Assembly: GCF_002272135.1 (NCBI RefSeq)
Contig: NZ_NPBF01000021.1
Span: 1-64,000 of the forward strand
From: Virgibacillus sp. 7505
GTDB taxonomy: Bacteria > Bacillota > Bacilli > Bacillales > Amphibacillaceae
Direction: 5' to 3'
DNA length: 64,000 nucleotides
Shown here piece after piece: positions 1-64,000 of the stretch. The notes beneath the pieces are model-generated. The model was not told the origin of the DNA, ran no database searches, and saw nothing but the letters and a program-made list of their open reading frames with translations. The position numbers and the translations under genes were made by a program. Position 1 is the stretch's first letter. Every line of letters begins with the position of its first letter.

Positions 1-55
1 AATATCTATATGTATTTTATTATTAATGGTTTTGAACATTTGATAAGAATTGGTT

Positions 56-74
56 CTTGAATAGCAAATTCAAG
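56..74. repeat. Short palindrome upstream of marR
   Basis: Inverted repeat CTTGAAT-N5-ATTCAAG. It directly adjoins the larger palindrome at 73-114 and lies about 80-95 bases before the MarR start, so it may be part of the same operator region. No protein binding can be shown from sequence. Confidence 0.4.
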
Positions 75-114
75 TAAAGGTTTTTTGTTGCAAATACAAC
101 AAAAAACCTTTACT
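73..114. promoter_or_regulatory. Perfect 18-bp inverted repeat upstream of the MarR gene
   Basis: Two perfectly complementary 18-base arms (73-90 and 97-114) flank a six-base loop. The centre reads GTTG-N6-CAAC. It ends 36 bases before the marR start. MarR proteins commonly bind palindromes of this kind near their own promoters, so an autoregulatory operator is likely. As RNA it would also form a strong hairpin, but no T-run follows the 3' arm, so a simple terminator is less likely. Confidence 0.55.
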
Positions 115-150
115 ATGGATAAATAGTAAAAAATAAACGGAGTTGTATAT

Positions 151-603
151 ATGAAGGAAATTCTACGCGAGATAGGAATGATCGCTCGGGCATTGGATTC
201 TATAAGCAATATAGAATTTAAAGAATATGATCTTGCCAGGGGACAGTATTTGTATCTCGTTCGAATTGTTGAAAACCCAGGAATCATTCAAGAAAAACTT
301 GCAGAGATGATTAAAGTTGATCGAACAACGGCTGCACGTGCAGTTAAAAAGCTAGAGATTAATGGCTTTATCGAGAAGAAAAACGATGAACAAAATCAAA
401 AAATCAAGAAGCTATTCCCGACAGAAAAAGGGGAACAGGTCAATCATTTCATAAGAAGAGAAAATGATCATTCGGACAAGGTTGCATTAGCTGGATTATC
501 TGATCAGGAAGTAGCAAGCCTTTACAATCTTCTTCAAAGGGTTAGAAAGAATATTGAAAAAGACTGGGAATATGTAAAAAAAGGAAACAAACGAGACTAT
601 TGA
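151..603 (+). CDS. MarR family transcriptional regulator
   Basis: 150-residue winged-helix DNA-binding protein of normal MarR length. A helical N-terminus (about 1-28) is followed by the DNA-binding core at about 30-100, including a recognition helix near VDRTTAARAVKKLE and a wing near EKKNDEQNQKIKK, then C-terminal dimerisation helices. The start is ATG, preceded by a GGAG element. The stop lies 24 bases before paiA with no terminator between, so the two form an operon. It probably represses itself and paiA through the perfect palindrome at 73-114. The ligand is unknown. The regulator assignment is secure; the target is inference. Confidence 0.9.
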   Translation: MKEILREIGMIARALDSISNIEFKEYDLARGQYLYLVRIVENPGIIQEKLAEMIKVDRTTAARAVKKLEINGFIEKKNDEQNQKIKKLFPTEKGEQVNHFIRRENDHSDKVALAGLSDQEVASLYNLLQRVRKNIEKDWEYVKKGNKRDY

Positions 604-1146
<543 letters not shown>

Positions 1147-1154
1147 GGTATAAA

Positions 1155-1194
1155 AAGAACAACAAGCTGCTTAACTTGTTGTTCTTTCTTTTTT
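1155..1194. terminator. Bidirectional rho-independent terminator
   Basis: A 12-bp stem (1155-1166 with 1175-1186) is followed by a T-rich tract and preceded by an A-run. It can end paiA on the plus strand and the small gene at 1212-1391 on the minus strand. Confidence 0.85.
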
Positions 1195-1211
1195 CCAGTA
1201 TTTGCTTTTCA

Positions 1212-1391
1212 TTAGTTGTGGAGGTCAGATTTGCTGATAGTGTTTCTATTAGAGTTTATGTAGTGCGCTGCATCTCTTTTGGCTTTTTGTGCGACGGCTG
1301 CAGAGATTTCATCTGGAGAATGGAAAAGATCTTTAGGAGTGGTAACAGTAATAATAACTACAACGAGCATGCCGATCAAAAGCAATAACAT
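1212..1391 (-). CDS. Small single-pass membrane protein, unknown function
   Basis: 59-residue ORF starting ATG at 1391, preceded on the minus strand by a strong AGGAGA ribosome binding site about six bases away. Residues 2-18 are strongly hydrophobic (LLLLIGMLVVVIITV), followed by a short, charged tail with an Ala-rich amphipathic stretch (DEISAAVAQKAKRDAA). It ends just before the shared terminator at 1155-1194. The good SD, one clear transmembrane segment and the terminator support a real gene. The family is not recognised; topology is probably N-out/C-in or a cleaved signal. Confidence 0.6.
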   Translation of the reverse strand: MLLLLIGMLVVVIITVTTPKDLFHSPDEISAAVAQKAKRDAAHYINSNRNTISKSDLHN

Positions 1392-1556
1392 CTTACGTCT
1401 CCTTTTGTTTTTTCTAATTATTCATATTATAAAAGCCTCTTGTGTACATTATGTGTTGTCTTGGATTCATTTTTGGATAAAAAATATGTTGACATGAGAT
1501 CGATTCCAGGATGTATGCTTCATTCGTACTTACTCACGGACAAAGGAGATATGATT

Positions 1557-2360
1557 ATGCTGAAACTTGTTGTCACGGACTTAGACGGTACTTTTTTGAA
1601 TAACAATGGGAGTTTCAACAAAGCGCTTTTCGATGAAACACATAAGATGATGAAGGAAAATGGTATCATTTTTGCCGCTTGTACAGGGAAGCAGTGTGAA
1701 CGGGTTGAAGAACTATTTAAAGGACATTCTGATATTTGGGTGCTAGGTGACAGTGCAACTCGCATTAAAAGGGATGGCGAACTGATAAAAGACTTCCCTC
1801 TGAACAAAACACTAGGTAATGACCTAATAGGTCATATTCAAGCTTATAATCAAAAGGTGACGGTTATTGCGTGTACCGGGGACTCTGCTTATGTTAAATC
1901 AGATATATCTGAGGCTGATTATAATGTGGTTCGAAATTCATATAAAAAAGTGGAGAAAACAGACGATCTGACTGCTATAGAATCAGAGCTTGTTAAAATT
2001 ACGGTATATGATAGATCACTCGGGTCTGTTGCGCTAAAAGAGCACTTACTTGAGCAGACATATAATGAACCAATGTATATAGTTGCTTCCGAACCAGCTT
2101 GGCTGGATATTACTGCAGCGGATGTCCATAAGGGGAAAACCGTGCAAAAGCTGCAAGAGCTAGTGGGTGCCACAAAAGAAGAAACGATGTCATTCGGTGA
2201 TGGCGAGAACGATGTAGAGTTGATGGACATAGCAGATTATAGCTTTGCGATGGCAAATGCATGTGACGATACGACAGCAGCAGCCAGTTTCATTACGAAA
2301 ACGAACGAAGAGAACGGGGTTCTGCTTACGATTCAAAAGATGATCCAATTGATGAAGTGA
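1557..2360 (+). CDS. Cof-type HAD-IIB family phosphatase
   Basis: 267-residue haloacid dehalogenase-type phosphatase. Motif I is DLDGTFLN near residues 8-15, with the nucleophile Asp and catalytic Asp two residues on; motif IV is GDGENDVELM near 215. The cap between them is of the IIB type, typical of Cof/YxeH/YbiV sugar-phosphate phosphatases. The frame is open upstream, but AAAGGAG at 1542-1548 points to ATG 1557; ATG 1551 is too close. It probably dephosphorylates sugar phosphates or FMN-like metabolites. No transporter or sugar operon adjoins it, so the substrate is unknown. Confidence 0.85.
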   Translation: MLKLVVTDLDGTFLNNNGSFNKALFDETHKMMKENGIIFAACTGKQCERVEELFKGHSDIWVLGDSATRIKRDGELIKDFPLNKTLGNDLIGHIQAYNQKVTVIACTGDSAYVKSDISEADYNVVRNSYKKVEKTDDLTAIESELVKITVYDRSLGSVALKEHLLEQTYNEPMYIVASEPAWLDITAADVHKGKTVQKLQELVGATKEETMSFGDGENDVELMDIADYSFAMANACDDTTAAASFITKTNEENGVLLTIQKMIQLMK

Positions 2361-2373
2361 GTTAGCATTTATC

Positions 2374-2399
2374 CACTTATTAAACTAATTTAATAAGTG
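2374..2399. repeat. 11-bp stem-loop between HAD and VOC genes
   Basis: Perfect inverted repeat with an 11-base arm (CACTTATTAAA, 2374-2384), a CTAA loop and the complementary arm at 2389-2399. There is no T-tract, and the VOC ribosome binding site begins about seven bases later. It could be an operator or an mRNA structure; it is not a convincing terminator. Confidence 0.4.
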
Positions 2400-2421
2400 T
2401 TGCAGAAAGGAGAGTCTGATA

Positions 2422-2802
2422 ATGAAAATTGAACACGTAGCCATATGGGTGAAGGATATCGAGAGAATGAAAGAATTTTACACCCATTATTTTGGAGCAG
2501 AGAGTAACAGTCTGTATGTAAATGAAAAAAAGGGATTTGCATCCTATTTCCTTACTTTTTCGAGTGGAACCAGATTGGAGATCATGAAGAAAGTTGGGGT
2601 TAACGAGCCTGCCCTGCCAGAACAATTGGGTTGGGCGCATGTGGCATTTTCTGTTGGCAGTAAAGAAGAGGTTGATAGATTAACTGAAAATATCAGAGTG
2701 GACGGTTATACGGTCAGTGGCAATCCGCGCACTACAGGCGATGGATACTATGAGAGTGTCATAGAAGACCCGGAAGGAAATGTGATTGAGATTACTATAT
2801 AG
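2422..2802 (+). CDS. VOC (glyoxalase/bleomycin resistance) family protein
   Basis: 126-residue vicinal oxygen chelate protein with the beta-alpha-beta-beta-beta halves seen in glyoxalase I and dioxygenase-like proteins. The N-terminus [12 protein letters not shown] and the C-terminus [16 protein letters not shown] are typical, with potential metal ligands His5, Glu53 region and Glu near the C-terminus. An AAAGGAGAG site precedes the ATG. VOC proteins cover isomerases, dioxygenases and drug-binding proteins, so the reaction cannot be named. It stands between a HAD phosphatase and a ROK regulator, with neither clearly linked. Confidence 0.85.
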
Positions 2803-2842
2803 ATGGGATAAGAAGTGATATCTATAAAGGAGAAGATTTAAG

Positions 2843-3844
2843 TTGGATGATCAGATGACAATGCAGGATCAGGTGAAAGCAAACATTGTAAGAGGAATCC
2901 GGCAATTGTTGATGAACGCTCATAGTATGTCTAAAGCAGAAGTTACAGAAGCTCTTTCCATAAGCTTTCCCACTGCCAGCAAGTTCATCCAGGAGATGGT
3001 AGACCGAGGAGAAGTGCTTTCCTTGGGCCTTTTACCATCTGCAGGAGGCCGGAGAGCACAAAGCTATGCTTATAATCCTGACTTTGCCCACACATTGCTG
3101 GTTTACCTGGAAAAAGAGGAAACAAAGTATGTCATCACGGATGCCTTCGGCAACAAGATAAACGAAGCTTCTGCGGGGAGTTTCTTAAAGCAGGAACCCC
3201 GATCATTATCTGCATTTTTGAAAACAAAACTAGCAGAGGATCCGTCCATCCGAACAATTGCGATGGGCATACCTGGGGCTGTAAAAGGGGATGTAATAAG
3301 CTACATCCCTGGATATCCTATGTATGCAAACCAAAATATGAGGGACATATTAAATCTTCCAGTTGAATTAACTATGGAGAACGACATGAACGCTGCAGTT
3401 ATCGGTTACGGGAATAGAAAGGGACTATCCAGTGAAGCTTCTCTTGTCTATATATACATGGGCGCAAATGGACCAGGTGCGGGTATTTTGATCAATGGAA
3501 AACTAGTAAAAGGGCATACGATGTTCAGCGGGGAGATATCGTTTATTCCTTTAAATGAAAATAACCGATTTTTTCCTGAAAGTGAATTTGACGCAAATGA
3601 TGAGAAGTCAGTCTTATTGGTTGCTAAATTGATCTTGACTATTGGCGCATTAATAAATCCTTCTCAGATTATTTTTCATCAAGCAGAAGTCAGCAAAGAA
3701 TTTTTGGGTAAATCTGCAGATATTGTTAGATTAAATTTCCCGTCGGAGCACATACCTAAATTAAGTACTAGTGATTGGGATAAAGATTACAAAGAAGGTC
3801 TTTGGGAGATTGCTAAGTCGAAGTTGATAGAGATTTGTTTCTAA
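2843..3844 (+). CDS. Divergent ROK family transcriptional regulator
   Basis: 333-residue protein with an N-terminal winged helix (about 15-75, VTEALSISFPTASKFIQEMV) and a C-terminal ROK/sugar-kinase fold. The ROK marks are ENDMNAAVIGYG and GANGPGAGILINGKLVKG followed by SGEIS, which matches the nucleotide/sugar region of NagC/XylR-type repressors. The Cys-rich zinc motif (CxCGxxGCxE) usual in ROK proteins is absent and the C-terminal part is shorter than usual (typical ROK repressors are about 380-400). The TTG start has AAAGGAGAAG at 2826-2835. It probably senses a sugar or sugar phosphate; the target is unknown. Confidence 0.75.
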   Translation: MDDQMTMQDQVKANIVRGIRQLLMNAHSMSKAEVTEALSISFPTASKFIQEMVDRGEVLSLGLLPSAGGRRAQSYAYNPDFAHTLLVYLEKEETKYVITDAFGNKINEASAGSFLKQEPRSLSAFLKTKLAEDPSIRTIAMGIPGAVKGDVISYIPGYPMYANQNMRDILNLPVELTMENDMNAAVIGYGNRKGLSSEASLVYIYMGANGPGAGILINGKLVKGHTMFSGEISFIPLNENNRFFPESEFDANDEKSVLLVAKLILTIGALINPSQIIFHQAEVSKEFLGKSADIVRLNFPSEHIPKLSTSDWDKDYKEGLWEIAKSKLIEICF

Positions 3845-3955
3845 GTAACCTAAAATAAAACTAAACCTAAACCGTTTTCTAAAAAATAATGAAGATTACT
3901 TTTTTTGAGCTATACTATAAAAGTATTTATATTATTGTTTCTAAAGGAGTAGCTT

Positions 3956-4165
3956 ATGAAGAACAAGATTGTTGCAGGTGTACTAGGGATATTACTAGGG
4001 AATTTAGGGATACATAAATTTTACTTAGGACAAATTGGTATGGGGATTTTATATGTTGTTTTCTGCTGGACAGGTATCCCTGGGATTATCGGTTTAATTG
4101 AAGGTGTAATTTATCTTGTTAAATCAGACGAGGACTTCAACGCTAAGTATAATCGTAATATGTAA
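3956..4165 (+). CDS. TM2 domain-containing membrane protein
   Basis: 69-residue protein consisting of almost only a TM2 domain. Helix 1 (about 5-25) carries GILLGNLGIHKFYLGQ, which contains the conserved HKFYLG turn. Helix 2 (about 28-53) is GILYVVFCWTGIPGIIGLIEGV, followed by a charged tail. Bacterial TM2 proteins of this size are common and mostly of unknown function. The ATG has a good AAAGGAG. It is monocistronic and ends at the strong terminator at 4181-4207. Confidence 0.88.
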   Translation: MKNKIVAGVLGILLGNLGIHKFYLGQIGMGILYVVFCWTGIPGIIGLIEGVIYLVKSDEDFNAKYNRNM

Positions 4166-4180
4166 TTCAGTTATTGGAAA

Positions 4181-4207
4181 GCCACCCTATATAGGGTGGC
4201 TTTTTAT
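4181..4207 (+). terminator. Rho-independent terminator after the TM2 gene
   Basis: A 20-base perfect GC-rich palindrome (4181-4200, GCCACCCTAT arm) is followed by TTTTTATAT. The next 265 bases (4208-4472) are AT-rich and hold no gene that I can support; they presumably carry the sulfurtransferase promoter. Confidence 0.92.
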
Positions 4208-4472
4208 ATAAAAGATTAGAGCTAAAGAGCTTACTCAAAGAATAGTGTTACAAGAGTATATTAAATTGAATCCTGCTGTATTGTGAATTTGATGCTATAA
4301 AAATTTATTTATTTGCTCACTAATAAAGTCATTCTTCTTGTTTAATCATAACTGAAACGACGCTATAGTCTTTAAGGAAGCTTTGAGTTTTTGAAGGATT
4401 CAACCATTCCTATCTAGTATATATAAAAGAGATATACACGGTCTATTCTAAAATTAGTTAGGGGTATGTAAG

Positions 4473-5315
4473 GTGAATTATGTTGTTAATAAGGAATGGC
4501 TCAATGAACATCTAGATGACGATCGAGTTAGGATAATAGACTGCCGTTTTGAATTAGGCAATCCGGAGAAAGGAGCAGGTCTTTACATAGAAAGCCATAT
4601 TCCTGGTGCTGTTTATTTTCATCTAGAAAGCCAATTATCAGCTCCTGTTTCAAAGCATGGCGGAAGACACCCGCTGCCTGACATAGACCAATTTAAATCT
4701 GACATCGAGAAAGCGGGAATCGATAACACACATACGGTAATTGTCTACGACGGTGGAGAAGGGTCATATGCTTCTCGATTTTGGTGGCTGCTTCAATATT
4801 TAGGTCATGAAAACGTATTTGTACTAAATGAAGGTTTTAATGGATGGGTTGAAGCTGGCTACGAGACGACAAAGGATTTACCTGATAATGAAACAACTGA
4901 ATTTAAAGTGTCTATAAGAAAAGACATGCTGGCTTCCTATGAGGAAGTGAAGGAAGTTGTCGAACAAGAGAAAAAGTCTTCCATATTGATAGATTCAAGA
5001 GAGGAAAGACGCTACATAGGAGAAGTGGAACCAATTGACAGGGTAGCTGGCCATATTCCTGGCGCCATCAATAAATTTTGGGCAGAGGGATTGAATCAAG
5101 GATCATTTAAAGAAGGCGAAGAACAGAAAAAAAGATTTGCTGAGCTGGATACTAAAGATCCGGTTATCGTGTATTGCGGATCAGGTGTAACGGCTGCTCC
5201 TAATTACATTGCTTTAAAAATGGCTGGGTTCGAGAATGTAAAATTATACGCGGGAAGCTATAGTGATTGGGTTTCATATGAGCAAAATCCCGTAGCAAAG
5301 GGTAAAGGTATATAA
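4473..5315 (+). CDS. Sulfurtransferase, tandem rhodanese (TST/MST type)
   Basis: 280-residue cytoplasmic protein with two rhodanese domains, about 1-130 and 150-275. The C-terminal domain carries the catalytic loop starting at Cys235 (CGSGVTA), the form seen in 3-mercaptopyruvate sulfurtransferases rather than the CRKGVT loop of classical rhodanese. The N-terminal domain is inactive: the equivalent position is Asp93 in VYDGGEGS. It should transfer sulfane sulfur from thiosulfate or mercaptopyruvate to a thiol or cyanide. The GTG start has AGGGGT at 4460-4465. It is 44 bases before an aldo/keto reductase; no functional link is evident. Confidence 0.9.
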   Translation: MNYVVNKEWLNEHLDDDRVRIIDCRFELGNPEKGAGLYIESHIPGAVYFHLESQLSAPVSKHGGRHPLPDIDQFKSDIEKAGIDNTHTVIVYDGGEGSYASRFWWLLQYLGHENVFVLNEGFNGWVEAGYETTKDLPDNETTEFKVSIRKDMLASYEEVKEVVEQEKKSSILIDSREERRYIGEVEPIDRVAGHIPGAINKFWAEGLNQGSFKEGEEQKKRFAELDTKDPVIVYCGSGVTAAPNYIALKMAGFENVKLYAGSYSDWVSYEQNPVAKGKGI

Positions 5316-5359
5316 CGAGATTCGCTTAAATCAATAAAACTTAGATTGGAGACCTTAAG

Positions 5360-6337
5360 ATGGACTATCGATACCTTGGTAAATCTGGTTTGAAGGTAAG
5401 CAGACTTTGTTTAGGTACGATGAATTTTGGTACTACTACAGAAGAAAAGGATGCATTCCGAATTATGGATGCAGCACTTGATGCAGGCATTAATTTCTTT
5501 GACACGGCGAATGTATACGGTGCAAAAAATCGAGGTCTGACAGAATCAATTATCGGAAGATGGTTCAAGCAAGGCGGAGGCCGGAGGGAGAAAGTCGTTC
5601 TGGGTACAAAAGTATACGGAAGCATGCATAATGCTGCCGATGGTCCAAATGATGAGGCTGGGTTGTCAGCTTATAAAATTCGGCGTCATCTTGAAGAATC
5701 TTTAAAGCGCTTGCAAACCGATTACATTGAGCTGTATCAGATGCATCATATTGATCCTGCCGTAACGTGGGAAGAGCTATGGGGAGCTTTTGAATTAGGA
5801 ATCAGCCAAGGGAAGATAGGTTATGTCGGCTCCAGTAACTTTGCTGCTTGGCAGCTCGCGGTAGCACAAGGTGCAGCAAAAAACCGCCATTTCTTAGGTC
5901 TGGTTTCCGAACAGCATAAATACAATCTCAACTGTCGATATGCTGAATTGGAAGTACTTCCAGCAGCGGAACAGCTTGGGATTGGCATTATCACATGGAG
6001 TCCTCTGGATGGCGGTCTGCTTGGAAGGAATGCACTTAAAAAATTACCTGGAAGCCGAAGTGATAAGATTGGTGATAAAATCGATGCCCAGCGAGTACAA
6101 TTGGAGCAATTCGGTCAACTGTGTGAAGAAATAGGAGAAACACAGGATAATGTTGCGCTGGCTTGGCAGCTTGCCAATCCAGCTATAACTGCGCCAATCA
6201 TTGGGCCGCGTACAGTTGGGCAATTCGAGAGTGCATTACATGCGCTAGAAATTCACCTTGATGAATCCGTTTTAAAACAGCTGGATGAAATTTTCCCGGG
6301 TCCAGGCGGGGCAGCACCGTATGCTTATGCTTGGTAA
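5360..6337 (+). CDS. Aldo/keto reductase family oxidoreductase
   Basis: 325-residue TIM-barrel NADPH-dependent oxidoreductase of the AKR superfamily. The tetrad is visible as FFDTANVYG (Asp, Tyr), LGTKVYG (Lys) and YQMHHID (His). The cofactor region near the C-terminus (PIIGPRTVGQFESAL) is also conserved. It is most like the YghZ/general stress AKR group. The ATG is preceded by TTGGAGA. Possible substrates are aldehydes such as methylglyoxal, but this cannot be decided from sequence. It ends at a strong terminator shared with the converging gene. Confidence 0.9.
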   Translation: MDYRYLGKSGLKVSRLCLGTMNFGTTTEEKDAFRIMDAALDAGINFFDTANVYGAKNRGLTESIIGRWFKQGGGRREKVVLGTKVYGSMHNAADGPNDEAGLSAYKIRRHLEESLKRLQTDYIELYQMHHIDPAVTWEELWGAFELGISQGKIGYVGSSNFAAWQLAVAQGAAKNRHFLGLVSEQHKYNLNCRYAELEVLPAAEQLGIGIITWSPLDGGLLGRNALKKLPGSRSDKIGDKIDAQRVQLEQFGQLCEEIGETQDNVALAWQLANPAITAPIIGPRTVGQFESALHALEIHLDESVLKQLDEIFPGPGGAAPYAYAW

Positions 6338-6343
6338 ATAGGA

Positions 6344-6378
6344 AACTCCTGAATCCGTTATGGATTCAGGAGTTTTTT
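6344..6378. terminator. Bidirectional terminator between converging genes
   Basis: A 13-bp stem (AACTCCTGAATCC at 6344-6356, complement at 6362-6374) is followed by a T-run on the plus strand. An A-run lies upstream, so it can serve the minus-strand gene ending at 6377 as well. Confidence 0.88.
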
Positions 6379-7528
6379 ACTGCCGAAGGACTGCATCCGC
6401 AAGCGAATACACTACTGCATCATCAGTAGGTGGGTTATGCAATCCAGCTCTTACATCACGAAAATGGCGCTGCAGCGGATTGTCGGCAGACAAACTCCGG
6501 GCTCCAACTATTCGCATGCATAGATCCACGACTTCGTTCGCTTTATTGGTGGCAATATGTTTTGCAGCAGCTAAATCAGGACTCATTTCTGATCTTTTTT
6601 CAGGGTGCTCGACCCACTTCCTAGCTGTACCATAAAGTACTTCTCTGGCATTAAACAAAGCCAATTCTATCTCGCCGATTTTTCTCCTGACCTCTGGAAC
6701 ATCCTTAATTGGACCTGGCAAGGAAACAGGCTGGAGTTCTGACGCAAATTGAATGGTATAATCTCTCGCAGCAACAGCAATACCTAGGTAAACAGCCGCA
6801 ATCTGTAAGTACCAGCCTCTTGTAGTGGACTTGCCCTTGGTTTCTTCCACAAGCAGCGCATCTTGCTCAACAATTACGTCTTCCAAAATCAAATCATCGC
6901 TTCTTGTACCTCTCATTGCGATGCTATTCCATGTTTCTTCCACAGATACGCCTTCCAAACTATGATCGATCAAAAAGAAGCCTTTGTTTCCAGATGGAAG
7001 TATAGTTGCGGTAGCAATACTGTAGTCCAAAGCAGCAGCCATCGAAGCAAAAGATTTACGGCCATTAATTCTCCATCTTGAACCTTCCAGCGTTGCAGTT
7101 GTCGTCGGAGCTGCTCCTCTTGAAGGACTGCCAGTGGCGTTTTCTGTCTGAACTAAATTGAGAAGAATTTTGTCATGAATGATTTTGTTGCATAGATGCT
7201 GAAAACTTTGTTCATCCCATTGTCTGCTTTCTGCGTTTTCCAGTACAACACCGAGCTGCCAGCCAAATGATAGAGCGGTAGGAGCATCACCTTGTGCAAG
7301 TATCTCTTGAACTTGTAAGTACTCGACAAGATTTAATCCTTTGCCTCCATATTCCGTCGGCACAGTCAGTGACAAGAAGCCTCTTTCCTTAAGTGCCTGG
7401 AAGTTTTCATATGGGAACTCGCCGCTGCTGTCAAAATGAGCTGCACGTTCTTTGAATTCTTTAGAAAGGATTCTTGCTTGCTGTATCACTTGATCAAACA
7501 CTTTTGTTTTCTCGGCAGTTTCTCGCAT
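6377..7528 (-). CDS. Acyl-CoA dehydrogenase-fold flavin monooxygenase (SfnB/DszC-like)
   Basis: 383-residue protein with the three-part acyl-CoA dehydrogenase fold: helical N-domain (about 1-115), central beta-domain (VQTENATGSPSRGAAPT, GRKSFASMA) and C-terminal helical bundle with RHFRDVRAG. The family includes reduced-flavin monooxygenases acting on organosulfur compounds (DszC, SfnB). The start is ATG 7528, because AGGAGA (7535-7540) is too close to ATG 7534. It lies directly behind a minus-strand SAM riboswitch and opposite an LLM monooxygenase under its own SAM riboswitch. This points strongly to organosulfur breakdown rather than fatty acid oxidation. The substrate is unknown. Confidence 0.85.
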   Translation of the reverse strand: MRETAEKTKVFDQVIQQARILSKEFKERAAHFDSSGEFPYENFQALKERGFLSLTVPTEYGGKGLNLVEYLQVQEILAQGDAPTALSFGWQLGVVLENAESRQWDEQSFQHLCNKIIHDKILLNLVQTENATGSPSRGAAPTTTATLEGSRWRINGRKSFASMAAALDYSIATATILPSGNKGFFLIDHSLEGVSVEETWNSIAMRGTRSDDLILEDVIVEQDALLVEETKGKSTTRGWYLQIAAVYLGIAVAARDYTIQFASELQPVSLPGPIKDVPEVRRKIGEIELALFNAREVLYGTARKWVEHPEKRSEMSPDLAAAKHIATNKANEVVDLCMRIVGARSLSADNPLQRHFRDVRAGLHNPPTDDAVVYSLADAVLRQ

Positions 7529-7552
7529 GATCATTCTCCTCTTCCAATAAAG

Positions 7553-7578
7553 TAAAAAAACTCTTTCATATGAAAGAG
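7553..7578 (-). terminator. Expression-platform terminator of the minus-strand S-box
   Basis: An 18-base perfect palindrome (7561-7578) is followed on the minus strand by seven T. The upstream arm CTCTTTCAT is nearly complementary to ATGAGAGAG in the 3' strand of the riboswitch P1 helix, giving a mutually exclusive antiterminator. Confidence 0.85.
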
Positions 7579-7597
7579 GTGGCGTTATGTAAGCATT

Positions 7598-7708
7598 CTC
7601 TCTCATCTCTCAGACATTTCTGTCTGCTGGAATTAGCACCTTGCTTCATGAAAAGCGGTTGCTGCAGGGTCGCTGGACCAGTTCCTACCCTGACTCTAGA
7701 TAAGTGTA
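7598..7708 (-). promoter_or_regulatory. SAM-I (S-box) riboswitch controlling the ACAD-like monooxygenase
   Basis: Read on the minus strand, the sequence has the S-box order: CTTATC (P1 5' side), a GACCCTGCAGCAACC core, GGTGCTAATTCCAGCAG, a P4 hairpin and GATGAG (P1 3' side, near 7602-7607). This is the SAM-I consensus. With SAM bound P1 forms and the terminator at 7553-7578 folds; without SAM the antiterminator allows transcription of the gene at 6377-7528. So expression should rise when methionine/SAM is low. Confidence 0.93.
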
Positions 7709-7833
7709 ACTATTCGGTTGTCGGCATAAATATAATCCATAATTTGAATATTGTCAATTATACATTTAATTTAGAAAACTCAATTGACAGACAGAGGACT
7801 GTCCTGTATATTGAGCTGTAATTCAATAAGCAT

Positions 7834-7940
7834 TTCTTATCCAGAGAGGTGGAGGGACTGGCCCTTTGAAGCCTCGGCAACAGACTGCTGCAGTACTGTG
7901 CCAATTCCAGCAAGCTGCTAGCTTGGAAGATGAGAAGAGA
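7834..7940 (+). promoter_or_regulatory. SAM-I (S-box) riboswitch controlling the LLM-metNIQ operon
   Basis: The S-box consensus is clear: TTCTTATC (7834-7841) pairs with GATGAGAA (7929-7936) as P1. Between them lie AGAGAGGTGGAGGGACTGGCCC, GAAGCCTCGGCAACAG and GTGCCAATTCCAGCAAG. GAGAAGAG in P1 can instead pair with CTCTTCTT in the 5' arm of the terminator at 7970-8004. The switch should shut the operon off when SAM is abundant. It is oriented back to back with the minus-strand S-box at 7598-7708, leaving about 125 bases for divergent promoters. Confidence 0.95.
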
Positions 7941-7969
7941 GTGGACGTCGTACGCCTGCGTCGACTTAG

Positions 7970-8004
7970 AAAGACCTCTTCTTATCCGAGAAGGGGTCTT
8001 TTTA
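7970..8004 (+). terminator. Expression-platform terminator of the plus-strand S-box
   Basis: AAAGACC pairs with GGTCTTT, with an inner CTTCT/AGAAG stem, followed by TTTTTATT. It lies between the aptamer and the ribosome binding site of the monooxygenase gene. Confidence 0.9.
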
Positions 8005-8028
8005 TTTGTTAAAAATGGAGGGATAAAA

Positions 8029-9432
8029 GTGGGAAAGCAAATCATTTTGAATGCATTTGATATGAATAGTGCGATGCATAACTCGCATGGGTTATGGAAG
8101 CACCCAGAGAGTAAGCGGCATCGTCAGTACAAGAATCTGAATTATTGGATCGATCTTGCGAAGTTACTCGAACGCGGTAAAATCGATGCAATCTTCTTTG
8201 CCGATGTACTGGGAATATATGATGTTTACCGGAATAGTAAAGCTCCTTCTATCCGGGATGGCCTGCAGGTCCCCCTGAATGATCCAGCGCTATTGATTTC
8301 TGCAATGGCAAGTGTAACCGAGAATTTGGGTTTCGCAGTTACAGTAAGTACTACATATGAACCGCCATTTGGGAATGCACGACGTTTTTCCACCCTGGAT
8401 CATTTGACGAAGGGCAGAGTTGCTTGGAATGTTGTGACGTCATATCTTCCGAACGCTGCGCGGAATTTTGGTTTGACCGAAATGATCAAGCATGATGAGC
8501 GGTATGAGATTGCGGATGAATTCCTGGAGGTTTCATATAAGCTTTGGGAAAGCAGCTGGGAGGAGGATGCAGTGGTTGAGGATCTGCAAAACCAAGTATT
8601 GGTGAATCCTGAAAAAGTACATGAAATCAATCATGAAGGCCATTACTTCCAGGTAGAGGGACCGCATTTGAGTGAGCCTTCCCCGCAGCGGACACCTGTG
8701 ATTTATCAAGCGGGTACATCCGAACGTGGACGGGAATTTGCTTCCAAGCATGCAGAATGTGTTTTCGTTGGAGGGCCCACGCCTGAGCGTATCCGTCACT
8801 ACGCAGAGGATATAAGGGAGAGGGCTGCTAAGCATGGGCGAAATCCAGATCACATTAAGATTTTCTCTTTCCTGAGTGTCATCGTAGCGGAAACCACAGA
8901 AGAGGCGCAGCAAAAGTATCAGGAATATGCAAGTCATTGGAGTCCGGATGCTGCCAAGGCGCAATTTGGTGCAAGCGGCTATGACATTTCCGAATATGAG
9001 GAAAAGGATCCTGAAGAGCCGTTTTCTTATGGTAAAACGACAGAAGGCGGCCACTATAAAGCAGCCTCATTGACAAAGGATGCAGCCAAGCAGCTGACAG
9101 TCGGCGAAGCATTGAAGCGGTTTGATACACCTGACAAAAGCTTGATAGTCGGGAATCCAGAAGAGGTGGCAGATAGCATCCAGCACCAATTCGAAGAATC
9201 TGGAGTCGACGGTTTTAATTTGAACCACCTTGTTACCCCGGGGGATTTGGAGTCATTTGTTGACCTGGTAATCCCGATCCTGCAAGAAAGGGGACTTTAT
9301 AAACAGTCCTACAAATCAGGCACATTGAGAGAAAAATTATTTGACTATGAATCAAGCAGACTACCGGCTGGGCATCCTGCAACTAAGTTTCGACAGCTGA
9401 AAATACCGACAGGAGAGGGAGATGAAAGGTGA
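8029..9432 (+). CDS. LLM class flavin-dependent monooxygenase (NtaA/SnaA/DszA type)
   Basis: 467-residue bacterial luciferase-like monooxygenase. Family marks include ILNAFDMNSAMHNSHGLWKHP at the N-terminus, EPPFGNARRFSTLDHLTKGRVAWNVVTS, and a C-terminal GFNL segment. Members use reduced FMN from a partner reductase and oxygen to attack sulfones, sulfonates or chelators such as nitrilotriacetate. The start is GTG 8029 with GGAGGG at 8017-8022; earlier in-frame codons fall in the riboswitch. It is the first gene of an operon with MetN-MetI-MetQ (overlap of four bases with metN). S-box control indicates sulfur scavenging. No flavin reductase is encoded nearby. Confidence 0.9.
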   Translation: MGKQIILNAFDMNSAMHNSHGLWKHPESKRHRQYKNLNYWIDLAKLLERGKIDAIFFADVLGIYDVYRNSKAPSIRDGLQVPLNDPALLISAMASVTENLGFAVTVSTTYEPPFGNARRFSTLDHLTKGRVAWNVVTSYLPNAARNFGLTEMIKHDERYEIADEFLEVSYKLWESSWEEDAVVEDLQNQVLVNPEKVHEINHEGHYFQVEGPHLSEPSPQRTPVIYQAGTSERGREFASKHAECVFVGGPTPERIRHYAEDIRERAAKHGRNPDHIKIFSFLSVIVAETTEEAQQKYQEYASHWSPDAAKAQFGASGYDISEYEEKDPEEPFSYGKTTEGGHYKAASLTKDAAKQLTVGEALKRFDTPDKSLIVGNPEEVADSIQHQFEESGVDGFNLNHLVTPGDLESFVDLVIPILQERGLYKQSYKSGTLREKLFDYESSRLPAGHPATKFRQLKIPTGEGDER

Positions 9433-10460
9433 TAAAACTGGAGAACATCACAAAGAAATACAGCAGCAAGGGAAAGGAGATCATTGGCGTTGACGATGTG
9501 ACACTAACCGTTGAAGCTGGTGAAGTGTTTGGAATAGTTGGATACAGCGGAGCGGGCAAGAGTACCTTGCTGCGCTGCATCAACCTATTGGAAAAGCCAA
9601 CGTCTGGCAAAGTCTTTGTTGATGGAGTTGATTTGCAGGAGCTGTCGCCAAAGAATCTGCGAAAAGCAAGACAGTCGATCGGTATGATTTTTCAAGGCTT
9701 TCATCTAGTCTCCTCAAAAACGGTATTTGAGAATGTGGCATTTGCATTACGAGCTGCAGGAGCAGATAAAAAACAAATAAAGCAGCGAGTGGATGAGCTG
9801 CTTGCCTTGGTGGGGTTAGAGGATCGGAAACATCAGTATCCAGCACAGCTTAGCGGCGGTCAGAAGCAGCGGGTCAGTATTGCACGGGCACTTGCGAATC
9901 AGCCAATGATCCTTTTATGTGACGAAGCTACTTCTGCCTTGGACCCTGGTACGACAAAATCAATTTTGGCTTTGCTGAAGAAGATAAATAAAGAACTGGG
10001 TCTGACAATCGTTGTCATCACGCACGAAATGGAGGTTGTAAAGGAGATTTGCAGCCGCTGTGCAGTGATGCAAGATGGGAAAGTGGTAGAGCATGGTCCA
10101 ACTTATGATATTTTCTCCGATCCTGCTAATCCTCTGACAGTATCGTTTATCCAGACTGTACTTAGTTTTGATCTCCCTGAAGAATTATTGGGAGAGATAA
10201 ATGGAAAGCTGGTCAGGCTGCAATTCAAAGGCAGCATTGCTGCCGATGCTGTTGTATCGGATATGCTCCAGGCTTTTCCGATCCGCGGCAATATACTGCA
10301 CGGCAAAGTAGAGTACATCCAAAGCAAGCCGTTAGGAATTTTTGTGATGGAATTGAACGGAAATGAAGCAGAAGTAAATAAAGCAATTGCTTATCTGAGA
10401 GATAAAGTAAGCAAGGTGGAGGTGTTTGATGATGGATCGCGTAATCGCCATCTTGCCTGA
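9429..10460 (+). CDS. metN: Methionine-type ABC transporter ATP-binding protein MetN
   Basis: 343-residue ATPase that powers the D/L-methionine-type importer. Walker A is GYSGAGKST near residue 38, the signature LSGGQKQR near 140 and Walker B LLCDEATSALD near 160. The last about 90 residues (from about 255) form the NIL/ACT-like regulatory domain that binds methionine in MetN. The GTG start overlaps the end of the monooxygenase gene. It precedes metI, which it overlaps, and metQ. The linkage to an LLM monooxygenase suggests the imported compound may be an organosulfur substrate rather than methionine only. Confidence 0.93.
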   Translation: MIKLENITKKYSSKGKEIIGVDDVTLTVEAGEVFGIVGYSGAGKSTLLRCINLLEKPTSGKVFVDGVDLQELSPKNLRKARQSIGMIFQGFHLVSSKTVFENVAFALRAAGADKKQIKQRVDELLALVGLEDRKHQYPAQLSGGQKQRVSIARALANQPMILLCDEATSALDPGTTKSILALLKKINKELGLTIVVITHEMEVVKEICSRCAVMQDGKVVEHGPTYDIFSDPANPLTVSFIQTVLSFDLPEELLGEINGKLVRLQFKGSIAADAVVSDMLQAFPIRGNILHGKVEYIQSKPLGIFVMELNGNEAEVNKAIAYLRDKVSKVEVFDDGSRNRHLA

Positions 10461-11091
10461 ATTGAACCAAGCATTTCTTGAAACGCTTCTAATGGTTTCC
10501 ATCGCTTTGGCTGTGGCGATCTTGATTGGGCTGCCATTTGGAATTCTATTATTTGTAACAGACCGAGGCTTGTTTTTAGAAAATGTGGTGGTAAAAAGAA
10601 TAGCCGGACTAATTATCAATCTCATTCGATCGGTTCCTTTTGTTATTCTGCTTGTCTTCTTACTGCCTTTCACACAATTTCTGCTCAACACGACGATCGG
10701 CCCTTTAGCTGCTTCTGTCTCTTTATCTGTTGCAGCTATCCCGTTTTATGCGAGAATAGTTGAATCTTCAGCCAGGGATATAGACAAGGGTGTGATTGAA
10801 GCAGCTATTGCTGTAGGTGCATCTCCGTGGATGATTATCAGAAGTATCATCCTTCCGGAAGTAAAGCCCGGCTTAATCACAGGACTAACCATTACAGCTA
10901 TCAGTCTTATTGGATATTCTGCTATGGCAGGTACAATAGGCGGAGGCGGGATCGGAGATTTGGCAATACGGTATGGGTACTACAGATACGATAATACAAT
11001 CATGTTCACTACAGTTATCGTACTGATAGTACTCGTCCAAGTTGTTCAATACTTAGGTGATCTTATAGCACGAGTTGTATCAAAAAGATGA
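10429..11091 (+). CDS. metI: Methionine-type ABC transporter permease MetI (MetP)
   Basis: 220-residue inner membrane protein with five to six transmembrane helices and the EAA loop EAAIAVGASPWMIIRSIILPEV, which docks on MetN. The length is standard for MetI. The N-terminus overlaps the end of metN by about 32 bases, and AAGGTGGAGG (10413-10422) favours ATG 10429; ATG 10432 and TTG 10426 are close alternatives. It is translated with its operon partners under the SAM riboswitch. Confidence 0.93.
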   Translation: MMDRVIAILPELNQAFLETLLMVSIALAVAILIGLPFGILLFVTDRGLFLENVVVKRIAGLIINLIRSVPFVILLVFLLPFTQFLLNTTIGPLAASVSLSVAAIPFYARIVESSARDIDKGVIEAAIAVGASPWMIIRSIILPEVKPGLITGLTITAISLIGYSAMAGTIGGGGIGDLAIRYGYYRYDNTIMFTTVIVLIVLVQVVQYLGDLIARVVSKR

Positions 11092-11110
11092 ACTATGAGG
11101 AGGAACGAAA

Positions 11111-11923
11111 ATGAAAAAAGCTATTTTATTGTTATTTGCCGCCGTGTTCATCACAGTCTTAGCTGGCTGCGGTTCCGGAGAAAGCAGTGCCTCATCTGAT
11201 AAAAAGATCGTCCTAGGTGCAACAATTCCGTATAGCGACATGCTTGAAAAAGGCGTAAAACCGTATCTGGAGGATAAAGGATATACAGTGGAAGTAAAGG
11301 AGTTCAATGATTATGTGCAGCCGAACAAATCGTTGGAAACCGGTTCACTGGACGCCAATTTATTTCAGCATAAAGTATATATGGACGCTTTCGCCGAGGA
11401 GAACAACATGGAGCTGACCGGCGTAATAACAGTTCCAACAGCACCTATCGGTATTTATTCAAATGAATTCAAGTCACTGGATGAAATAAAAGATGGAAGC
11501 ACCGTCGCACTCGCTAATGATCCGACTAATCTTGGTCGTGGACTGACCGTCCTAAGAGATAATGGTCTTATTGAAATCGATGAAAATGCTGATCCATTGC
11601 GGGTCACAGAGAAAGACGTGATAAGCAATCCGAAGAATTTAAAATTTGAACCAGTAGAAGCTGCACAGCTGCCGCGGACATTGGAATCCGTTGATTTGGC
11701 TGCTATTAATGGAAACTTCGCTATATCAGCTGGCATCGATTTAGCAACAGCACTCGCACTTGACGAATTGCCGGAGGACATTCAGAACCGCGTAGTTGTA
11801 TCTACAGAAAATAAAGATGAGCAATTTGTTCAGGATATAAAGGAAGCGGTGGAGTCAGAGGAGTTTGCTAAGGTGATTGAGGAAGAATTCAAAGAATTTC
11901 ATAAGCCGGAGTGGATGAAATGA
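11111..11923 (+). CDS. metQ: Methionine-type substrate-binding lipoprotein MetQ
   Basis: 270-residue NLPA-family lipoprotein. The signal peptide ends in the lipobox LAGC (Cys20), followed by a Ser-rich linker. The mature part has typical MetQ features: KIVLGATIPYSDMLE, NKSLETGSLDANLFQH, NDPTNLGRGL and INGNFAISAG. It is anchored on the outer face of the membrane and delivers ligand to MetI/MetN. A good AGGAGG precedes the ATG and a terminator follows at 11932. Whether the ligand is methionine, methionine sulfoxide or another organosulfur compound is open. Confidence 0.93.
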   Translation: MKKAILLLFAAVFITVLAGCGSGESSASSDKKIVLGATIPYSDMLEKGVKPYLEDKGYTVEVKEFNDYVQPNKSLETGSLDANLFQHKVYMDAFAEENNMELTGVITVPTAPIGIYSNEFKSLDEIKDGSTVALANDPTNLGRGLTVLRDNGLIEIDENADPLRVTEKDVISNPKNLKFEPVEAAQLPRTLESVDLAAINGNFAISAGIDLATALALDELPEDIQNRVVVSTENKDEQFVQDIKEAVESEEFAKVIEEEFKEFHKPEWMK

Positions 11924-11931
11924 TATACGGA

Positions 11932-11960
11932 AAGAGAAGGATATTCCTTCTCTTTTTTTG
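11932..11960 (+). terminator. Terminator after metQ
   Basis: A 10-bp stem AAGAGAAGGA/TCCTTCTCTT with a three-base loop is followed by TTTTTTTG. It ends the S-box operon. Confidence 0.9.
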
Positions 11961-12026
11961 TGCTTAATAGATGTAGCTTAAAGAAATTGCTCATGATACG
12001 GGTACCATATTTCGCAGACATAGCAG

Positions 12027-12044
12027 ACTTACTTAAGTGTAAGT
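12027..12044. promoter_or_regulatory. Candidate operator before the two-component system
   Basis: Imperfect palindrome ACTTAC-TTAAGT-GTAAGT located about 110 bases before the kinase start. LuxR-type response regulators bind such inverted repeats. The assignment to the downstream regulator is a guess. Confidence 0.25.
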
Positions 12045-12151
12045 ACACGAAAGTAAAAGTAGAAAACTCTAGAGTGAAATGCCCGAACGGGAAAGACAGA
12101 ACATCCTAGAATGGTGCATACTATTCTTAAGGATATCTTTAGGAGAAAAAA

Positions 12152-13348
12152 ATGGACAATCATGTGTACACTCAAAACAATATAAAACAAGAAAACAATA
12201 ATATGGTCGCAGCAAGGATACCAGGATTAATTTGGATCTTTGTTACTTTTACTGCTTCTTTAATTATACAAATTGTATCGGGAAGTTCTGTTTTGCATTG
12301 CACTTCATTTAGTTTGCTGATCATTATGTTTAGTACGTTATATTGGTTTTCAAACAGGTTCCTGCCGAGAAGAGCTTGGATGTATTTTGTTGTCCAAGGA
12401 TTAATTGTGTATGGAAGCGCCTTTTTAATGTACAACGTTTCGGTAACAATTATTGCATTGTTTCCCTTACTCCTAGGTCAGCTAGTTGGGATGGTCGGTA
12501 GAAACAGGCTCGCTTTCTTTGTCATTTTAGCTGGTCTATCTATTATTGCTTCAGTCATTATTATCCCAAAAGAAAGTTTGTTTACCTACTTTGTTATCGT
12601 TATCCCTGCTACTTTAATAATTGTTGCCTATGCTGCAATCTTCTTCAAACAGGTAAATGCAAGAATAAGAACACAACAAATACTGCAGGAACTGGAAGAG
12701 GCACATCACCAAGTAGAGAATCTAACGCTGTATAGTGAACGGCAGCGGATGGCACGTGATTTGCATGATACGCTGGCACAAGGGATTGCTGGTATAAAAA
12801 TGCAGCTCGAGGCAATCAATGTCCACCTTTCTAATGGAAATCATGAGCGTGCGCAGCAAATAGCGCAGCTTGCTATGAAAGGTGCCAGCTCCGTATTGGC
12901 AGATTCCCGGATTGTCATTGATGACTTACGTTTACACGAAGAAAATATCGACTTAGAGTACATCCTGCGCGAAAATACACAGCAGTTTACAACTGCAACA
13001 AGCATACCATGCAGTTTGAATTATACAGTCGTGCAATCTCTATCGCCGAAAATTACTGAGCATCTTTCCAAAATCGTTAGTGAATGTCTGTTGAATATCG
13101 CACGTTATAGCAAGGCAAGCGAAGCTTCTGTCTCTATTACAGGCACTTTGGATAATCTTATCCGTTTGGAAGTGGAGGATAATGGTGTTGGCTTTGATGC
13201 AGAAGAAATCTCAAATAAGCAAGGGCATTACGGCTTAATTGGTATGAAGGAACGTGTAAGGATTTTAGGCGGAGAGATCCACATTAGCAGCACATTGGGA
13301 GAAGGTACAACAGTGACAGTCAGTATTCCGGAGAAGGGAGAGGATTAA
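12152..13348 (+). CDS. Sensor histidine kinase, HisKA_3 type (YdfH-like)
   Basis: 398-residue membrane kinase. Six hydrophobic segments (about 22-165) lead to a short coiled coil (QILQELEEAHHQVENL) and the HisKA_3 domain with phosphoacceptor His205 in RMARDLHDTLAQG. The HATPase domain ends with EDNGVGFD and GLIGMKERV. There is no large extracellular loop, so it senses within or at the membrane (LiaS/DesK-like). The response regulator follows with no gap, and an MMPL exporter comes next, the same order as B. subtilis ydfH-ydfI-ydfJ. It probably controls that exporter. Confidence 0.9.
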   Translation: MDNHVYTQNNIKQENNNMVAARIPGLIWIFVTFTASLIIQIVSGSSVLHCTSFSLLIIMFSTLYWFSNRFLPRRAWMYFVVQGLIVYGSAFLMYNVSVTIIALFPLLLGQLVGMVGRNRLAFFVILAGLSIIASVIIIPKESLFTYFVIVIPATLIIVAYAAIFFKQVNARIRTQQILQELEEAHHQVENLTLYSERQRMARDLHDTLAQGIAGIKMQLEAINVHLSNGNHERAQQIAQLAMKGASSVLADSRIVIDDLRLHEENIDLEYILRENTQQFTTATSIPCSLNYTVVQSLSPKITEHLSKIVSECLLNIARYSKASEASVSITGTLDNLIRLEVEDNGVGFDAEEISNKQGHYGLIGMKERVRILGGEIHISSTLGEGTTVTVSIPEKGED

Positions 13349-14002
13349 ATGACGTATAAAGTGCTTATCGCAGATGACCATGTAGTCGTAAGAGAAGGTC
13401 TGAAATTGCTTATAGAAACAAATGAAGATTATAAAACCATAGGCGAAGCCGGACATGGGGCAGAAGCAATCCAGCTTGTAAATGATCTAGAACCCGATAT
13501 AATATTGATGGATTTGTACATGCCTGTCATGAGCGGCATGGAAGCAATTCGTAAGCTATCTGTTACGCATCCTAAGCTGCCTATTATCATTCTCACAACT
13601 TATAATGAAGACCAATTGCTGGCAGAAGGATTTGCTTTAGGTGCAAAAGGTTATCTCCTGAAAGATACCAGTCTCCAATCTTTGTTTCATTCTATGGATG
13701 CTGCTATGAATGGGGAGACCCTCATAGGAGAGGACATGATGAAGAGAATCCGGGATTATCAGGAAAAAAGGCAACAAATTAAAGAAAAAGTCCAGCTCTC
13801 CCGAATGGAAATCATCATTCTTCAAGCGGTTGCCAGAGGGACGACGAGCAAGGATATTGCTTTTGATATGGGTGTTTCGGAAAGGACAGTAAAATCAAGG
13901 CTAACAGCTATCTTTAATAAATTGGGTGTGGATTCCCGAACGGAAGCGGTTGCTGTAGCCATTGAATCAGGTCTGATTCACCTTAACTATAATAAATTAT
14001 AG
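13349..14002 (+). CDS. NarL/LuxR family response regulator (YdfI-like)
   Basis: 217-residue regulator. The receiver domain (1-120) has phosphoacceptor Asp55 in ILMDLYMPV and the acidic pair DD at 9-10; the conserved Lys is in AKGYLLKD. The C-terminal LuxR-type helix-turn-helix (about 150-210) reads MGVSERTVKSRLTAIFNKLG. The start directly follows the kinase stop. It is expected to bind near its own operon and the MMPL gene 105 bases downstream. Confidence 0.92.
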   Translation: MTYKVLIADDHVVVREGLKLLIETNEDYKTIGEAGHGAEAIQLVNDLEPDIILMDLYMPVMSGMEAIRKLSVTHPKLPIIILTTYNEDQLLAEGFALGAKGYLLKDTSLQSLFHSMDAAMNGETLIGEDMMKRIRDYQEKRQQIKEKVQLSRMEIIILQAVARGTTSKDIAFDMGVSERTVKSRLTAIFNKLGVDSRTEAVAVAIESGLIHLNYNKL

Positions 14003-14011
14003 GTTCTATAA

Positions 14012-14042
14012 AAACGTACTGCCCAAACGTACGTTTTTTTTA
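14012..14042 (+). terminator. Terminator or attenuator between regulator and MMPL exporter
   Basis: An 8-bp stem AAACGTAC/GTACGTTT with a nine-base loop is followed by a T-run. It separates the two-component genes from the exporter, which therefore probably has its own promoter or depends on readthrough. Confidence 0.75.
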
Positions 14043-14107
14043 TTTGCGCTCCCTTTAATATGAATGGGGTAAGATTTTCAGGTTCTAAAATCAGAAGGGA
14101 GATTTTT

Positions 14108-16270
14108 ATGTCAACATTGTTATATAGATTAGGAAAATGGAGTGCATTCCATAAAAAGACTGTTCTTGCAGGATGGGTTGCCTTCATTGCGATCATCTTT
14201 ATTTCTGCTTTTCTTTTAAAGCCGTCTTTTTCGGGTGATATGAGTATACCGGGAACACCGTCCGAGGAAGCAAATGCTTTATTGCAGGATGAATTTCCAA
14301 GTGGATCGGATGCTGCGTCGCTAAGGATTGTGTTTGGTGCAGAGGGTAACGAGAGTTTAACATCTGAACCATCACAGCAAACAATCAGCGACGTGCTTGA
14401 TAAGATAATGGAAGATGACGAAGTAGCATCTGCAGCAAATCCATTTGAAGCACAGACTGTAAGTGCAGATGGAAGTGTTGCTTATGCTGATATCACATAT
14501 AAAGAAGCTGCTGCCGATGTTCCGGAATCTTCGTTGGAACATGCTGAAAAAAGTATTGAAATTGCTGAAAACGAAGGAATACAAGTTGCAATGAAAGGCG
14601 ATATCATACCGTCTGAAGTAGAAATCGGAGGTATATCCGAGGTGATTGGTATCGTAATGGCCTTCATTGTATTGAGCATCACCTTTGCATCGTTTGTCAT
14701 AGCTGGATTACCGATATTGAACGCATTACTTGGTTTGGTTGCCAGCATTGGAGTAACGCTGATTGGTACAAGCATGTTCGACATTACATCATTCAGTTTG
14801 TCTCTCTCCGTTATGATCGGCTTAGCTGTTGGAATAGATTATGCGCTGTTCATCTTCTCTAAACATAGGCAGCAGGTAAGGGAAGGGATGGAGGTTAACG
14901 AATCCATCGCAAGGGCTAACGGAACGGCAGGGGGAGCAGTAATATTCGCAGGTCTGACAGTCATTGTTGCCTTATGCGGATTGACTGTAGTAGGTATTCC
15001 GTTCCTTGCAGCAATGGGGATTACAGCTGCAATAAGTGTCCTTTTCGCAGTACTAGTGTCCATTACTGCTGGTCCCGCTGTATTGGCTTTCGTAGGCAGA
15101 AAAATAAAGAAGAAGAATCGTCTGCTAAGTAAATCAGCTAAAATTCAAAAAGGACAAACTGACTCGAACGCCTGGGGACAATTCGTTACAAAGCAGCCTC
15201 TAATAGTTGCGATTCTCAGCATCGTGATTTTGGTAATAATCAGCATCCCGGCTACCGATATGCGGTTGGGCTTGCCTGATGATGGAATGAAAGCAAAAGA
15301 CGATCAGGCACGGCAAGCATACGATTTATTGGCAGATGGATTCGGTGAAGGTTTTAACGGACCTTTAGCTGTCTTGGTTGACGCTTCCGAAACAAGCGGT
15401 GAACAGACAGAACAGTTCCAAAGAGCAACAGAAGAGATTGGTAAATTGGATAATGTAAGCCAAGTAACTCCAGCCATGCCTAACGAAAGCGGAAAGTATG
15501 CAATCGTTAATGTATTACCGGAAACAGGTCCAAATGATAGTGCCACAGCGGACCTGGTTCACGATATAAGAAAGCTTTCTTTGAATGATGGTGGAGAGGA
15601 TATCGAGTTACGAGTTACTGGTCTGACTGCAATCAATATTGATATTGCTGAAAAGTTGAATGATGCAATACCTATTTTTGCTGTGATCATTGTAGGATTT
15701 GCATTTATTTTGCTAATGATAGTATTCCGTTCCTTATTAGTACCGCTTACCGCAGTAGCTGGATTCCTGCTTACTATGACTGCGACATTAGGTTTTTCCG
15801 TATTCATTTTGCAGGAAGGATATTTGAATAGCTTGCTTGGTATTCCGCAAGAGGGGCCAATCCTGGCATTCCTGCCAATCTTGGTTATCGGTATTCTGTT
15901 TGGTTTAGCAATGGATTATCAAGTATTCCTTGTTAGTCGCATGCACGAAGAATATACAATCACCAAGGATCCGGTCAGATCTATTTTAGCAGGTCTAAAG
16001 TATAGTGGCCCTGTCGTAACAGCTGCAGGTTTGATCATGATCTTTGTGTTTGCTGGATTTATCTTTGCGGGAGATACGATGATCAAGTCAATGGGACTTG
16101 CTCTGACATTTGGTGTGTTGTTCGATGCCTTCATCGTTCGCCTGGCACTTATTCCAGCAATAATGAAGCTGATGGGACATGCTGCTTGGTACCTGCCTAA
16201 ATGGCTCGATAAGATAATTCCTGATGTAGATATTGAAGGACATAAGTTGTCTGAAAAACTAAGTGAATAA
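14108..16270 (+). CDS. MMPL family transporter (RND-like, YdfJ type)
   Basis: 720-residue export protein of the MMPL group. There are two repeats, each with one helix, a large extracytoplasmic domain and a five-to-six helix bundle (about 175-350 and 500-690). AGAAGGGA leads to ATG 14108; the upstream in-frame ATG at 14060 has no site. Related proteins export lipids or drugs and YdfJ in B. subtilis is under YdfHI control; the same neighbours are present here. The substrate is unknown. Confidence 0.9.
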   Translation: MSTLLYRLGKWSAFHKKTVLAGWVAFIAIIFISAFLLKPSFSGDMSIPGTPSEEANALLQDEFPSGSDAASLRIVFGAEGNESLTSEPSQQTISDVLDKIMEDDEVASAANPFEAQTVSADGSVAYADITYKEAAADVPESSLEHAEKSIEIAENEGIQVAMKGDIIPSEVEIGGISEVIGIVMAFIVLSITFASFVIAGLPILNALLGLVASIGVTLIGTSMFDITSFSLSLSVMIGLAVGIDYALFIFSKHRQQVREGMEVNESIARANGTAGGAVIFAGLTVIVALCGLTVVGIPFLAAMGITAAISVLFAVLVSITAGPAVLAFVGRKIKKKNRLLSKSAKIQKGQTDSNAWGQFVTKQPLIVAILSIVILVIISIPATDMRLGLPDDGMKAKDDQARQAYDLLADGFGEGFNGPLAVLVDASETSGEQTEQFQRATEEIGKLDNVSQVTPAMPNESGKYAIVNVLPETGPNDSATADLVHDIRKLSLNDGGEDIELRVTGLTAINIDIAEKLNDAIPIFAVIIVGFAFILLMIVFRSLLVPLTAVAGFLLTMTATLGFSVFILQEGYLNSLLGIPQEGPILAFLPILVIGILFGLAMDYQVFLVSRMHEEYTITKDPVRSILAGLKYSGPVVTAAGLIMIFVFAGFIFAGDTMIKSMGLALTFGVLFDAFIVRLALIPAIMKLMGHAAWYLPKWLDKIIPDVDIEGHKLSEKLSE

Positions 16271-16310
16271 AATAAAATGGAATCTGAACGAATTAAGTAA
16301 TATTTTGCTA

Positions 16311-16345
16311 AACAGACCATGCAGATTTACATGGTCTGTTTTCTT
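16311..16345 (+). terminator. Terminator after the MMPL gene
   Basis: A 10-bp stem AACAGACCAT/ATGGTCTGTT with a ten-base loop is followed by TTTCTT. Confidence 0.85.
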
Positions 16346-16426
16346 ATAAAATAAATTTGAGCTGCCCCTTCAATTCCAGTATAGTAACATGTATAGCATT
16401 CGAGATTAGAATAGGTGGAATATCGT

Positions 16427-16849
16427 ATGAATACACCCCATGAATTCATGGATGACTGGCTGGCTCTGGATAATTTACAAATGAAAATAAAGAAGGAATT
16501 GGAAACAGTTCTTCAAAAAGAATACAGTTTATCAATTAGAGAGTTTTATGTATTGTACTATCTATCCAAGGCTCCAGAAAAAAAGCTCCGTTTGCAGCAA
16601 CTGCAGGAATTAATCGGGTTGAGTCAAAGTGCTCTGTCCAGGCTGGTCGGGAATATGGAAGCCGATAGCTGCGGTGCATTGCAAAAACATGTGTGTACGG
16701 ATGACCGCAGAGGTACATATACGCAGATGACAGAGTTAGGGGAGAACAAACTTCAGCGCGGTCTTCAAACATTTCAAGAGGTAATAAGCATAAATTTCGC
16801 TCAAGTGGATTCTGCACACATATTAAAGCAATTATTGCAGAAATTATAG
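16427..16849 (+). CDS. MarR family transcriptional regulator
   Basis: 140-residue winged-helix regulator. The DNA-binding part is at about 35-100, with recognition helix LSQSALSRLVGNME and wing HVCTDDRRGTYTQM; the DDRRG motif is typical of MarR wings. Cys residues in the wing region (SCGALQKHVC) could be redox sensors, as in OhrR/YodB-like proteins, but this is inference. The start is ATG 16427 after AGGTGG. It sits just before the ene-reductase namA, whose promoter carries an ATGCAT repeat that could be its operator. Confidence 0.88.
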   Translation: MNTPHEFMDDWLALDNLQMKIKKELETVLQKEYSLSIREFYVLYYLSKAPEKKLRLQQLQELIGLSQSALSRLVGNMEADSCGALQKHVCTDDRRGTYTQMTELGENKLQRGLQTFQEVISINFAQVDSAHILKQLLQKL

Positions 16850-16862
16850 ACGTAAACAATCA

Positions 16863-16888
16863 AAGTACCTGAAAGGGTGCTTTTTTGT
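16863..16888 (+). terminator. Terminator after marR
   Basis: Short stem AAGTACC with GGTGCTT (one wobble pair) followed by TTTTTTG. Confidence 0.65.
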
Positions 16889-16901
16889 TTATGCCTTTCG
16901 T

Positions 16902-16950
16902 TTGACAGAACTATACTAAAACCGATAAATTAAATGCATGCGTTATGCAT
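16902..16950 (+). promoter_or_regulatory. Probable namA promoter with ATGCAT repeat
   Basis: TTGACA at 16902-16907 is followed after 17 bases by ATAAAT as -35 and -10. Immediately downstream ATGCAT occurs twice, separated by five bases (16934-16950). This places a palindromic site over the transcription start, a usual position for MarR repression. The link to the MarR gene upstream is inference. Confidence 0.5.
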
Positions 16951-16978
16951 ATATTTTATTTGCTAAGGAGTCTTAAAC

Positions 16979-18001
16979 GTGCAAAATTTATTCAGTACTT
17001 ACAAAATAAAGAATCTAGAGCTGAAAAACAGAGTTGTTATGCCGCCGATGTGTCAGTATTCTGTAGAAAAGAAAGATGGTATAGCGAATGACTGGCATTA
17101 CATGCACTATGTCAGCAGAGCGGTTGGCGGTGCAGGATTCATCATCGTCGAGATGACGGATGTAGAGCCGGATGGAAGAATCACGGATTATGATTTAGGT
17201 TTATGGTCTGATGAACAAGTACCCGCTCTTGCAAAAATTGTAGAGGCTGTACATAGCCATGGAGCAAAAATCGGTATCCAGATTGCTCATGCCGGACGCA
17301 AAGCAGAAGATGCGCCTGAACCAGTGGCACCATCTGCTATTCCGTTTGACGAAAATTCCAAAACACCTAGAGCCCTTACAACAGAAGAAGTAAAGGGTAT
17401 GGTCGAGAAATTCCGCTTAGCTGTAAGACGTGCGGTACAGGCTGGATTCGATGCAATCGAGATTCATGGTGCACACGGTTACCTTATTCACCAATTCCAT
17501 TCTCCATTAACGAATAAGCGTGATGATGAATATGGACAGGATCTGACTAAATTCGGTCGTGAAGTAATCGAAGCAGCTAAAGCAGAAATGCCAGCTGATA
17601 TGCCTTTGATTATGCGAATTTCCGCAAGAGAATATGTGGAAGGCGGCTATGGCATCGAGGAAAGTATCGAATTCTCCAAAGCATACAAAGATGCGGGTGC
17701 AGACGTGTTTGACGTTTCTTCCGGTGGTGAAGGTCAGATTGCTGCCTGGGGAAGACCAGGCACACATGCTGCTTACCAGGTACCATTAGCACGTCAAATC
17801 AAAGAAGCACTGAAAGTTCCAGTTATGGCTGTTGGCAGACTTGATGATCCAATCCTAGCTAATGCCATTATCGGAAATGAAGAAGCAGATCTTGTACAAG
17901 TTGGAAGAGGCATGCTAAGAAATCCTTATTGGACATTGGAAGCTGCTAAGCAGCTGAGAAAAGAGAATATTGTACCGAAACAGTATGAAGCTGGATTCTG
18001 A
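16979..18001 (+). CDS. namA: NADPH dehydrogenase / ene-reductase NamA (YqjM, Old Yellow Enzyme)
   Basis: 340-residue FMN enzyme of the thermophilic-like OYE class. Landmarks match B. subtilis YqjM: Cys25 and Tyr27 in MPPMCQYS (the redox-tuning Cys), His163 and His166 in EIHGAHGYLIHQF for substrate binding, and GRGMLRNPYW near the C-terminus. It reduces activated C=C bonds such as those of enals, quinones or nitro compounds with NADPH. The GTG start has AAGGAG. It is probably repressed by the MarR protein encoded upstream and induced by electrophiles. Confidence 0.94.
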   Translation: MQNLFSTYKIKNLELKNRVVMPPMCQYSVEKKDGIANDWHYMHYVSRAVGGAGFIIVEMTDVEPDGRITDYDLGLWSDEQVPALAKIVEAVHSHGAKIGIQIAHAGRKAEDAPEPVAPSAIPFDENSKTPRALTTEEVKGMVEKFRLAVRRAVQAGFDAIEIHGAHGYLIHQFHSPLTNKRDDEYGQDLTKFGREVIEAAKAEMPADMPLIMRISAREYVEGGYGIEESIEFSKAYKDAGADVFDVSSGGEGQIAAWGRPGTHAAYQVPLARQIKEALKVPVMAVGRLDDPILANAIIGNEEADLVQVGRGMLRNPYWTLEAAKQLRKENIVPKQYEAGF

Positions 18002-18007
18002 TTTAAT

Positions 18008-18041
18008 AAAATAAGCCTCCTATATTTGGGGGCTTATTTTA
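18008..18041 (+). terminator. Terminator after namA
   Basis: A 10-bp stem AAAATAAGCC/GGCTTATTTT closes a hairpin with a 13-base loop and ends in TTTT. Confidence 0.8.
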
Positions 18042-18138
18042 ATGAATTTTAATACGTGTAATGAGCTAATAAATAATCTTTAAGAACAGGCAATGATATA
18101 TTGTAATATTTTACTTCTTATGGTAGTTTAGTAAAGTT

Positions 18139-18972
18139 ATGAATAAATCATCTATTTTTTACTTATTTTTATCCATTTTATTTATTCTTTCCTCATGTAC
18201 ACCTGCTGTTAAACAAGAAGGAGAGAATAATAGTATACCTACATATAAACCATTAATCATCGCACACAGAGGGGCTTCGGAATTGGAGCCTGAGCATACT
18301 TTTTTATCTTATGACCGAGCGGAGAAGGACGGAGCGGATTATATTGAAATCGACTTGCGCCAGACTGAAGATGGGGAGCTGGTAGCAATCCATGATGAGG
18401 ACGTGGATCGCATAACAGATGGTTCTGGAAGGGTAGAGAATCTAACATTAGAAGAGCTGAAACACCTTCATGTCGATAAAAAGCAGGAGATCCTAACACT
18501 TCAGGAGATTGTAGAACATTACGGTGATTCGGTCCATTATTATATAGAAACGAGAACAGATAGCGACGGTAATATAGGAATGGAGGAGCAGTTGGTCTCT
18601 ATCCTCAATAGCAAGGATCTTATTAAAAAGAAAAGAGTTATCATCGAGTCATTTTCAGAAGAAAGCATGAAGAAGATCCACGAACTTAACAACGATATTC
18701 CTTTTGTTAGATTATTGCGTAAAGCAGAGGTTCAAGAACTTGATGGTGCTACCATGCAGCATATTAAAAATTATGCAATAGGTGTAGGAATATATGCGGG
18801 TAGTGTGGATGCTGAGTTGGTTAGGCAGATACATGATTATAATCTTCAGCTCCATGTTTATTACTATGACGATGAGAAAAAATTGACTGATAAAATGTTA
18901 GATTTGAAAGTCGACGGTGTATTTACAAATAATCCAGATTACGCAATATCAGAAGTGGGTTCATTAAACTAA
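18139..18972 (+). CDS. Glycerophosphodiester phosphodiesterase lipoprotein
   Basis: 277-residue exported GDPD. The signal peptide ends in the lipobox LSSC (Cys20), so the enzyme is anchored outside the membrane. The TIM-barrel has AHRGASELEPEHT (catalytic His, Arg and Glu) near residue 41, YIEIDLRQTEDGELVAIHDE (metal ligands and second His) near 75, and the late FTNNPD motif. It hydrolyses glycerophosphodiesters or teichoic acid to glycerol-3-phosphate. The ribosome binding site is weak. The gene stands alone with a terminator overlapping its stop. No transporter gene is linked. Confidence 0.9.
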   Translation: MNKSSIFYLFLSILFILSSCTPAVKQEGENNSIPTYKPLIIAHRGASELEPEHTFLSYDRAEKDGADYIEIDLRQTEDGELVAIHDEDVDRITDGSGRVENLTLEELKHLHVDKKQEILTLQEIVEHYGDSVHYYIETRTDSDGNIGMEEQLVSILNSKDLIKKKRVIIESFSEESMKKIHELNNDIPFVRLLRKAEVQELDGATMQHIKNYAIGVGIYAGSVDAELVRQIHDYNLQLHVYYYDDEKKLTDKMLDLKVDGVFTNNPDYAISEVGSLN

Positions 18973-18988
18973 TGAGCCTGCTTTTTTA
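18958..18988 (+). terminator. Terminator overlapping the GDPD stop codon
   Basis: GGTTCATT pairs with AATGAGCC around the stop codon and is followed by CTTTTTTATA. The stretch 18990-19478 holds no confident gene apart from the fragment noted at 19036-19215. Confidence 0.65.
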
Positions 18989-19035
18989 TATAACAGAAAC
19001 ATAATCTAAAAAGGAAATCTTAATGAGTTACTTCA

Positions 19036-19215
19036 TCAGTTCCAATCTTTAGCCATAATGATAAAGTTATAAGAATTTCCTCTAATTGTATCTTCAAATT
19101 CTCCTGTCATTACAAACACTCTTTCTCGTATAGCTTGTTTATTAAATTCTGCTACTGCTAATCCGAGATGGACATAATTAAAGAGCAGGAGTAAATACCT
19201 TCGTAAGTCATGAAT
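19036..19215 (-). pseudogene. Possible decayed C-terminal gene fragment
   Basis: An open frame of 59 codons reads like real protein (RERVFVMTGEFEDTIRG, then NSYNFIIMAKDWN and stop). It has no start codon in frame with a ribosome binding site. An ATG at 19211 with GAGG nearby lies in another frame that stops after 17 codons, as if a frameshift had occurred. The surrounding 500 bases are AT-rich. The family is not recognised. It may be a gene remnant or chance. Confidence 0.25.
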
Positions 19216-19478
19216 TCATATCCTCATTTGTTCGTCGTCTAATAGAGAATTTCATAAGTGTTGACCTCGTTTTAATTATTTTTGATGAATATCCATAAGT
19301 TAATGACCTTTTCCTATTTCAATTAAAACTGTGATAGACTGATTTTATAAAATATTATGATAATTATAAGTCTATTATTATTCTGTAAGGAGAGGTTGCC
19401 TGATTTATTTAGCAGATAGATTCTTATAGAAGAACATCATCATTAGGAATCCATAAAGTAGCCTAGGGGAGATTAGCC

Positions 19479-19991
19479 TTGAATAAAGTGATACATATGA
19501 AATCAATGAAATATCCCGACATTCCGCACTATGAATGGAAAGGTCGTTTGTTGAGAAAAACGCCAGAGTATGCGATGGTTCTTTGTGAAAGCGGCAGAGA
19601 GTTGAAACACCATACGAAAAATACAACCTTTACAATAGATGCCACTTCGTTGGAGTACTTCTTCTTTAAAGAAGGCTACACAGTTGCCATGGAGATTGAA
19701 GAAGGTAAAATACTTTCGTATTACTGCAATATTGCAATGCCTTCCGTGCTTAATGGCAATCAGCTTAGATTTGTTGATTTGGATTTGGATGTAGTGAAAA
19801 GAAGAAATGAAGACTGGATGGTTGTAGATGAAGATGAATTTGAGGTTAACAGTGTAAAGTATGGTTATCCCGCTGAGTTAAAGGAATATGCTTTAAGGTC
19901 ATTGTATTTATTACAGAATAAAATAAGTGATAATTTGTTCCCTTTTGATGAGAATGATTTGGAGTTGGTAAGAAAATATAGCATGGGTTAA
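19479..19991 (+). CDS. DUF402 domain protein (nucleoside di-/triphosphate phosphatase-like)
   Basis: 170-residue protein of the YgaC/NtdP-like group. The DUF402 barrel lies at about 40-140 with YCNIAMPSVLNGNQLRFVDLDLDVV and an acidic run VVDEDEF, the residues that bind metal and phosphate in this family. Members hydrolyse nucleoside tri- or diphosphates. The TTG start is chosen because AGGGGAG (19465-19471) lies seven bases upstream. It is monocistronic; no terminator is clear. Confidence 0.82.
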   Translation: MNKVIHMKSMKYPDIPHYEWKGRLLRKTPEYAMVLCESGRELKHHTKNTTFTIDATSLEYFFFKEGYTVAMEIEEGKILSYYCNIAMPSVLNGNQLRFVDLDLDVVKRRNEDWMVVDEDEFEVNSVKYGYPAELKEYALRSLYLLQNKISDNLFPFDENDLELVRKYSMG

Positions 19992-20092
19992 TGACTATAA
20001 TTAGTCTTATATGCTCGGAGGTGCATAATCAAGGAGAAACGTAGAAATAAGTTAAGGTAACATTATACAGAATTAGATGCTGGAGGTAAGCT

Positions 20093-21319
20093 ATGGATTT
20101 AAAACGCTTAGAGAAGACATTATATGAAATGAATCAATTCGGTCGTTCGAAAGATGGAGTAACGCGCATAGCTTATTCTAAAGAGGAGCGACAAGCGGCT
20201 GAACATTTTAGCAACCTTTGCAGAAAAGAAGGCATGGATGTTCGGATTGATACTTGTGGAAATGTGATAGCACGCAGGGAAGGCAGTAACCCTGATCTTC
20301 CTGTCGTAGCATGCGGTTCCCATCTAGATACAGTAATCCATGGTGGAAATTACGATGGAACATTAGGCGTTATAGCAGCCCTCGAGGTTATTCGCAGCTT
20401 AAATGATAAAGGGGTTGAAACAGAACACCCGATTGAGATCATTGCTTTTGCATGTGAAGAATCCTCAAGATTCGGTATTTCCACAATAGGCAGCAAGGCA
20501 ATGGCAGGAATATTAGAATTGGAATCTTTATCTGAGCTTAGTGACAGCGAAGGGAAATTTCTTCGTGATATATTTTCTGAATGTTCCCTTAACTTTAATG
20601 AGATAGATAAGAGTACCCGTCAGAAAGAGGAGTTTAAAGTATTTCTAGAAATGCACATTGAGCAAGGTCCTGTTTTAGAAAGACAACAAAAACAGATTGG
20701 TATAGTTACAGGAATTGCTGCTCCAACACGATTTGAAGTAAAAATTAAAGGGCAAGCATCTCACTCAGGAACGACACCAATGGATTATCGAAGGGATGCT
20801 TTCTTGAGTGCAGCGGAAATAGCCTTGCTGCTGGAGCAGGCCGCAAAAAGGGAAGCTGGTAACGGAACGGTGGCAACAGTGGGTGCATGTGAAGTTAAAC
20901 CAGGATCAATAAATGTGATACCAGATCTGGCTACGATGAAAATTGATATAAGGGGAACATCTCCAGATTCAAAGAATAGAGTAATCGAAAGTCTATTTAC
21001 TGCGGTTAAACAAGTAGAGCAAAAGCGTAATGTTAGTATTGAGCACCGTGTGTTAAGTAATGAGCATCCTATCAATCTTGATAAAGAAGTAATAGATTCC
21101 CTGTCTCTTAATTGTGAGCAAAAAGGATATACGTATACGCATTTGGCAAGTGGAGCAGGACATGATGCGATGAATATGGCAATGCTTTGTCCAACTGGGT
21201 TACTATTTGTACCTTCTAAAAATGGTTTAAGCCATCATCCTGATGAATATACAGAAATGGAGCAGATTGGTATAGGAGCTGATTTATTAGAAACGGCGAT
21301 TATAAAGTTTGCAGGATAA
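20093..21319 (+). CDS. M20 family amidohydrolase (N-carbamoyl-amino acid hydrolase / allantoate amidohydrolase type)
   Basis: 408-residue zinc enzyme of the hydantoinase/carbamoylase branch of M20. Metal ligands and catalytic residues are visible in CGSHLDTVIHGGNYDG (His, Asp), FACEESSRFGIS (Glu-Glu), EMHIEQGPVLE (His) and HHPDEYTE (late His). The lid domain lies at about 215-330 (TRFEVKIKGQASHSGTTPMD). It splits carbamoyl or ureido groups from amino acids, allantoate or ureidoglycine. Hydantoinase or purine genes are not adjacent, so the substrate is open. GGAGG precedes the ATG. Confidence 0.88.
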   Translation: MDLKRLEKTLYEMNQFGRSKDGVTRIAYSKEERQAAEHFSNLCRKEGMDVRIDTCGNVIARREGSNPDLPVVACGSHLDTVIHGGNYDGTLGVIAALEVIRSLNDKGVETEHPIEIIAFACEESSRFGISTIGSKAMAGILELESLSELSDSEGKFLRDIFSECSLNFNEIDKSTRQKEEFKVFLEMHIEQGPVLERQQKQIGIVTGIAAPTRFEVKIKGQASHSGTTPMDYRRDAFLSAAEIALLLEQAAKREAGNGTVATVGACEVKPGSINVIPDLATMKIDIRGTSPDSKNRVIESLFTAVKQVEQKRNVSIEHRVLSNEHPINLDKEVIDSLSLNCEQKGYTYTHLASGAGHDAMNMAMLCPTGLLFVPSKNGLSHHPDEYTEMEQIGIGADLLETAIIKFAG

Positions 21320-21389
21320 ATGTATAGCATCTCTTTATCTAGATTATGTAATAATATGTTAAAACGATAAAGTTATAGGGGGATTCTCA

Positions 21390-21824
21390 ATGTTTATAGT
21401 CAATGTAGAAGGTGCCATTCACCGTGATGGAAAATGGCTTATGATCACAAGGAGTGAAAAAGAAGAGCATGCAGCAGGATGCCTTTCCATGGTTGGCGGT
21501 AAGTGTGATTTGGAAGGCGTATCTTCTGATATTTTGGAAAGGACACTGAAGCGGGAGATCTTTGAGGAGGTAGGCATTGAAGTGAAGGAAACGACTTATG
21601 TGAACAGCTCTTCATTTGTGACGGATAAGGGTACGCATGTTATCGATATCGTTTTTCTTTGCCAGGATATAGCTGGTGAACCTTATGCAAAGAGTGCGGA
21701 AGAAGTAGGAAAAGTAATGTGGATGACAACAGAGGATTTACTGATACATAAAAATGCGCCTTCCTACTTAAAAGAGAATATTACACTAGCTGCTGACAAG
21801 CTCACCTTGGTAAGAGAAGTCTGA
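21390..21824 (+). CDS. NUDIX hydrolase
   Basis: 144-residue protein with a NUDIX box in the segment starting at Gly35 (GGKCDLEG..., ending KREIFEEVGIEV). The REIFEEVG core supplies the metal-binding Glu residues. NUDIX enzymes hydrolyse nucleoside diphosphate-X compounds; the substrate cannot be inferred. GGGGG precedes the ATG. Confidence 0.88.
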   Translation: MFIVNVEGAIHRDGKWLMITRSEKEEHAAGCLSMVGGKCDLEGVSSDILERTLKREIFEEVGIEVKETTYVNSSSFVTDKGTHVIDIVFLCQDIAGEPYAKSAEEVGKVMWMTTEDLLIHKNAPSYLKENITLAADKLTLVREV

Positions 21825-21912
21825 GTATAGACGATATCTGAAATTGAACTAACATTATTAGTCGCATTCAAAGAAGGTAACTTTACTAAATTTTAAGTTT
21901 GATCAAGATAAA

Positions 21913-21946
21913 TTAAAAAGCTGTCACTATCGACAGCTTTTTAATT
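21913..21946. terminator. Bidirectional terminator between NUDIX gene and prpF-like gene
   Basis: Eleven-base arms AAAAAGCTGTC and GACAGCTTTTT around a six-base loop give T-runs on both strands. The minus-strand gene stops at 21941 within it. Confidence 0.85.
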
Positions 21947-23071
21947 CTCTGCAGCAAATACTTCCTTTAAATTATAGTTCTTCTTTACATATGCAGTGCC
22001 TTCGAGAATTCTTCTGGCTGTACGTATTACTTTTATTTCTGACAAGCTGCTGTATGCTGTTTCAGTAATGCCTGAAGGATGGGCAATACGTAAGTTTCCT
22101 GCTGTTTTTCGAGCAAGCTTATGCGGCAAAGTTCCGGGAATAGCACATGCAGCAGTTGTGCAGATTGCACCAGTTATTGCAAGTGCTTCATGAGGTCTTT
22201 GCATAGATAGCATACGCACATGGATATCCATATCCTCAGTCGAGTACATATTCTCGTTCATATCTGTAAATGCTTGTGCTTTTCCGATCAATGTGAGTTT
22301 TGGAACTGCCGGAGAAAGCTTAGTCGCATTTTCTCTAGTGGAAAATCCGCAGAGTTCAGCTGCAGCAGCACGTAATTCCTCGCATCGCTGCAGGTCTGCT
22401 TCAGCGAATGCAGCTGGCAGAATGGTCTCTTGTAAGCCTAGGTCAGCAGCTTCTACAAAAACTAAAGGATTGGCAGCATCAACGATAGAACATCGAACAC
22501 TGCCAAAGCTCGTTTCAAGTACATCGGTAACATTTCCGGTAGGTAACAACTCGCCAGTCACGGATCCCTCTGCATGGCAAAATGTCAAAGCAATCTCCGA
22601 CCCATAACCAGGTACTCCAGGTATAGCTGTCGAACCTGTGGTTAGTACGTCACCATCCTTAACAGCTACTTCGGCAATAATCAATTTTTGGGTATTCGTA
22701 TTCCAAATCCTTACGGTCGTAATCGGCTCTGTGATAGGGACAAGTCCTTCCTGAATTGCAAATGGACCGACGGCAGAAGAAATATTGCCGCAGTTTCCTT
22801 TCATATCAACTGTTTCATCTGTAATACTTACTTGTGCAAAAGTATAGTAGACATCAAAGTCTTTATCAGCCTCAGCTTTTCGTATAATGGCAGCTTTGCT
22901 CGTTAAGGAATTGGCGCCTCCCAACCCATCGATTTGCCGTTTATCAGGACTTCCCATTAAATCAAGAAGGAAAGGCGCCCAATCTTCCTTTTCTGCAGGC
23001 ATATCTGTTTCATGAAGAAAAACAGCTTTACTTGTGCCGCCGCGCATGTAGACAATACGGATTTTTTCCAT
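21941..23071 (-). CDS. PrpF family isomerase (methylaconitate isomerase / oxalomesaconate tautomerase type)
   Basis: 376-residue protein with the PrpF fold (two diaminopimelate-epimerase-like halves). Marks are YMRGGTSKAVFL at the N-terminus, KRQIDGLGGANSLTSKAAII, and DMKGNCGNISSAVGPFA with the catalytic-type Cys. PrpF members move double bonds in aconitate-like acids: 2-methylaconitate, 4-oxalomesaconate, methylitaconate. It diverges from a LysR regulator and a CitMHS transporter, which suggests uptake and isomerisation of an unsaturated tricarboxylate. The prpB/C/D genes are not present here, so classical propionate use is not shown. Confidence 0.87.
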   Translation of the reverse strand: MEKIRIVYMRGGTSKAVFLHETDMPAEKEDWAPFLLDLMGSPDKRQIDGLGGANSLTSKAAIIRKAEADKDFDVYYTFAQVSITDETVDMKGNCGNISSAVGPFAIQEGLVPITEPITTVRIWNTNTQKLIIAEVAVKDGDVLTTGSTAIPGVPGYGSEIALTFCHAEGSVTGELLPTGNVTDVLETSFGSVRCSIVDAANPLVFVEAADLGLQETILPAAFAEADLQRCEELRAAAAELCGFSTRENATKLSPAVPKLTLIGKAQAFTDMNENMYSTEDMDIHVRMLSMQRPHEALAITGAICTTAACAIPGTLPHKLARKTAGNLRIAHPSGITETAYSSLSEIKVIRTARRILEGTAYVKKNYNLKEVFAAEN

Positions 23072-23144
23072 CTGCTCACGTCCTTTTTAGGATGAAGTAG
23101 TTTATACTGACAGCATAGTCCCGAGCATTGATAAAATAAAATAC

Positions 23145-23173
23145 AATTATTTTTGACTTAATTAAAAATAATT
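23145..23173. promoter_or_regulatory. Candidate LysR operator in the prpF-lysR intergenic region
   Basis: Inverted repeat AATTATTTTT-N9-AAAAATAATT placed between the divergent prpF-like and LysR genes. LysR proteins bind partly palindromic AT-rich sites with a T-N11-A core in exactly this position. It is AT-rich enough that chance is possible. Confidence 0.45.
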
Positions 23174-23208
23174 TTATAACCATGAGTAATTACCTAGGAG
23201 GGTGAGCA

Positions 23209-24078
23209 ATGGATGAAAAGGATTGGCTATTATTAAAGCTATTAGGTGAAGAAAAAAGTGTCACAAAAGCTGCTGAGAGATTATTCACATCTCAGCCTTC
23301 TTTGACATACCGCATTCAAAAGATCGAGGAGAGTTTTAACGTAAAGCTGTTTACAAAGCGGAACAGGGGAATCACCCTGACTGTAGAAGGGGAGTACCTT
23401 ACAGATTATGCTGTCGAGATGCTGCGAAAGCTGAAGGAAACAAAGGATGCGATAGCTAATCTAGGGAAGGATGTGCAAGGTACGCTGCGTTTAGCGGTGT
23501 CCAGTAATTTCGCTCAATATAAACTGCCGGGCTTGCTGACAAAGTTCTCTTCCATTTATCCGAATGTCCAATACAATGTACAGACTGGCTGGAGTACGAG
23601 GGTCATGAAGTTACTGGATGAAGGGGATGTACACTTAGGCATTTTGCGTGGAAATCACCGCTGGCAAGGAGTGAAGGAGATACTGACGAGGGAACAATTG
23701 TATATCATTTCAAAACAGCAGATCAGCATAGGTCAGCTGCCATTACTTCCATTTATTAAATACAATACAGATACCTCATTGAAAACAATTATAGATGGGT
23801 GGATACATGAGCACCTGCAGCACGCACCGCTCACGGCAATGGAGGTGGATCGGCAGGAAACATGCAAAGAGATGGTGAAACATGGCTTGGGTTATTCGAT
23901 CGTGCCTGAAATATGCCTGCGTGAATCCGATCAGCTTTACCGTATTGGTCTGACGAATGAAAACGAAGAGCCTTTGCTTCGTGAAACATGGTTGATGTAT
24001 GACCCTAAATCACTTGATTTGCAAGTGGTAAAAGCATTCATCGGCTTTTTGAAACAGGAACAGCATGTAACAATATAA
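23209..24078 (+). CDS. LysR family transcriptional regulator
   Basis: 289-residue LTTR. The helix-turn-helix is at about 15-60 (SVTKAAERLFTSQPSLTYRIQKIEESFNVKLF), with the ligand-binding domain from about 90. GGAGGG precedes the ATG. It is transcribed away from the prpF-like gene and is followed by the CitMHS transporter with a 121-base gap, so it probably activates both in response to the tricarboxylate ligand. Confidence 0.92.
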   Translation: MDEKDWLLLKLLGEEKSVTKAAERLFTSQPSLTYRIQKIEESFNVKLFTKRNRGITLTVEGEYLTDYAVEMLRKLKETKDAIANLGKDVQGTLRLAVSSNFAQYKLPGLLTKFSSIYPNVQYNVQTGWSTRVMKLLDEGDVHLGILRGNHRWQGVKEILTREQLYIISKQQISIGQLPLLPFIKYNTDTSLKTIIDGWIHEHLQHAPLTAMEVDRQETCKEMVKHGLGYSIVPEICLRESDQLYRIGLTNENEEPLLRETWLMYDPKSLDLQVVKAFIGFLKQEQHVTI

Positions 24079-24199
24079 AAAATACTTATGAGTTCTGCAA
24101 AAATACTTATATTTAACTTATCTCCCGCTATGTAATATGCTAAGTCAAATGCTTCTTACACAAGTAAATGAAAGCGTATTCAAAGAGAGGGGAATGACC

Positions 24200-25507
24200 A
24201 TGCTGACGATATTAGGTTTTTCTATGATGACTGTATTTACTGTTCTGATTATGTCTAAAAAGCTTTCTCCCATTGTTGCTTTGACGTTGACACCGATTTT
24301 CTTTGCTTTAATTGGAGGATTTGGAGGAAGCCTTGGAGATATGATCTTGGATGGACTGCAAACTGTTGCCAGTTCTGCAGCCTTGTTATTATTCGCTATC
24401 TTGTTTTTCGGAATCCTCATTGATGCCGGTTTATTCGATCCTCTAATCAAGAAAATACTAGTACTAGTAAAGGGTGATCCTGTAAAAATTGCGATTGGCT
24501 CAGCTGTACTGGCAATGCTGATTGCATTGGACGGTGATGGAACCACCACTTACATGATCACGGTTTCTGCAATGCTTCCTTTGTATAAACGGATTGGTAT
24601 GAATCCGCTTGTTATGGCAACAGTCGCAATGCTGGCCTTGAGTATCATCAGTGGTATGACTCCTTGGGGAGGGCCTGCAACCAGAGCAATCGCGGTACTA
24701 GGGCTCGATCCTTCGGAATTCTTTGTCCCACTTCTGCCCACTATGCTTGGAGGTATGATTTTCGTCGTCTTTACTGCTTTTATGCTCGGTCTTAAGGAAC
24801 GGAAACGTATAGGAGTGATGGAAATAAAATCCGGTAACTATGAGTCAGAACCTTATATGGCTGCAGCTTTGGAAGGGGACTTACTGAAGCGGCCAAAGCT
24901 TCGCTGGATAAATTTATTCCTTGTCATAGCTATCTTGGTATTGCTGGTAATGGGAATTATGCATCCGGCAGTACTCTTCCTCATAGGTTTTGTGTTGGCT
25001 TTATCTATCAATTACCCTAATATCCAAATACAAAAAGAGCGTATTGCGGAACATGCAAGCAATGCAATCACAGTTGTTTTGCTTGTCTTTGCTGCGGGTG
25101 TTTTCGCTGGCATATTGTCCGGAACAGAAATGGTCAATGCAATTGCAGGTTCGATTGTCGCATTCGTTCCGCCGTCCATGGGTGAACTTTTCCCGGTAGT
25201 TGTAGCTATCACAAGTCTTCCATTGACCTTTGTGCTTTCAAATGATGCGTATTACTTCGGAATGGTACCTATATTCGCTGAAGCTGCATCAGCCTACGGT
25301 GTTGACCCTATTGAAATCGCCAGGGCTTCCATTTTAGGGCAGCCGGTACATCTAATGAGCCCGCTTGTAGCTTCTACGATATTGCTTGTCAGTATGTTGA
25401 AAATCGATCTTGGTGCATTTCAGCGATATGCAGTTAAATGGGCTGTTTTGACTTCATTATTCATTATTCTCGTAGCGATAGTAACAGGTGCCATTACATT
25501 CCGATGA
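24200..25507 (+). CDS. CitMHS family tricarboxylate:cation symporter
   Basis: 435-residue, about 12-helix membrane protein of the CitM/CitH family, which imports metal-citrate complexes or protons with citrate. ALDGDGTTTYMIT (about 100-112) and SGMTPWGGPATRA (about 138-150) are family signatures. GAGAGGGG favours ATG 24200; the in-frame ATG at 24194 is too near. With the PrpF-like isomerase and LysR regulator it forms a small acid-utilisation locus. The substrate may be citrate, aconitate or another tricarboxylate. Confidence 0.9.
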   Translation: MLTILGFSMMTVFTVLIMSKKLSPIVALTLTPIFFALIGGFGGSLGDMILDGLQTVASSAALLLFAILFFGILIDAGLFDPLIKKILVLVKGDPVKIAIGSAVLAMLIALDGDGTTTYMITVSAMLPLYKRIGMNPLVMATVAMLALSIISGMTPWGGPATRAIAVLGLDPSEFFVPLLPTMLGGMIFVVFTAFMLGLKERKRIGVMEIKSGNYESEPYMAAALEGDLLKRPKLRWINLFLVIAILVLLVMGIMHPAVLFLIGFVLALSINYPNIQIQKERIAEHASNAITVVLLVFAAGVFAGILSGTEMVNAIAGSIVAFVPPSMGELFPVVVAITSLPLTFVLSNDAYYFGMVPIFAEAASAYGVDPIEIARASILGQPVHLMSPLVASTILLVSMLKIDLGAFQRYAVKWAVLTSLFIILVAIVTGAITFR

Positions 25508-25630
25508 TTTCAAAATTCTATTTGGTCATCACTGAAAAGTGGAGCAAGTACTGGCTTCTAATGAAAGTTCTCTTATATGACAGGACAGACGATCCATATC
25601 AATGGAGGACAGTGGACTTCCTCCTAAAAG

Positions 25631-25668
25631 AAAGAAGCACCAGCCAAAGGGCTTGTGCTTCTTTTTTT
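25631..25668. terminator. Bidirectional terminator
   Basis: AAAGAAGCAC (25631-25640) pairs with GTGCTTCTTT (25655-25664), with an inner AGCC/GGCT stem, and is followed by TTTTTTT. It serves both the transporter side and the minus-strand aldo/keto reductase ending at 25667. Confidence 0.9.
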
Positions 25669-26677
25669 ATGCGTTAACTTTCGATCTTTCTGCTGGTGCA
25701 TAGGTATCCAGATAGTTGCTGCTCCAGTCATCGATATGCAGCTTCAGGATCTGGTCGATGGCAAGCAGGTTTTCCTTGCTGAGAGACAAGTCTTCAACAC
25801 CTGTCACTTCATCTAGCTGATCTGGCGCATAAGCACCCCAAATGGCTACATCCACTCCGTCTTGTTCCAGTACCCAACGCATCGCTAATTGAGCGATTGT
25901 CTTATCGCGGTTGGCTGCGAAGTTCTTCAATTGCTCGACCGCATCAAGGATTGCTTCGAATCTGCCGCTTTCGAATAGTGGGTGAGAAAAGCGGAAATCC
26001 TCCTCTGAGAATGTAGTCGATTTCGTCAGTGCCCCTGCAAGCAAGCCATGTGCCATTGGTCCCCAGGCTAAGCCGCCAATATCATGTCGTTTAGCGTAAT
26101 CAAACCATTCCCATAGACCGCGCTGCAGCATGTTAAACTGATTTTGTGTGACATGTAGTGGTGCTTCTCGCTGAAAAGCTTCCATTTCCTGTGGCGTGAA
26201 ATTACTGACTCCGATGGCTCGAATCTTACCCTTTTTGTATAGGTTGTGCATCACGCCAGCGAGCTCTTCCATAGGAATTTCATGGTCTGGCCAGTGCACT
26301 TGATAAAGATCCAGATAATCCGTTCCTAAACGCTTTAGTGTTAAATCAAGTTCCTTTTCCACATTGTCCGGGCGCATATCCCGGAACAATTGTGTATCCT
26401 CTGTCCAATTGACCCCGGGTTTTCCGGCTAGGATTAGTTTGTCACGCGGTATACTGGATTCCTGCAATGCTTTGCCGATGAATTCCTCTGACTTCCCTAG
26501 TCCATAATCAGGTGCGGTATCGATTAAGTTGATGCCCTTATCGAGTGCAGCATGGACAGTACGTTTGGCACTGACCTCATTTGGCTCATGCTGCCACATA
26601 TAGCCACCCATGGCCCATGTTCCTAAAGCAATTTGTGTTACTTCCAAATCACTTGTTCCAAGTCTGACTTTCTTCAA
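25667..26677 (-). CDS. Aldo/keto reductase
   Basis: 336-residue AKR of the YhdN/IolS (AKR11) group. Visible residues include LIDTAPDYG (Asp, Tyr), LAGKPG (Lys) and YQVHWPD (His). The start is TTG 26677 with AAGGA upstream; the nearby ATG at 26687 is out of frame. It reduces small aldehydes with NADPH; related AKR11 enzymes respond to general stress. It stands apart from the small genes upstream on the same strand. Confidence 0.9.
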   Translation of the reverse strand: MKKVRLGTSDLEVTQIALGTWAMGGYMWQHEPNEVSAKRTVHAALDKGINLIDTAPDYGLGKSEEFIGKALQESSIPRDKLILAGKPGVNWTEDTQLFRDMRPDNVEKELDLTLKRLGTDYLDLYQVHWPDHEIPMEELAGVMHNLYKKGKIRAIGVSNFTPQEMEAFQREAPLHVTQNQFNMLQRGLWEWFDYAKRHDIGGLAWGPMAHGLLAGALTKSTTFSEEDFRFSHPLFESGRFEAILDAVEQLKNFAANRDKTIAQLAMRWVLEQDGVDVAIWGAYAPDQLDEVTGVEDLSLSKENLLAIDQILKLHIDDWSSNYLDTYAPAERSKVNA

Positions 26678-26762
26678 GCTGCTTCATCCTTTCCTCATGT
26701 CGATCTGCTTTTGGAGATTGTGTTCCCGTCTGGTAGAAAACAAAACACATGAGAAAAGGCAT

Positions 26763-26861
26763 TTACTTAGGTCCGAATCGCCCCATTAATGAGCGGATAC
26801 CGAAGTAGAGTGTACTGCCAACTGCTAAAATAATAATTACAAGGGTAATTGTATTCCCCAT
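26763..26861 (-). CDS. Tiny membrane protein, unknown
   Basis: 32-residue ORF, one hydrophobic helix (ITLVIIILAVGSTLYFGI) and a basic C-terminus ending GRFGPK. The start ATG 26861 is preceded by AAAGGAGAAC, placed right at the end of the gene at 26875-27042, so the two are translationally linked. The organisation and SD support a real protein. The family is not recognised. Confidence 0.55.
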   Translation of the reverse strand: MGNTITLVIIILAVGSTLYFGIRSLMGRFGPK

Positions 26862-26874
26862 TCAAGTTCTCCTT

Positions 26875-27042
26875 TTAAGGCCCTATTTGAAATAAACGCA
26901 GAAGGCCACGACCGATCCAAACGAGTATGCGAAAAGGCAAAAACAGAAGTTCAGGTACCCAAAGCAGAATATCGAGAATATCCCATTTGTGATTCGGATC
27001 AGCTTCCCTTTTTCGTTGTCTCCGTCGTTCCCGCAGTGTCAA
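26875..27042 (-). CDS. Small membrane-associated protein, unknown
   Basis: 55-residue ORF starting TTG 27042, preceded by AAAAGGAGAG at an eight-to-nine-base spacing. The N-terminus is very basic (TLRERRRQRKRE) and is followed by one hydrophobic helix (DILDILLWVPELLFLPFRILVWIG) and an arginine-bearing end. Its stop lies next to the SD of the 32-residue ORF downstream. A short ATG frame 10 bases upstream gives only 16 codons. Probably a real, positively charged membrane protein of unknown role. Confidence 0.55.
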   Translation of the reverse strand: MTLRERRRQRKREADPNHKWDILDILLWVPELLFLPFRILVWIGRGLLRLFQIGP

Positions 27043-27171
27043 AAGTCATCTCTCCTTTTGGCAAAATTAGGTTATCTTCATCTTATCATAATTTACTGAC
27101 AAAACTTGTGATTTTTATTACAGTCCATTGAACGCTCCTTGACAAATACCTATATCCGTCTCACTATAAAA

Positions 27172-27183
27172 GAAAGCGCTTTC
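27172..27183. promoter_or_regulatory. cre-like palindrome before the YesN-type regulator
   Basis: GAAAGCGCTTTC is a perfect 12-base palindrome carrying the AAGCG core of CcpA sites, with mismatches at the outer positions of the cre consensus. TTGACA lies at 27139-27144. It lies about 45 bases before the regulator gene. Confidence 0.4.
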
Positions 27184-27227
27184 CGAACAGGATCAAGCAG
27201 CAGCCTGATAAAGGGGTGTCATGCATT

Positions 27228-28712
27228 TTGGATACAAAGGAATTGTGCAGGACGTTAATTGTCGATGATGAAATTCTTATCCGACAAGGCATCAAACACT
27301 ATTTGGATTGGGAGAAGGAAGGGTTCACAATAGTTGGGGAAGCTTCAAATGGAAAAGAAGCATTGGAACTGATTGAAACGCTGAACCCGCATATTGTTAT
27401 CACGGATGTCGTCATGCCGATTATGGACGGCGAAGCTTTGACGAGGATGGTAAATGAAAAATACCCGAATATCGGACTGATCGTACTGAGCAGCTTCAGT
27501 GAATTCGATTATGTACGAAGTGCTTTTCAGAACGGAGTTATCGATTATATTCTCAAACCGAAGCTGAATGCAGAAGTGCTGCTGAAGACTTTGCGCCTTG
27601 CAGCAGGACAGCTGGAAGGATTTCATCTTAGCGGTGAGGGGGAGCATAAGCAAACCTTAACGGAAAAATTGCGTGTTCTCTATGAAGGAACTGATATCCG
27701 TATGGAAGAAGAAGATGCTGCATATTTTCCGCATAAGCATTTTCAAGTAGTAAGCTACAGACTGGAAGCGGATAAGCCAGCGAAGCCGCTTCATGAATAT
27801 CTGGATAATGAAGCGGGAGTCCTGACGTCGATCTTACAAACTTCAGATCTGCACATATACTTGTGGAACAGCGACCATACATTCAGTGAAGGATTATTTG
27901 GTGAATTACCGAAATCAGGTGCTGTATGCAGTACAGAAACTTTTGCTAATCTCTCGGAACTGAAAGGAAAGCAAAAGGAACTGGAAAAGGTCGAGAGTTA
28001 TCGGTTTTTCTTTCCGGGGAAGTTTTATCTGTCGGAAGACATCCTGCCGCCACTCCCTGAGGAGAGACAGTTATTCCAATTGGATCGATTTATCGAAGCG
28101 TGCAAGCGGGAAAATTTTCAGGAAGCTTTTACTTATTTAGAGGAACATATCGGACGGATGGTTCTGGATTACCAACAGGATATTGGCGAATACAAAGCTT
28201 TTCTGAATAATATTATGTTCAATCTGATGGTGCTGCTTGGCAATATGGATTATCAGACAGAGATGCTGGAGAAGAAGAAGTATTCGTATTTCCAACAAGT
28301 CGGTCAATCAGCGGATGTTTATACAGCTAATCAGACGGTTGAATCATTTTTAAAAGAAGTAAAGCGGGTTGTGGAAACAGAGGAAGGACAGGGACATATG
28401 CGGAAACTGACGGATTATATCAAGGCGCATTATCATGAATCGTTATCATTAACGAATATTGCGAACCATTTCCATTTTAGTCCTTCATATTTATCCAATT
28501 ATTTTTCGACCCATAGCAAAGAGGGTTTCAGCGAGTACCTTAACCGTATCCGAATTGAGGCAGCTATTTCCTTGCTCAGACAAAACGATATACCTATTTC
28601 AAAAATCAGTGAGCAAGTCGGATTTTCAGATCACAGCTATTTTTGTCGTGTTTTCAAAAAGCAAACAGGCTATTCTCCTTCGCAATATCGGCGAAAACGG
28701 ATGATGAGCTAA
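27228..28712 (+). CDS. AraC-type response regulator (YesN-like)
   Basis: About 494-residue regulator with an N-terminal receiver (DDE at the start, phosphoacceptor Asp in VITDVVMPIMDGE, conserved Lys in YILKPK) and two C-terminal AraC helix-turn-helix motifs ending GYSPSQYRRKR. The start is not certain: TTG 27228 follows AAGGGG (27211-27216) and is preferred; GTG 27216 is the longer alternative. It is followed by its kinase, then a sugar ABC importer and beta-galactosidase, so it most likely activates these in response to the extracellular sugar. Confidence 0.88.
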   Translation: MDTKELCRTLIVDDEILIRQGIKHYLDWEKEGFTIVGEASNGKEALELIETLNPHIVITDVVMPIMDGEALTRMVNEKYPNIGLIVLSSFSEFDYVRSAFQNGVIDYILKPKLNAEVLLKTLRLAAGQLEGFHLSGEGEHKQTLTEKLRVLYEGTDIRMEEEDAAYFPHKHFQVVSYRLEADKPAKPLHEYLDNEAGVLTSILQTSDLHIYLWNSDHTFSEGLFGELPKSGAVCSTETFANLSELKGKQKELEKVESYRFFFPGKFYLSEDILPPLPEERQLFQLDRFIEACKRENFQEAFTYLEEHIGRMVLDYQQDIGEYKAFLNNIMFNLMVLLGNMDYQTEMLEKKKYSYFQQVGQSADVYTANQTVESFLKEVKRVVETEEGQGHMRKLTDYIKAHYHESLSLTNIANHFHFSPSYLSNYFSTHSKEGFSEYLNRIRIEAAISLLRQNDIPISKISEQVGFSDHSYFCRVFKKQTGYSPSQYRRKRMMS

Positions 28713-28725
28713 GGAGGGGAAGTTG

Positions 28726-30492
28726 ATGAACTTGATCAAAGACCGTCTTCAGCCCAATGGTCTGTTTATGAAGATGTTCCTTATAACTGTTGCACTTATT
28801 ATTTTAGTTGCTATTACCGTAACTCTTACGACAATCCGGATGGCTGAGCAGTTTTTCGTAGAAAAGTTCAGCATTACCAATTCGCAGATCATCGATCAGA
28901 TTCAGTATGATTTTGAAGAATTGAATTATAGCATTGTGATGGCGGCTACCGATATCGGTCAGAGCAGCACAATCGAGGCTTATTTATCAGAGAAAGAGCC
29001 GGATAATGAGCGTATTATGAGTCTTTACCTTGTAATGAGCCAAATTGACCATCTGCGGGAACAGCTAGGTGATCAAAATGTGGAAATAGCAATTGCTGAT
29101 CAAGATGCAATCTCATACAGGACGAACTTTACGTATTGGCCTGCAGCACCAACAGATATTCGTAACCATGACATTACGGAATCGATCACCAAGGAGCCGA
29201 ACAAGCTGCTTTATTTTCAGGATTCAAGAGAAGCATCCGATAATTATGTCATTGCGGCGAAGGCACTGCTTGACCGGGAAACAGATCAATCATATGGCGC
29301 GGTTTACTTTCCGATTAAAGAGGGGCAGCTGCGTTCCTTTTATACAGACTACGTAAAGCCGGGTAATGATTTTTATGTGCTCGATCAAAACGGCAAGGTG
29401 GTCTCAAGCAGTCTGACGAATACCATCGGGCAATCACTTCCAGAGCTTAGTCAGCAGGCAAAAAATATGCAAACCGATGAAGAAACGTACCGGGAGGTCG
29501 AGTTTCAGGATACCAATCAAATTATGCTGGCAGAATATCTGCCTTATTTTGATATGTACCTAGTCAATATGGTGGACAAGCAGATCGCTGTCGGAAATCT
29601 GATTGATACAAAGCAGATTGCATTATTGCTAGCAGGTGTTGTCGTTCTTGCCTTGATCATTGTTTTCCTTGTTACGAAGCGGCTGACCAACTCCCTATCG
29701 AAGCTTGTTAAAGACATTGAAGCTGTACCAAAGAAAGGACTGAAGCGGCGGCTCGTGTATGAAGGTACATACGAAACAAATCAAATTGGTCTTGCTTTCA
29801 ACAGCATGATGGATGAACTGCAGGTATATGTAGAGAAACTCATCGAAGCCCAAAAACAGCAGCGTCATGCGGAGCTGGCTGCATTGCAGCAGCAGATCAA
29901 TCCCCACTTCCTTTATAATACGATGGCTTCCATCAAGTTCTTGGTCATGATGGGGGAAAGGGAAGAAGCTGAAAAAACGATTGATGCGTTCATCACGCTT
30001 TTGCAAAATACAATCGGCAATGTTGATGAGTCGGTTACCGTAGAGCTGGAACTGCAGAATTTAAAAAACTATGTGCTGATCAATCAGAAACGGTACGGGG
30101 ATAGGATTCAGGTACAGTTCATGGTGTCACCGGATTGTTTGGACTATCTTATTCCAAAGCTGATATTGCAGCCATTTATCGAAAACTCATTTTTCCATGC
30201 TTTCAATAAAACAGCTGAAGGCACTATTTCAGTGCTTGTATGGAAAGAAGCAGACGACCTTGTATGTGAAGTAGCCGATGATGGCGATGGAATGGCAGCA
30301 TGTGCAGATTTGCCTAATACAAACCGCAATCGACAGCTGTTTTCCGGTATCGGTGTCAAAAATGTACATGAACGAATCCAGCTTCTGTATGGAACAGAAT
30401 ACGGTGTGTCCATCACGAGTGAGACAGGACAGGGAACGAAAGTAAAATTAAGGCTGCCGGCAGTAAAAGAAGAAGAAAGAGACGTAATATGA
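28726..30492 (+). CDS. Sensor histidine kinase (YesM-like, LytS/YesM family)
   Basis: 588-residue kinase with two transmembrane helices (about 15-35 and 288-308), a large extracytoplasmic sensor domain between them, a HAMP domain and a His_kinase domain. The phosphoacceptor region is QQQINPHFLYNTM, and the HATPase has QPFIENSFFHAF and DGDGM. AAGGAGGGG precedes ATG 28726. YesM/YesN pairs in Firmicutes sense oligosaccharides together with binding proteins; the adjacent binding protein and beta-galactosidase suggest a galactoside signal. Confidence 0.92.
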   Translation: MNLIKDRLQPNGLFMKMFLITVALIILVAITVTLTTIRMAEQFFVEKFSITNSQIIDQIQYDFEELNYSIVMAATDIGQSSTIEAYLSEKEPDNERIMSLYLVMSQIDHLREQLGDQNVEIAIADQDAISYRTNFTYWPAAPTDIRNHDITESITKEPNKLLYFQDSREASDNYVIAAKALLDRETDQSYGAVYFPIKEGQLRSFYTDYVKPGNDFYVLDQNGKVVSSSLTNTIGQSLPELSQQAKNMQTDEETYREVEFQDTNQIMLAEYLPYFDMYLVNMVDKQIAVGNLIDTKQIALLLAGVVVLALIIVFLVTKRLTNSLSKLVKDIEAVPKKGLKRRLVYEGTYETNQIGLAFNSMMDELQVYVEKLIEAQKQQRHAELAALQQQINPHFLYNTMASIKFLVMMGEREEAEKTIDAFITLLQNTIGNVDESVTVELELQNLKNYVLINQKRYGDRIQVQFMVSPDCLDYLIPKLILQPFIENSFFHAFNKTAEGTISVLVWKEADDLVCEVADDGDGMAACADLPNTNRNRQLFSGIGVKNVHERIQLLYGTEYGVSITSETGQGTKVKLRLPAVKEEERDVI

Positions 30493-30621
30493 TGCAACTG
30501 CTTGACAGTCAGCACGGATGGAGTTAAACATATTTCAACTGTCGTACTGAAGAGGCGGTATCGGAGTAAAGTAAATTGCGGTAGAAAATACAAATAACAA
30601 AAAATAATCCTAATCCCTAAT

Positions 30622-30637
30622 ATGTAAGCGTTATCAA
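30622..30637. promoter_or_regulatory. cre site (CcpA) upstream of the sugar-binding protein gene
   Basis: ATGTAAGCGTTATCAA matches the cre consensus WTGNAARCGNWWWCAW at every position. It lies 113 bases before the binding-protein start. A second, two-mismatch match on the other strand lies at 30716-30731 (near CGCTTACAAA). Glucose repression through CcpA is therefore expected. Confidence 0.75.
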
Positions 30638-30749
30638 TATAGAGATTTAATCCAAGTATGACTCAATAAATTCCTAACAGAAGATAGTAGACGCATGCTA
30701 AGATTTAATCATAAAGACAGCGCTTACAAAAAAGAGGGGGTAAAATGTG

Positions 30750-32024
30750 ATGAAAAAGTTTTTAGCACTTTTATTTGTTAGTTTGCTCGTTCTGTCTGCG
30801 TGTTCTTCGGGTTCCGGCTCGGAAGCAGATGCAGATACGAACGATATCAAAGTTTGGGCATGGGACCCGAACTTCAATATAAAAGCAGCCGAGCTTGCGA
30901 AGACAGCTTATCAAAAGGAAAACAGTGAGCTCAATATTGAAGTTATCGAGTATGCACAGGACGACATCATCCAAAAGCTCAACACTAGTCTCAGCTCTGG
31001 GACAACGAAAGGCCTACCGAACGTCGTATTGATTGAGGACTATCGTGCGCAAAGCTTCTTGCAGTCTTATCCGGATATGTTTTACGCGGTTGACGATGCA
31101 ATCTCGATCGATGAATTTGCAAAGTACAAACAGCCGCCGACTAGCTTTGAAGGCAAGCAATATGGAGTTCCCTTCGATTCGGGTGTAGCTGGTTTGTATG
31201 TACGAACTGATTACTTGGAAGAAGCAGGATACAGCATCGATGACCTGCAGGACGCTGATTGGGAGAAAGTAATTGAAATCGGTAAAGCAGTGAAAGATGC
31301 TACAGGCAAGCAAATGATCACGCAGGATCCAAAAGATCTAGGTCTGTTGCGTATGATGATCCAAACAAGTGGTGCATGGTATTTGGAGGAAGATGGAGTA
31401 ACTCCGAATATAGCTAATAATGATGCGCTGAAAGAAGCATTCCGTCTGTATAAGGAAATGATTGATGCAGACTTGGTGAAACCTCATGCAGACTGGAGCC
31501 AGTACATTGCCACAATCAATAATGGAGACATTTCCATGCTGCCAAGTGGTAACTGGATCACTCCTTCTGTTAAAGCGGAAGCATCTCAGTCAGGTAAGTG
31601 GGCAGTAGCACCATTTCCGAAACTTCCTGGCATGGAATCAGTGAATGCATCCAACTTGGGCGGTAGCTCCTGGTATGTATTGAACATCCCTGGCAAAGAA
31701 AAAGCAGCTGAATTCTTAGGCCAGACATTCGGTGCCGACGGTGATTTCCATCAGCAGTTCGTTGAAGAAGTAGGCGGTGTCGGAACCTATCAGCCTGCAG
31801 CTGAAGGAGAGGCTTACCAAGCAGAAGATGAATTCTTTGGCGGTCAGAAGATAATGTCTGATTTCGCAGCTTGGACAGAAGAAATTCCACAGGTCAATTA
31901 CGGTCTTCATACGTATGTGATCGAGGATATCCTTGCGAATGAAATCCAGAAATATTTGCAGGGCGAAGATTTAGATACGGTTATGGAAAACGCACAATCG
32001 CTGGCAGAACAGCAAGCGAAGTAA
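30750..32024 (+). CDS. Extracellular sugar-binding lipoprotein (ABC importer)
   Basis: 424-residue family 1 solute-binding protein. The signal peptide ends at the lipobox LSAC (Cys18), followed by a Ser/Gly-rich linker. The mature part has typical MalE-like blocks (VWAWDPNFN, GVPFDSGVAGLYVR). AGAGGGGG favours ATG 30750. It precedes two sugar permeases and a beta-galactosidase, which makes a galactoside, galacto-oligosaccharide or similar glycan the likely ligand. No ATPase is encoded; a shared MsmX-type ATPase is the usual solution. Confidence 0.9.
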   Translation: MKKFLALLFVSLLVLSACSSGSGSEADADTNDIKVWAWDPNFNIKAAELAKTAYQKENSELNIEVIEYAQDDIIQKLNTSLSSGTTKGLPNVVLIEDYRAQSFLQSYPDMFYAVDDAISIDEFAKYKQPPTSFEGKQYGVPFDSGVAGLYVRTDYLEEAGYSIDDLQDADWEKVIEIGKAVKDATGKQMITQDPKDLGLLRMMIQTSGAWYLEEDGVTPNIANNDALKEAFRLYKEMIDADLVKPHADWSQYIATINNGDISMLPSGNWITPSVKAEASQSGKWAVAPFPKLPGMESVNASNLGGSSWYVLNIPGKEKAAEFLGQTFGADGDFHQQFVEEVGGVGTYQPAAEGEAYQAEDEFFGGQKIMSDFAAWTEEIPQVNYGLHTYVIEDILANEIQKYLQGEDLDTVMENAQSLAEQQAK

Positions 32025-32093
32025 ACCAAGTGCCCTGGGACGCCGCGAACAAAAGCTGCCTCCCGGGGCTTCTTTCGAAAGGAGCCCACATTC

Positions 32094-33029
32094 ATGAATA
32101 TTCCTGAAAAATTAGGACCGGAAAAACTTGCAGAAAAACCAGCACCGCGTCCAGCGCGATCCCTCAGGCTGAAAAATACATTGGTCGGCTGGTCATTTGT
32201 TGCGATAGCTTCACTTTTAATCGGAATATTTTATTTCTTCCCGATGGTGCAGGCCTTGATAATGTCGTTCCAGTCTGGCAGCGGTGTGAATCTGTCATTC
32301 GTCGGATTTGAGAACTATATCCGTCTATTCCAGGACCCTGTATTCCTGACTACGGTTAAGAATACGGTCATCTATTTGATCATCCAAGTACCAGTCATGA
32401 TTTTGTTAGCATTATTCCTGTCTGTTGTACTGAACAATAAGACACTGAAATGGAAGGGATTCTTCCGAACAGCCATTTTCCTTCCGTGTGTAACATCACT
32501 TGTTGCTTACTCAGTTGTGTTTAAATACCTGTTTGCACCAGACGGTATCGTAAACATGACCTTGCTGAAGATCAATCTGGTTTCTGAGCCAATTCAGTGG
32601 CTGACAGACCCGTTTTGGGCGAAAATCACCATCATCCTGGCAATCACATGGAGATGGACTGGCTACAATATGATCTTTTATTTGTCTGCTCTTCAAAATG
32701 TGGATCGATCCATCTATGAAGCTGCAAAAATCGATGGTGCTTCTGCTATCCAGCAGTTCTTCAAGATTACGATTCCGATGCTGAAGCCGATCATTCTATT
32801 CACATCCATCACGTCGACAATCGGGACATTGCAATTGTTCGATGAGGTAATGAACATTACAGCTGGGGGACCAGGAAATGCCACCATGACCATTTCCCAA
32901 TATATTTATAACTTGTCCTTCAAGTACACGCCTGACTTTGGCTACGCTGCAACTGTTTCCTATGCCATCGTAATCTTGATTGTTATCTTCTCGATCATCC
33001 AATTCAAAGCGGCAGGTGATAAGAAATGA
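32094..33029 (+). CDS. Sugar ABC transporter permease (MalF-type)
   Basis: 311-residue permease with six transmembrane helices, a cytoplasmic N-terminal extension and the EAA loop EAAKIDGASAIQQFFKITIPML near residue 215. AAAGGAG precedes the ATG. It overlaps the next permease gene by four bases and forms the transmembrane heterodimer with it. Confidence 0.93.
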   Translation: MNIPEKLGPEKLAEKPAPRPARSLRLKNTLVGWSFVAIASLLIGIFYFFPMVQALIMSFQSGSGVNLSFVGFENYIRLFQDPVFLTTVKNTVIYLIIQVPVMILLALFLSVVLNNKTLKWKGFFRTAIFLPCVTSLVAYSVVFKYLFAPDGIVNMTLLKINLVSEPIQWLTDPFWAKITIILAITWRWTGYNMIFYLSALQNVDRSIYEAAKIDGASAIQQFFKITIPMLKPIILFTSITSTIGTLQLFDEVMNITAGGPGNATMTISQYIYNLSFKYTPDFGYAATVSYAIVILIVIFSIIQFKAAGDKK

Positions 33030-33850
33030 GACTATCCAACAAAGTAATCGGTTATTTGTTCCTCAGCATCTGTGCGATCATTTCCATCTTCCCGTTTTAC
33101 TGGATGGTTGTCAGCATGACAAACACGTCTACTGATGTTACGAGAGGGAAATTACTGCCCGGTGGACATTTTATTGAGAACTTCAAGAATCTGCTTCAAA
33201 CAGTAGATTTAGTGCCAGCGTTGACGAACTCAGCAATCATTGCAGTCGCTACAACAGTCCTAAGCTTGCTGATAGCTTCTTTGGCGGGATATGGATTTGA
33301 GATTTATCGCAGCAGAGCAAAAGATATCGTATTCAATATCTTACTATTGTCGATGATGATTCCATTTGCGGCCTTGATGGTGCCTTTGTTCCGTATGTTC
33401 GGCAGTATCACACCAATCTTTCCGTTTCTCGGAATTGATACACTGACTGCTGTAGTTCTGCCGAGTATTACGACAGCATTCCTTATCTTTTTCTTCCGTC
33501 AGAGTACAAAAATGTTTCCTAAAGAAATTTTGGAAGCAGGCCGGATCGATGGCTTGAAGGAGATTGGTATCTTTTTCCGAATTTATGTACCAACGATGAA
33601 GACAACATACGCCGCTGCAGCCATCATTACATTCATGGCCAGCTGGAATAACTATCTCTGGCCGCTAGTCGTCCTACAGTCACCAGATAAACAGACGATT
33701 CCATTGCTTATTTCGAATCTAGGTTCCAGCTACTCGCCTGATTACGGCATGATCATGATGGCAATCGTTATTGCGACATTGCCGACAGCGATTATCTTCT
33801 TCTTTATGCAGAAGCATTTCGTAGCAGGAATGATGGGTTCCGTGAAGTAA
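33026..33850 (+). CDS. Sugar ABC transporter permease (MalG-type)
   Basis: 274-residue permease with six helices and the EAA loop EAGRIDGLKEIGIFFRIYVPTM. The ATG overlaps the previous stop (ATGA). The C-terminus (QKHFVAGMMGSVK) is a normal MalG-type end. It pairs with the preceding permease. Confidence 0.93.
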   Translation: MRLSNKVIGYLFLSICAIISIFPFYWMVVSMTNTSTDVTRGKLLPGGHFIENFKNLLQTVDLVPALTNSAIIAVATTVLSLLIASLAGYGFEIYRSRAKDIVFNILLLSMMIPFAALMVPLFRMFGSITPIFPFLGIDTLTAVVLPSITTAFLIFFFRQSTKMFPKEILEAGRIDGLKEIGIFFRIYVPTMKTTYAAAAIITFMASWNNYLWPLVVLQSPDKQTIPLLISNLGSSYSPDYGMIMMAIVIATLPTAIIFFFMQKHFVAGMMGSVK

Positions 33851-36915
<3,065 letters not shown>

Positions 36916-36916
<1 letters not shown>

Positions 36917-36953
36917 AGAACCCCCCTCTGCTCAGGCAGAGGGGGGGTTCTTA
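36916..36953 (+). terminator. Strong terminator after lacZ
   Basis: A GC-rich 16-17-bp stem (AAGAACCCCCCTCTGC and its complement) with a four-base loop is followed by TTATTAT. The minus-strand heme monooxygenase stops just beyond it. Confidence 0.9.
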
Positions 36954-37277
36954 TTATGCGAAGCTTGCTTCTTCATATTGCAGCAATGTCTTCGTCATGA
37001 CAGGTGCTTGATCTTTGTCTTTATTTTCTTTGCGCATTGCACGGTGCTCTGCGACATGTGATTCTCGGGAAATCCAGGCTACGAAATCAGCTTTTTGAGC
37101 CCACTTGGTAACAATAGCATAAGCGACTGTATCACTTTTTTTCGTATCTTTGTTCCAGCATTCGGCTGAATGCAAGCCAGCCACATCAGTCAGTTCTTCC
37201 ATCGTATGCTTTACTTTATTTATAATTTTATCTTGGGCGTCGAGTGCACCTTCGAAAATAACTTGATTGACAAACAT
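36954..37277 (-). CDS. Heme-degrading monooxygenase, IsdG/HmoA-like (ABM domain)
   Basis: 107-residue antibiotic-biosynthesis-monooxygenase-fold protein. N-terminal Asn4 in MFVNQVIF, Trp in FVAWI, and His in RESHVAEHR fit the Asn-Trp-His triad of IsdG/HmoA heme oxygenases. Members open heme to release iron. A near-perfect Fur box at 37341-37355 lies 64 bases upstream, which supports iron-starvation control. AGGAGG-like GGAGGC precedes the ATG. Single gene, no heme transporter adjoining. Confidence 0.8.
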   Translation of the reverse strand: MFVNQVIFEGALDAQDKIINKVKHTMEELTDVAGLHSAECWNKDTKKSDTVAYAIVTKWAQKADFVAWISRESHVAEHRAMRKENKDKDQAPVMTKTLLQYEEASFA

Positions 37278-37340
37278 AGGATTGCCTCCTCATAAATCTC
37301 GTTCTCCTTTAAAGCTACCAGAAAGCTGGGGAACAGTCAA

Positions 37341-37355
37341 TGAGAATGATTATCA
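37341..37355. promoter_or_regulatory. Fur box upstream of the heme monooxygenase gene
   Basis: TGAGAATGATTATCA differs in one base from the 7-1-7 Fur consensus TGATAATNATTATCA. It sits between the minus-strand heme monooxygenase and the plus-strand small membrane gene at 37466. Confidence 0.75.
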
Positions 37356-37465
37356 GTATTGAAGGGGAAGTTGTGGAGTATAAACTGTCTGTCATACTTT
37401 TACAACGTCAGGATTTCCTGTCATAGTTATATATAAACTGAATTTTTCGACATAGGGGGCGCGGT

Positions 37466-37669
37466 ATGTTTGAGTCTGACTTCGTTAATCTGATTTTAGA
37501 AATTATAAGCACGTTGGCATTATTTCTAATTGTATCCTATACCATTTTTGACGATATTAGACAGGATGCGTTTATGTTTGTATTATTCATTATTATGTCT
37601 ATTGTGATGATCAAATCTATCGTCATGAGAATAGTGATATTCATTAAGAGCAATCAAAAAGCTGACTGA
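37466..37669 (+). CDS. Small two-helix membrane protein, unknown
   Basis: 67-residue protein with two hydrophobic segments (about 8-26 and 35-60) and a short basic C-terminus. GGGGG precedes the ATG and a strong terminator follows. The arrangement resembles small PsiE-like proteins but the match is not firm. Function unknown. Confidence 0.6.
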   Translation: MFESDFVNLILEIISTLALFLIVSYTIFDDIRQDAFMFVLFIIMSIVMIKSIVMRIVIFIKSNQKAD

Positions 37670-37696
37670 TGTATCAAATGAAATACGTCATGAAAT

Positions 37697-37736
37697 AAAA
37701 AACGGACTGTCGGTATTAACACGACAGCCCGTTTTA
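37697..37736. terminator. Bidirectional terminator before guaC
   Basis: AAAACGG and CTGTCG pair with CGACAG and CCGTTTT (one bulge) around a loop. It ends the small plus-strand gene and guaC on the minus strand. Confidence 0.85.
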
Positions 37737-38720
37737 TCAATAAACTTTATCGCCATTAAAGATGCTGTTTTTAACAACAACATAATCAACGTTGCGGATT
37801 GCTTCTAATTTTGTACCGCCAGCATAAGAGATGGAAGACTGAAGGTCTTGTTCCATTTCTGTCAAAGTATCTTGAAGTGACCCTTTGTGCTCAACGAACA
37901 TTTTCTTGCCTTCGACATTACGTTTTTCGCCTTTTTGAAACTCAGATGCAGAACCGAAGTATTCTTTGTACAGCTTGCCATCTTTTTCTACCGTGTCGCC
38001 AGGTGATTCCTCATGACCAGCGAACAAGGAGCCGATCATGACCATGGATGCTCCGAAGCGAACTGATTTGGCGATGTCGCCATGAGTACGGATACCGCCA
38101 TCAGCGATGATTGGCTTGCTTGCTGCTTTCGCGCACCAGCGCAGTGCTGCCAGCTGCCAGCCTCCAGTTCCAAAGCCAGTTTTGATTTTTGTAATACAAA
38201 CCTTACCTGGACCGATGCCTACTTTCGTTGCATCAGCTCCAGCATTCTCAAGCTCCCGGACTGCTTCTGGTGTACCGACGTTTCCAGCAATGACAAAGCT
38301 TTCCGGCAAATGCTTCTTGATGTGCTGAATCATGCGGATAACAGCATTGGAATGACCGTGTGCGATATCAATCGTAATAAATTCAGGTACCAAAGCTTTG
38401 CTTGCAAGTCCTTCAATGAAACCATATTCGTCTTCTTTTACTCCTACACTAATGGATGCGATCAGATTATTTTCCTGCATTTTCTTGATAAAGGCTTCTC
38501 TTGTTTCAGGTTCGAAGCGGTGCATCACATAGAAGTAATTATTTTCAGCCAAATAAGTGGCGATGTTTTCGTCAATGATCGTCTGCATATTTGCCGGTAC
38601 GACTGGCAGACGGAATGTATGGTTTCCAAGTGTAGCAGTCGTATCGCATTCTGAACGGCTGTCTACTACGCATTTTGCGGGAATTAATTGAATATCTTCG
38701 TAATCAAATACATTTTCCAT
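37737..38720 (-). CDS. guaC: GMP reductase GuaC
   Basis: 327-residue enzyme converting GMP to IMP with NADPH, feeding guanine nucleotides back to the purine pool. It has the IMPDH/GMPR barrel with the flap-less GMPR length, the catalytic Cys175 in [11 protein letters not shown], and the [17 protein letters not shown] phosphate site. No CBS domains, unlike IMP dehydrogenase. The ATG start is preceded by AGAGGGG. It is convergent to a small membrane gene and divergent from ypeP-like. Confidence 0.95.
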
Positions 38721-38876
38721 GTTTATACCCCTCTAAAGACGAATTATTTTTGGTAATGGCTTTTATTTCGTTCGCCCTTTGGTACTATACAATAATTCAG
38801 AAAACAAAGCAAAGGTTTTATTCAAAAAATAAAAATATAATTAAATGGGGTAGAATAAGAGGGGAGGGATAGTAAA

Positions 38877-39530
38877 GTGAAATTGCGAATGAAGATGATC
38901 TATCGTACACCTAAAGGGACGGAAGCGGAATTCTTATCAGATTATTTGCCGCCAGGTGCTGCGCTTTTACTGATGGAAGATATGCAGCAGAGCGGAAGGG
39001 TACCGCAGTTAGAGCTTCTGGATCAATATGAGACAGAATGGACCATAAAGGAATTGCGCAGCTACATGAAGGAACTGGAAACAGAACCGCATAATGTCCG
39101 CGTGTATGTGGATGGAGGTTTTGATAAGAAAACAGGCAGAGGAGGCCTTGGCTGTGTTATCCATTACGAACAGAATCAAAAGGAATACCGTCTTCGTCGC
39201 AATCAGGAAATGGAGCAGCTTATCTCAAATAATGAAGCGGAATATGCAGCTCTGCATTTTGCGATAGGAGTTTTGTCGGAAATAGGAGTGAAAGATCAGG
39301 AAATCGAGGTAAACACAGATTCCCGAACCGTCGTCAATCAGATGTCGGAAGAGTGGCCTGTTTATGAGAAAGAACTGAAATACTGGGCAGATAAAGTGGA
39401 TGATGTGTTGAAGAGAATTGGGTTGACGGTGCAATATGGCCATGTTGATAGAAATCAAAACAAAGAAGCAGATCAGCTTGCAAGCCAAGCTTTGAAAAGT
39501 ATCCAAATCGACAGCACGATACAAAAATAA
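38877..39530 (+). CDS. RNase H-like protein (YpeP-like)
   Basis: 217-residue protein with an N-terminal region of about 70 residues and a C-terminal RNase H type 1 domain. All four catalytic acidic residues are present: Asp79 (YVDGG), Glu120 (NNEAEY), Asp148 (NTDSR) and Asp199 (NKEADQLA). It could cleave RNA in RNA-DNA hybrids; YpeP in B. subtilis is the nearest in layout. The GTG start has GGGGAGGG. A terminator follows. Confidence 0.85.
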   Translation: MKLRMKMIYRTPKGTEAEFLSDYLPPGAALLLMEDMQQSGRVPQLELLDQYETEWTIKELRSYMKELETEPHNVRVYVDGGFDKKTGRGGLGCVIHYEQNQKEYRLRRNQEMEQLISNNEAEYAALHFAIGVLSEIGVKDQEIEVNTDSRTVVNQMSEEWPVYEKELKYWADKVDDVLKRIGLTVQYGHVDRNQNKEADQLASQALKSIQIDSTIQK

Positions 39531-39562
39531 CCGCCCAAGCTAGGCTTGAGCGGTCATTTTTA
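39531..39562. terminator. Terminator between converging genes
   Basis: CCGCCCAAGC (39531-39540) pairs with GCTTGAGCGG (39544-39553; one wobble) followed by TCATTTTTATTT. The minus-strand gene ends at 39560. Confidence 0.85.
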
Positions 39563-39949
39563 TTTGGAAGTCTGTTGATCAAGAGCTTCAATCAAGCTAG
39601 TCTTGGTAGAACCAGATGCTGCTTCCACTAATGCTTGGAAACGTTCTGTCAGCAATTCCTTGTTTTTATACTCCTGCGGATGGTTCTGATTGTAATAGAA
39701 ACGGAAGATAGCTTCCTCAGAGAAATGCTGTTTTCCGATCTTAATCATGAATCCTACCGGAAGCTTATCATAAGCATATGCTGCTTTTGTCTCGACTAGC
39801 GGCGTTTCCGCTACAGCTGTTTGGTTTTCAGTTGCCAGCTGTTGAATTGCCTGCTTGATGAATTTCTTGCGGGCACGCTTCTTCTTAGAACGCATGTTCA
39901 TCTCAGCAAGAACTTTATCCAGACTTTCGGTTTTCGTAAGTACTGTCAC
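39560..39949 (-). CDS. Hypothetical protein
   Basis: 129-residue protein. The GTG start at 39949 follows AGAGGAG at about nine bases, so ten residues of the longer open frame are dropped. It has a very basic stretch (RSKKKRARKKFIKQA) near residue 24 and no transmembrane helix. It contains KLPVGFMIKIGKQHFSEEAIFRFYYNQ. I do not recognise the family; the basic patch could bind nucleic acid, but this is only a possibility. Confidence 0.65.
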   Translation of the reverse strand: MTVLTKTESLDKVLAEMNMRSKKKRARKKFIKQAIQQLATENQTAVAETPLVETKAAYAYDKLPVGFMIKIGKQHFSEEAIFRFYYNQNHPQEYKNKELLTERFQALVEAASGSTKTSLIEALDQQTSK

Positions 39950-40049
39950 GACTAAAAACTCCTCTATTATTGTCTGCAACCTCTATCATATGATATTTTC
40001 GCAGATTTTAGAAGTCTAGCAGTAGAATTGCTAACTTTCTGACAAGTTA

Positions 40050-40328
40050 TCAATAATAGTATGTGTCGGAATACGTTGGATCTGATTCAAATAGTGCGAT
40101 GCCGAGAATCATGAAAATCATGAAGATAATGAAATAAATTACGATAACTGCGGCCATTACAATAAATGTGGCAATGGCAAAGTTCCTTCTCGGGTTGGCA
40201 CGATCAGCTGCCCAGATGATCAGCATGATGATATTGACTAGAGGGATACCAGTTAGTACCAATGTCCATACCCATTGCATGATTCTCATTTGACCATTGC
40301 TTTGATGATCTCTTTGTTGTGGTTCCAT
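40050..40328 (-). CDS. Small membrane protein, unknown
   Basis: 92-residue protein with a hydrophilic N-terminus, a hydrophobic helix at about 18-38 and a second long one at about 48-80, then an acidic tail ending in DTYYY. The start ATG 40328 follows CAGGAGC. Function unknown; the layout resembles DUF4870-type small membrane proteins. Confidence 0.65.
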   Translation of the reverse strand: MEPQQRDHQSNGQMRIMQWVWTLVLTGIPLVNIIMLIIWAADRANPRRNFAIATFIVMAAVIVIYFIIFMIFMILGIALFESDPTYSDTYYY

Positions 40329-40438
40329 AAAAAATCGCTCCTGACTTAGGTAAAATAATGACAAAAATAACTATAATGGATAGTTTCTGTTAATTCAACC
40401 AGTGTCAGTAAATTTAGAAAAGCTGTCGTTGAGCCATT

Positions 40439-40579
40439 TTAAGGACTTTTTTCCTGATTTGCAGCTTGTTCCAGCCTTTGCTTTGTTTCCAGCATTTCCA
40501 GTCGCGTCATTGGGTCAAAAAGTCCTTCGGCAAGCGTCTTATCAATATATTGGATAGCTTTGTCCAATTGGGAATCCAT
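40439..40579 (-). CDS. Small helical protein, unknown
   Basis: 46-residue hydrophilic protein from ATG 40579 with AAGGAGTG upstream. It is predicted to be two helices (DSQLDKAIQYIDKTLAEG, then DPMTRLEMLETKQRLEQAANQ). The frame is open 27 codons further upstream, but the SD supports the short form. No family recognised. Confidence 0.55.
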   Translation of the reverse strand: MDSQLDKAIQYIDKTLAEGLFDPMTRLEMLETKQRLEQAANQEKSP

Positions 40580-40772
40580 TTTATTTACACTCCTTCTCCA
40601 TAGGTTTTCTCTACTACCGTGTTTTGTTAACACTTCCAGTATAATGGCACATAATCGCATCCTTTATACTAGGTAAATTGCAGCCTGTCCTCCGAAAATA
40701 CTTCTTTCTAGAAGTTGTCCGTCAACTCCTCTTTCGATATGCTTAATTTACTGAAAAAATGAGGTGAGAAAC

Positions 40773-41897
40773 ATGCTATACGACATCATCATTCTCGGAG
40801 CTGGTTCAATGGGAATGAGTGCAGGATATCAGCTGGCAAAGCAAGGACAGAAGGTATTGATGCTGGACAGCTATCATCCTCCGCATACCCACGGAAGCCA
40901 CCACGGGGAAACAAGGATTATCCGTCATGCATATGGCGAAGGGGAGGCTTATGTGCCATTTGCTCTCCGTGCCAGAGAATTGTGGAAGGATCTTGAGAAG
41001 AGGATCAAAAGAAACATTTTGCTTGAAACAGGTGTATTAAACTGCGGGCCTGAATCAAGTCCTTTTATACAGAATGTCTTTAAGAGCGGTGAAAAATATG
41101 ACTTGGATGTGGAAAAGCTTACTTCGGGCGAAATGAAAAAACGTTGGTCAGGTTTGACTATGCCCTCTGATTATATCGGCGCTTATGAAAAGGATGCAGG
41201 TTATCTGTTAACAGATCAAATCTTGAATGGATACGCTGAACTTGCTGCTTCTCATGGAGCCAAACTTGCAGGAGGCCAGCGTGTAGAAAAAGTACATATA
41301 AAAAAGGGCAAAGTCGAAGTTAAGGCTGATAATGAGATATATAGTGGAAAGAAGCTGATCGTAACAGCAGGAGCATGGGGAGGAGAATTGCTGTCACAGC
41401 TTGGAATGCAGCTACCGATTACAGTCACCCGGAAGACATTTGCTTGGCTGCACGCTGATGAATCTTTTCAGGAAGGCAAATTTCCTTGTTTCAGCTTTGA
41501 CACGGATATGGGTACATATTATGGGTTTCCTGATATAAACAGGACTGGATTGAAAATCGGACGTCATGACACCGGGTTGCAGATACACCCAGATCAGAAG
41601 AGTGATCCATTTCATGATGGTGACGCAGAAGAGCTGTTATGCTTCCTGTCTCGATTTATGGGCGGCGGAACATTTCGGCTTCGGGAAGGGAAAACATGCA
41701 TGTACAGCATGACTCCCGACGAAGATTTTATCATTGATCATCATCCGGATCACCCTGAAGTCATGTTCGCACTCGGCTTTTCAGGCCATGGATTCAAATT
41801 CGCCAGTGCAGTAGGTGAAGCTCTCAGTGAAATGGCACTGGAGAAGGAATTGACAGTGGATATGAAGCCTTTTCGTTTAAATAGATTTGAAGGATAG
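40773..41897 (+). CDS. SolA/monomeric sarcosine oxidase family FAD oxidase
   Basis: 374-residue amine oxidase that oxidises N-methyl groups of amino acids such as N-methyltryptophan or sarcosine. The dinucleotide fold is DIIILGAGSMGMSAGYQLA and the covalent-FAD Cys lies in KTCMYSMTPDEDFIID. GFSGHGFKFA near the C-terminus is the conserved flavin-binding end. GAGGTGA favours ATG 40773 over GTG 40764. Product peroxide and formaldehyde would form in the cytoplasm. Confidence 0.9.
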   Translation: MLYDIIILGAGSMGMSAGYQLAKQGQKVLMLDSYHPPHTHGSHHGETRIIRHAYGEGEAYVPFALRARELWKDLEKRIKRNILLETGVLNCGPESSPFIQNVFKSGEKYDLDVEKLTSGEMKKRWSGLTMPSDYIGAYEKDAGYLLTDQILNGYAELAASHGAKLAGGQRVEKVHIKKGKVEVKADNEIYSGKKLIVTAGAWGGELLSQLGMQLPITVTRKTFAWLHADESFQEGKFPCFSFDTDMGTYYGFPDINRTGLKIGRHDTGLQIHPDQKSDPFHDGDAEELLCFLSRFMGGGTFRLREGKTCMYSMTPDEDFIIDHHPDHPEVMFALGFSGHGFKFASAVGEALSEMALEKELTVDMKPFRLNRFEG

Positions 41898-42008
41898 ATG
41901 CAGGTTTTGATGGTTATTGTTAAAGAATGGACATAAAACAAAGCAAGGTGACTTTCTATCATGTTATAATAATGGAATAGACTATTTTTTGTAAGGAGAT
42001 GCTGTATC

Positions 42009-42179
42009 ATGCCACCAAGCGTGCGTTTGATTCTGATCTTGGCGGTGGCCTTGCTTACTGTCGGGCTCTTATTTTATGGAGCTGTCAAAAGTAAGCAGAT
42101 GAGGGTGCCTTTCATGATTTTGGGGATATTATTAGCATTCATCTATATCGTTTCATTTATCGTATTATTTGTTATATAA
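42009..42179 (+). CDS. Small two-helix membrane protein, unknown
   Basis: 56-residue ORF starting ATG 42009, preceded by AAGGAG at a seven-base spacing. Two hydrophobic helices (LILILAVALLTVGLLFYGA and FMILGILLAFIYIVSFIVL) are separated by a basic loop (VKSKQMRV). It ends at a strong terminator and is flanked on both sides by intergenic sequence. No family recognised. Confidence 0.65.
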   Translation: MPPSVRLILILAVALLTVGLLFYGAVKSKQMRVPFMILGILLAFIYIVSFIVLFVI

Positions 42180-42212
42180 AAAGCATGCACAACTATCGTG
42201 CATGCTTTTTAT
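42178..42212 (+). terminator. Terminator after the small membrane gene
   Basis: AAAAAGCATGCAC pairs with GTGCATGCTTTTT (13-bp arms, seven-base loop), followed by a T-run. The bases 42213-42402 contain a candidate promoter with TATAGT/TATACT and no gene. Confidence 0.9.
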
Positions 42213-42402
42213 ATTTTCTACAGGAAAGCTTACCATTCATTTCTAGTAACGGTGAAATTGAAACATTATTGTAATGTTTTGTCACACTTTCGTATAGTAT
42301 ACTGTTTCCGGAGATTACTTTATTTTCTATTCATTACAGATTAATCATACTAGGGCTATAAGAAACAAAAATCAAATAAATAGATTCACAGGGGGAACGG
42401 AT

Positions 42403-43872
42403 TTGAGAAAAAAATGGCTGCATATCGGTTTGGCTGCAGTGATCGGAACTGCTGCACTTGTCTTGCCGGTATCTAGTAATGTTGCTTTTGCCTATGAGGA
42501 TTTGGATGAACAAAGAGAAGAAGTCGAACGGAAGAAATCGGAGAATGAAGAGCAGCAAACAGAGAAGTCAGAGAAGCAGGATGACTTGCAGGCTGCTGCT
42601 GAGAAACTCCGCACTGAGTTAGAGAAAATCGATGGCAAAATCGGTGAAACGAACACCAAACTAGCAGATACAGAATCTGAGATTTCCAGCTTGGAATCTG
42701 ATATTGATACATTGAAGAAGGAAATTGCTGATCTTGAAGTCCGGATCGAAGAGCGTCACGGTTTGCTGAAGGATCGGATGCACTCTTTGCAGAAAAGTGG
42801 GGGTCAGGTAAAATATTTGGATGTCATCATGGAATCCAAGAGTTTTTCGGACTTCCTGAACCGTGTTGATGCTGTAAGCACAATCATGGGAGCCGATCAG
42901 GATTTGATGGAAGCTCAGCAGCAGGACTTAGAAGATGTTGAATCTAAGAAATCAGAGCGTCAAACAAAGCTTGTTCGTGTAGAGAAGCAGGCAGATGTCT
43001 TAGAAGAGACAAAGCAAACCTTGACAGATCAGCAGAAAGAGAAGGACAAGCTTATTGCAGATGTTATGGAAGAATATGATGTAACTTCTGAAGAACTTGT
43101 CAGTCTGAGTGAGGAATCCGCATTGCTGGCTGCCCAGGAAGAAGCTATTGCTGCAGAGGTTGCTTACCGTGATAAGCAGAAAGCAGAGGAAGAAGCACGC
43201 AAGGAAGAAGAGCGTCAGCGTGCAGAGCAAGCAAAGCAGGAAGAAGCTGCTAGAGTAGCAGCAGCTGAAAAGGAAGCAGCTGCCGAAGCGGAAAAAGCTT
43301 CTGCATCTGCTGCAAGCGAATCGGCAGTAAAACAAGAGCCGAAGCAGGAAACAACTGAGCAGAAGCAAACAGCAGATACGAAGTCGGCATCTGCCAACTC
43401 AGCTTCAGCTCCAGCTAAACGGGCGAATACTGCACCTAAACAGGAGCAGCAAACATCCAAGGCTCCTGCGTCCAGTGGTGATTTCATTACACCAGCACCT
43501 GGCAGTATTACTTCCGGTTTCGGACCAAGATGGGGTACATTCCATTACGGAATCGATATTGCGAAGCGTGGATCTAATGTGCCGATTTGGGCAGCAGCTT
43601 CTGGTACGGTGTCACAAGCCTATTATTCTTCCAGCTACGGAAATGTGATTTTTGTGAGTCATTCTATTGATGGAAAAACATATACCACTGTATATGCTCA
43701 TTTAACATCGATGAAAGTAAGTGCAGGTCAGCGTGTCTCCCAAGGACAGCAGATCGGAACAATGGGGAATACAGGTATGTCACAAGGACAGCACCTTCAT
43801 TTTGAATTGCACACAGGTGCATGGAACGGCAGTAAATCAAATGCAGTGAACCCGATTCCATATTTGAACTAA
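42403..43872 (+). CDS. Peptidoglycan DD-metallopeptidase with coiled coil (M23)
   Basis: 489-residue secreted cell wall hydrolase. Signal peptide (about 1-30) precedes a long coiled coil (about 33-265; EQREEVERKKSE type heptads, PcsB/EnvC-like), an Ala/Glu/Lys-rich linker (about 265-345) and a C-terminal M23 domain. Its zinc ligands are in FHYGIDIA (His, Asp) and HLHFELH. It probably cleaves peptide crosslinks, with the coiled coil receiving a signal from FtsEX-like partners. The TTG start follows GGGGGAA. Confidence 0.9.
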   Translation: MRKKWLHIGLAAVIGTAALVLPVSSNVAFAYEDLDEQREEVERKKSENEEQQTEKSEKQDDLQAAAEKLRTELEKIDGKIGETNTKLADTESEISSLESDIDTLKKEIADLEVRIEERHGLLKDRMHSLQKSGGQVKYLDVIMESKSFSDFLNRVDAVSTIMGADQDLMEAQQQDLEDVESKKSERQTKLVRVEKQADVLEETKQTLTDQQKEKDKLIADVMEEYDVTSEELVSLSEESALLAAQEEAIAAEVAYRDKQKAEEEARKEEERQRAEQAKQEEAARVAAAEKEAAAEAEKASASAASESAVKQEPKQETTEQKQTADTKSASANSASAPAKRANTAPKQEQQTSKAPASSGDFITPAPGSITSGFGPRWGTFHYGIDIAKRGSNVPIWAAASGTVSQAYYSSSYGNVIFVSHSIDGKTYTTVYAHLTSMKVSAGQRVSQGQQIGTMGNTGMSQGQHLHFELHTGAWNGSKSNAVNPIPYLN

Positions 43873-43875
43873 GTA

Positions 43876-43912
43876 AAACTCCAACACGCGTAAAGGGTGT
43901 TGGAGTTTTTTT
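43876..43912 (+). terminator. Terminator after the M23 gene
   Basis: AAACTCCAACAC pairs with GTGTTGGAGTTT (nine-base loop) and is followed by a T-run. Confidence 0.9.
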
Positions 43913-43959
43913 GCATTTGGTGTAAAGTGGAAGGAATATATGGAAAAGGAGGGAGCTGA

Positions 43960-44739
43960 ATGCACCAACCAGCCTTAGATAGGCTAGCAGATATTTTAGC
44001 AAATGAAGAGGAAGTTAAAGCCATATTCGTAAAAGGATCTTTTGGCAGAGGAGAACAGGACCCGTACTCTGATATAGATTTATATTGCCTAGTGGAAGAA
44101 AATGACTTAAATCACTTTCTAACAAAAAGATTGACCTTGCTTTCGGCATATAAAAATGTGCTTTATAGCGAAGAGCTATTTATAATTGCGCCGCAGTTAA
44201 TTGTTGTTTACGAGGACTTCCTCCATGTGGATTTGTTCACAGTAACGGAAAAGACGTTTAAACAGAGCGACTATTTTCAAACTCTTTATGATCCGCATCA
44301 CTTGCTGGATCAATTCAAAGAAACACAAAAGCTGACGATGTCAGATGAAGAATATGGCAGCCAGATAATAGATTTGACATGGTTTCTCTTCCAGTATCGA
44401 AAAGCTGCTCATCGAGGGAATGGTGCATGGGCAGCTGCTATGCTTCAGCAAGTTACCGATCCGCTCGCCAGAATGCTTTTGCATCATTATGCACCTGGTC
44501 GTGCACAACTTGGTTTGAAACGAGCGGAGCAGCTGCTGCCTTTTTCTATTTATTCCGAGTTCAAAATAGTCTTGGAAAATGTTACTCCATCAGGGCATCA
44601 AAAAGCAGCAAATGCTATTCTTCATCTGCTCACCCGAGAACAACCTTTTCTGGAAAATCATCTTAGAGAAGCAGAAAAACAAGTAGTCTATCCTTTTTTT
44701 CAAAGGTTGATTGCAGAAGTATCTCTTCTTAATAAGTAA
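43960..44739 (+). CDS. Nucleotidyltransferase domain protein (aminoglycoside adenylyltransferase-like)
   Basis: 259-residue protein. The N-terminal NTP-transferase motif is KGSFGRGEQDPYSDIDLY, with the Gly-Ser pair and two metal Asp residues in DID. A helical C-terminal domain (about 120-255) could bind the acceptor. The layout resembles AadK-type aminoglycoside 6-adenylyltransferases, but that family is longer, so resistance is unproven. AGGAGG precedes the ATG. Confidence 0.8.
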   Translation: MHQPALDRLADILANEEEVKAIFVKGSFGRGEQDPYSDIDLYCLVEENDLNHFLTKRLTLLSAYKNVLYSEELFIIAPQLIVVYEDFLHVDLFTVTEKTFKQSDYFQTLYDPHHLLDQFKETQKLTMSDEEYGSQIIDLTWFLFQYRKAAHRGNGAWAAAMLQQVTDPLARMLLHHYAPGRAQLGLKRAEQLLPFSIYSEFKIVLENVTPSGHQKAANAILHLLTREQPFLENHLREAEKQVVYPFFQRLIAEVSLLNK

Positions 44740-44742
44740 AAG

Positions 44743-44774
44743 AAAAAGCGATATCCTTTAGGATATCGCTTTTA
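44743..44774. terminator. Bidirectional terminator
   Basis: AAAGCGATATCC pairs with GGATATCGCTTT (four-base loop). The plus gene ends before it and the minus-strand gene at 44772 stops inside it. Confidence 0.85.
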
Positions 44775-44945
44775 ATCTATACTAGCTTGAACCGACCACC
44801 GGACATCGCTATTCGTCTGTGAATTAAGCTTCTCCATCAGATCTGTTGCTTCCATTTCATTACGGAACAGCATATCTGAAGATGAACTAGAATGTTTTAG
44901 GTAGGTTTTCGTTCCGTTCGCTTCTCGGACAATTCTGTAGAGCAT
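44772..44945 (-). CDS. Small hypothetical protein
   Basis: 57-residue soluble protein from ATG 44945 with AAGGAAG upstream; GTG 44954 is a weaker alternative. It begins MLYRIVREANGTKTYLKHS and contains a Ser run (HSSSSSD) and an acidic helix. It ends in the shared terminator. No family recognised. The 396 bases from 44946 to 45341 carry no gene that I can support, though they are AT-rich and presumably hold the surE operon promoter. Confidence 0.55.
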   Translation of the reverse strand: MLYRIVREANGTKTYLKHSSSSSDMLFRNEMEATDLMEKLNSQTNSDVRWSVQASID

Positions 44946-45341
44946 CGAACCCACTTCCTTACCTATTTATTATATTTCTATATCCATTGTCTCATAGGAA
45001 ATGACGAATGTATATGAATTAAATCGAATATACCATTAAGATTCTGTGGCAAATTAGTATAATCTGCATTTTCTTAGCGGACTTCTAACGGAGAGTAGGT
45101 CAAAAGTAATTACAAGTTTTCTATGCTCATGAAAAGGATCAATTTATGTATATATTGTAAATTATTTACGTTCAAACAGACAGAGTGATAGATAAATGTC
45201 TGTTCTTATTGAGAATAAGCCTCCAGTAACAATTTTCTTTCTTTTACAACAATTAAACATATCTTCACAATACTTTAAACACTAGCTTCACAATCAGCTT
45301 GTACAGTTAACAATATAGGAACAATTGAAAGGAGTAATGCT

Positions 45342-45461
45342 GTGAAGGCTATGTATTTTTCTTTAATGTTACCCTGGAGCGAACCTCAGGAAAAGATAGT
45401 GCAGGATGCAGCTGAAAGCTGTTTGTCTGGCTTTATGCAAGCAGAGGAGGGCGTCACATGA
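45342..45461 (+). CDS. Small leader ORF translationally coupled to surE
   Basis: 39-residue ORF starting GTG 45342, preceded by AAAGGAG at a seven-base spacing. Its stop overlaps the surE ATG (ATGA). The sequence (MKAMYFSLMLPWSEPQEKI, then VQDAAESCLSGFMQAEEGVT) has no membrane helix and no known family. The SD, spacing and overlap support translation; it may serve mainly to couple translation to surE. Confidence 0.55.
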   Translation: MKAMYFSLMLPWSEPQEKIVQDAAESCLSGFMQAEEGVT

Positions 45462-46246
45462 AAATATTGGTTACCAATGATGACGGTGTCTTCTCTCCTG
45501 GTGTAGAGGCGATGATTGAGACACTGCAGCATTTCGGCGAGGTATATGTCGTTTGCCCAGATCAGGGATTCAGCGCTGTCAGCCGATCTATTACTTCACG
45601 GCAGCCTGTTCGTGTAAAGGAGATGTATCATTTTCCGGGTGTTGCAGGAGCTTGGAGTCTGAACGGTACTTCTGCTGATTGTGTCAAGCTAGGTGTGGAA
45701 GTACTGCTTCCAGAAACACCGGATTTCCTTTTCTCAGGGATCAATCTGGGACCTAGTCTGGGGAGGGATGTGTATTACTCCGGCACGATGGCCGCGGCTG
45801 TGGAGGCTGCCCTATATAACATCCCGTCTGCCTCCGTCAGCTTGAATATTAGCTCTGTTCACCATGTGAACTATTCCAAGGTAAAGACTCTTTTCTATCA
45901 GGTTGCAGAAGTTCTGCTCCAGCACAGATCGAAATCGGTCGGTTTACTGAATGTTAATTTACCGAATGTAGATAAACGGGAGTACAAAGGGATTCAAGTC
46001 ATCCCGATGGACATGAGTGTATCGCGGTATCGCTTCGTTGGCCTGCATGATCCTCATGGTGAAGTATATTATTGGTTGAAGGATCAGCTTCGGGAGCTGG
46101 AGAATTTTCATCCGGCAAGCGATTATCTTTTGTTGAAGGAAGGATACATAACCGTCTCACCGTTTGAATTGCGCACCCACTATAAACGCAAACAAGAACA
46201 AGTAGAACGCTGGTTTAAGTCTATGGAGACAAATACATCAGAGTAA
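45458..46246 (+). CDS. surE: 5'/3'-nucleotidase SurE
   Basis: 262-residue phosphatase of the SurE family. The metal-binding Asp residues are in ILVTNDDGVFSPG at the N-terminus, and the other signatures are LNGTSADCVKLG, SGINLGPSLGRDVYYSGT. It removes phosphate from nucleoside 5'- or 3'-monophosphates and short polyphosphates. It is directly followed, 14 bases on, by a three-part ABC importer, an unusual pairing that suggests phosphate-ester metabolism. Confidence 0.93.
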   Translation: MKILVTNDDGVFSPGVEAMIETLQHFGEVYVVCPDQGFSAVSRSITSRQPVRVKEMYHFPGVAGAWSLNGTSADCVKLGVEVLLPETPDFLFSGINLGPSLGRDVYYSGTMAAAVEAALYNIPSASVSLNISSVHHVNYSKVKTLFYQVAEVLLQHRSKSVGLLNVNLPNVDKREYKGIQVIPMDMSVSRYRFVGLHDPHGEVYYWLKDQLRELENFHPASDYLLLKEGYITVSPFELRTHYKRKQEQVERWFKSMETNTSE

Positions 46247-46260
46247 AGGGAGAGATTGGG

Positions 46261-47280
46261 ATGAAAAGAAAATGGATGGCAGGTATCGTAGGTACTGCAT
46301 TGTTTGCACTTACAGCATGCGGGCAAGAGGAAGCCGGTACCAGTGCAGGTGCTTCGGACGGAGAAATCGCCGGTACGCTCAGCTTCTATACATCCCAGCC
46401 GGATGCGGATGCTCAGAAATTGGTCGAGGGCTTTGAAAAGCGCTACCCGGAGGTGGAAGTGGAAACATACCGTTCTGGTACCGAAGAAGTGATTTCCAAG
46501 CTGAATGCGGAGAAGATGGCAGGAGATGTGCAAGCCGACGTCCTGCTCGTGGCGGACAGTGTGACATTTGAGGATTTGAAGGAGCAGGATATGCTGCAGG
46601 CCTATGAGTCTGGAGAATTGGATAGCGTCCCGGATGAATTCGAAGATGCTGATCATTATTATACAGGAACGAAAATCATGGCAACAGGAATAGTAGCCAA
46701 TACCGAATCGGGTGACGTACCAACTAGCTGGAGTGCATTAGAAGAAGCTGACGCAAAGGCTCAGACAGTCATGCCTAGTCCGCTGTACTCTGGTGCTGCA
46801 GCATACAATCTTGGTGTTTTGACCAGACAGGATGCTTTTGGCTGGGAATTCTATGAAAAGCTCAAAACCCAAGAAACCGCAGTAGTAAAGGGGAACGGTG
46901 ATGTATTGAAATCTGTTGCTTCCGGTGACAAGCAGTATGGTGTGATTGTCGATTATCTTGCTGCCAGGGCCAAAGCGGATGGATCTCCAGTTGAGCTCGT
47001 TTATCCAGAGGAAGGTGTCCCGGTCATCACGGAACCGATCGGTATCACAAAGGATACCGATAACCCTGCAGCTGCAGAAGCTTTTGTTGATTTTGTTTTA
47101 TCTGAAGAAGGACAAAAGCTGGCAGCAGAGCTGGGTTATACCCCGATCCGTGAAGGTATCGATGCTCCGGAAGGGCTGAAGACATATGATGACATGAAAG
47201 TATTACAGGCTGATACTGAAGCATTGTATACATCACGCAATAAAGACAAACAGCAATTTGAGGACCTGTTCGGTAAATAA
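46261..47280 (+). CDS. Substrate-binding lipoprotein, FbpA/AfuA type
   Basis: 339-residue periplasmic-binding-protein-fold lipoprotein. The signal peptide ends in LTAC (Cys20). Mature blocks include FYTSQPDADAQKLVEGFE, MPSPLYSGAAAYNLGVL and FVDFVLSEEGQKLAAELGYTPI. The class holds ferric-iron, 2-aminoethylphosphonate and hexose-phosphate binders. The position of a Tyr-Tyr (DHYYTG, about 133) differs from the usual iron-binding site, so iron is not certain. AAGGGAGAG precedes the ATG. It works with the permease and ATPase that follow. Confidence 0.85.
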   Translation: MKRKWMAGIVGTALFALTACGQEEAGTSAGASDGEIAGTLSFYTSQPDADAQKLVEGFEKRYPEVEVETYRSGTEEVISKLNAEKMAGDVQADVLLVADSVTFEDLKEQDMLQAYESGELDSVPDEFEDADHYYTGTKIMATGIVANTESGDVPTSWSALEEADAKAQTVMPSPLYSGAAAYNLGVLTRQDAFGWEFYEKLKTQETAVVKGNGDVLKSVASGDKQYGVIVDYLAARAKADGSPVELVYPEEGVPVITEPIGITKDTDNPAAAEAFVDFVLSEEGQKLAAELGYTPIREGIDAPEGLKTYDDMKVLQADTEALYTSRNKDKQQFEDLFGK

Positions 47281-47298
47281 GCAAATGGAGGGCAACCC

Positions 47299-49005
47299 AT
47301 GCAACTAACTATGAAATCAAGGCAGCTGGAAGAAGGCGGGCATACCGCCCTCCGCAAGCTTCCTGCTATAATCGGGATGCTGATCCTCATCTTCTTTTTC
47401 CTGCTGCCGATTGTCAGGCTGATCCTAATGAGTTTCACCTCTGGAGAGAGCCTCTCTGTCAGTGCTTATTCAGAGGTGCTCAGGGAGTCTGTCACTTGGA
47501 AAACACTGTGGAATACAATTTATATTGTCCTCGGCAGTACTGTCTTGTCCATGATACTCGGCATAACGATGGCTGCAATCATGGCATATACAGATGTTCG
47601 CGGTAAGTCTGTTATGCAGCTGTTCATCTATTTGCCTTTCATCATTCCGTCTTATATTACGACACTCGCTTGGGTACAATTTTTCAGCAGTTCAGGTCCG
47701 CTTGGTAGATTGCCTGAATGGCTGATGCCTAATCTATACAGTGTCGGAGGAATTATTTTCGTACTCGGTATATCACATTACCCGCTTGTCTATTTGATGA
47801 CAGTACAAGTGTTCCGCAGAATTCCTCGTGATGCAGAACTTGCTGCAATGGTTTCGGGTGCGTCACGTATCTCAACCTGGAGAAAAGTGATTCTTCCGAT
47901 GGCCCTGCCTGGTATTTGCAGCGGAGGTTTGCTAGCGTTCTTGTCCAATCTGGATAACTTCGGTGTGCCGGCTTTTCTAGGTATACCTGCAAATATACGT
48001 GTACTGAGTACATACATCTATGAACAAGTGATCGGATATGGACCAAGTGCCTTCAGTCGGGCAGCTGTTCTTTCCGTATTGCTTGGTATCGTTGCTGCAG
48101 CTGCTACGCTGATTCAAGTATGGCTTTTAAGAAGAAGCAAAGTTACAGAAACAACTGTGCCGGATAATGAGCCTCGAATCCACCTGCGCCCAAGCCGGAG
48201 GAAAATCTTGCAGACAGTCATTTGGATATTTCTGTTAAGTACAAGCCTGGTGCCTTTTTTGGCTATGGGTACAGTCAGCATGGTCCAAGCATATGGAATC
48301 GATTTGACATGGGAGAATTTATCTCTGGAAAATTATCGCTATATCTTATTTGAGGATGAAAAAGTAATTCGATCCTTAAGCAATAGTCTTCTGCTAGGTC
48401 TCATCACTGCATTTGTCTGTCTTATTTTCGGAACTATATTTGCTTATTACCGTTCCCATAAGCAAGGAAGATTTCCAAAGGTATTGGAAGCGATTATTAC
48501 GATGCCTTACGCTCTACCAGGAACAGTACTGGCGCTATGCATCATTTTGATGTGGATGCAGCCATTACCTGGCTGGTATCCAGGTGTGTATGGTACACCA
48601 GCTATTCTATTGATCGCTTATATCACGCGGTTCTTTGTATTGCAGTTCCGAGGCAGCTACACTGCTTTCTCGCAGTTGGATGCTCGGATGGAAGAGGCAG
48701 CGCGGACGAACGGCGCAACCCTTATTACAAGATGGAGGCAAATTCTCTTGCCGCTTATTTTGCCTGGTGTCCTGAGTGGTGCGCTGCTTGTTCTGCTGAC
48801 ATCGCTGACAGAGCTTACTGTCTCCAGTATGCTATGGTCAAGCGGTGCCGAGACAGTAGGAGTGATTATTTTCAGTTTCGAGCAAGCTGGTTACAGCACG
48901 TACTCGACTGCATTTTCGTCATTGATTGTCCTGGCAATTCTGCTCGGGGGTATTGCATCTCTCGTGTTGCAGCGTAAATGGAGTCAAAGGGGGAAAAAAG
49001 CATGA
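47299..49005 (+). CDS. ABC transporter permease, fused two-domain FbpB type
   Basis: 568-residue membrane protein consisting of two permease domains in one chain, about 12 transmembrane helices. EAA loops are visible in both halves (ELAAMVSGASRISTWRKVILPM and EEAARTNGATLITRWRQILLPL). This fused layout is typical for iron/phosphonate/hexose-phosphate type importers. GGAGGG precedes the ATG. The ATPase gene starts four bases before its end. Confidence 0.93.
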   Translation: MQLTMKSRQLEEGGHTALRKLPAIIGMLILIFFFLLPIVRLILMSFTSGESLSVSAYSEVLRESVTWKTLWNTIYIVLGSTVLSMILGITMAAIMAYTDVRGKSVMQLFIYLPFIIPSYITTLAWVQFFSSSGPLGRLPEWLMPNLYSVGGIIFVLGISHYPLVYLMTVQVFRRIPRDAELAAMVSGASRISTWRKVILPMALPGICSGGLLAFLSNLDNFGVPAFLGIPANIRVLSTYIYEQVIGYGPSAFSRAAVLSVLLGIVAAAATLIQVWLLRRSKVTETTVPDNEPRIHLRPSRRKILQTVIWIFLLSTSLVPFLAMGTVSMVQAYGIDLTWENLSLENYRYILFEDEKVIRSLSNSLLLGLITAFVCLIFGTIFAYYRSHKQGRFPKVLEAIITMPYALPGTVLALCIILMWMQPLPGWYPGVYGTPAILLIAYITRFFVLQFRGSYTAFSQLDARMEEAARTNGATLITRWRQILLPLILPGVLSGALLVLLTSLTELTVSSMLWSSGAETVGVIIFSFEQAGYSTYSTAFSSLIVLAILLGGIASLVLQRKWSQRGKKA

Positions 49006-50081
49006 TCACATTACAAGGATTGGAAAAGCATTATGGGAAAACCGCGGCATTGAGCCAAGTGGATCTGACGATACCACAGGGGGAATTCCTCGCCATTCTC
49101 GGTCCGTCTGGCTGCGGAAAAACAACATTGCTGCGATTGCTGGCTGGTTTCATGAGGCCTACGGCTGGAGCTATACGATTCGGTGATACAGAAGTAGCTA
49201 ATTCCAAACATAGCAGCAAGCCGGAAAATCGTAATATAGGTATGGTTTTCCAATCGTTTGCCCTTTGGCCTCATATGACTGTCGAGGATCATATACGCTT
49301 TGCATTGAGAAATCATCGGTTTACTCGAAAACGGACGGTCGAAGAACAGGCAGAAAGAGTAACTGAGGTATTGCAGCTTGTCGGAATGGAATCTTTCCGG
49401 AAAAGATATCCTGCAGCTCTATCAGGCGGACAGCAGCAGCGTGTAGCATTAGCTCGGGCAATCGCTCCGGAACCTGATATTCTGCTAATGGATGAACCGC
49501 TTAGTGCTTTGGATGCGGAATTGCGTATCAGTATGCGAAAGGAAATCAAGCAGATTCACAAGAAGCTAGGTGCCACCATCATCTATGTTACGCATGATCA
49601 AGGAGAGGCTTTGGCAATGGCTAATCGAGTGCTTGTCATGCAGCAAGGCAAGATTGAACAAGCAGATGCTCCAGAAACAATCTATCAGCGTCCGGAAACT
49701 CCTTTTGTGGCTACATTTGTTGGGAAAGCAAATTTAGTAGAAGGTACGTGGCATGGTGACCACTTTGTACCTGCCGGCAGTCAAATACGCTGGCGGGATA
49801 ATGGCGTTTCAGAAAAGCTGAAACAAAAGCAGCTTTATCCTGTCCGACCGGAGGAATGGCAGCTGTTACCGGCAGAAGCGGATGGATTGAAAGGAGAAGT
49901 AATCATAAGCCAGTTCCAAGGAACAGAACGGCATTACGTGATTCGGGTGGACACTCAGGATTATCAAGCATCTCAGCCAATTGCTGCTTCAGCATGGCGT
50001 GAAGGAGAGCTGGTGTCGTTGCAGGCAGGAGCAAAAGAGACACAGTATACAACCGAAGAAGTGCTGATAGAATTAAGATGA
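49002..50081 (+). CDS. ABC transporter ATP-binding protein, FbpC type
   Basis: 359-residue ATPase. Walker A GPSGCGKTT (about 35), signature LSGGQQQR (about 140), Walker B LLMDEPLSALD (about 160) and a C-terminal TOBE-like domain (about 250-355). AAAGGGGG favours ATG 49002; the longer frame starts at 48978 within the permease. It energises import through the fused permease. Confidence 0.93.
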   Translation: MITLQGLEKHYGKTAALSQVDLTIPQGEFLAILGPSGCGKTTLLRLLAGFMRPTAGAIRFGDTEVANSKHSSKPENRNIGMVFQSFALWPHMTVEDHIRFALRNHRFTRKRTVEEQAERVTEVLQLVGMESFRKRYPAALSGGQQQRVALARAIAPEPDILLMDEPLSALDAELRISMRKEIKQIHKKLGATIIYVTHDQGEALAMANRVLVMQQGKIEQADAPETIYQRPETPFVATFVGKANLVEGTWHGDHFVPAGSQIRWRDNGVSEKLKQKQLYPVRPEEWQLLPAEADGLKGEVIISQFQGTERHYVIRVDTQDYQASQPIAASAWREGELVSLQAGAKETQYTTEEVLIELR

Positions 50082-50092
50082 TAGTAAAACTG

Positions 50093-50119
50093 GACTCCCG
50101 TGAAAGGGAGTCTTTTTTC
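50093..50119 (+). terminator. Terminator after the ABC operon
   Basis: GACTCCC pairs with GGGAGTC around a six-base loop and is followed by TTTTTTC. Confidence 0.85.
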
Positions 50120-50169
50120 TTGAAGGAAATTGGATACAAAGACAGAAATAATGGATAGAGGTGATGCGT

Positions 50170-50541
50170 TTGAAACGGGATATGTCTCTTATCAGAAGTC
50201 TCCTGCTGGATATTGAAGCAGAATTCACAGAGGGAGGTTTTGCGCTGGAAGTAACAGAAGAGGATGAGTATTCCGAAGAAGAAATGAATTATCACTTGCA
50301 GCTGATGAAGGAAGCGAAATTAATTAAAATGGATACCGTTCTTGATGAGGAAGAGGAAGAAGAGGAGCTGCTCATCTATGGGTTGACCTGGGATGGACAT
50401 GAGCTCCTGGACAGTATCAGGGAAGAGGAAGTATGGCAGCAGCTACTCGTGAAGCTGAAGAGAGAGAAGGGCAGTATGCCGTTTTCCGTTCTGCGTAAAC
50501 AGGCGGCGAAAGCAGCGGAAGCATTTTATGCTTCCGAATAA
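50170..50541 (+). CDS. DUF2513 domain-containing protein
   Basis: 123-residue protein. The N-terminus reads MKRDMSLIRSLLLDIE, the classical start of DUF2513 proteins, and GLTWDGHELLDSIREEEVW follows, an almost universal DUF2513 segment. The SD GAGGTGA leads to TTG 50170; ATG 50164 and GTG 50161 are alternatives. The middle has an acidic run (EEEEEEE, about 60). DUF2513 proteins are small winged-helix-like proteins often found with phages and accessory genes; function unknown. Confidence 0.82.
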   Translation: MKRDMSLIRSLLLDIEAEFTEGGFALEVTEEDEYSEEEMNYHLQLMKEAKLIKMDTVLDEEEEEEELLIYGLTWDGHELLDSIREEEVWQQLLVKLKREKGSMPFSVLRKQAAKAAEAFYASE

Positions 50542-50573
50542 TTTTTCAAAAATACGATGGGATTTTTGAAAAA
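50542..50573. repeat. AT-rich 12-bp inverted repeat after the DUF2513 gene
   Basis: TTTTTCAAAAAT-N8-ATTTTTGAAAAA is perfectly complementary. It has no GC stem or T-run of the usual kind, so it is more likely an operator or chance than a terminator. Confidence 0.35.
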
Positions 50574-50637
50574 AAGAAGTTTTAATTACTAGCCAACTTG
50601 GCAAAACAGAAGTATCAAGATTATGGGAGGGTTAGAT

Positions 50638-50745
50638 ATGCTCTGCATCTTTTCCGCCGCGAGGGATAAGTTCCGGGAAGACTACCAAAAACAGCAGCAG
50701 GCGGCTAAGCAAGGCGCCAAGACTGATACAGCTGCTAAGAAATAA
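50638..50745 (+). CDS. Small basic protein, unknown
   Basis: 35-residue ORF starting ATG 50638 after a GGGAGGG. The sequence is basic with a Gln/Lys/Ala-rich C-terminus (KQQQAAKQGAKTDTAAKK). The first ten residues (LCIFSAARDK) contain one Cys. No family recognised; its good SD and codon use support a gene, but short length leaves doubt. Confidence 0.45.
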   Translation: MLCIFSAARDKFREDYQKQQQAAKQGAKTDTAAKK

Positions 50746-50819
50746 GAAAAAGCTGCGCACTTATAAAAAGCGGATGCGAAGTAAAGACTACAGATAAAAA
50801 GCAAAAGAGGTGCAGGCAG

Positions 50820-50921
50820 GTGCGCAGTCGGTCTACATTCATCAAAGGATTCATGTTAGGGATTGTCATTGCCCTGGCAGTATGGTTCGTCGTAACTTAT
50901 ATAGCTTCTAAATTTGTATGA
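50820..50921 (+). CDS. Tiny single-pass membrane protein, unknown
   Basis: 33-residue ORF starting GTG 50820, preceded by AGAGGTG eight bases away. A basic N-terminus (MRSRSTFIKGF) is followed by one helix (LGIVIALAVWFVVTYIA). It ends seven bases before the terminator at 50928. No family recognised. Confidence 0.5.
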   Translation: MRSRSTFIKGFMLGIVIALAVWFVVTYIASKFV

Positions 50922-50927
50922 TATAAG

Positions 50928-50957
50928 AAAACACAGCTGTTATAGCTGTGTTTTTTT
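50928..50957. terminator. Bidirectional terminator between small genes
   Basis: AAACACAGCT pairs with AGCTGTGTTT around a short loop, followed by TTTTTTC. The minus-strand gene at 50940 ends inside it. Confidence 0.85.
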
Positions 50958-51092
50958 CTGCTTGTGGGCGTTGTTTTCATATTCTGTTTCCGGATGACCG
51001 TATTCGCCATTCATCGCTTGTTCATCCTGATCCAAACCGATCGCTTCTGCTGCTTCATCACGCTGATTCGATTTATCTTCTCTTTGCTGCAT
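50940..51092 (-). CDS. Small hydrophilic protein, unknown
   Basis: 50-residue ORF starting ATG 51092, preceded by GGCAGGAGGTGGG, a near-ideal ribosome binding site. It is highly polar and acidic (MQQREDKSNQRDEAAEAIG, then LDQDEQAMNGEYGHPETEYE) and has no membrane helix. It might be a small spore or stress protein, but I do not recognise it. The SD and the terminator at its end make it probably real. Confidence 0.6.
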   Translation of the reverse strand: MQQREDKSNQRDEAAEAIGLDQDEQAMNGEYGHPETEYENNAHKQKKTQL

Positions 51093-51166
51093 CTATCCCA
51101 CCTCCTGCCGATAGTGTGGCACTCCTGACAGTAATTATGTAAGGACAGTCTAGCTGCCCCTCTATT

Positions 51167-51439
51167 TTAACGCTGTTGCGTGGAATAGTAATAGTTGTTA
51201 TACGGATAAGGTGTTGGATATGGATAAGGAACAGGATAAGGCACTGGGTAAGGAGCGTTATATCCATATTTATAACCATAGCCCGGTCCGCTGATTAAAG
51301 CACTGCCAAGAAGACCTCCTGCCAATCCGCCAATGAATGGGATGAAAGCGAATCCGAACCGCTGATCCTCCTGGTTTGTTCTGTAGTCTGTTGTATATGC
51401 TGATTGTCCATATGGATGCGAATAGTGTGTATAGCTCAT
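51167..51439 (-). CDS. Small Tyr/Pro-rich repeat protein (spore-coat-like)
   Basis: 90-residue protein from ATG 51439, preceded by AGGAGGA. A Gly-rich hydrophobic stretch (FGFAFIPFIGGLAGGLLGSALI) lies in the middle, then a C-terminal stretch of PYPVPYPVPYPYP repeats with many Tyr. The hydrophobic segment with a Tyr/Pro tail resembles small spore-coat or surface proteins of Bacillaceae. Function not shown; an exported or coat role is inference. Confidence 0.6.
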   Translation of the reverse strand: MSYTHYSHPYGQSAYTTDYRTNQEDQRFGFAFIPFIGGLAGGLLGSALISGPGYGYKYGYNAPYPVPYPVPYPYPTPYPYNNYYYSTQQR

Positions 51440-51666
51440 AAACATTCCTCCTGTCCCTTTACTTTATGCACAGCAGTCTAGGGAAGGATGGGCAAGTATC
51501 TTGACGATTAAGAAAAGATTTCCAAGCTAGAAACTCATTGGCAGGACTAGTTTTCAGGCAAGGACATACACTAGTAATGACATGTTTATGTTTGTAAGCC
51601 AAGGTGACTGGGTATTAAGCGTTATGGACTAATTTTGGACATACATAACGAGAAAAGGACTTGATT

Positions 51667-52278
51667 ATGCAGAAACTTCTTACGCTTTTTTTATTGACTT
51701 TCTTTTTTATCAGTAACCTATGTCTGGTTTTATACCTGCCATTAAAGGATCTGAAACAGAATGTCTATCCTGCAAGAGTTTATGCGGATGAAAGAACCCA
51801 GCCTATGCTATCGGAGAAGGATACGCATTCTGAAAACGGACCTGCATCCATCGTCTTATCTGAAAGAGATGATCGAACAAAGGACTTGGCGGAAGCGACA
51901 ATCGAACAAAAACAGTATTCAGCTGAAGAAATCGAGCTGCTTCAAAGATTAGTACAAGCTGAGACGAGCGGAGAGGACTATCCCGGCAAGGTAGCAGTGG
52001 CTACTGTAGTCCTTAATCGTATCGAAAGTGATGAATTCCCTGATTCAATTCATGATGTAATCATGCAGAAGGGGCAGTTTCAGCCTGTAAGCTCGGGTGT
52101 CATATGGCGAAGTGAACCAACGGAAGAAACGGTACAAGCAGTGGCGGATGCATTGGTGCAAAAAGATAATATGCAGGACATAGTCTGGTTCATGAATCCG
52201 GAAACAGCTACTACAAACTGGATAGCAGAAACGCAGGAGCATGTGGAACAGATTGGCAACCATGTATTCTACCGTTAA
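51667..52278 (+). CDS. SleB/CwlJ family cell wall hydrolase
   Basis: 203-residue protein with an N-terminal hydrophobic segment (about 1-24, signal or membrane anchor), a polar linker and a Hydrolase_2 domain (about 80-203), the catalytic domain of SleB and CwlJ. AAAGGA favours ATG 51667; TTG 51661 is an alternative. It could act on spore cortex or vegetative peptidoglycan. There is no peptidoglycan-binding domain, so the role is less certain than SleB itself. Confidence 0.85.
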   Translation: MQKLLTLFLLTFFFISNLCLVLYLPLKDLKQNVYPARVYADERTQPMLSEKDTHSENGPASIVLSERDDRTKDLAEATIEQKQYSAEEIELLQRLVQAETSGEDYPGKVAVATVVLNRIESDEFPDSIHDVIMQKGQFQPVSSGVIWRSEPTEETVQAVADALVQKDNMQDIVWFMNPETATTNWIAETQEHVEQIGNHVFYR

Positions 52279-52461
52279 TATGGAAGTGTTTTTTGATGGG
52301 TGTTGTCGAACTCAATTATTTTTGTAATTTAGGCTCATCACGAATGGCAATAAGCTCTAGCAGATTTGAATTTCAAACCCAGCTCGTTGCACCAAAGTAT
52401 GTTTTATATCTCCTCTGACCGGCAAAACATTAGGGAAGCCTAATAGAAGGAGATGTTAGCA

Positions 52462-53286
52462 TTGGGGAAATTAGATGATCGTATTGCAGTCGTGACCGGC
52501 GGAGCTACCGGTATTGGTCGAGCAACTGCTTCTTTGTTTGCAAAAGAAGGAGCTACAGTACTTGTAGCCGATATAAAGAAAGATGAGATGACAGGTTTGA
52601 CAGAATCCATTCTATCGGCTGGAGGAAAAGCAGAAGCCTACGAAGTAGATGTTTCTGACGAGGATAGTGTGAAGAAATTTGCTGATCAGGTAAAAGACGT
52701 TTATGGAAAATTGGACGTGCTCTTCAATAATGCCGGTATTGATCAAGAAGGCGGCAAAGTGCATGAATATCCAATTGAATTATTCGACAGCATCCAAAAG
52801 ACAGATCTGCGGGGAACGTTCCTGATGAGCAAATTTCTTATACCGCTTATGCTGGAAAATGGGAAAGGCGCTATCGTGAATAATGCTTCGATGAGCGGGA
52901 GTTTTGCCGATCTGGACAGATCTGGCTATAACGCAGCCAAGGGCGGTATTATCAACTTTACAAAAGCAACTGCCATTGATTATGGCAGACAAGGAATACG
53001 GGCTAACTCTGTGTCGCCAGGTACTATCGAAACACCATTGATTGACGAACTGACAGGTTCAAAAGAAGAGGAACAGGGAAGAGCTTTCCGCGAATCGAAT
53101 AAATGGCTTGCTCCAATGGGCAGACTCGGAGCACCGGAGGAAATTGCCAAGGCTGTTTTGTTCCTTGTATCAGATGACAGCTCCTATATCACTGGTCAGG
53201 ACTTGATCGTTGATGGAGGACTAACAGCATACACATGGCCAGGCAAAATGGTAATGGACGACAGCTGGAAAGAAACAACGGAATAA
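52462..53286 (+). CDS. SDR family oxidoreductase (glucose dehydrogenase-like)
   Basis: 274-residue short-chain dehydrogenase. The NAD(P) motif is VTGGATGIGRA near residue 12, NNAG lies near 89, and the catalytic Ser and Tyr-x3-Lys (SGYNAAKGG) follow near 150-165. AAGGAG (52447-52452) is too close to ATG 52453, so TTG 52462 is preferred. A terminator follows. The substrate is unknown; a sugar or alcohol is likely. Confidence 0.88.
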   Translation: MGKLDDRIAVVTGGATGIGRATASLFAKEGATVLVADIKKDEMTGLTESILSAGGKAEAYEVDVSDEDSVKKFADQVKDVYGKLDVLFNNAGIDQEGGKVHEYPIELFDSIQKTDLRGTFLMSKFLIPLMLENGKGAIVNNASMSGSFADLDRSGYNAAKGGIINFTKATAIDYGRQGIRANSVSPGTIETPLIDELTGSKEEEQGRAFRESNKWLAPMGRLGAPEEIAKAVLFLVSDDSSYITGQDLIVDGGLTAYTWPGKMVMDDSWKETTE

Positions 53287-53345
53287 CAGGTGGGGTGCGA
53301 TTACATATTGTCCCAATTGTGAAGTGGTAAAGAAAAAATATATAC

Positions 53346-53391
53346 AAACAGTCGATCACCGATATTGAATCGGCGATTGGCTGTTTTTTTG
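53346..53391 (+). terminator. Terminator after the SDR gene
   Basis: A long interrupted stem (AACAG, ATC, CCGAT with matching 3' arm) ends in CTGTTTTTTT. It isolates the SDR from the exu locus. Confidence 0.8.
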
Positions 53392-53580
53392 TGTAATAGG
53401 TTTTCTTCTTTGATGGTGTTTTGTAGGTCCTGCGGAACTGCCTCTTTTCTGTATATATGGCTCATATCTTAAAATACAACATATTGTTCTAGATAAAAAT
53501 GCCTCTTTGAGAATCGAAGTCTTTTGATAAAGTGAGTGTTTATCTAAAAGAAAAAATATTTTAAAAAAACAGATATTTAA

Positions 53581-53610
53581 TTGATATTTGAAAGGGCTTT
53601 CATTTATACT
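53581..53610 (+). promoter_or_regulatory. Sigma-A type promoter of the exu operon
   Basis: TTGATA at 53581-53586 and TATACT at 53605-53610 are separated by 18 bases. The cre-like site lies within the spacer and the LacI-type operator begins two bases after the -10. The start of transcription would lie near 53617, giving a leader of about 270 bases before the first gene. Confidence 0.65.
53588..53603. promoter_or_regulatory. cre-like site in the exu promoter spacer
   Basis: TTGAAAGGGCTTTCAT matches the cre consensus except for one core base (G for C at position 8). It lies exactly between -35 and -10, so CcpA binding would block polymerase. Confidence 0.6.
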
Positions 53611-53611
53611 G

Positions 53612-53644
53612 TTACTAAATCAGTTTACAAAACCGATTTAGTAA
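53612..53644. promoter_or_regulatory. Double LacI-type operator at the exu start site
   Basis: Two 15-base arms (53612-53626 and 53630-53644) are complementary in 14 positions and are separated by three bases. Each arm contains TAAATC(A/G)GTTT, an imperfect palindrome around a central C-G step, the form bound by LacI-family repressors. A further copy, GTAAATCGGTTTAC, precedes the MFS gene at 59671. The LacI-type regulator at 58624 is the natural candidate. Confidence 0.7.
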
Positions 53645-53778
53645 AGGAAACTCCGGATTGCAGCTACAAAGAGTTTGTTACTCTTTTCGTGGTCTTCGAG
53701 GTTCCACCATCTCCTTACCCCAAAATCATATAGCAGCTCAGCAAACGCATGTCCATTGCTTAGTAAGAGTTTGCCCAT
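53638..53778 (-). CDS. Possible small antisense ORF in the exu leader
   Basis: 46-residue frame starting ATG 53778 after a good CAAGGAG. The sequence (MGKLLLSNGHAFAELLYDFG, then VRRWWNLEDHEKSNKLF and a short end) is protein-like and rich in Trp. It lies opposite the untranslated leader of the exu operon and its stop falls within the operator. It could be a real small protein, an old fragment or a chance frame. No family recognised. Confidence 0.3.
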   Translation of the reverse strand: MGKLLLSNGHAFAELLYDFGVRRWWNLEDHEKSNKLFVAAIRSFLY

Positions 53779-53887
53779 CTATTATTCTCCTTGATACAGC
53801 TATCATAGACAGTTTTAAATGCAAGTAAAAACATGGGAATGCTTCGTGAAAATCGTTCAAATTAAGAGTGAGTGGGAGGCAAGTAAC

Positions 53888-54925
53888 ATGTCAACAGTAG
53901 TGATTGAAGCCGAAAAAATAAAGCAGCTTGCAAGCAGGAAATTGAAAGAAGCTGGCCTGAACGGTATTCATGCTGAAAAAGTGGCAGAGGTTTTGGTTCA
54001 TGCTGATCTTCGAAATGTTAATTCTCATGGTGTGCTGCGCACAGAACATTATGTAAACCGTTTGAAAGCGGGAGGGATTAATCCTGATGCCCAAATCTCA
54101 TTTAAAGCCACAGGACCAGTAACCGGGATAGTAAATGGTGACGATGGATTTGGACATGTGATTGGCGATGTGGCCATCGATCATGCTATAGACATGGCAA
54201 GACAGAGTGGAGTAGGCATGGTTACAGCTATTAACAGCAGCCATTGCGGAGCATTAAGCTACTTTGTTCAAAAAGCGGCCGAAGCTAACCTGATCGGGAT
54301 TGCCATGACCCATACCGACAAAGTGGTGGTTCCGTTTGGGGGCAGTTCTCCCTTCCTTGGAACAAATCCGATTGCTTATGGTGTTCCAGCCAAAAATAAT
54401 AAGCCATTTATCTTGGATATGGCCACCTCCAATGTAGCTTTGGGGAAAGTCCTCCAGGCTCGTGAGGAAGGAAAAGATATTCCGTCTGGCTGGGGTGTGG
54501 ATGACAATGGCGCACCAGTGACAGACCCGAACAAAGTTGTTTCCCTCTCCCCATTTGGAGGTCCAAAAGGGTATGGACTTGCTGTCATTGTTGATATTTT
54601 TTCTGGTTTATTAGCTGGAGCGGCTTTCGGTCCTCATATTTCCAAAATGTATGATGACTTAGATCAAAAACGTAAATTGGGTCATTATTTCTGTGTCATC
54701 AATCCATCATTCTTTACCGATACCGACACATTTCTCGAACAAATGGACAGGATGATGGATGAGCTTAAACAGGTACCGCCCGCTCCAGGTATTGAGCGTG
54801 TATTTGTTCCGGGGGAAATAGAACAAATCCATGAAGAAAATAATACGGAGAATGGGATTAGAATCGCCTCCAGCGTTTATGAATACCTGACAGGGGAGAA
54901 CAAAAATGAAAGCATTACAAGTTAA
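53888..54925 (+). CDS. yjmC: Ldh family (malate/L-sulfolactate type) oxidoreductase YjmC
   Basis: 345-residue NAD(P)-dependent dehydrogenase of the Ldh_2 family. Visible marks are [29 protein letters not shown] and [11 protein letters not shown]. The start is ATG 53888 with GGGAGG; the longer frame from 53819 has no site. In B. subtilis yjmC also lies in the exu operon, next to yjmD. The substrate in hexuronate use is unknown. It overlaps the next gene by 20 bases. Confidence 0.88.
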
Positions 54926-55925
54926 AGGCCCTCGTGAATTAGCTGTCATTGAAGCTGAGCTGCCAAAAATAAAGAGCACTCAGGATGTATTGGTAAAGGT
55001 TAAAAGAGTAGGGATTTGCGGGTCTGATATGCACATTTATCATGGAACGAACCCGCTTGCAACCCTTCCGCGTGTGGTTGGGCATGAAGTTACGGGTGAA
55101 GTTGTGGATATTGGAAACGAAGTAAAAAATATCAGAGTAGGAGACCATGTCGTAGTTGAACCAATTCGATACTGTGGAAAGTGTTATGCGTGCCGAAAAG
55201 GCCGACAAAATGTATGCGCTTTATTGTCTGTGTTCGGCGTTCATGAAGATGGTGGCATGAGAGAATGGCTCGTTCTTCCTGAAAAGCAGCTGCATGTGGT
55301 TGACTCAGAACTTCCTTGGGAAGAAGCTGTAATGGCTGAGCCGTACACGATCGGTGCACAGGCGGTATGGAGAGGAAGTGTCGCCCAAGGGGACACTGTT
55401 TTGATACAAGGAGCAGGACCAATAGGGATTTGTATCTTGAAGCTTGCAAAGCTTCATGGAGCAGCAGTTCTGATTACGGATTTAAGTGAATCCCGTCTTG
55501 ATTTTGCGAGAGAGAATGGTGCCGATGTTACAGTAAACGCTGCAAAAGAAGATGTGAGGCAGCGAGTTTCTGAATGGACAAATGGAGAGGGTGCAAATGT
55601 AGTGATAGATGCCGTCTGCCTGCCATCCACCTTCGAACTGTCCATAGAATTGGTATCAGAAGCGGGACATGTGGTTGTTCTTGGCTTTGACGAGAGATTC
55701 TCTTCTATCTCCCAGCTGCCAATTACGAAAAAAGAAATAACTATAACTGGTTCGAGGCTGCAAACTCACCAGTTTCCGAAAGTAGTGGATTTATTGAATA
55801 GCGGGAAGCTGAGGGCGAACGGTTTGATAACACACACTTTTACTCTCGATCAAGTGCGGGAAGCTTTTGAGTTCATTGAAAACAATCCTGATCAGGTAAG
55901 AAAAGCAGTTATCATATTCGACTAA
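54906..55925 (+). CDS. yjmD: Zinc-binding alcohol dehydrogenase YjmD
   Basis: 339-residue medium-chain dehydrogenase. The catalytic zinc site begins with Cys in [12 protein letters not shown] and HE in [10 protein letters not shown]; structural zinc Cys are in [15 protein letters not shown]. The NAD fold motif is [14 protein letters not shown]. It resembles galactitol-1-phosphate/L-threonine-type dehydrogenases. It occupies the same position as yjmD in B. subtilis. Its sugar acid or alcohol substrate is not shown. Confidence 0.9.
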
Positions 55926-55936
55926 GGAGAGATAAC

Positions 55937-56578
55937 ATGATCGCTAAACATTCAATCTTAGCCCGTATAACTGAATTGAAAGTGGTAGCTGTCATTCGCG
56001 GCAATACAGCAGAAGAAGCTATTGAACTATCAAAAGCGGCCACTGATGGGGGGATTGAAGCCATTGAACTGACATACACAACCCCCAATGTCGATCAAGT
56101 GTTCAAGGAGTTAGCGGGAATAAAAACACTTCTTGGAGCCGGGTCTGTTCTAGATCCTGAGACAGCGAGGCATGCTATTCTTTCTGGCGCCCAGTTTATC
56201 GTAAGTCCGTCTTTGAACCCTGAGACTGCTACAGTATGCAACAGATATGGAATTCCTTACCTGCCGGGGTGCATGACGATCAAGGAAATGATTCAGGCGC
56301 TGGAAACTGGATGTGATGTTATCAAGCTATTTCCTTCCAGTCAATACCCGCCATCGTTTATCCGCTCCATTAACGGTCCACTTCCAAATGTGAAAGTGAT
56401 GCCTACAGGCGGTGTAAACCTGGATAATATAACAGAATGGTTGAAGGCAGGGGCAGTTGCAGTTGGCATTAGCAGCGACTTAAACAGAGCCTATCAAAGT
56501 GGCGGTTATGATTCCGTGGTGGAACTATGCAGTGAGTATCACGATAAAGCAAATAAAGCTGCTGGAGGAGTATCATGA
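55937..56578 (+). CDS. kdgA: KHG/KDPG aldolase
   Basis: 213-residue class I aldolase splitting 2-keto-3-deoxy-6-phosphogluconate into pyruvate and glyceraldehyde-3-phosphate, the last step of hexuronate breakdown. The Schiff-base Lys lies in CDVIKLFPSS, and GAGSVLDPE and MPTGGVNLDN are typical. AAGGAG precedes the ATG. It lies inside the exu operon; in B. subtilis kdgA is in a separate locus with kdgK. No kdgK is seen here. Confidence 0.92.
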   Translation: MIAKHSILARITELKVVAVIRGNTAEEAIELSKAATDGGIEAIELTYTTPNVDQVFKELAGIKTLLGAGSVLDPETARHAILSGAQFIVSPSLNPETATVCNRYGIPYLPGCMTIKEMIQALETGCDVIKLFPSSQYPPSFIRSINGPLPNVKVMPTGGVNLDNITEWLKAGAVAVGISSDLNRAYQSGGYDSVVELCSEYHDKANKAAGGVS

Positions 56579-57651
56579 ACATTACATTTCGTTGGTATGG
56601 AAGAGACAATGACACAGTTCAACTCGAACACGTCAAGCAAATCCCAGGTGTTAAAGGTATTGTATGGGCCCTTCACCAAAAACCAGTAGGTGAAATATGG
56701 GAAAAAGATGAGATTAAAGAAGAAGTCGAATACATTCAATCATTTGGGTTTCATTCGGAGGTTGTAGAGAGCGTAAATGTCCATGAATCTATTAAATTAG
56801 GCAATGAGGAAAGACTGCACTATATTGAGAACTACAAGCAGACGATACGTAATCTATCCGAATTTGGGGTTAAGGTGATTTGTTATAACTTCATGCCGAT
56901 ATTTGATTGGACGCGAACGAATATGTTCCATCCGTTGGAAGACGGTTCCACTGCCTTGTTTTACGAAAAAGCAAAAGTGGCAGATCAAGATCCGCAGGAT
57001 TTGATCCGTACTGTGATGGAAGCTTCGGACCTTACTCTTCCAGGTTGGGAACCAGAAAAAATGGCAAAGATCACTGAGCTCTTTGAAGCCTATAAAACGG
57101 TCGATGAAACCAAGCTATGGGATAATCTAGCGTTTTTCCTGAAAGAAATCCTACCTGTTGCAGAAGCTTCCGGCATCAAAATGGCTATCCATCCGGATGA
57201 TCCACCATGGTCGATTTTTGGTCTTCCACGGATCATTACTGGGGAACAAAGCTATGAAAAACTGATATCTATATCCGATTCTCCTGCCAACGGCTTTACT
57301 ATATGTACTGGATCCATGGGAGCAAATCCGGAGAATGATATGGTCCAGGTAGCAAGAAAATATGCATCGCGTGCACCATTCTCCCACATTAGAAATGTGA
57401 AAATCTATGATAATGGAGATTTTGTAGAGACTTCCCATTATACGCAGGATGGTTCCATCAATATCAATGGCGTCGTAGCTGAGTTACATAGACAAAACTA
57501 CGATGGTTATGTAAGACCAGACCATGGCCGCCATATATGGGGCGAGAAATGCAGACCAGGCTACGGGCTTTACGATCGTGCACTTGGTATTATGTATTTG
57601 CTTGGATTATGGGATGCATATGAAGCAAGGAAGTCAGGTGAAAGCACTTGA
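56575..57651 (+). CDS. uxuA: Mannonate dehydratase UxuA
   Basis: 358-residue enzyme converting D-mannonate to 2-keto-3-deoxygluconate with Mn or Fe. The TIM-barrel N-terminus MNITFRWYGRDNDTVQLEHV and MAIHPDDPPWSIFGLPRI, with metal His, are characteristic. The ATG overlaps the aldolase stop (ATGA). It forms the glucuronate branch with the YjmF reductase next to it. Confidence 0.95.
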   Translation: MNITFRWYGRDNDTVQLEHVKQIPGVKGIVWALHQKPVGEIWEKDEIKEEVEYIQSFGFHSEVVESVNVHESIKLGNEERLHYIENYKQTIRNLSEFGVKVICYNFMPIFDWTRTNMFHPLEDGSTALFYEKAKVADQDPQDLIRTVMEASDLTLPGWEPEKMAKITELFEAYKTVDETKLWDNLAFFLKEILPVAEASGIKMAIHPDDPPWSIFGLPRIITGEQSYEKLISISDSPANGFTICTGSMGANPENDMVQVARKYASRAPFSHIRNVKIYDNGDFVETSHYTQDGSININGVVAELHRQNYDGYVRPDHGRHIWGEKCRPGYGLYDRALGIMYLLGLWDAYEARKSGEST

Positions 57652-58484
57652 TACCAATCCATGAAAATTTAAAAGGGAAAGTGGCAGTCATTACAGGCGG
57701 GAGCGGTGTCCTCTGCTCCCAAATGGCCAGCGAGCTTGCCCGACAAGGCGTGAATATAGCTGTTTTGAACAGGGATGCTAAAAATGGTCGTGATGTGGTT
57801 GAAAGGATTCAGACATCAGAGGGTACTAGTATCTCCGTGAAAGCTGATGTTCTAGACAAAAGTTCTATGGAAAAGGCTCGTGAAGAGATTTTAGGAACCT
57901 TTGGACAAGTGGATTTCCTAATCAATGGGGCTGGAGGAAATCATTCTGATGCTGTTACAGATACGGAAACATATCAAGGTGAGGATACAGGGAAATCGTT
58001 CTTCGATCTAGAAGAAAATGGATTTTCAAAAGTGTTTGCGACTAATTTTACCGGCTCCTTCATTTCCAGTCAGGTATTTGGAAAGGATTTATTGCAGGCA
58101 AAGGCATCGTCCATTTTGAATATTTCTTCCATGAGTGCCTATGCACCAATGACAAAGGTTCCAGCATATAGTGCGGCTAAATCTTCCATCAATAATTTCA
58201 CGATGTGGATGGCAGTTCATTTTGCAGAGACCGGACTTAGGGTAAATGCCATTGCACCAGGCTTCTTCTTAACGACACAAAACCGGAACCTTCTTGTAAA
58301 TGAAGATGGAAGCTATACGGCTCGATCCAACAAAATCATAAACGGAACTCCAATGAAGCGATTCGGGAAACCGGAGGATCTGCTGGGAACAATGCTTTGG
58401 CTGCTGGATGACAGCTATTCCGGTTTTGTTACAGGTATTACCGTACCTGTTGATGGAGGGTTCATGGCATACTCAGGTGTATAA
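57648..58484 (+). CDS. uxuB: D-mannonate oxidoreductase, SDR type (YjmF/UxuB)
   Basis: 278-residue short-chain dehydrogenase (NAD motif VITGGSGVLCSQMASEL, NGAGGNH, catalytic YSAAKSSI). It replaces the unrelated polyol-type UxuB of E. coli and reduces D-fructuronate to D-mannonate, as YjmF does in B. subtilis. The TTG start overlaps the uxuA stop by four bases. The last gene before the regulator; no clear terminator follows. Confidence 0.88.
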   Translation: MIPIHENLKGKVAVITGGSGVLCSQMASELARQGVNIAVLNRDAKNGRDVVERIQTSEGTSISVKADVLDKSSMEKAREEILGTFGQVDFLINGAGGNHSDAVTDTETYQGEDTGKSFFDLEENGFSKVFATNFTGSFISSQVFGKDLLQAKASSILNISSMSAYAPMTKVPAYSAAKSSINNFTMWMAVHFAETGLRVNAIAPGFFLTTQNRNLLVNEDGSYTARSNKIINGTPMKRFGKPEDLLGTMLWLLDDSYSGFVTGITVPVDGGFMAYSGV

Positions 58485-58623
58485 TTAAATTGATATTTTT
58501 GAAAGGTTAATACATCCATCATTCTACCGTGCTTGCTTCTGCGTTATAATAACCAAGAAGTGAATCGTACTGCAAAACAATTTATAAATAGAAGTACGGA
58601 ACAAATCAGGCGAGGTTGACAGA

Positions 58624-59643
58624 ATGAGACCCATTACAATCACAGACGTAGCAAAGCAAGCCAATGTATCTAAAAGCACTGTATCTCAATACCTGAACAA
58701 GCGGTACGAGTATATGAGTGAAAAAACACGCCAAAAAATCGAATCAGCCATAGAAGAATTGAATTATCAGCCTAATATTGTGGCTCGAAGCCTAAAACAA
58801 AAAACTACTTTCACGGTTGGAGTCATTGTAGCGAATATCCTCCATACATTCTCTACACATGTGATCCGTGCAGTTGAGAATTTCTTTCATGAAAAAGGTT
58901 TTCAAATAATTGTATGTAATGCGGATGATGAACCTGAAAAAGAAAAGAAATATATCGAAATGCTCAGGGCAAAACAGGTAGACGGGATCATAATCTTTCC
59001 AACCGGAGGCAATTTGGATCTTTATGAGCGTATGCTCAATGATAATTTTCCGATTGTATTCATGGACAGAACCATCAAGGACTTGAATATTGCAACAGTG
59101 ATGCTTGATAACCATCTGGCATCTAAGCTGGCAGTTGACCATTTTGCTCATAAAGGCTACGAACGAATTGCCATACTCACTACTTCTGTTATCAGGAACA
59201 TTAGTCCAAGGGTGGAGAGAATTGAAGGATATAGAAATGCTATGGAAGCCTGTGGACTGCAAGTAAAATCAGAGTATATAAAAACAGCTGATGTCGATCA
59301 GATTGCACCAGCATTAAAGGAACTTTTTCAATTGGAAACGCCACCGCAAGCTTTGCTAGCTGGTAACGATATCGTACTTATTGAAATACTGAAATATATA
59401 AAAGAACAGGGCTTGAGAATACCCGAGGATGTAGCGGTCATTGGAATTGATGAAGTTCCTTTTGCCAATTTCTTCACTCCTCCCATTACAACAGTATCTC
59501 AACCGGCAATCGAAATGGCTGGCAAAGCAGTCGACTTATTGCTGCAGCAAATGAATAAAGACCTGGAAGAGAAGGACAAAAGCGTTATTCGCCTAAAGCC
59601 AAGTCTTCTAGAAAGGAACTCTTGTCTTTCCTTAAAGCAATAA
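58624..59643 (+). CDS. exuR: LacI family transcriptional repressor (ExuR-like)
   Basis: 339-residue repressor with the LacI helix-turn-helix (ITDVAKQANVSKSTVSQYLN, about 4-25), hinge region and periplasmic-binding-type ligand domain. It lies in the middle of the hexuronate genes in the same place as exuR in B. subtilis. It most likely binds the TAAATCGGTTT elements at 53612-53644 and 59671-59684, released by a uronate-derived inducer. The operator assignment is inference. Confidence 0.88.
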   Translation: MRPITITDVAKQANVSKSTVSQYLNKRYEYMSEKTRQKIESAIEELNYQPNIVARSLKQKTTFTVGVIVANILHTFSTHVIRAVENFFHEKGFQIIVCNADDEPEKEKKYIEMLRAKQVDGIIIFPTGGNLDLYERMLNDNFPIVFMDRTIKDLNIATVMLDNHLASKLAVDHFAHKGYERIAILTTSVIRNISPRVERIEGYRNAMEACGLQVKSEYIKTADVDQIAPALKELFQLETPPQALLAGNDIVLIEILKYIKEQGLRIPEDVAVIGIDEVPFANFFTPPITTVSQPAIEMAGKAVDLLLQQMNKDLEEKDKSVIRLKPSLLERNSCLSLKQ

Positions 59644-59664
59644 AGGCTGCTTCCGCCTTTTACT
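59642..59664 (+). terminator. Weak terminator-like hairpin after exuR
   Basis: AAAGGC and GCCTTT pair around a loop at the end of the gene; only a short T-rich end follows, so termination may be partial. Confidence 0.4.
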
Positions 59665-59670
59665 TCGAAA

Positions 59671-59684
59671 GTAAATCGGTTTAC
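59671..59684. promoter_or_regulatory. LacI-type operator before the MFS transporter gene
   Basis: GTAAATCGGTTTAC is a near-perfect palindrome with a central C-G, sharing TAAATCGGTTT with the exu promoter operator. A weaker copy GTAAATCGATAAC is at 59718-59730, and a partial cre core (ATGTAAGCGCTTT) at 59738-59750. Confidence 0.65.
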
Positions 59685-59784
59685 TATCTATATTCCTAGT
59701 GGGTTTATGGATGTAAGGTAAATCGATAACCCCAAAATGTAAGCGCTTTATCTAAAATTGTTACAACCTTAAGGAGGTAAATCC

Positions 59785-61062
59785 ATGAAATCATTGTTTA
59801 CTAAAGGGAAACTAGCTGTCATGATTTTGTTGTTTTTTGCCGGAATCATTAATTATCTTGACCGTTCAGCCTTGTCCATTGCAGCACCGTTCATTACGGA
59901 GGATCTGGAACTTACCGCTACTCAAATGGGGATTATTTTCAGCAGTTTCTCAGTCGGATATGCGATTTTTAACTTCTTGGGAGGGGTAGCTGCTGACAGG
60001 TACGGAGCTAAACTCACTTTATTTGTAGCTATGATTGTCTGGTCTGTATTTAGCGGGGCCATTGCGCTTGCTGTCGGATTCACTAGCTTAATCATTATCC
60101 GTATCTTGTTCGGAATGGGGGAAGGCCCTCTTTCCGCCACTATTAATAAAATGGTGAATAACTGGTTTCCATCTGATCAGCGGGCTTCTGCTATAGGACT
60201 AGCCAACAGCGGAACTCCGCTAGGTGGTGCTATAGCAGGTCCGATCGTGGGCTTCATTGCCATCTCATACAGCTGGAAATTATCCTTCGTCCTGATAATG
60301 ATTATCGGTTTTATATGGACGATTATATGGTGGAAGGTTGTAAAAGAAAAGCCAGCTGAGACTGCTGTAGAGAAAGATATTACAACAGAAGCAGCTTCAA
60401 GGGAAAAGAAACCATTGACCTTCTATCTAAAACAAAAAACTGTCTTGTTCACAGCATTTGCTTTCTTTGCTTATAACTACATTTTGTTCTTCTTTTTAAC
60501 CTGGTTCCCTAGTTATTTAATAGATGCAAGGGGAGTCAGCGTGCAGGAAATGAGTATCGTCACAGTCATTCCGTGGGTTCTTGGTTTTATCGGCCTTGCT
60601 GCGGGAGGTTTTGTTTCTGACTTTGTATTGAGAAAGTTTGCTAGAAAAGGCGTGCTGTTCTCCCGTAAAGTCGTATTAGTTACATGCTTACTTGCCTCTG
60701 CAATATGCATCGGTCTAGCTGGCCTTGTTACTACAACATTTAGTGCTGTTGGGTTAGTGGCATGTTCAGTATTCTTCTTATACCTAACTGGTTCTATTTA
60801 TTGGGCAATCGTTCAAGACGTCGTTGACCAAGGTAATGTCGGTTCAGTCGGGGGCTTCATGCATTTCCTTGCCAACACAGCGGGTATTATCGGCCCAACT
60901 CTAACTGGTTTCCTTGTTGATAGATCAGGCACTTACACTGCAGCGTTCCTGCTTGCGGGCGGATTAGCAATATTTGCTTCGCTGGCTGTCATTCGTTTTG
61001 TTCGTCCGATTAAAGGGTCAGTTGTTCCTGGTAACGCAGATAAAACGATTACCGGAAACTAA
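59785..61062 (+). CDS. exuT: MFS hexuronate transporter (ExuT-like)
   Basis: 425-residue major facilitator of the anion:cation symporter family, 12 helices. The N-terminus INYLDRSALSIAAPFI and DRYGAK loop are typical of ExuT/GudP-type carriers. It is expected to import galacturonate or glucuronate with protons. AAGGAGG precedes the ATG. The preceding operator ties it to the local repressor; an inverted repeat after the gene may end transcription. Confidence 0.88.
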   Translation: MKSLFTKGKLAVMILLFFAGIINYLDRSALSIAAPFITEDLELTATQMGIIFSSFSVGYAIFNFLGGVAADRYGAKLTLFVAMIVWSVFSGAIALAVGFTSLIIIRILFGMGEGPLSATINKMVNNWFPSDQRASAIGLANSGTPLGGAIAGPIVGFIAISYSWKLSFVLIMIIGFIWTIIWWKVVKEKPAETAVEKDITTEAASREKKPLTFYLKQKTVLFTAFAFFAYNYILFFFLTWFPSYLIDARGVSVQEMSIVTVIPWVLGFIGLAAGGFVSDFVLRKFARKGVLFSRKVVLVTCLLASAICIGLAGLVTTTFSAVGLVACSVFFLYLTGSIYWAIVQDVVDQGNVGSVGGFMHFLANTAGIIGPTLTGFLVDRSGTYTAAFLLAGGLAIFASLAVIRFVRPIKGSVVPGNADKTITGN

Positions 61063-61078
61063 ATTCCGCAGGATGTAG

Positions 61079-61120
61079 AAGAGGTTTCTTTATAGTTTAG
61101 TAAACGTAAAGAGACCTCTT
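61079..61120 (+). terminator. Terminator-like inverted repeat after exuT
   Basis: AAGAGGT-TCTTTA arms pair with TAAAGA-ACCTCTT (14 positions, one mismatch), followed by TTTCCGTTT. Likely ends or attenuates the transporter transcript before uxaB. Confidence 0.55.
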
Positions 61121-61167
61121 TCCGTTTCATGTAATATCGGAATCAACATCGGAAAGGACGAAGGACC

Positions 61168-62643
61168 TTGATAAAACAAAGGAGCATGGAAGAAGTAGGC
61201 AATGATTGTAAGGGTCGTAAACCGCTGCCAGTAAAAATCCTTCAGATCGGGGAAGGAAACTTTCTAAGAGGCTTTATTGATTGGATGATACAAGAAGCAA
61301 ATAGACAGGGAAACTTCAATGGCGGAATTGCCGTAACAAATCCACGCCAATCTGGCAGTGAGAAGATGGAGAAGCTGAAAAAGCAGAACGGGCTGTTTAC
61401 CCTCCTGACCAGGGGGATTCAGAACGGAGAAACGATTGAGAATGGTCAGATCATCGATGTCTTTTCTAAGATAATAGATCCTTACCGGGAATGGGACGAA
61501 TTTTTGCTGTTGGCAAAAGAGCCGGAGCTGAAATTTGTCATTTCCAATACGACGGAAGCAGGCCTTGTCTATATCGCAAGCGATGTAGTCGAGAATAGCC
61601 CCTTGGAAACGTTCCCTGCCAAGCTGACTCATTTCCTTTATAAACGGTTTGAAATATACAACGGTGCCCCTGATAAAGGGCTTATTATGCTTCCTTGTGA
61701 ATTAATCGAACAGAATGGGCAGCTCCTTAAGGAAATAGTGTTATTACATTGCAGGGATTGGAATCTGCCGCATGAATTTATTTCCTGGTTGAATAATCAT
61801 AATCTTTTCCTGAGTTCTCTTGTTGATCGGATTGTCCCTGGTTTTCCAGAGCAGGAGGCAGAGACGATATTCAAAGAATCGGGATATGAGGATCCCTTTT
61901 TAAATGTTGTCGAACCTTATCATTTATGGGTAATCCAAGGGGATGGCAGGCTCGATGATCTCCTCCCTTTAAAAAAATCTGGTCTAAACGTTAACTGGGT
62001 AGATGATTTAAAGCCTTTCCAGCTTAGAAAAATTCGTATTCTGAATGGGTCTCACACACTCATGGCACAACTAGGCATTTTGATGGGCATTGAAATCGTG
62101 AGGGAAGCAGTAACACATAAAGAGATGGCACTTTTTATTAGGAATACGATTATTGAGGAGATAATACCCTCGCTAGATCTTGATCCTATGGAATCTTTAG
62201 CATATGGAGAGACTGTGTGGGAACGTTTTCTCAACCCCTTTTTGCAGCATAGACTCTCAGATATATCTCTTAATGCCTGTTCCAAGTTCCAATCGAGGCT
62301 CCTGCCTACACTAAAAGCATATGTTAGTAAGAACGGTAGACTGCCGGAAAACATCATGAAATCTCTAGCGGCCATCATCTGCTTCTATAAGGCTGAATTG
62401 TTAGATGGAAGATATGTAGGAAATGATTTTAACGGCAAAACCTATATTATCCGTGATAATGAACGAGTTTTGGAATTTTTCCATTCACAATGGAGCCTTC
62501 TGCAAAGTCAAGAACAATCGCTTCACACAATGGTGAAAGGAATCTTGCAAAACAAGGAAATATGGGGAGAGAATTTACATGAAATCCCAGGCGTGACTAA
62601 AAAAACTGCTGCGTTAGTAGCGGAATTGGAGGGCAAACGATGA
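61168..62643 (+). CDS. uxaB: Tagaturonate reductase (altronate oxidoreductase) UxaB
   Basis: 491-residue mannitol-dehydrogenase-family polyol enzyme. The N-terminal NAD fold begins with ILQIGEGNFLRGFIDWMI, and the C-terminal helical domain contains KIRILNGSHTLMAQLG, a family signature. It reduces D-tagaturonate to D-altronate, the galacturonate branch. The TTG start follows GAAGGA. It overlaps uxaA by four bases and forms a pair with it. Confidence 0.93.
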   Translation: MIKQRSMEEVGNDCKGRKPLPVKILQIGEGNFLRGFIDWMIQEANRQGNFNGGIAVTNPRQSGSEKMEKLKKQNGLFTLLTRGIQNGETIENGQIIDVFSKIIDPYREWDEFLLLAKEPELKFVISNTTEAGLVYIASDVVENSPLETFPAKLTHFLYKRFEIYNGAPDKGLIMLPCELIEQNGQLLKEIVLLHCRDWNLPHEFISWLNNHNLFLSSLVDRIVPGFPEQEAETIFKESGYEDPFLNVVEPYHLWVIQGDGRLDDLLPLKKSGLNVNWVDDLKPFQLRKIRILNGSHTLMAQLGILMGIEIVREAVTHKEMALFIRNTIIEEIIPSLDLDPMESLAYGETVWERFLNPFLQHRLSDISLNACSKFQSRLLPTLKAYVSKNGRLPENIMKSLAAIICFYKAELLDGRYVGNDFNGKTYIIRDNERVLEFFHSQWSLLQSQEQSLHTMVKGILQNKEIWGENLHEIPGVTKKTAALVAELEGKR

Positions 62644-64000
62644 GCTTAAATGCATCTATTCTATTGCATGAAAACGATGGGGCAGCTGTTGCATTGCGTG
62701 ACATCCGCATGGGAGAAACAATTTTGATTGAGGAACTTTCTAAATCCATAAAGGCTACCGAAGACATCGCAAAAGGCCATAAGTTTGCAGTCAGAGAGAT
62801 TGCACAAGGAGATAATGTCCTGAAATTCGGTTATTCCATTGGGATAGCTACCGAGCACATCATGGAGGGTTCCTGGATACACACCCACAATGTAAAAACC
62901 GGCTTGAATGGATTGCTGGAGTACTCCTATGAACCGGATAGGGCATCCAATCAACCAATAAGGGAGAGCAGTTTTTACTTTGATGGGTATGTTCGGGAAA
63001 ATGGAGAGGCCGGCATTCGGAATGAGATATGGATCATCAACACAGTGGGCTGTATCAACAAAACGTGTGAACATCTGGCTAAAATGGGCGGATCATTATA
63101 TGGAGATCGAATCGATGGTATTTACCACTTTTCCCATCCATATGGATGCTCTCAGCTAGGGGATGATTTAACCTATACCCAAACGTTATTGGCTTCACTG
63201 GCAAATCACCCAAATGCAGCCGGTATTTTGGTGGTCGGTCTTGGCTGTGAAAATAATCAAATCGAAGAGTTCAAAAAGGTAATAGGAAAACAGCCAGCTG
63301 GAAGAATCAAGTTTTTAACATCACAGGAAGTGGACGATGAATTCGAGGTCGGAATGGAGCTGATCGGGGAGCTAGTGGAGTATGCGGAACAATTCAAAAG
63401 ACAGCCTGTTCCGGTTTCAAAATTGAAAATTGGTCTTAAGTGCGGTGGTTCAGATGGGTTATCTGGTATTACTGGCAATCCATTAGCAGGCATGATTTCT
63501 GACTGGATCATCTCTGAAGGAGGGACTTCCATACTGACCGAGGTACCAGAAATGTTCGGTGCAGAAACAATCCTCATGAATCGAGCAGCCAATGAAGAAG
63601 TCTTTCATAAAATTGTTCATCTAATAAACGATTTTAAAGAGTATTTCATAAGACACGGACAGGAAATTTATGAAAATCCCTCTCCAGGCAATAAGAAGGG
63701 CGGCATTACGACACTGGAGGAAAAGTCGCTTGGCTGTACCCAAAAAGGCGGTCATTCGATTGTCCAGGATGTAGTCCCTTATGGGGAAAAAGTCAAAGTG
63801 ACTGGATTGAATCTGGTCCAATCACCAGGTAATGATCTTATTTCTGTCACGGCTCTTGCGGCAGCTGGTGCACATATCGTTCTATTCACTACTGGCAGAG
63901 GAACTCCTTTTGGAGGTCCGGTTCCTACAGTGAAAATCTCCACAAATACAGAGCTTGCACATCGAAAGAAAAACTGGATTGACTTTGATGCGGGCCGGCT
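62640..64000 (+). CDS. uxaA: Altronate dehydratase UxaA (partial, cut by window end)
   Basis: The open frame of 453 codons runs to the window edge without a stop. The ATG overlaps the uxaB stop (ATGA). The N-terminal SAF domain (about 1-95, LLHENDGAAVALRDI, GSWIHTHNVKTGL) is joined to the large UxaA domain (HPYGCSQLGDD, KCGGSDGLSGITGNP). The enzyme converts D-altronate to 2-keto-3-deoxygluconate. About 40-50 residues are expected to be missing, judged from the usual length near 495-500. Confidence 0.93.
   Translation, partial: MSLNASILLHENDGAAVALRDIRMGETILIEELSKSIKATEDIAKGHKFAVREIAQGDNVLKFGYSIGIATEHIMEGSWIHTHNVKTGLNGLLEYSYEPDRASNQPIRESSFYFDGYVRENGEAGIRNEIWIINTVGCINKTCEHLAKMGGSLYGDRIDGIYHFSHPYGCSQLGDDLTYTQTLLASLANHPNAAGILVVGLGCENNQIEEFKKVIGKQPAGRIKFLTSQEVDDEFEVGMELIGELVEYAEQFKRQPVPVSKLKIGLKCGGSDGLSGITGNPLAGMISDWIISEGGTSILTEVPEMFGAETILMNRAANEEVFHKIVHLINDFKEYFIRHGQEIYENPSPGNKKGGITTLEEKSLGCTQKGGHSIVQDVVPYGEKVKVTGLNLVQSPGNDLISVTALAAAGAHIVLFTTGRGTPFGGPVPTVKISTNTELAHRKKNWIDFDAGR

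Follow-up and report, generated by a model that had tools for sequence, protein, structure and literature searches.

Two genes point away from each other in the stretch of DNA that we have analyzed, which is 64,000 nt long (the window). One codes for a flavoprotein with the acyl-CoA dehydrogenase (ACAD) fold, the other for an LLM-class monooxygenase, which is followed by the genes of an importer. The region between them raises several questions: Does each gene have a SAM riboswitch of its own, is such an arrangement exceptional, and what could the genes under its control have in common? SAM-I riboswitches are known in Bacillota, B. subtilis yitJ is an example. Our main reading, to which we assign a probability of roughly 80%, is that two independent SAM-I riboswitches, each with its own promoter, attenuate two opposite transcription units. 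The features on which it is based are collected in Table 1.

Table 1. Predicted control elements and genes of the two divergent units, in order of position.
Feature	Position	Strand	Evidence
ACAD-fold flavoprotein, 383–385 residues	6377..7534 or 7528 (two candidate starts)	-	four Pfam acyl-CoA dehydrogenase domains over cut-off
Intrinsic terminator, minus leader (7-bp stem, 4-nt loop, then seven T)	7561..7578	-	-7.7 kcal/mol
Antiterminator 5' strand, minus leader	7598..7606	-	9 pairs, 7606-7598 with 7578-7570
SAM-I aptamer, leader of the ACAD-fold gene	7600..7706	-	RF00162 83.8 bits, full length
Predicted sigma-A promoter, minus unit, TTGACA-17-TATATT	7729..7757	-	11/12 consensus matches
Predicted sigma-A promoter, plus unit, TTGACA-17-TATATT	7784..7812	+	11/12 consensus matches
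SAM-I aptamer, leader of the LLM monooxygenase / MetNIQ-type operon	7834..7936	+	RF00162 94.6 bits, full length
Antiterminator 5' strand, plus leader	7929..7939	+	11 pairs with 7976-7986
Intrinsic terminator, plus leader (17-bp stem, 4-nt loop)	7967..8004	+	about -22 kcal/mol
LLM-class FMN-dependent monooxygenase, NtaA/DmoA family, GTG start	8029..9432	+	TIGR03860 530 bits
MetN-type ABC ATPase with NIL domain	9429..10460	+	PF00005 and PF09383 over cut-off
MetI-type permease	10426..11091	+	PF00528 over cut-off
MetQ/NlpA-type substrate-binding lipoprotein	11111..11923	+	PF03180 257 bits

Two SAM-I leaders on opposite strands

The original prediction had placed one S-box on each strand. We have run the Rfam covariance model for SAM-I (S-box, RF00162) on both strands of the whole 64-kb window, and both elements are confirmed: The plus-strand match (E = 1.8e-21) and the minus-strand match (E = 2.5e-18) are far above the gathering threshold of 44.4 bits. 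Both aptamers cover positions 1–108 of the 108 in the model, and no other Rfam gathering-level match is found in the window. They are part of two complete SAM-I leaders placed head to head, with 127 bp between the aptamers, and both predicted promoters lie inside this spacer. As read from its sequence, the region is made up of two complete transcription-attenuation switches pointing apart, it is not one shared device. An antisense or shared-RNA device is ruled out by the geometry, since both transcripts would start at predicted promoters in the spacer and run outward. Inverted duplication of one S-box is also ruled out: The two aptamers are 59.3% identical, compared to a mean of 60.2% for all pairs among the 19 SAM-I elements of this genome. 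The aptamer of the LLM gene is closest to the one which precedes the other LLM gene of the genome, with 78.6% identity.

The -35 boxes of the two predicted promoters are 26 nt apart. The form of the minus-unit promoter is identical in four other copies from the genus (L049, L068, L070 and L125). Among 18 divergent loci, 32 of the 36 promoter sides have 11 of the 12 consensus bases, compared to 0.4% in mononucleotide shuffles. The plus side of L069 is counted with 11 matches only because of a site which is 80 nt away from the aptamer, and no more than 9 are found on the minus side of L077 and on that of L050.

Four terminator-like sites are found between positions 7500 and 8050, the shuffle mean is 0.2. 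Two of them are the terminators shown in Table 1, the other two are a single palindrome (7786–7803) read on both strands, which we have left uncounted. The folding energy of the minus-leader terminator is -7.7 kcal/mol here and -11.7 kcal/mol in a genome of the same species (L125); such a weak terminator may lead to leaky repression in the strain of the window.

Terminators and antiterminators had also been predicted, one set per strand, and they are present (11 antiterminator pairs in the plus leader, 9 in the minus leader). Each antiterminator overlaps the 3' strand of P1 (by 8 nt in the plus leader and 7 nt in the minus leader) and also the 5' arm of the terminator. Because both use the 3' strand of P1, the antiterminator and the bound aptamer are mutually exclusive. 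When the RNA is folded up to the 5' arm of the terminator, without ligand, the antiterminator fold is preferred in the plus leader (-54.6 vs -50.9 kcal/mol) and in the minus leader (-38.3 vs -32.6 kcal/mol). This preference agrees with a switch whose P1 has to be held by SAM. In the full-length minus leader the terminator and antiterminator folds are almost level (-40.3 vs -41.2). Judged by sequence and folding, a SAM-I transcription attenuator is found on both strands. At the 19 ACAD/LLM loci examined, a terminator-like hairpin is found in each of the 38 leaders, together with 6–12 bases complementary to the 3' region of P1, a count which has no shuffle control.

The genes of the two units

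The ACAD-fold protein has four Pfam domains over the cut-off (PF02771, PF02770, PF08028 and PF00441), which place it in this fold. Its closest solved structure is 5gj7/5z8t (342 bits), which is named only as an acyl-CoA dehydrogenase type 2 domain protein. The other 26 structure matches listed have at most 92.5 bits, they include MsuC (6u76, 86 bits) and DszC (65 bits). It is probably a group D-type monooxygenase, to judge from these matches. Two more specific identities have been rejected: SfnB (TIGR04022, 111.7 vs a cut-off of 430.9 bits) and DszC (NF043015, 72.6 vs 850 bits). A gene similar to mercaptopyruvate sulfurtransferase (177.5 bits, cut-off 250) and an aldo-keto reductase gene, at 4473–6337, adjoin the ACAD gene and are convergent on it.

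The LLM protein belongs to the NtaA/DmoA family, with a TIGR03860 score well over the NCBIfam cut-off of 279.7 bits. Its solved relatives are LadA (563 bits), DmoA, which is the second best (459 bits), and YtnJ (276 bits). It is neither SsuD (96.7 vs a cut-off of 518.2 bits) nor SfnG (95.5 vs 383 bits).

A NIL-domain ATPase, a permease and an NlpA lipoprotein with adjacent genes (PF09383, PF00528 and PF03180) correspond to the gene set of a MetNIQ importer. None of the three proteins passes the methionine-specific NCBIfam cut-offs: The ATPase has 397 bits with TIGR02314 (cut-off 499.7), the permease 198 bits with PRK10782 (cut-off 212), and the MetQ-type protein is below both methionine models (167 vs 374 and 153 vs 229 bits). 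The importer names given in the original prediction stand as domain types (MetN, MetI and MetQ), but the cargo need not be methionine. The closest solved structure to the MetQ-type protein is GNA1946 (216 bits). Its identity to the MetQ of the same module is 72% in Fictibacillus norfolkensis (L064) and 70% in L111 (G069), and only 32–35% to three further proteins of the MetQ type, encoded in S-box operons of its own genome.

Distribution of divergent pairs and sulfur metabolism

The genome which contains the window (G000) has 19 SAM-I elements. They include a second divergent pair (L128, G000:C26:24894-24997(-) / 25196-25299(+)), flanked by an M20 amidohydrolase gene (TIGR01891) and by metI/metC-type genes. 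For 19 elements, two divergent pairs are more than expected by chance: A mean of 0.009 pairs is obtained when they are placed at random, and a mean of 0.04 pairs when they are placed on the starts of transcription units, with a probability of 0.0004 for two or more, under our own assumptions of 2000 starts and 45% of them head to head. Ten genomes of the genus, which we call Terribacillus, contain 188 SAM-I matches. Among the best 150 of these 188, the spacing of the second pair (gap 185–213) is found in all ten genomes and that of the window pair (126–127) in five. All five copies of the window type (the window and L122–L125) have the ACAD, LLM and MetNIQ genes; the genes flanking the second pair were looked at in the genome of the window alone.

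The S-box set of this genome includes the window pair, a paralogue of the LLM with 66% identity, four MetNIQ-type systems, metI/C-type genes, a gene of the Na+/H+-antiporter family and M20/M42 genes. SAM-I elements also precede a MetY-type gene (649 bits over 495) and an SfnG-like LLM (L019; 195 bits, below the cut-off). By eye and not by scan, we take other S-box genes to be MetX, MetK and homoserine-dehydrogenase-like, and the importer after MetY to resemble SsuABC. Three other loci of the genome deserve mention. At L133 (G000:C26:12083-12187) a SAM-I element precedes SfnG (578 bits over 383), yet no sulfite reductase domain is found in the genome. At L127 (G000:C21:202432-207060) an SsuE-MFS-LLM-ACAD operon follows the SAM-I element with the highest score in the genome (103.5 bits), so that LLM and ACAD are associated under SAM-I a second time. 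At L139 (G000:C33:165500-173000) MetX- and MetY-type genes are found in tandem, each with its own SAM-I element, and the MetY-type gene is followed by genes similar to those of ABC importers.

A pattern for two head-to-head SAM-I cores in one spacing band detects 33 stretches in 84,980 species genomes, and Rfam confirms a divergent SAM-I pair in 28 of them. The other five have been left out: Neither strand is confirmed in L054, L056, L061 and L073, and only one in L065 (Macrococcus hajekii, ~4472–4800), whose minus strand has an Rfam SAM-I match and whose plus strand has no gathering-level partner. ACAD and LLM are paired in 14 of the 28 (both genes are seen in 13, L050 is cut): eight from Fictibacillus, three from Terribacillus (L049, L068 and L070, records of T. 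halophilus and T. saccharophilus), and one each from Terrihalobacillus, Fredinandcohnia and Bacillus sinesaloumensis. Six come from Oceanobacillus or Ornithinibacillus (L048, L059, L063, L067, L074 and L075) and correspond to a different divergent pair. All six have an SsuE-like gene, 46–49% identical to the SsuE of our genome, with an NtaA-type LLM behind it in five. On the facing side, five of the six have an LLM 41–45% identical to L019, one of which scores 284.5 bits with the SfnG model, under the cut-off of 383. The rest are four Clostridium-type pairs in which MetNIQ faces an M20-like gene, two of metI/C type and two others. Genes of the flavin monooxygenase type are found on at least one side in 20 of the 28 pairs. 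When the pattern alone, without a check by Rfam, is applied to 397 genomes of the order, the first band is found in 17 genomes and a wider band in 9, together these are 24 genomes; read backwards, the pattern has no matches in these 397 genomes. All of these pair counts miss diverged cores and other spacings.

The original prediction considered a divergent pair of S-boxes shared by two oxygenases and an importer to be unusual. These counts, as well as the second pair in the same genome, do not support such rarity, and a case is already in print: Divergent SAM riboswitches precede the methionine salvage operons of Exiguobacterium chiriqhucha N139, according to the available text of PMC5399880. 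Such divergent pairs are not common, but they have been seen before. In the portions of the openly licensed literature covered by our searches, not all of which were aimed at this question, we have found no account of a divergent S-box region with ACAD and LLM genes. A 2004 comparative study of methionine regulation in Gram-positive bacteria may list such S-boxes.

The layout in which an ACAD-fold gene and a DmoA/LadA-type monooxygenase gene diverge, each from its SAM-I element, is found repeatedly in Terribacillus, Fictibacillus, Terrihalobacillus and Fredinandcohnia, and the aptamers match as well. The paired layout therefore looks selected, as far as sequence comparison can tell. In 100 genomes of the family, the LLM has a match at 1e-150 or better in 17, and in 13 (window included) it is at least 76% identical. 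An ACAD orthologue adjoins it in eight of these 13, seven of them divergent with two SAM-I elements. The exception is G099, with ACAD and LLM on one strand, each behind its own S-box, and a third S-box in the opposite direction before an SsuE-like gene. The other five belong to genus g23: One S-box is followed by a gene of 499–542 residues and then by the LLM, with no ACAD orthologue beside it. This additional gene codes for a sodium:solute symporter in L117, the only copy for which the family was tested. Because these five LLM orthologues have no adjoining ACAD gene, the ACAD enzyme is not obligatory. LLMs of 68–70% identity follow MetN-MetI-MetQ genes in L119–L121, where no SAM-I match is found. 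In the L111 copy an SsuE-type flavin reductase (207 bits over 164) is added to the operon.

The aptamers of each side align readily across genera. Covariation is slight, with 1 and 2 pairs showing double changes in the two aptamer sets, because the sequences hardly vary. Six unusually long SAM-I elements (152–153 nt) are found in L113–L118, the extra length of L113 sits in two hairpins.

We have also searched for genes of sulfate assimilation. ATP sulfurylase has no match in the genome of the window, the only one searched for it. PAPS reductase is not found over the cut-off in any of the ten genomes of the genus (there is one weak match, in G008), and a sulfite/nitrite reductase domain is found in only one, as a 217-residue frame in G009, a genome of the same species. 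Within the sensitivity of these searches, the reduction of sulfate to sulfide seems to be absent from the genus, which looks unable to use sulfate. Twenty genomes were used for comparison: G069, G036, G075 and G099, which contain the ACAD/LLM module; G425, which has the same coordinates as L077; the five g23 genomes, which contain the LLM only; and ten of genus g91 with the divergent pattern, six of which share coordinates with the Fictibacillus loci L053, L058, L064, L069, L076 and L079. PF01507 is over the cut-off in all twenty (with just 28.8 bits in G036) and PF01077 in 14. The five g23 genomes have a PAPS reductase match (PF01507) and no PF01077 match, so a sulfite reductase may be missed, and its absence in Terribacillus is a search result, not a proof. 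In genomes of Fictibacillus which have the pair, there are matches to PAPS reductase as well as to sulfite reductase domains. A strict dependence of the module on lost sulfate assimilation is ruled out, since PAPS reductase, and in most cases a sulfite reductase domain, is retained in other genera which have the pair.

Possible function and comparison with known systems

When SAM is plentiful, each aptamer would bind it, P1 would be held, the terminator would form and transcription would end ahead of the gene. At low SAM, the 5' arm of the terminator would pair with the 3' strand of P1 instead, and both units would be transcribed. They would rise together with no RNA in common. We infer this SAM response, and the co-regulation of both units, from the structure of the leaders. 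A common response of both units to methionine/SAM starvation is the natural reading, because each unit appears to have a complete SAM-I switch and both are kept together in several genera. The signal given in the original prediction, methionine/sulfur starvation, should be corrected: The riboswitch senses SAM, not sulfur as such.

What the two units would do together is less clear. We hold with about equal belief and doubt that their products cooperate in organosulfur salvage, with S-oxidation and C-S cleavage feeding methionine. The presumed order of steps is as follows. The dedicated MetQ-type importer would take up the substrate, the ACAD-fold enzyme would oxidize the sulfur of this organosulfur (thioether-type) compound, the LLM, of the DmoA/LadA/YtnJ type, would cut the C-S bond using reduced flavin, and the thiol set free would go to methionine. 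An amino-acid-like substrate is favored because a MetQ-type binding protein is a frequent partner, this suggestion is tentative. A thiol product is favored because sulfite reductase seems to be missing, and MetY could convert a thiol to methionine. Similar reactions have been described. In Acinetobacter, group D (ACAD-fold) enzymes oxidize DMS and DMSO, and LLM enzymes of the SfnG/SsuD type carry out later steps, as given in the accessible part of PMC13352529. For B. subtilis, cleavage of an N-acetylated S-alkylcysteine by an FMN monooxygenase and deacetylation by M20 enzymes are described in the accessible part of PMC12757645, whose reference list includes a title on an alkylcysteine sulfoxide C-S monooxygenase.

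The substrate might be, as a possible but doubtful alternative, a small organosulfur compound which is not an amino acid, such as DMS, DMSO or a sulfone. The ACAD enzyme would then act like Dms1-3 and the LLM like DmoA, and MetY would fix methanethiol into methionine. DmoA is the second-best solved relative of the LLM, and SfnG, SsuE and MetY genes are found under SAM-I in the same genome. Methanethiol is made into methionine by O-acetylhomoserine sulfhydrylase in Rhodopseudomonas, as stated in the accessible part of PMC5893883, and a genus seemingly unable to reduce sulfate or sulfite would need a product at the thiol level. However, the conserved MetQ-type importer would be superfluous for such substrates, and the Fictibacillus genomes with the pair do match both reductase domains. 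In addition, the accessible part of PMC13352529 states that no group C enzyme oxidizes DMS in Acinetobacter, which also counts against the chemistry that we propose.

It is unlikely that the LLM is a monooxygenase for alkanes or other compounds without sulfur, with a SAM switch serving some other need. Its best solved relative, LadA, is an alkane monooxygenase, and of the residues named for DmoA in the accessible part of PMC9259527, those at 230–231 are SE as in LadA, not SG. On the other hand, positions 137–138 (DmoA/LadA numbering) are SY as in DmoA, while LadA has SH, and the linkage to MetQ-type importers, SsuE-type reductases, ACAD partners and S-boxes is repeated in several genera. A chance neighborhood, two S-box units which merely abut without any joint function, would fit with aptamers which are not sister copies, but it is very improbable: Several genera have these two genes head to head, together with these two aptamers, and in G099, where the genes are in tandem, each still has its own S-box.

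Organosulfur salvage under SAM control may be extended to a wider suggestion, which we regard as speculative. The module might be an unrecognized route for oxidative thioether salvage in the methionine branch, entirely under SAM-I and a counterpart to the S-alkylcysteine clusters known from B. subtilis: MetQ-type import of compounds similar to S-alkyl-homocysteine or methionine, sulfoxide formation by the ACAD enzyme, cleavage by the LLM, and entry of the thiol directly into methionine. In Terribacillus this route might be part of the main sulfur supply, because both sulfate and sulfite reduction appear to be missing, and it points to a spore-former seemingly living on organic sulfur. The conserved head-to-head region would tie an ACAD-fold enzyme, a DmoA/LadA-type enzyme and a distinct MetQ-type protein to one methionine-starvation response, a direct functional lead for three gene families. 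It is also a natural two-reporter test bed, with a single SAM signal and two opposite attenuators whose promoters are so close.

The RNA parts of the region are textbook. They resemble the SAM-I riboswitches of Bacillota (RF00162) in the aptamer, in the antiterminator/terminator coupled to P1 and in a place mostly upstream of methionine genes, but here two of them stand head to head before ACAD-fold and LLM monooxygenase genes. Exiguobacterium chiriqhucha N139 also has two divergent operons of one pathway with a SAM riboswitch each; we compare it by its published description (available text of PMC5399880), in which the genes correspond to methionine salvage instead of oxygenases and an importer. 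Candidatus Pelagibacter, as described in the accessible part of PMC5069961, is an organism without assimilatory sulfate reduction which has SAM switches on metY and other genes, but they belong to the SAM-II and SAM-V classes, and that part of the text mentions neither divergent SAM-I pairs nor such oxygenases.

For the enzymes, the assimilation of DMS and DMSO2 by Dms1-3, SfnG, MsuC and SsuD also combines group D (ACAD fold) and group C (LLM) flavin monooxygenases, with one flavin reductase; there sulfite is the end product and no SAM riboswitches are mentioned, as far as the accessible part of PMC13352529 goes. LadA (3b9n) and DmoA (6ak1) belong to the same LLM subfamily as the window LLM, which differs in its gene neighbors and its regulation. 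The scm (yxe), ytn and yha S-alkylcysteine clusters of B. subtilis also have an FMN-dependent monooxygenase which breaks an S-alkyl bond, and YtnJ is a distant relative of the window LLM. These clusters contain M20-family deacetylases, and M20 genes are found under SAM-I elsewhere in our genome. According to the accessible part of PMC12757645, they recover cysteine and include an acetyltransferase gene. The window module lacks this gene, and it differs from them in its SAM-I control, its MetQ-type importer and its ACAD-fold partner.
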